The notes beneath the pieces were generated by a model. The model saw nothing but the letters and a program-made list of their open reading frames with translations. It searched no databases and was not told the DNA's origin. This document shows positions 1-11,581 of a DNA stretch of 11,581 nt, in pieces; positions within the stretch are counted from its first letter, which is position 1, and every line of letters begins with the position of its first letter. The position numbers and the translations under genes were made by a program. Source of the stretch: Hyphomicrobiales bacterium (lineage in GTDB: Bacteria > Pseudomonadota > Alphaproteobacteria > Rhizobiales > JAJFHC01). The DNA lies in the NCBI GenBank assembly GCA_021775835.1, contig JAJFHC010000002.1:1-11581 (forward strand), in the 5' to 3' direction.

Positions 1-175
1 AGATACGGTCGCCTTCGCCGGTCAGAATGGCCACGCGAAGATCGGGATCGTCGCGCAATTCAGCGAACGCTGCACCGAGGTCGCGGCTCATCTCCATGTC
101 AATGGCATTGACCTTCGGCTTGTTGAGCTTGACCTCAAGCACTCCGCCTGCGCGCGTAACCTCAACGTGAGCCAT
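1..175 (-). CDS. Enoyl-CoA hydratase/isomerase (crotonase) family, CaiD-like, N-terminal part
   Basis: This is the first 58 residues of a minus-strand gene whose remainder lies beyond the left edge. The start is well supported: ATG at 175 is preceded by a GAGGGA ribosome binding site (183-188) at 7 nt. The peptide begins MAHVEVTRAGGVLEVKLNKP and continues with KVNAID, then RDDPDLRVAILTGEGD. This is the first beta-alpha unit of crotonase-fold proteins, with the usual N-A-(I/L)-(D/N) stretch and the V-x-I-L-T-G strand before the oxyanion-hole segment. From memory it looks closer to CaiD (crotonobetainyl-CoA hydratase: ANAID, FRDDPQLRVAIITG) than to generic EchA, which would fit the quaternary-amine genes nearby. 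The catalytic glutamates lie outside the window, so the specific reaction is not established. An acryloyl-CoA or general enoyl-CoA hydratase is also possible. Confidence 0.85.
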   Translation of the reverse strand, partial: MAHVEVTRAGGVLEVKLNKPKVNAIDMEMSRDLGAAFAELRDDPDLRVAILTGEGDRI

Positions 176-318
176 GGCACTGTCCCTCATATCAATTGTT
201 CCGGCACGCCACCGACGTAACGACCGCAAGGCGATGATCGGGAAGAACAAGCATGATAGTTTCAATTAAATCGACAGTTGTTGTTCTTTCTCGCCATCAA
301 ATTCACATCCATGCGTTG

Positions 319-336
319 CCCGGCCCCCGCGCCGGG
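319..336. repeat. GC-rich hairpin, CCCGGC/GCCGGG
   Basis: A perfect 6-bp inverted repeat, CCCGGC (319-324) and GCCGGG (331-336), surrounds a 6-nt loop, 4 nt before the repeat element at 340-436. It lies downstream of the minus-strand M24 gene and could contribute to transcript end formation or stability. No T-run follows on either strand, so a classical rho-independent terminator is not supported. It may be part of the same dispersed repeat. Confidence 0.4.
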
Positions 337-339
337 GTC

Positions 340-436
340 TCCTCGTCACACCGGCGAAAGCCGGTGTCCAGGGGAATTATCGCCAGATCTCGCATGGTCG
401 CCCATGGATTGCGGTTTTCACCGCAATGACGAAGGA
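340..436. repeat. REPIN-like element: two inverted stem-loop units
   Basis: Two related units face each other. The left unit (340-374) holds a perfect 8-bp stem, ACACCGGC (348-355) and GCCGGTGT (360-367), closed by a GAAA loop. The right unit (401-436) holds ATTGCGGT (408-415) and ACCGCAAT (420-427) around TTTC, so read on the minus strand it also has a GAAA loop. The unit ends also correspond: TCCTCGTCA on the left, TCCTTCGTCA on the minus strand at the right. Stem bases differ between units while pairing is kept. The GGCGAAAGCC core followed by TCCAG is a motif I know from dispersed intergenic repeats in alphaproteobacteria. Lying 35 nt past the M24 stop, it may also act as a 3' end or mRNA-stability structure. 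It is non-coding, and no transposase is present. Confidence 0.65.
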
Positions 437-470
437 CAAGCACGGTGAATCAGATTGAGTGCAAGCCGGA

Positions 471-1703
471 TTAATCAAGCAGGTCTTCTTCAAAAGGATA
501 GGTGTTGAGCAACTCGTAGCCGTCGTCGGTCACCAACACCTGTTGCTCAAGCTTGACGCCGTCCCGCTCACCAACCGCGCCCATATAGCTTTCGACGCAA
601 ATAACCATGCCCGCTTCAAGCGTGCCGTCGTAAGGGTTGGGCCCGCGAAAACCGTAATTGACGCGCGGATATTCATCACACATGCCGACACCGTGAATGA
701 CGCACGGATAGGCATTTTGTCGATATTCTTCAGGCACAGTCATGGCACGCTCCTGAAACTCCACGAAGGTGATGCCCGGGCGGACGAGTTTCAGGTTATG
801 TTCAATCTCACCATAGGCCAGCCGGTACAGCTCCTTTTGTCGCCGACTGGGTTTGCCGGGCCCGCAAAAGAATGTCCGTGAGATGTCCGCAAAGTAACCG
901 AACGGTCCAACCATATCCGTATCGAATCCGACCAGATCCCCAGCTTCCACCCGTCTTGGGGACGCTTCCTGAACCCATGGATTGATCCGCGGACCCGACG
1001 CCAGCATCCGGCCATCATGCCAGTCACCGTTGTTGGCCAGGTTGGTGTAATTCAACAGCCCCCACAACTGAAGCTCGGTGACACCGGGCCTGAGGGCCTC
1101 CTTGAGTTTGGCAATCCCCAGTTCAGCCACGGCTATCGCCCAGCGCATGCAGGCGATCTCATCGTCGGATTTAATCGTTCGCGCCATCTCCGACACCATC
1201 ACGCCGTCGACCACTTCCAGTCCGCGCTGCAACAGCGCCTGGGTAAGACTCGGATTGACGTACTCGACCGCCACGCGCCGGTTGTCGGATCCGATTTCGT
1301 CCAGAAAGTTGACCACATCGTCTGCCAGCAACCGTGCCCATTCGGAAAGCTCATGCGCGCCGTCAAAATGGGCCAGCGGACGCCCGGGCCGGGCCTCGTC
1401 GGCACCGGGTGGCGGGCCATAAGCGTTGTACATGACGACGGGTCCGTCGAGCGGCACAAACAGGTAGGACGACGGAATGTGCGACTGAAACAAGCCGTAA
1501 GTCCGGTAGTCGACCGCATACCGCAAGCTGATCGGGTTGACGAGAATGCAAAGCGCCGCTCCAGTCTCTTCAAGGCCCGACCTGATGCGGCCGAGGCGAT
1601 ACCCGCGCAAACGGTCGTGATCGACTTCCGGCATCTCCTTGAACTTGCTCAGATTGCTCCAGTCGTCATCAAGGACCAATTGGTCAGGTGTCACATCAGT
1701 CAT
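471..1703 (-). CDS. M24-fold metalloenzyme, DddP-like (creatinase/DMSP-lyase type)
   Basis: A 410-residue protein of the peptidase M24 (pita-bread) fold with a creatinase-type N-terminal domain (about 30-165) and catalytic domain (about 175-400). The start at 1703 has GGAGAA about 10 nt upstream. Putative metal ligands are D261, D263, D273, H337, E371 and E386, in GFDTDMVGPFGYFADISRT, IHGVGMCDEYP, ICVESYMG and KLEQQ. The DTD pair, where ordinary M24 peptidases have one Asp, is characteristic of DddP, the iron-dependent lyase that splits dimethylsulfoniopropionate into DMS and acrylate. Relative to the DddP residues as I recall them (D295, D297, D307, H371, E406, E421; Y366, D377), the offset is constant at 34-35, and Y332 and D343 take the two catalytic positions. 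The gene follows the Rieske oxygenase by 57 nt, probably in one operon. It could be a DMSP lyase, a lyase or hydrolase for another onium compound, or a dipeptidase-like relative. The M24 assignment is firm; the substrate is inferred. Confidence 0.88.
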   Translation of the reverse strand: MTDVTPDQLVLDDDWSNLSKFKEMPEVDHDRLRGYRLGRIRSGLEETGAALCILVNPISLRYAVDYRTYGLFQSHIPSSYLFVPLDGPVVMYNAYGPPPGADEARPGRPLAHFDGAHELSEWARLLADDVVNFLDEIGSDNRRVAVEYVNPSLTQALLQRGLEVVDGVMVSEMARTIKSDDEIACMRWAIAVAELGIAKLKEALRPGVTELQLWGLLNYTNLANNGDWHDGRMLASGPRINPWVQEASPRRVEAGDLVGFDTDMVGPFGYFADISRTFFCGPGKPSRRQKELYRLAYGEIEHNLKLVRPGITFVEFQERAMTVPEEYRQNAYPCVIHGVGMCDEYPRVNYGFRGPNPYDGTLEAGMVICVESYMGAVGERDGVKLEQQVLVTDDGYELLNTYPFEEDLLD

Positions 1704-1760
1704 CGGGAAGATCTTCTCCAGCTACGATATCCACGCCCTGAACCGTAATAGCAAGAGCCC

Positions 1761-2945
1761 TCAGGCAGAAATGATTTTTTCGACGATCCGGCGGCCAAAC
1801 TGGTGTGTCGGACCTTCCCAGTGAGGCGACAGGCGACCGCCATCATACGCCGGCGACAAACGCCCCTGCTGCAGCAATTCGAGCATGCCCAAATCCTCGC
1901 GGTTAAGGTCGTCCCACATCTTCATAACCGCCTGGCGCTGCTCCCGGTACTCCTCCGACGTCGCGGCATCGCCGATCAGGAAGATGTGCAGTTCCTCGCG
2001 CGTCAGGTCCGGGGCAACCGGATAGGACACCAGCAGTGAAAACTGGTCGGGAAAGACCTCCGCGGCAAAATGGGGAAAGCACAGGAACCACAGTCCGCGA
2101 CTGGCGTCGTCGGCTTCAAGACCCGGATAATGCGGCAGGCCATCGCCCCGGCCCTCCTCCAGTTCAGGGAAGACGTAGTCGTTGTAAAAAACGTGATCGT
2201 CCCACTCGCCAGACCACCTCACGTTCATCGGCGCAAACTTCAGGAGACGGGGATGGACGGCAAACACGTGGTAGCCCTCCATGTAGTTTTCATAGACCAG
2301 TTTCCAGTTGGCCTTCACCTCGAAGTCGAGCTTGCCGGCCCAGCGGATCGTGGAAAAATCATAAGCGCTGGTTCGCCGCCTCAGGGGCTCAAGCCAGTCG
2401 TCCAGCGGCTCCGCGTCGCCCGAGACATTCACGAAGATGCAGCCATTCCAGATTTCCACCCGCACAGGCAAAAGGTCGAGCTTATCGCCACCGCCATTGT
2501 CAAAACGATCCAGTTTGTCGGGGCCTGAAAAATGCGGTCGTGACCGCAGCTTGCCGTCGAGCCCGTAGTTCCAGGCGTGGTAGGGACACGTGAACGATGA
2601 TTTCCGGCAGGCCTGGGTGACGAGTTTTGTGCCCCTGTGGCGGCAGACATTGTGGAGACCGTGCACCTGGCCCTCGCGCCCCCGGACGATCACAAGCGGC
2701 GCGCCACCGATCTCGATCGGCTTCATGTCGCCGGTCTCCGGGATCTCGGCCTCGGCACCGGCAAAAACCCAGGATCGTCTGAACACCCGCTCCTGTTCAA
2801 GTGCTAGCCAGTCCTGAGACCAGTAAGCGGTGTTGGGCAGCCCCGAAGCGTCCTCGATTGGCGCAAACGCCTGAGAATAGCCATCCTCGCCCAGGAGTGT
2901 CTTCACCCTGGCAAGGGCATTGGAGTCGGTTGCGGGACTGTCCAT
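1761..2945 (-). CDS. Rieske non-heme iron oxygenase alpha subunit, quaternary-amine demethylase type
   Basis: A 394-residue aromatic-ring-hydroxylating-type oxygenase. The Rieske [2Fe-2S] site is C101-x-H103 ... C120-x-x-H123 (VCRHRG, TCPYHAW). The mononuclear iron site lies in NWKLVYENYMEGYHVFAVH: H226 and H231, with D351 (NREDLGM) as likely third ligand. The residue bridging the two centres is Glu (E223, in YMEGYH) rather than the Asp of naphthalene-dioxygenase-type enzymes. Glu there is known for carnitine oxygenase CntA and related betaine demethylases (GbcA, stachydrine demethylase), so oxidative N-demethylation or C-N cleavage of a quaternary amine is the best guess. Such enzymes need a ferredoxin-type reductase, absent here. 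The frame stays open to 3107, but that overlaps the divergent regulator. In-frame ATGs exist at 2990 (409 residues, acidic EPDDDDNE extension) and 2945; I prefer 2945 because the probable -10 is at 3001-3006. Neither has a good ribosome binding site. Confidence 0.92.
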   Translation of the reverse strand: MDSPATDSNALARVKTLLGEDGYSQAFAPIEDASGLPNTAYWSQDWLALEQERVFRRSWVFAGAEAEIPETGDMKPIEIGGAPLVIVRGREGQVHGLHNVCRHRGTKLVTQACRKSSFTCPYHAWNYGLDGKLRSRPHFSGPDKLDRFDNGGGDKLDLLPVRVEIWNGCIFVNVSGDAEPLDDWLEPLRRRTSAYDFSTIRWAGKLDFEVKANWKLVYENYMEGYHVFAVHPRLLKFAPMNVRWSGEWDDHVFYNDYVFPELEEGRGDGLPHYPGLEADDASRGLWFLCFPHFAAEVFPDQFSLLVSYPVAPDLTREELHIFLIGDAATSEEYREQRQAVMKMWDDLNREDLGMLELLQQGRLSPAYDGGRLSPHWEGPTHQFGRRIVEKIISA

Positions 2946-3000
2946 CAATTCGTTGTCGTCGTCATCGGGTTCCAAACGCCAAGATTGCATCTTTATGAAA

Positions 3001-3031
3001 ATTATGTCATCAAAATTTTCATGACAATCAA
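3001..3031 (-). promoter_or_regulatory. Candidate promoter for the Rieske-M24 operon
   Basis: Read on the minus strand, CATAAT (3001-3006) resembles a -10 box. Possible -35 boxes are TTGATT (3026-3031, 19-bp spacer) or TTGTCA (3022-3027, 15-bp spacer). Both spacers are off the optimal 17 bp, as is common for promoters that depend on or are blocked by a bound regulator. The spacer is filled by the palindrome at 3005-3026. This is prediction by eye only. Confidence 0.35.
3005..3026. promoter_or_regulatory. Near-perfect palindromic operator candidate in the divergent region
   Basis: A 22-bp palindrome with half-sites TGTCATCAAAA and TTTTCATGACA; only positions 7 and 16 (C/C) break the symmetry, so 20 of 22 positions match. 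A second, overlapping inverted repeat, ATGAAAATT (2995-3003) with AATTTTCAT (3014-3022), extends the site leftward. It lies between two divergent operons, inside the candidate Rieske promoter, and covers the ATG of the XRE-cupin gene (3021). XRE-cupin regulators bind short symmetric sites near their own gene, so autoregulation plus control of the Rieske arm is the natural reading. The AT-rich composition stands out from the GC-rich surroundings. Confidence 0.6.
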
Positions 3032-3644
3032 CAAACACAAGAAAACAGATACTCCGGACCAACCTCTGCAACTCGGCGAAGAGCTGCGCTCCCTGCGCAA
3101 GGCCCATGGCCTGACCCTCAAGGGACTGGCCGAAAAATCAGGAAAATCCGTCAGTTTCCTGTCCAAGATCGAGCGTGGTCAGGCAAGGCCGTCGATTACG
3201 GCACTTCAGGACATCGCCGAAGCGCTCAATGTGCAAATCGGCTGGTTCTTCCAGACCGACGGGCCCGTGCCCGCGGACGAGAAACCCTACATCGTGCGCG
3301 CCAACCGGCGTCGGCGGCTGACGTATTCCAGCATGACGTCGACAGACTACATGGGCTTCGAGGACCATCTTCTATCGGCGAACCTCGACGGTCAGCTTGC
3401 CATGGGCATTTCGCACTACCAACCGGGCGGAACTGCAGGCGACGACCTCTACACCCACCAGGGGGAGGAAGCCGGACTGATTCTTGAAGGGGAGATCGAA
3501 CTGGTGCTCGACGTCAGCGTATTCCTGCTCAAAGCCGGTGACAGTTTTTCGTTCCCGGCAAGCATTCCCCACACCTATCGCAACCCCGGCGAAACCGTGG
3601 CCGCGATCGTCTGGGCCAATACGCCTGTCACGCTGAGGCGGTAG
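3021..3644 (+). CDS. XRE-family transcriptional regulator with C-terminal cupin sensor domain
   Basis: A 207-residue regulator. Residues about 17-72 form a Cro/C1-type helix-turn-helix (LGEELRSLRKAHGLTLKGLA ... SFLSKIERGQARPS ... LQDIAEAL). After a linker, residues about 125-202 form a small cupin barrel (THQGEEAGLILEGEIELVLD ... AGDSFSFPASIPHTYRNPG), the usual effector-binding domain of the PuuR/ClrR-like class that controls amine, polyamine and amino-acid catabolism. ATG 3021 is chosen over the in-frame TTG at 2985 because the extra residues do not resemble the family. It lacks a clear ribosome binding site and overlaps the palindrome, so the mRNA may be leaderless or very short-leadered. 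The gene is first in a plus-strand operon, 26 nt before the flavoprotein, and divergent from the Rieske gene. The effector is probably the pathway substrate or an intermediate (inference). Confidence 0.92.
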   Translation: MTINKHKKTDTPDQPLQLGEELRSLRKAHGLTLKGLAEKSGKSVSFLSKIERGQARPSITALQDIAEALNVQIGWFFQTDGPVPADEKPYIVRANRRRRLTYSSMTSTDYMGFEDHLLSANLDGQLAMGISHYQPGGTAGDDLYTHQGEEAGLILEGEIELVLDVSVFLLKAGDSFSFPASIPHTYRNPGETVAAIVWANTPVTLRR

Positions 3645-3670
3645 CAATGTTGACCCTCGGGAGAAGCTGA

Positions 3671-6088
3671 ATGCGAAGCCATGCCCGCGTCGCCGTAATC
3701 GGCGGCGGCAACATGGGAGCCGCCGTTCTCTATCATTTGGCCCACGCCGGCTGGACCGACTGCCTGCTGGTCGAAAAAGCGGAACTGACGTCCGGCGCCA
3801 CATGGCATGCCGCCGGTCTTGTCAGCCGGATGACGGGGTCACAGTCGCTTGGCCGTGTCCACGACCATGCCGTCGATCTTTACAAGCGACTGGAAGAAGA
3901 AACCGGTCAAAGCGTCAGCTGGCACAATTGCGGTTCCATGCGTGTCGCTTCGAGTGCTGACCACCGTGACTGGCTGCTGCACACCCGCGACGGGGTCATG
4001 GCCAGGGGACAGGAATGTCACTGGATCGGCCCCGCAGAAGTGAAGCAACTCAACCCGCTACTGGACACCTCTGACATCACAGGCGCCATTCATACACCGG
4101 ACGACGGCCATGTGGATCCTTCCGGCACATGCCAAGCTATGGCGAAAGGCGCGCGCCAACTGGGGGCGGAAATCGTTCGCCATAACCGCGTCACCGACGT
4201 CACCCAGCGCCCCTCCGGAGAATGGGAAGTTGTCACCGAACACGGCACCGTTGTTGCAGAACACGTGGTCAACGCCGGCGGCTATCACGCCCGCCAGATC
4301 GGCGCCTTCTGTGGCCTAGACCTTCCCATCGTGCCGATGCAGCACCACTACGCCATAACCGACACAGTGCCTGAGTTCGCTGCCATGGAGCATGAGATCC
4401 CGGTCACCCGCGATGATTACTTCACCGGATATCTGCGACGGGAACAAAGTGGCGCACTGATCGGGCTCTACGACACTCACGATGCGCTGGCAAAATGGCG
4501 CGATGGCTGCCCCTGGGACTCGGAAAACGAACTCTTCGAGCCTGATTATGAGCGCATCACGCCCTGGCTCGAGAAGTGTTTCCATCGCTTTCCAGGTCTT
4601 GAGAACCTCGGCCTCAAGCGCATCGTCAATGGTGCCATAACCTACACGCCCGACGGTGCACCCTTGGTTGGTCCGGCTCCGGGGTTGCGCAACTACTGGC
4701 TGGCCTGTGGCGCCACTGTCGGCATTGCCTGGGGTCCGGGAATGGGCAAGTACCTGGCGCAATGGATTATCCACGGCACCGCGGACATCTCCATGCGCGG
4801 CTTCGATCCGCGCCGTTTTGGCAAGTGGGCCACGATCGACTACGCCCATGACCGGTCACGTGAAGACTACATGACCCGCCTGTTGCTTCATTACCCGCAG
4901 GATCAGTATGAGACCCACCGCAACATCCGGACGTCGGGTGCACGTAACCGCACCCAAAGCCTGGGCGCAATCTACGAAGAAGCCGGCGGCTGGGAACGTC
5001 CCCGTCTCTATGGTCCCCAACATTGGCAGGGCCGCGAGCCCAGAACCTGGCAACGGTCACCGTCCCACGAACTCGCGACGGCAGAAGCAATCGGGGTAAG
5101 CCAGAGTGTCGGCATCGGCGACTTTTCCGCATTCGCAAAGTTCGAGATAACCGGTCCTGACGCTGAAAACTATCTCAACCGCCTATGCGCCAACCGCATG
5201 CCGCGCAATTCCGGCGGCACGTGCCTGACGCTCCTCCTCAACCGTCAAGGCACGATCGAAGGCGAAGCGACAATTGCCCGGCTGGGGCCGAACCGGTTCT
5301 GGTTCGTGACCGGTGGACCATCGGAACGGCGCGTCTGGGACTGGATGACGGTCCATCAACGCGGCACCGAGGATATGTCCATCATCAACCGTTCCGACGA
5401 GATCGGCATTCTCACAATCGCCGGTCCGAAATCCCGCGCTGTTCTCGGCGGCTGTACATCGTCGGATCTTTCCAACAGCGCATTCCCCTGGCTGCAGTCG
5501 CGCGAGATTGCAATTGCCGGCATCGACGTAACCGCCTTGCGTCTGTCCTTCACCGGAGAACTTGCCTGGGAGTTGCACGCGCCCAACGCACATCTCGGCA
5601 CGCTCTGGGATGCCCTATGGCAGGCCGGCGAGCCACACGGCATCAAACCCTTCGGCTCCATAGCCCTGGATATGATGCGTATGGAGAAGGCCTATCGCGG
5701 CGGCCATGAACTCGCCAACGACGCAAGTCCCGTCCACACGGATCAGATGCGTTTCGTCAAGCTCGACAAGGATTTCGTAGGCCGCGATGCCGTGGCCAAA
5801 CGAGCGGCCAACGGCGAGCGTTCAATGATCGCCTACCTTGAGATTGAACCTGGCGGTCGCGATGCTCTGGGCGGTGAAGCCGTCTACCGCGATGGTCGTC
5901 TGGTCGGGTCGGTCTCATCTTGTGCGATCGGTCCCACCTCCGGCAAGCATCTTGCTTTTGCTTTTGTAGAACCTTCGTCCGCCACCTCCGGCACGCCTCT
6001 CGAGGTTTGTGTCCACGGCGAAATGTGCAAGGCACAGGTCCTGGCAGAAGCTGTCCGCGACCCTGAAAACTTGAGGTTGAAACGTTAG
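3671..6088 (+). CDS. FAD-dependent oxidoreductase fused to GcvT domains (dimethylglycine/sarcosine dehydrogenase-like)
   Basis: An 805-residue two-part protein. The N-terminal half (about 6-370) is a DAO-type FAD domain with the GGGNMG dinucleotide loop at 11-16 and SGATWHAAGLV at 41-51; H46 sits where this family attaches FAD covalently. It ends with TPDGAPLVGP and GIAWGPGMGKYLAQW. A short linker domain precedes the GcvT aminomethyltransferase half (about 430-800), with SFTGELAWELHAP near 625-637 and RMEKAYRGGHEL. Relatives (dimethylglycine and sarcosine dehydrogenases, other N-methyl dehydrogenases) oxidise an N-methyl group and pass the carbon to tetrahydrofolate. Length is usual for single-chain members. 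GGGAG lies 7 nt before the ATG. The gene is 16 nt upstream of the enolase-superfamily gene. Given the Rieske neighbour, it likely removes the second and/or third methyl of a betaine. The family is certain; the particular amine is not. Confidence 0.93.
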   Translation: MRSHARVAVIGGGNMGAAVLYHLAHAGWTDCLLVEKAELTSGATWHAAGLVSRMTGSQSLGRVHDHAVDLYKRLEEETGQSVSWHNCGSMRVASSADHRDWLLHTRDGVMARGQECHWIGPAEVKQLNPLLDTSDITGAIHTPDDGHVDPSGTCQAMAKGARQLGAEIVRHNRVTDVTQRPSGEWEVVTEHGTVVAEHVVNAGGYHARQIGAFCGLDLPIVPMQHHYAITDTVPEFAAMEHEIPVTRDDYFTGYLRREQSGALIGLYDTHDALAKWRDGCPWDSENELFEPDYERITPWLEKCFHRFPGLENLGLKRIVNGAITYTPDGAPLVGPAPGLRNYWLACGATVGIAWGPGMGKYLAQWIIHGTADISMRGFDPRRFGKWATIDYAHDRSREDYMTRLLLHYPQDQYETHRNIRTSGARNRTQSLGAIYEEAGGWERPRLYGPQHWQGREPRTWQRSPSHELATAEAIGVSQSVGIGDFSAFAKFEITGPDAENYLNRLCANRMPRNSGGTCLTLLLNRQGTIEGEATIARLGPNRFWFVTGGPSERRVWDWMTVHQRGTEDMSIINRSDEIGILTIAGPKSRAVLGGCTSSDLSNSAFPWLQSREIAIAGIDVTALRLSFTGELAWELHAPNAHLGTLWDALWQAGEPHGIKPFGSIALDMMRMEKAYRGGHELANDASPVHTDQMRFVKLDKDFVGRDAVAKRAANGERSMIAYLEIEPGGRDALGGEAVYRDGRLVGSVSSCAIGPTSGKHLAFAFVEPSSATSGTPLEVCVHGEMCKAQVLAEAVRDPENLRLKR

Positions 6089-6104
6089 TCTCCGGAGAAC
6101 GTCC

Positions 6105-7226
6105 ATGAAGATCACACGGATATCCGTCTACCGAACCGAACTGCCTTACGTTGGTGGCGAATATCGGTGGGGGGCGGGCAATGTTATATCGATTGCGCAA
6201 TCCACGATCGTCACGATCGACACCGATGCCGGAATTTCCGGTTGTGGTGAGTTCTGCCCCTGTGGCGAGAACTACATGATTGCCCACAGCGAGGGCGTCG
6301 AAGCGGCCGCCAGGCTCCTCGCACCGGTTCTTCTCGGACAGGACCCTCGCCAACTGTCCCGGATCGAACGGTTGATGGACAAGACGGTGGACGGCCACGG
6401 ATATTCCAAGGCACCGTTCGACGCTGCCTGCTGGGATATCCTGGGCAAGGCGTCAGTCCTGCCCGTCCACACGTTGATGGGCGGCAAACTGATCGACGGT
6501 TGCCCGATGTACCGGGTGGTCCCGCAGAAACCAAGAGCAGAAGCCGCAAAGGAAATGGGGGCTCACCGCAAGGCCGGTTACCGCCAGTTCCAGATCAAGG
6601 TCGGCAATGACTGGAAAGCCGACGTCGAGAGCATCAAGGCCGCCGCATCCCTTTTACAGGAAGGCGAATCTGCTTTCGCCGACGCCAACCGAGGTTGGAC
6701 CGTCAACGATGCGGTCAAGGTGGTTCACGCCGTTCGCGACACCGGCATCATGATCGAACAGCCGTGCCGAACCTACGAGCAATGCCTCCACGTGCGGGCC
6801 CGCACCGACCTTCCCATGAAACTCGACGAGGTCGTCACCGAACTGGCGGTCGCGGAACGCATCGTGGCCGACCGGGCGGCAGAGGTCGTGTGCCTCAAGA
6901 TTTCCAACCTGGGAGGATTGTCCAAGGCACGGCGAGTTCGAGACTATCTTGTTGCCCACGGGCTCTCGGTAGTCTCAGAAGATACCTGGGGTGGTGAGAT
7001 CACAACGGCCGCGCTGTCCCACCTGGCGGCATCGACACCGCCGGAGTTTCTCTACAACACGTCCGATCTGCACAATTACAATACCGCCCATACAGGGCAC
7101 CCCGGGCCTCGGACCGACGACGGAAAGTTGTTCGCCCCCGATACGCCCGGGTTAGGGGTGGAGCCGGACTTCGACAGTCTTGGGGACCCTGTTGCTGTCT
7201 ATGAAATGTTGTCGGAAACAATCTGA
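6105..7226 (+). CDS. Enolase-superfamily enzyme, HpbD / cis-3-hydroxyproline-dehydratase-like
   Basis: A 373-residue mandelate racemase/muconate lactonizing-type protein of typical length, with capping domain (1-125) and TIM-barrel domain (126-345). Putative Mg ligands are D193 (ADANRGW), E218 (MIEQPC) and D241 (KLDEVV). The two lysine bases are K165 (QFQIKVG) and K265 (CLKISNLGG), followed by EDTWGGE. Two lysines on opposite barrel faces allow 1,1-proton transfer. Q-I-K in place of K-x-K, and the TWGGE segment, recall 4-hydroxyproline-betaine 2-epimerase HpbD and cis-3-hydroxy-L-proline dehydratases. The Cys-rich loop ECPC-like FCPCGENY (50-57) belongs to the 20s/50s-type specificity loops. 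CGGAGAA precedes the ATG at about 7 nt. Position right after a demethylating flavoprotein supports epimerisation or dehydration of a proline-type betaine or its demethylated product. The exact substrate is unknown. Confidence 0.88.
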   Translation: MKITRISVYRTELPYVGGEYRWGAGNVISIAQSTIVTIDTDAGISGCGEFCPCGENYMIAHSEGVEAAARLLAPVLLGQDPRQLSRIERLMDKTVDGHGYSKAPFDAACWDILGKASVLPVHTLMGGKLIDGCPMYRVVPQKPRAEAAKEMGAHRKAGYRQFQIKVGNDWKADVESIKAAASLLQEGESAFADANRGWTVNDAVKVVHAVRDTGIMIEQPCRTYEQCLHVRARTDLPMKLDEVVTELAVAERIVADRAAEVVCLKISNLGGLSKARRVRDYLVAHGLSVVSEDTWGGEITTAALSHLAASTPPEFLYNTSDLHNYNTAHTGHPGPRTDDGKLFAPDTPGLGVEPDFDSLGDPVAVYEMLSETI

Positions 7227-7243
7227 TCGGATATCCAGTCCGG

Positions 7244-7723
7244 ATGGACGAGATCACCACACGATTTGCACGCATCGGCGACGAAACCATCCTGGCCGCC
7301 ATGATCGATGCAATGGACCGCTATTACGGCGATCCCGAGAAACCGCAAGGCGAAACCAGCAATGCTGTCGCCGGTTGGCTGCAAGGAGACGTCAGCGGCA
7401 CACGGTTTGCACTCGCATTAGTTGGAGATGAGCCGGTGGGCTTCGCCTCCGTCGCGGCGGTTTATCCGGGCACGGGCTTGAAGGGCATGCTGTTCCTCAA
7501 AGATGTATTCGTCGCCGAAGAATGGCGTAGTCGGCGGGTCGGGGAACAGATCATGAAGTTTCTGGCTCAATTTTGCCGGCAGCATCGGATTGAGCGGATC
7601 GACTGGACAACGGAGACCGATCAGGCACAACGTTTCTACGAACGGCTGGGCGCCGAAACCCGCCCACAAAAGCGGTCTATGCGGCTCGCTGGCGCAGCGC
7701 TAGCCAATCTCGCAAGCGACTAA
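7244..7723 (+). CDS. GNAT-family N-acetyltransferase
   Basis: A 159-residue GNAT-fold protein. The core strand and acetyl-CoA loop lie at about 84-112 (FLKDVFVAEEWRSRRVGEQI), where R97-R98-V99-G100-E101-Q102 fits the R/Q-x-x-G-x-G/A motif except at the last position. A C-terminal AQRFYERLGAE (128-138) is the usual motif-B tyrosine helix. The N-terminus has acidic and aromatic residues (AMDRYYGDPEKP) that may shape the acceptor site. It starts 17 nt after the enolase-superfamily gene, probably last in the operon, and converges on the M20 gene with a 9-nt gap. The acceptor substrate cannot be inferred; acetylation of a pathway amine or a detoxification role are equally possible. Confidence 0.85.
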   Translation: MDEITTRFARIGDETILAAMIDAMDRYYGDPEKPQGETSNAVAGWLQGDVSGTRFALALVGDEPVGFASVAAVYPGTGLKGMLFLKDVFVAEEWRSRRVGEQIMKFLAQFCRQHRIERIDWTTETDQAQRFYERLGAETRPQKRSMRLAGAALANLASD

Positions 7724-7732
7724 TTTCCGCCG

Positions 7733-9148
7733 TCAGTGCTTTCCAGGCAACTCTTTGTCTCCAAGATCCCAATAGAGACCGGTCATGACCTGCAGTCCGG
7801 AACGGACGATGGGCATCAGCAAATGTTCATCCGGTGCGTGCTGCGAGCACCCGGCATAGGAATGTGGCAGCCATATCGCAGGAAGCCCCAGGAGGTCCGT
7901 GAACAGATCATTGCAGATTGATCCGCCCATGCTGGGAATGACGGCCGGTGTCTCGTTGGTCGTCCGTGTCACTGAAGCCAGTACGTCAAGCACCCAGGGG
8001 TCATCCGGCTCGGTACGTGACGCTCCGAAGCCCGCCGCATTCTCCGCCGGTGGTTGCCGGATTTCGACCATGCCAAAGCCATTGGCGTCAAGATGCCTGC
8101 GCAATGCCGGCAATATTTCCTGCGCATCGGTTCCGGCGAAATAACGTAACTGGCAGTGGGCTCTTGCCGAAGGCGAAATCGCGTTGACCGGGTTGTCCGG
8201 GTTGCCCGACGTCATGGCGAGGACCGCAAAACTGTTCCAGCCATAGACTTTCTCCGCGGGCGTCAAACCCGGTTCGCCCCAGTTCGGATCGATATCGGGT
8301 GCCTCCGGCCCGGCCCTTATCTCCAGGCCGTTAAGGGCAGCCTTTACAGCGTCGCTGGTCTTTGGCGGCAACCAGGCATCGACCAGTATCTGACCCGTTG
8401 GTCCGACTATGGTGGCGATCGCATGGGCCAGTATCGTTGCCGGGTCGGCGATGAGCCCACCCCAGTTCCCTGAGTGATGGGCGCCGTCACGCAACGCCAC
8501 GGCCAGGTCGAAGTTCTCAGCGCCCCGCGCGCCCAGCGATACGGTCACCCGGTCCGGATCAGCGCGGGGGCCGTCGGATGCAATAAAGACGTCGGCCGCG
8601 AAATCGCATCGATTGGACTCAATCACCTCGCGCAGCCCAAGGGATCCGTTCTCTTCGCCCATCTCAATCAGAAACTTTGCGTTGAACCCGAGATTGCCGC
8701 GTTCCTCGAGAACACAATTCAGCGCCGCCAGATTGATGGTGTGCTGTCCCTTGTTGTCGGCAGTACCCCGGCCATAGAGGCGATCACCTTCGCGGGCAAG
8801 GGTCCAGGCACCCGCTCCTTTGCTCCATCGGTCTTCAAGCCCCAGGATAACATCACCATGGCCATATCCCAGGACAGTCAGTGCATCGGGATCTTCGACA
8901 CGGCTTGCCAGGAGAACAGGACACCCAGGCGCAATCGGATTGGGATAGACCTTGCAGTCGAACCCCATTTTCCGAAACAAGGGAACCATCTCCTCATCTA
9001 GATATCGCGCCAGGTCGACGGGCGCCTCCGGCTTCTGGCTTTCCGTTCTGAAGGCAACCCGCCGGCCCAAATCAGCCTCGAACCCGCCCTCGTCCAGATA
9101 GCGTGTGGCCCGGGCGATGGCCCCCGTGCGACTGCCATTTTCTCCCAT
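7733..9148 (-). CDS. M20-family metallopeptidase (dipeptidase/aminoacylase type)
   Basis: A 471-residue zinc-dependent hydrolase with the full M20 signature: H97-x-D99 (GYGHGDV), the bridging D131 (YGRGTADNKGQH), catalytic E165 and ligand E166 (EMGEENGS), D192 (ASDGPR), and a late ligand H437 (SQHAPDEH). An inserted dimerisation (lid) domain spans about 205-360. Length fits the carnosinase/dipeptidase-like branch (around 450-480) rather than shorter aminoacylases. No signal peptide is visible, so it should be cytoplasmic. The start at 9148 is well supported: AGGGAG (9158-9163) lies 9 nt upstream. A candidate promoter, TTGACT (9213-9218) and CGTACT (9190-9195), has a 17-bp spacer on the minus strand. 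It is transcribed towards the GNAT gene and away from the EamA transporter. It probably hydrolyses a dipeptide or N-acyl amino acid; any link to the betaine genes is only positional. Confidence 0.9.
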   Translation of the reverse strand: MGENGSRTGAIARATRYLDEGGFEADLGRRVAFRTESQKPEAPVDLARYLDEEMVPLFRKMGFDCKVYPNPIAPGCPVLLASRVEDPDALTVLGYGHGDVILGLEDRWSKGAGAWTLAREGDRLYGRGTADNKGQHTINLAALNCVLEERGNLGFNAKFLIEMGEENGSLGLREVIESNRCDFAADVFIASDGPRADPDRVTVSLGARGAENFDLAVALRDGAHHSGNWGGLIADPATILAHAIATIVGPTGQILVDAWLPPKTSDAVKAALNGLEIRAGPEAPDIDPNWGEPGLTPAEKVYGWNSFAVLAMTSGNPDNPVNAISPSARAHCQLRYFAGTDAQEILPALRRHLDANGFGMVEIRQPPAENAAGFGASRTEPDDPWVLDVLASVTRTTNETPAVIPSMGGSICNDLFTDLLGLPAIWLPHSYAGCSQHAPDEHLLMPIVRSGLQVMTGLYWDLGDKELPGKH

Positions 9149-9308
9149 GACTGGTAGCTCCCTGCAGATGAAATGTTGGGCTTTCAGACAGTACGTCCCA
9201 ATGATGAGAGCCAGTCAATCAAAGGATGCTGCCGCGGCAACAATTGTGATACTTCTTCACAGTCAGACCTCCCCGGCGCTTGCGTCATATCCCGAAAGCC
9301 CAGAACAC
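9149..9308. other. Divergent intergenic region between M20 peptidase and EamA transporter
   Basis: It holds the M20 ribosome binding site (9158-9163) and a weak minus-strand promoter candidate (-35 TTGACT 9213-9218, -10 CGTACT 9190-9195). The transporter frame remains open through here, but third-codon positions lose the strong G/C preference seen after 9309, so I treat it as untranslated. No convincing plus-strand promoter or operator was seen. Confidence 0.5.
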
Positions 9309-10235
9309 GTGCCGTCTTCCCCGTCATCGACCGTGTTTTCCGAACGGCGCAACGACCCGGTCGCAGGCGCATTGTGGATGCTGGCCTCTTGCGCCCTTAT
9401 TGCGGGCATCGGCGCTATCGGGCGTTACGCCGCCACATCGGGAATGCCTCCCCTTCAGATCGTCTTTCTGAGAGTGGCCTTCGCGTTTCTGACGATGCTG
9501 CCGCTGTTTGCCCTGCGCGGTAGGGAACTTGTCCGCACGGAGCAGATCAAGACCTATCTCATCCGCGTTTCCATTGGCCTGTGCGCCATGTACCTGATGT
9601 TCATCGCGTTATCTTATTCACCGCTTGGCGAAGTCACAGCCATCAGTTTTCTAGCCCCGTTGTTCGCAACAGTGTTCGCGGTGGTCCTGTTGGGTGAAGT
9701 TGTCAGGATGCGCCGTTGGGCGGCAACGATTGTCGGCTTCATTGGCGCCATGGTCATCATACGCCCGGGCATGATCGAAATTACCACCGGTGTCTGGCTC
9801 TCAATCGGTGCCGCCGTGGGTATCGGCATGACCACCATGTTCATCAAGCGGCTCACGGGAGGTGACGATGCAACGAAGGTTGTGTTCATCTCGACCGCCT
9901 TGATGACGCCGGTCACCCTGATCCCGGCCCTGTTTGTGTGGGAGTGGCCGGAGCCTGAACTCTGGTTCTATCTTGCCCTGTTTGGACCTGTCGCCACATT
10001 TGGCCACGTGGCTCTCGCCCGCGCGTTTTCCGCGGCCGACGCCTCGGTTGTTATGAGCTTCGATTTTGCCCGGATGCCGTTTGCCGTGCTGCTGGGCTTC
10101 ATGCTCTTTGGCGAAGTGGTGGATGTATGGACGTGGGTCGGTGCCGGAATCATCTTCTCAGCCGGTCTCTATATCGCCAGGCGCGAAATGACCTTGAAGA
10201 AACCGCCTCCGGCTCCCGAGAACCTGCCTGGGTAA
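9309..10235 (+). CDS. EamA/DMT-superfamily transporter
   Basis: A roughly 308-residue inner-membrane protein with about ten hydrophobic segments arranged as two EamA repeats. Typical signatures are the first-repeat end (SPLGEVTAISFLAPLFATVF then VVLLGEVVRMRRW) and the second (LARAFSAADASVVMSFDFAR then GEVVDVWTWVGAGIIF). Such proteins export or import small metabolites, often amino acids or amines. The frame is open from 9105, but ATG 9201 or 9204 would add a stretch with poor G/C bias at codon position 3 and no ribosome binding site. GTG 9309, with GAAAG (9294-9298) 10 nt upstream, gives a normal short cytoplasmic N-terminus, so I prefer it; the start is uncertain. It is divergent from the M20 gene, and 110 nt before the next enolase-superfamily gene. 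The substrate is unknown. Confidence 0.88.
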   Translation: MPSSPSSTVFSERRNDPVAGALWMLASCALIAGIGAIGRYAATSGMPPLQIVFLRVAFAFLTMLPLFALRGRELVRTEQIKTYLIRVSIGLCAMYLMFIALSYSPLGEVTAISFLAPLFATVFAVVLLGEVVRMRRWAATIVGFIGAMVIIRPGMIEITTGVWLSIGAAVGIGMTTMFIKRLTGGDDATKVVFISTALMTPVTLIPALFVWEWPEPELWFYLALFGPVATFGHVALARAFSAADASVVMSFDFARMPFAVLLGFMLFGEVVDVWTWVGAGIIFSAGLYIARREMTLKKPPPAPENLPG

Positions 10236-10345
10236 TTCAAAGGCCAGTTCTGCTTTCCGAAAAACAACAAACCTGGCAGATACCGGGTTGTGCCCCGATC
10301 GGTTTTTGACGACTATCGCTCAACGACCACACACGGATACCTCCC
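10236..10345 (+). other. Intergenic spacer with a weak terminator-like stretch
   Basis: Between the transporter and the second enolase-superfamily gene. An imperfect stem, AACCTGG (10269-10275) with CCGGGTT (10282-10288), is followed by CCGATCGG and a TTTTT run near 10301-10306, which could be a weak terminator for the transporter. TTGACG just after the T-run resembles a -35 box but has no good -10 at 17 bp (ACACAC). The ATG at 10346 lacks a strong ribosome binding site (CGGAT about 10 nt upstream). Confidence 0.3.
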
Positions 10346-11449
10346 ATGAAAATCAAGTCGATCGAAACATTCGCCAACGAGTTTGTCGGTTTTGTCCGCG
10401 TGACATCCGATGACGGATCACAGGGTTGGGGTCAGGTGTCCACGTACAATTCCGATATATCCGCGACGGTCCTGCACCGCCAGGTTGCCTCCTGGGCCCT
10501 GGGCGAAAACGCTTATGATATTGACCATCTGATGGACGTTGTCCCCGAACGTGAGCACAAGTTTCCCGGCTCTTACCTGCGCCGCGCCATGGGTGGTCTC
10601 GACACCGCGCTGTGGGATCTCCGGGGTAAGGTTGAAGGCAAGAGCGTCTGTGAACTTCTGGGAGGGACGCCCGGGACAATCAGAGCCTATGCCTCCTCCA
10701 TGAAACGCGATATCTCGGCGACCGACGAAGCCGACCGCCTTGTCAGGTTGCGCGACAGGTTCGGCTTCGACGCTTTCAAATGGCGGGTCGCCGCAGAATG
10801 TGGTCACGATATCGACGAATGGCCTGGACGCACGGAGGAAATCGTACCAACAGTATCAAAAGCCTTGGGCGACGACGTAGCGAAACTGGTTGACGGCAAC
10901 AGCGGCTTCTCGCCGAAACGCGCCATCGAAGTCGGCCGTCTGCTCGAAGACAATGGTATCGGTCATTTCGAGGAGCCCTGCCCCTATTGGGAGTTGGAGC
11001 AGACCAAACAGGTAACCGATGCGCTCTCCATCGACGTGACCGGCGGTGAACAGGACTGTGATCTGACGGTCTGGCGACGCATGATTGAGATGCGGGCGGT
11101 CGACATAATCCAGCCCGACGTTTGTTATATCGGTGGCATCAACAGGTTGATGCGGGTGGCGAAAATGGCTGAAGAAGCCGGCCTGCCCTGCACGCCTCAC
11201 TGCGCCAACCATTCTCTCGTAACGCTTTTCACCATGCACGTGCTGCGGGCCATCCCAAATGCGGGCAAGTATCTGGAATTCTCAATCGAAGGGCCGGACT
11301 ACTATCCCTGGCAGGAAGGCCTTTACGTCAAGTCGCCCTACGACATCGTCGACGGCAAGGCCACCGTCACAGGTGAACCGGGTTGGGGCGTCGAGATTAG
11401 CCCTGAATGGCTGGCGAAATCCGAGTATGCTATCAGCGACCTGGAGTGA
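10346..11449 (+). CDS. Enolase-superfamily protein, mandelate-racemase subgroup (probable dehydratase or racemase)
   Basis: A 367-residue protein with a capping domain (about 1-115) and TIM barrel. Putative metal ligands are D183 (LVDGNSGFS), E209 (HFEEPCP) and E235 (TGGEQD). K145-x-R147 (FKWRVA) on the second strand and the H285/D258 dyad (TPHCANHS, IIQPDVCYIGG) mark the mandelate-racemase subgroup, which uses His-Asp as general base and mostly dehydrates acid sugars or racemises hydroxy acids. This differs from the first enolase-superfamily protein in the window, which uses two lysines. The C-terminus (EFSIEGPDYYPWQEGL) closes the active site. The gene is separated from the transporter by 110 nt and converges on the partial minus-strand reading frame. 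No specific substrate is recognisable. Confidence 0.88.
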   Translation: MKIKSIETFANEFVGFVRVTSDDGSQGWGQVSTYNSDISATVLHRQVASWALGENAYDIDHLMDVVPEREHKFPGSYLRRAMGGLDTALWDLRGKVEGKSVCELLGGTPGTIRAYASSMKRDISATDEADRLVRLRDRFGFDAFKWRVAAECGHDIDEWPGRTEEIVPTVSKALGDDVAKLVDGNSGFSPKRAIEVGRLLEDNGIGHFEEPCPYWELEQTKQVTDALSIDVTGGEQDCDLTVWRRMIEMRAVDIIQPDVCYIGGINRLMRVAKMAEEAGLPCTPHCANHSLVTLFTMHVLRAIPNAGKYLEFSIEGPDYYPWQEGLYVKSPYDIVDGKATVTGEPGWGVEISPEWLAKSEYAISDLE

Positions 11450-11473
11450 TCTCGATTTCAAACGACGTATTGA

Positions 11474-11581
11474 TCACGCACCGAGGCCTCCGGCATCCGG
11501 CCCCCAGGTATCGGTCAGACAAGAACCTAGTGGAAAGGGATCGCTGGGATCGAGACCGAATTGGGACATGCCATAGATCCA
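11474..11581 (-). CDS. Possible C-terminal end of an unidentified protein (partial)
   Basis: The minus strand is open from the right edge to a TGA at 11474-11476, giving 35 residues, including WIYGMSQFGLD, then PSDPFPLGS and TDTWGPDAGGLGA at the end. Composition (Gly, Pro, Asp, Trp rich) and fairly G/C-biased third positions look coding, and a convergent gene here would be normal 24 nt beyond the stop at 11449. I do not recognise the family. The short length means it could be a chance open frame. Confidence 0.45.
   Translation of the reverse strand, partial: WIYGMSQFGLDPSDPFPLGSCLTDTWGPDAGGLGA

What the first reader, a model, noticed from the sequence alone, without database searches (positions are those of the whole stretch)
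471..1703. M24 protein carries the DddP ligand and catalytic spacing next to a quaternary-amine oxygenase
D261, D263, D273, H337, E371 and E386, plus Y332 and D343, match the DddP metal and catalytic residues (numbering recalled from memory) with a near-constant offset of 34-35. Ordinary M24 peptidases lack the D-x-D pair. Either this is a DMSP lyase inside a betaine operon, or a DddP-like scaffold adapted to a nitrogen betaine, catalysing C-N instead of C-S elimination. A crotonase gene further downstream could hydrate an acryloyl-CoA or enoyl-CoA product.
Basis: partly seen in the sequence, partly recalled or inferred. Interest (0 to 1): 0.72.

Follow-up and report, generated by a model that had tools for sequence, protein, structure and literature searches.

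The report
DMSP-lyase-like enzyme in betaine gene cluster
The gene encodes a close structural cousin of the marine enzyme that makes dimethyl sulfide gas, but it belongs to its own uncharacterised branch that sits beside genes for taking apart nitrogen-methylated compounds, so it is probably a related lyase with a different substrate.

The parts
471..1703 (-). M24/DddP-superfamily protein, 410 aa; D261 D263 D273 H337 E371 E386 metal ligands, Y332 and D343 as in DddP, F72 in place of DddP Trp95
1761..2945 (-). Rieske oxygenase alpha subunit (ORF open from 3107; start at 2945 likelier), motif ENYMEGYH: Tyr and Glu at CntA positions 203 and 205
2995..3022 (.). 28-bp palindrome (ATGAAAATT ... AATTTTCAT), putative operator between the divergent genes
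3021..3644 (+). HTH + cupin regulator, PuuR-like (ORF open from 2985; start at 3021 likelier)
3671..6088 (+). dimethylglycine-dehydrogenase-like FAD oxidase fused to GcvT folate domain, 805 aa
6105..7226 (+). enolase-superfamily protein, best model cis-3-hydroxy-L-proline dehydratase (425.8 bits, cut-off 500)
2..265 (-). start of a CaiD-like crotonase, cut by the window edge

Best explanation
A dinuclear-metal enzyme of the DddP superfamily that works like DddP: the substrate carboxylate sits on the metal pair, D343 removes the alpha proton, and the group on the beta carbon leaves. The substrate is not mainly DMSP but a nitrogen betaine or a partly demethylated or oxidised derivative, handled together with the CntA-type Rieske oxygenase and the DMGDH-like enzyme under one regulator. 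Shown: shared fold (model), ligands, Tyr and Asp; loss of peptidase histidines; separate clade; co-location; one palindrome in the divergent promoter region. Inferred: elimination chemistry, nature of the leaving group, control by the regulator.
For: Closest solved relatives by sequence and fold are DddP. Catalytic set complete in 81 of 81 (D263 80 of 81, one X). The peptidase P-H motif is W243 plus a non-His residue in 81 of 81, and the second His position is Glu344 in 81 of 81. Trp95 is Phe in 75 of 81, Tyr 4, Trp 2. A Rieske gene stands directly before M24 in 11 of 75 loci drawn. The 12 Rieske proteins in these loci with at least 58% identity to the window's (itself included) all carry ENYME[GN]YH; that Tyr gives the pi-cation contact in CntA (PMC7948474 passages). 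The palindrome occurs at one place per genome in 4 of 7 related genomes searched, each time at this locus, 0 in the reversed control. 42 of 65 loci have an N-demethylase or amine-oxidase-type gene within 8 kb; 6 of 10 against 0.49 expected for DMGDH- or MttB-type genes.
Against: No substrate or activity data. The superfamily tolerates loss of the base (Gly in 13 of 13 rows of one sister clade) or of D263 (three rows), so the scaffold is not tied to one reaction. Neighbours vary: a threonine-aldolase-type gene directly before M24 in 11 of 75 and an AmaA-type oxidase in 7 of 75 loci, so the substrate may differ within the clade. 23 of 65 loci show no such gene within 8 kb; sister groups show little link, 1 of 5 and 0 of 7. 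The palindrome was not found in G001, G004 and G044, which carry the gene. A lyase that released trimethylamine would not obviously need a DMGDH. A confirmed DMSP lyase (FgDddP) has only 32% identity to RdDddP, so identity alone excludes nothing.
Confidence: 0.42

Rival explanations
1. It is a metal-dependent hydrolase (amide, amidine or ring C-N bond) of an N-methylated compound, like prolidase, creatinase or ectoine hydrolase in outcome, in the same operon.
Against: Both peptidase histidines are lost and DddP outranks every hydrolase listed by sequence and fold.
Confidence: 0.25
2. It is a second, divergent DMSP (or DMSOP) lyase placed in an operon for methylated osmolytes.
For: All metal and proposed catalytic residues of DddP are kept; Phe could still give a pi contact; the fungal FgDddP works at 32% identity to RdDddP.
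Against: 285 bits against the 600 cut-off; separate clade, AU p 0.039; Trp95 lost; rhizobia carry it; the genome of the nearest relative, G002, has another gene over the DddP cut-off (622 bits).
Confidence: 0.13
3. The clade is a generic family whose nearness to betaine genes is incidental.
For: Neighbourhoods vary between taxa; 23 of 65 loci have no such gene within 8 kb.
Against: 6 of 10 against 0.49 expected with genome densities taken into account; palindrome confined to this locus in 4 genomes.
Confidence: 0.1

Closest known systems
DddP, DMSP lyase (RlDddP 4rzy/4s00/4s01, RdDddP 4b28)
   Same: Fold, six metal ligands including the extra Asp, Tyr366 and Asp377 equivalents, loss of peptidase histidines
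   Different: 34% identity to the DddP of L081, Phe for Trp95, other clade, other gene neighbourhood
M24B Xaa-Pro dipeptidases and aminopeptidases
   Same: Pita-bread fold, the five ordinary M24 metal ligands
   Different: No P-H motif, no second histidine, extra Asp ligand
Ectoine hydrolase DoeA/EutD and creatinase (M24 fold)
   Same: Fold; role in catabolism of nitrogenous solutes
   Different: 16-20% identity in the structural alignments; most of this protein's metal ligands are absent from the DoeA-like outgroup rows L020 and L048
CntA, Stc2 and GbcA Rieske oxygenases (for the partner gene)
   Same: Partner has the bridging Glu and, like CntA, the Tyr that contacts the quaternary ammonium
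   Different: GbcA model 167 bits against cut-off 670; lacks the Cys pair of CntA (ENYMEGYHV); that 3vca and 4qup are Stc2 is recalled

Membership tests
DddP (DMSP lyase) | six metal ligands D295 D297 D307 H371 E406 E421 | tested here: met
DddP (DMSP lyase) | catalytic Tyr366 and Asp377 | tested here: met
DddP (DMSP lyase) | sulfur-binding Trp (review PMC5395565 says a Trp and a Tyr bind the sulfur; that it is Trp95 is recalled and fits the numbering) | tested here: not met
   F72; 75 of 81 Phe, 4 Tyr, 2 Trp; DddP core 31 of 31 Trp
DddP (DMSP lyase) | NCBIfam NF043017 equivalog score of 600 or more | tested here: not met
   284.9 bits
DddP (DMSP lyase) | placement in the DddP clade | tested here: not met
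   separate clade of 23 rows, SH-aLRT 100; AU p 0.039 against one clade with DddP, marginal
[quoted passage not shown]
   needs an assay
M24 peptidase (prolidase, aminopeptidase P) | catalytic His of the P-H motif and second His after the ligand His | tested here: not met
   position 244 L 62, C 7, F 3, Y 3, V 2, M 2, I 1, G 1 of 81 (no His; V in the window); Glu344 in 81 of 81 where outgroup rows L103 and L107 read His
Creatinase / ectoine hydrolase | nearest relative by sequence or fold | tested here: not met
DddP superfamily (as drawn here) | one clade apart from other M24, with extra Asp and W243 | tested here: met
   (only two outgroup rows in the tree)

The most novel reading that the evidence does not exclude
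This is a lyase that splits the C-N bond of quaternary ammonium betaines by DddP chemistry. It would represent the older trade of the DddP superfamily, from which the marine DMSP lyase was recruited by small pocket changes such as Phe to Trp.
Probability: 0.22. Interest if true: 0.78.

Novelty: new variant of a known kind. Interest (0 to 1): 0.52.

Why it matters
dddP is reported as about 65% of ddd genes in the sea (PMC10686828 passage). A large, well-formed clade with the whole DddP catalytic set, but beside nitrogen-betaine genes and also in rhizobia, suggests where DMSP cleavage may have come from. It also warns against calling DddP by E-value alone: one review used E below 1e-70 for its species figure (PMC5395565 passage), and a two-sequence comparison of this protein with the L081 DddP gives 2e-82 (E-values depend on database size). 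The 40% identity rule of PMC10686828 (passage) would leave this 34% protein out. Assaying one purified protein on DMSP and a few betaines would settle the matter.

Tried and rejected
Rejected: ordinary peptidase; DddP orthologue. The idea that the crotonase hydrates this enzyme's product is not supported: in L001 it is followed by L-carnitine-dehydrogenase-like, GbdR-like, BKACE-like, acyl-CoA-dehydrogenase-like and CoA-ligase-like genes, which read as a carnitine/butyrobetaine route (the CoA-ligase type was scanned on its cluster relative in L034). Also rejected: the MDR gene as AcuI (best PIG3-type 140 bits; acrylyl-CoA-reductase YhdH type 80 bits, cut-off 297).

Led nowhere: seven literature searches listed no title or abstract that treats this clade. 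I read passages, not whole texts, of PMC4108388, PMC10686828, PMC5395565, PMC7039863, PMC12478193 (also its outline) and PMC7948474. Clusters c11, c14 and c15 had no Pfam hit at E 1e-4 and no NCBIfam hit at the thresholds used; c11 had no PDB hit.

Limits of the controls. The bona fide DddP control (0 of 20) holds no hit for any of the 17 queries; I looked at one locus only and suspect one syntenic block repeated in related species, so I rely more on the density test. There the 12 genomes were chosen because they hold superfamily genes and are not independent; MttB rows under 500 bits were left out (87 of 128 kept), one FAO_M hit under its cut-off was left out (125 of 126 kept), superfamily fragments under 200 bits were left out, and the clade labels are mine. 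One search kept 65 of 81 loci of the clade, those with at least 8 kb. L195, L196 and L199 repeat L004, L005 and L009. ORF calling was rough: it missed M24 itself in 6 of 80 loci. The other Rieske hits carry related motifs (ENYSECYH, ENYLECYH, ENFIEPYH, ENWSECYH) and one had no match. The fungal FgDddP sequence was not fetched, so its place in the tree is unknown. The model gave no coordinates I could measure, so the pocket was judged from alignments only.

Full report
What is there. The gene lies on the minus strand, 1703 to 471, 410 aa, with a single M24 domain. The upstream neighbour on the same strand is a Rieske oxygenase alpha subunit that ends 57 bases before it; the downstream neighbour is a CaiD-like crotonase cut by the window edge. 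Divergently lie a PuuR-like HTH-cupin regulator, an 805-aa dimethylglycine-dehydrogenase-like protein (PDB best: DMGDH, 568 bits) and an enolase-superfamily protein whose best model is cis-3-hydroxy-L-proline dehydratase, 426 bits, cut-off 500.

Is it DddP? I collected DddP-superfamily genes with NF043017 from 8 genomes reached through loci of this clade (8 of 8 with a match, 4 over the DddP cut-off), from 150 genomes of one order (32 with a match at E 1e-40, 7 over the cut-off) and from 149 of one family (89 and 86). A tree of 103 chosen rows puts the superfamily apart from two other M24 rows (long branch, 100). The window clade (23 rows, 100) is in one part, with a clade that lost the base Asp and one that lost D263; the DddP clade (22 rows, 100, with 4rzy) is in another part. 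Several deep forks are open, the tree is a quick search without bootstrap, and the AU test against one joint clade is marginal (p 0.039). In the alignment the window clade keeps every ligand and catalytic residue in 81 of 81 (D263 80 of 81, one X) but has Phe 75, Tyr 4, Trp 2 where DddP has Trp in 31 of 31. The review PMC5395565 (passage) says a Trp and a Tyr hold the sulfur of DMSP; that this is Trp95 is recalled and agrees with the numbering.

Is it a peptidase? Where outgroup M24 rows read P-H, the clade reads W243 and a non-His residue (Leu in 62 of 81; Val in the window), and Glu344 (81 of 81) stands where rows L103 and L107 have the second His. DddP is the same in both respects (31 of 31 Phe and Glu).

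Neighbours. One scan gave 325 relatives, of which the best 80 were kept. I called ORFs roughly and drew 75 loci, window included. Rieske directly before M24: 11 of 75. A threonine-aldolase-type gene directly before it: 11 of 75. An AmaA-type oxidase directly before it: 7 of 75. MttB-type methyltransferases, DMGDH, sarcosine-oxidase-like proteins, enolase-superfamily enzymes and, in some, sulfotransferase-like and APS-kinase-like genes recur. Within 8 kb, 42 of 65 loci hold at least one N-demethylase or amine-oxidase-type gene; a mixed W-bearing group 9 of 15; two groups nearer the window clade 1 of 5 and 0 of 7; DddP 0 of 20, possibly one syntenic block. Two W-bearing clades beside DddP in the tree (L234-L240, L243) have an MttB-type gene nearby in 6 of 8 loci, five of these with DMGDH too; L238 and L243 have neither. 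With gene densities from 12 genomes, the window clade has 6 of 10 near FAO_M (DMGDH-type) or MttB genes (0.49 expected), all non-DddP members 14 of 29 (1.61), DddP 1 of 7 (0.47).

One regulated unit. The Rieske partner carries ENYMEGYH, with Tyr and Glu where CntA has Tyr203 (pi-cation contact with the quaternary ammonium) and the bridging Glu205; the best hit 3vca, recalled as Stc2, has Asn at the Tyr place. The 12 Rieske proteins in these loci with at least 58% identity (window included) all have the motif, L006 with Asn for Gly; not all of them touch the M24 gene. Between regulator and Rieske in the window lies a 28-bp palindrome (2995-3022). Related palindromes occur at L001, L009, L005 and L003. 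Searched with up to 2 mismatches in 7 genomes, it occurs in 4, each time only at this locus, with none in the reversed control. It was not found in G001, G044 and G004, so control there must differ. The window's own genome is not held.

The wider locus. In L001 (92% identical M24) the crotonase is followed by L-carnitine-dehydrogenase-like (303 bits, cut-off 414), GbdR-like (269, 480), BKACE-like (257, 382) and acyl-CoA-dehydrogenase-like genes. Together they read as butyrobetaine or carnitine to glycine betaine. None of these scores passes its model's cut-off, so the reading is by analogy.

Mechanism. DddP is proposed to deprotonate the alpha carbon of a metal-bound carboxylate and expel the beta sulfonium. 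The same apparatus here, with a smaller aromatic residue at the onium end, in a cluster for quaternary amines, points to beta-elimination from a nitrogen onium acid or a derivative. What leaves (tri- or dimethylamine, water, another group) is open. A DMGDH is no natural partner of a trimethylamine-releasing lyase, which keeps the hydrolase rival alive.

Novelty. The superfamily is known through DddP; this clade, and its tie to betaine genes, did not show up in the listings of seven searches of the open library, which lacks most subscription journals. The glycine-betaine paper PMC12478193 has no occurrence of 'peptidase' in its main text.

Noticed in passing
window 2995-3022; L001 8681; L009 1351; L005 8247; L003 12492: Palindrome ATGAAAATT...TTTTCAT in the region of the HTH-cupin gene, at one place per genome in the 4 of 7 genomes that have it: likely operator of a local regulator.
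   Followed up: yes
L235 (copies 6023-7756 and 11345-12730), L173/L244 (three copies): Two or three different DddP-superfamily genes stand close together, in L235 on both sides of a DMGDH-like gene and after an MttB-like gene.
   Followed up: partly
L092, L093, L135-L138, L177, L180, L182, L190-L192, L200: A related clade keeps all metal ligands but has Gly in place of the base Asp377 (13 of 13 rows), so it should do other chemistry.
   Followed up: partly
L036, L052, L021, L017, L058: Sulfotransferase-like and APS-kinase-like genes recur in the same cluster as the M24 gene; why a betaine cluster would make PAPS is unclear.
   Followed up: no
L024, L026, L028-L030, L032, L038, L041, L044, L055, L062: A GntG-type threonine-aldolase gene stands directly before the M24 gene in these 11 loci; an MFS-transporter gene is near in 9 of the 11 and a TauD-like oxygenase in 4.
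   Followed up: no
window 7733-9148 and 10346-11449: M20 peptidase-like gene and a second enolase-superfamily gene; among the loci compared only L001 has close copies (85% and 93%).
   Followed up: no
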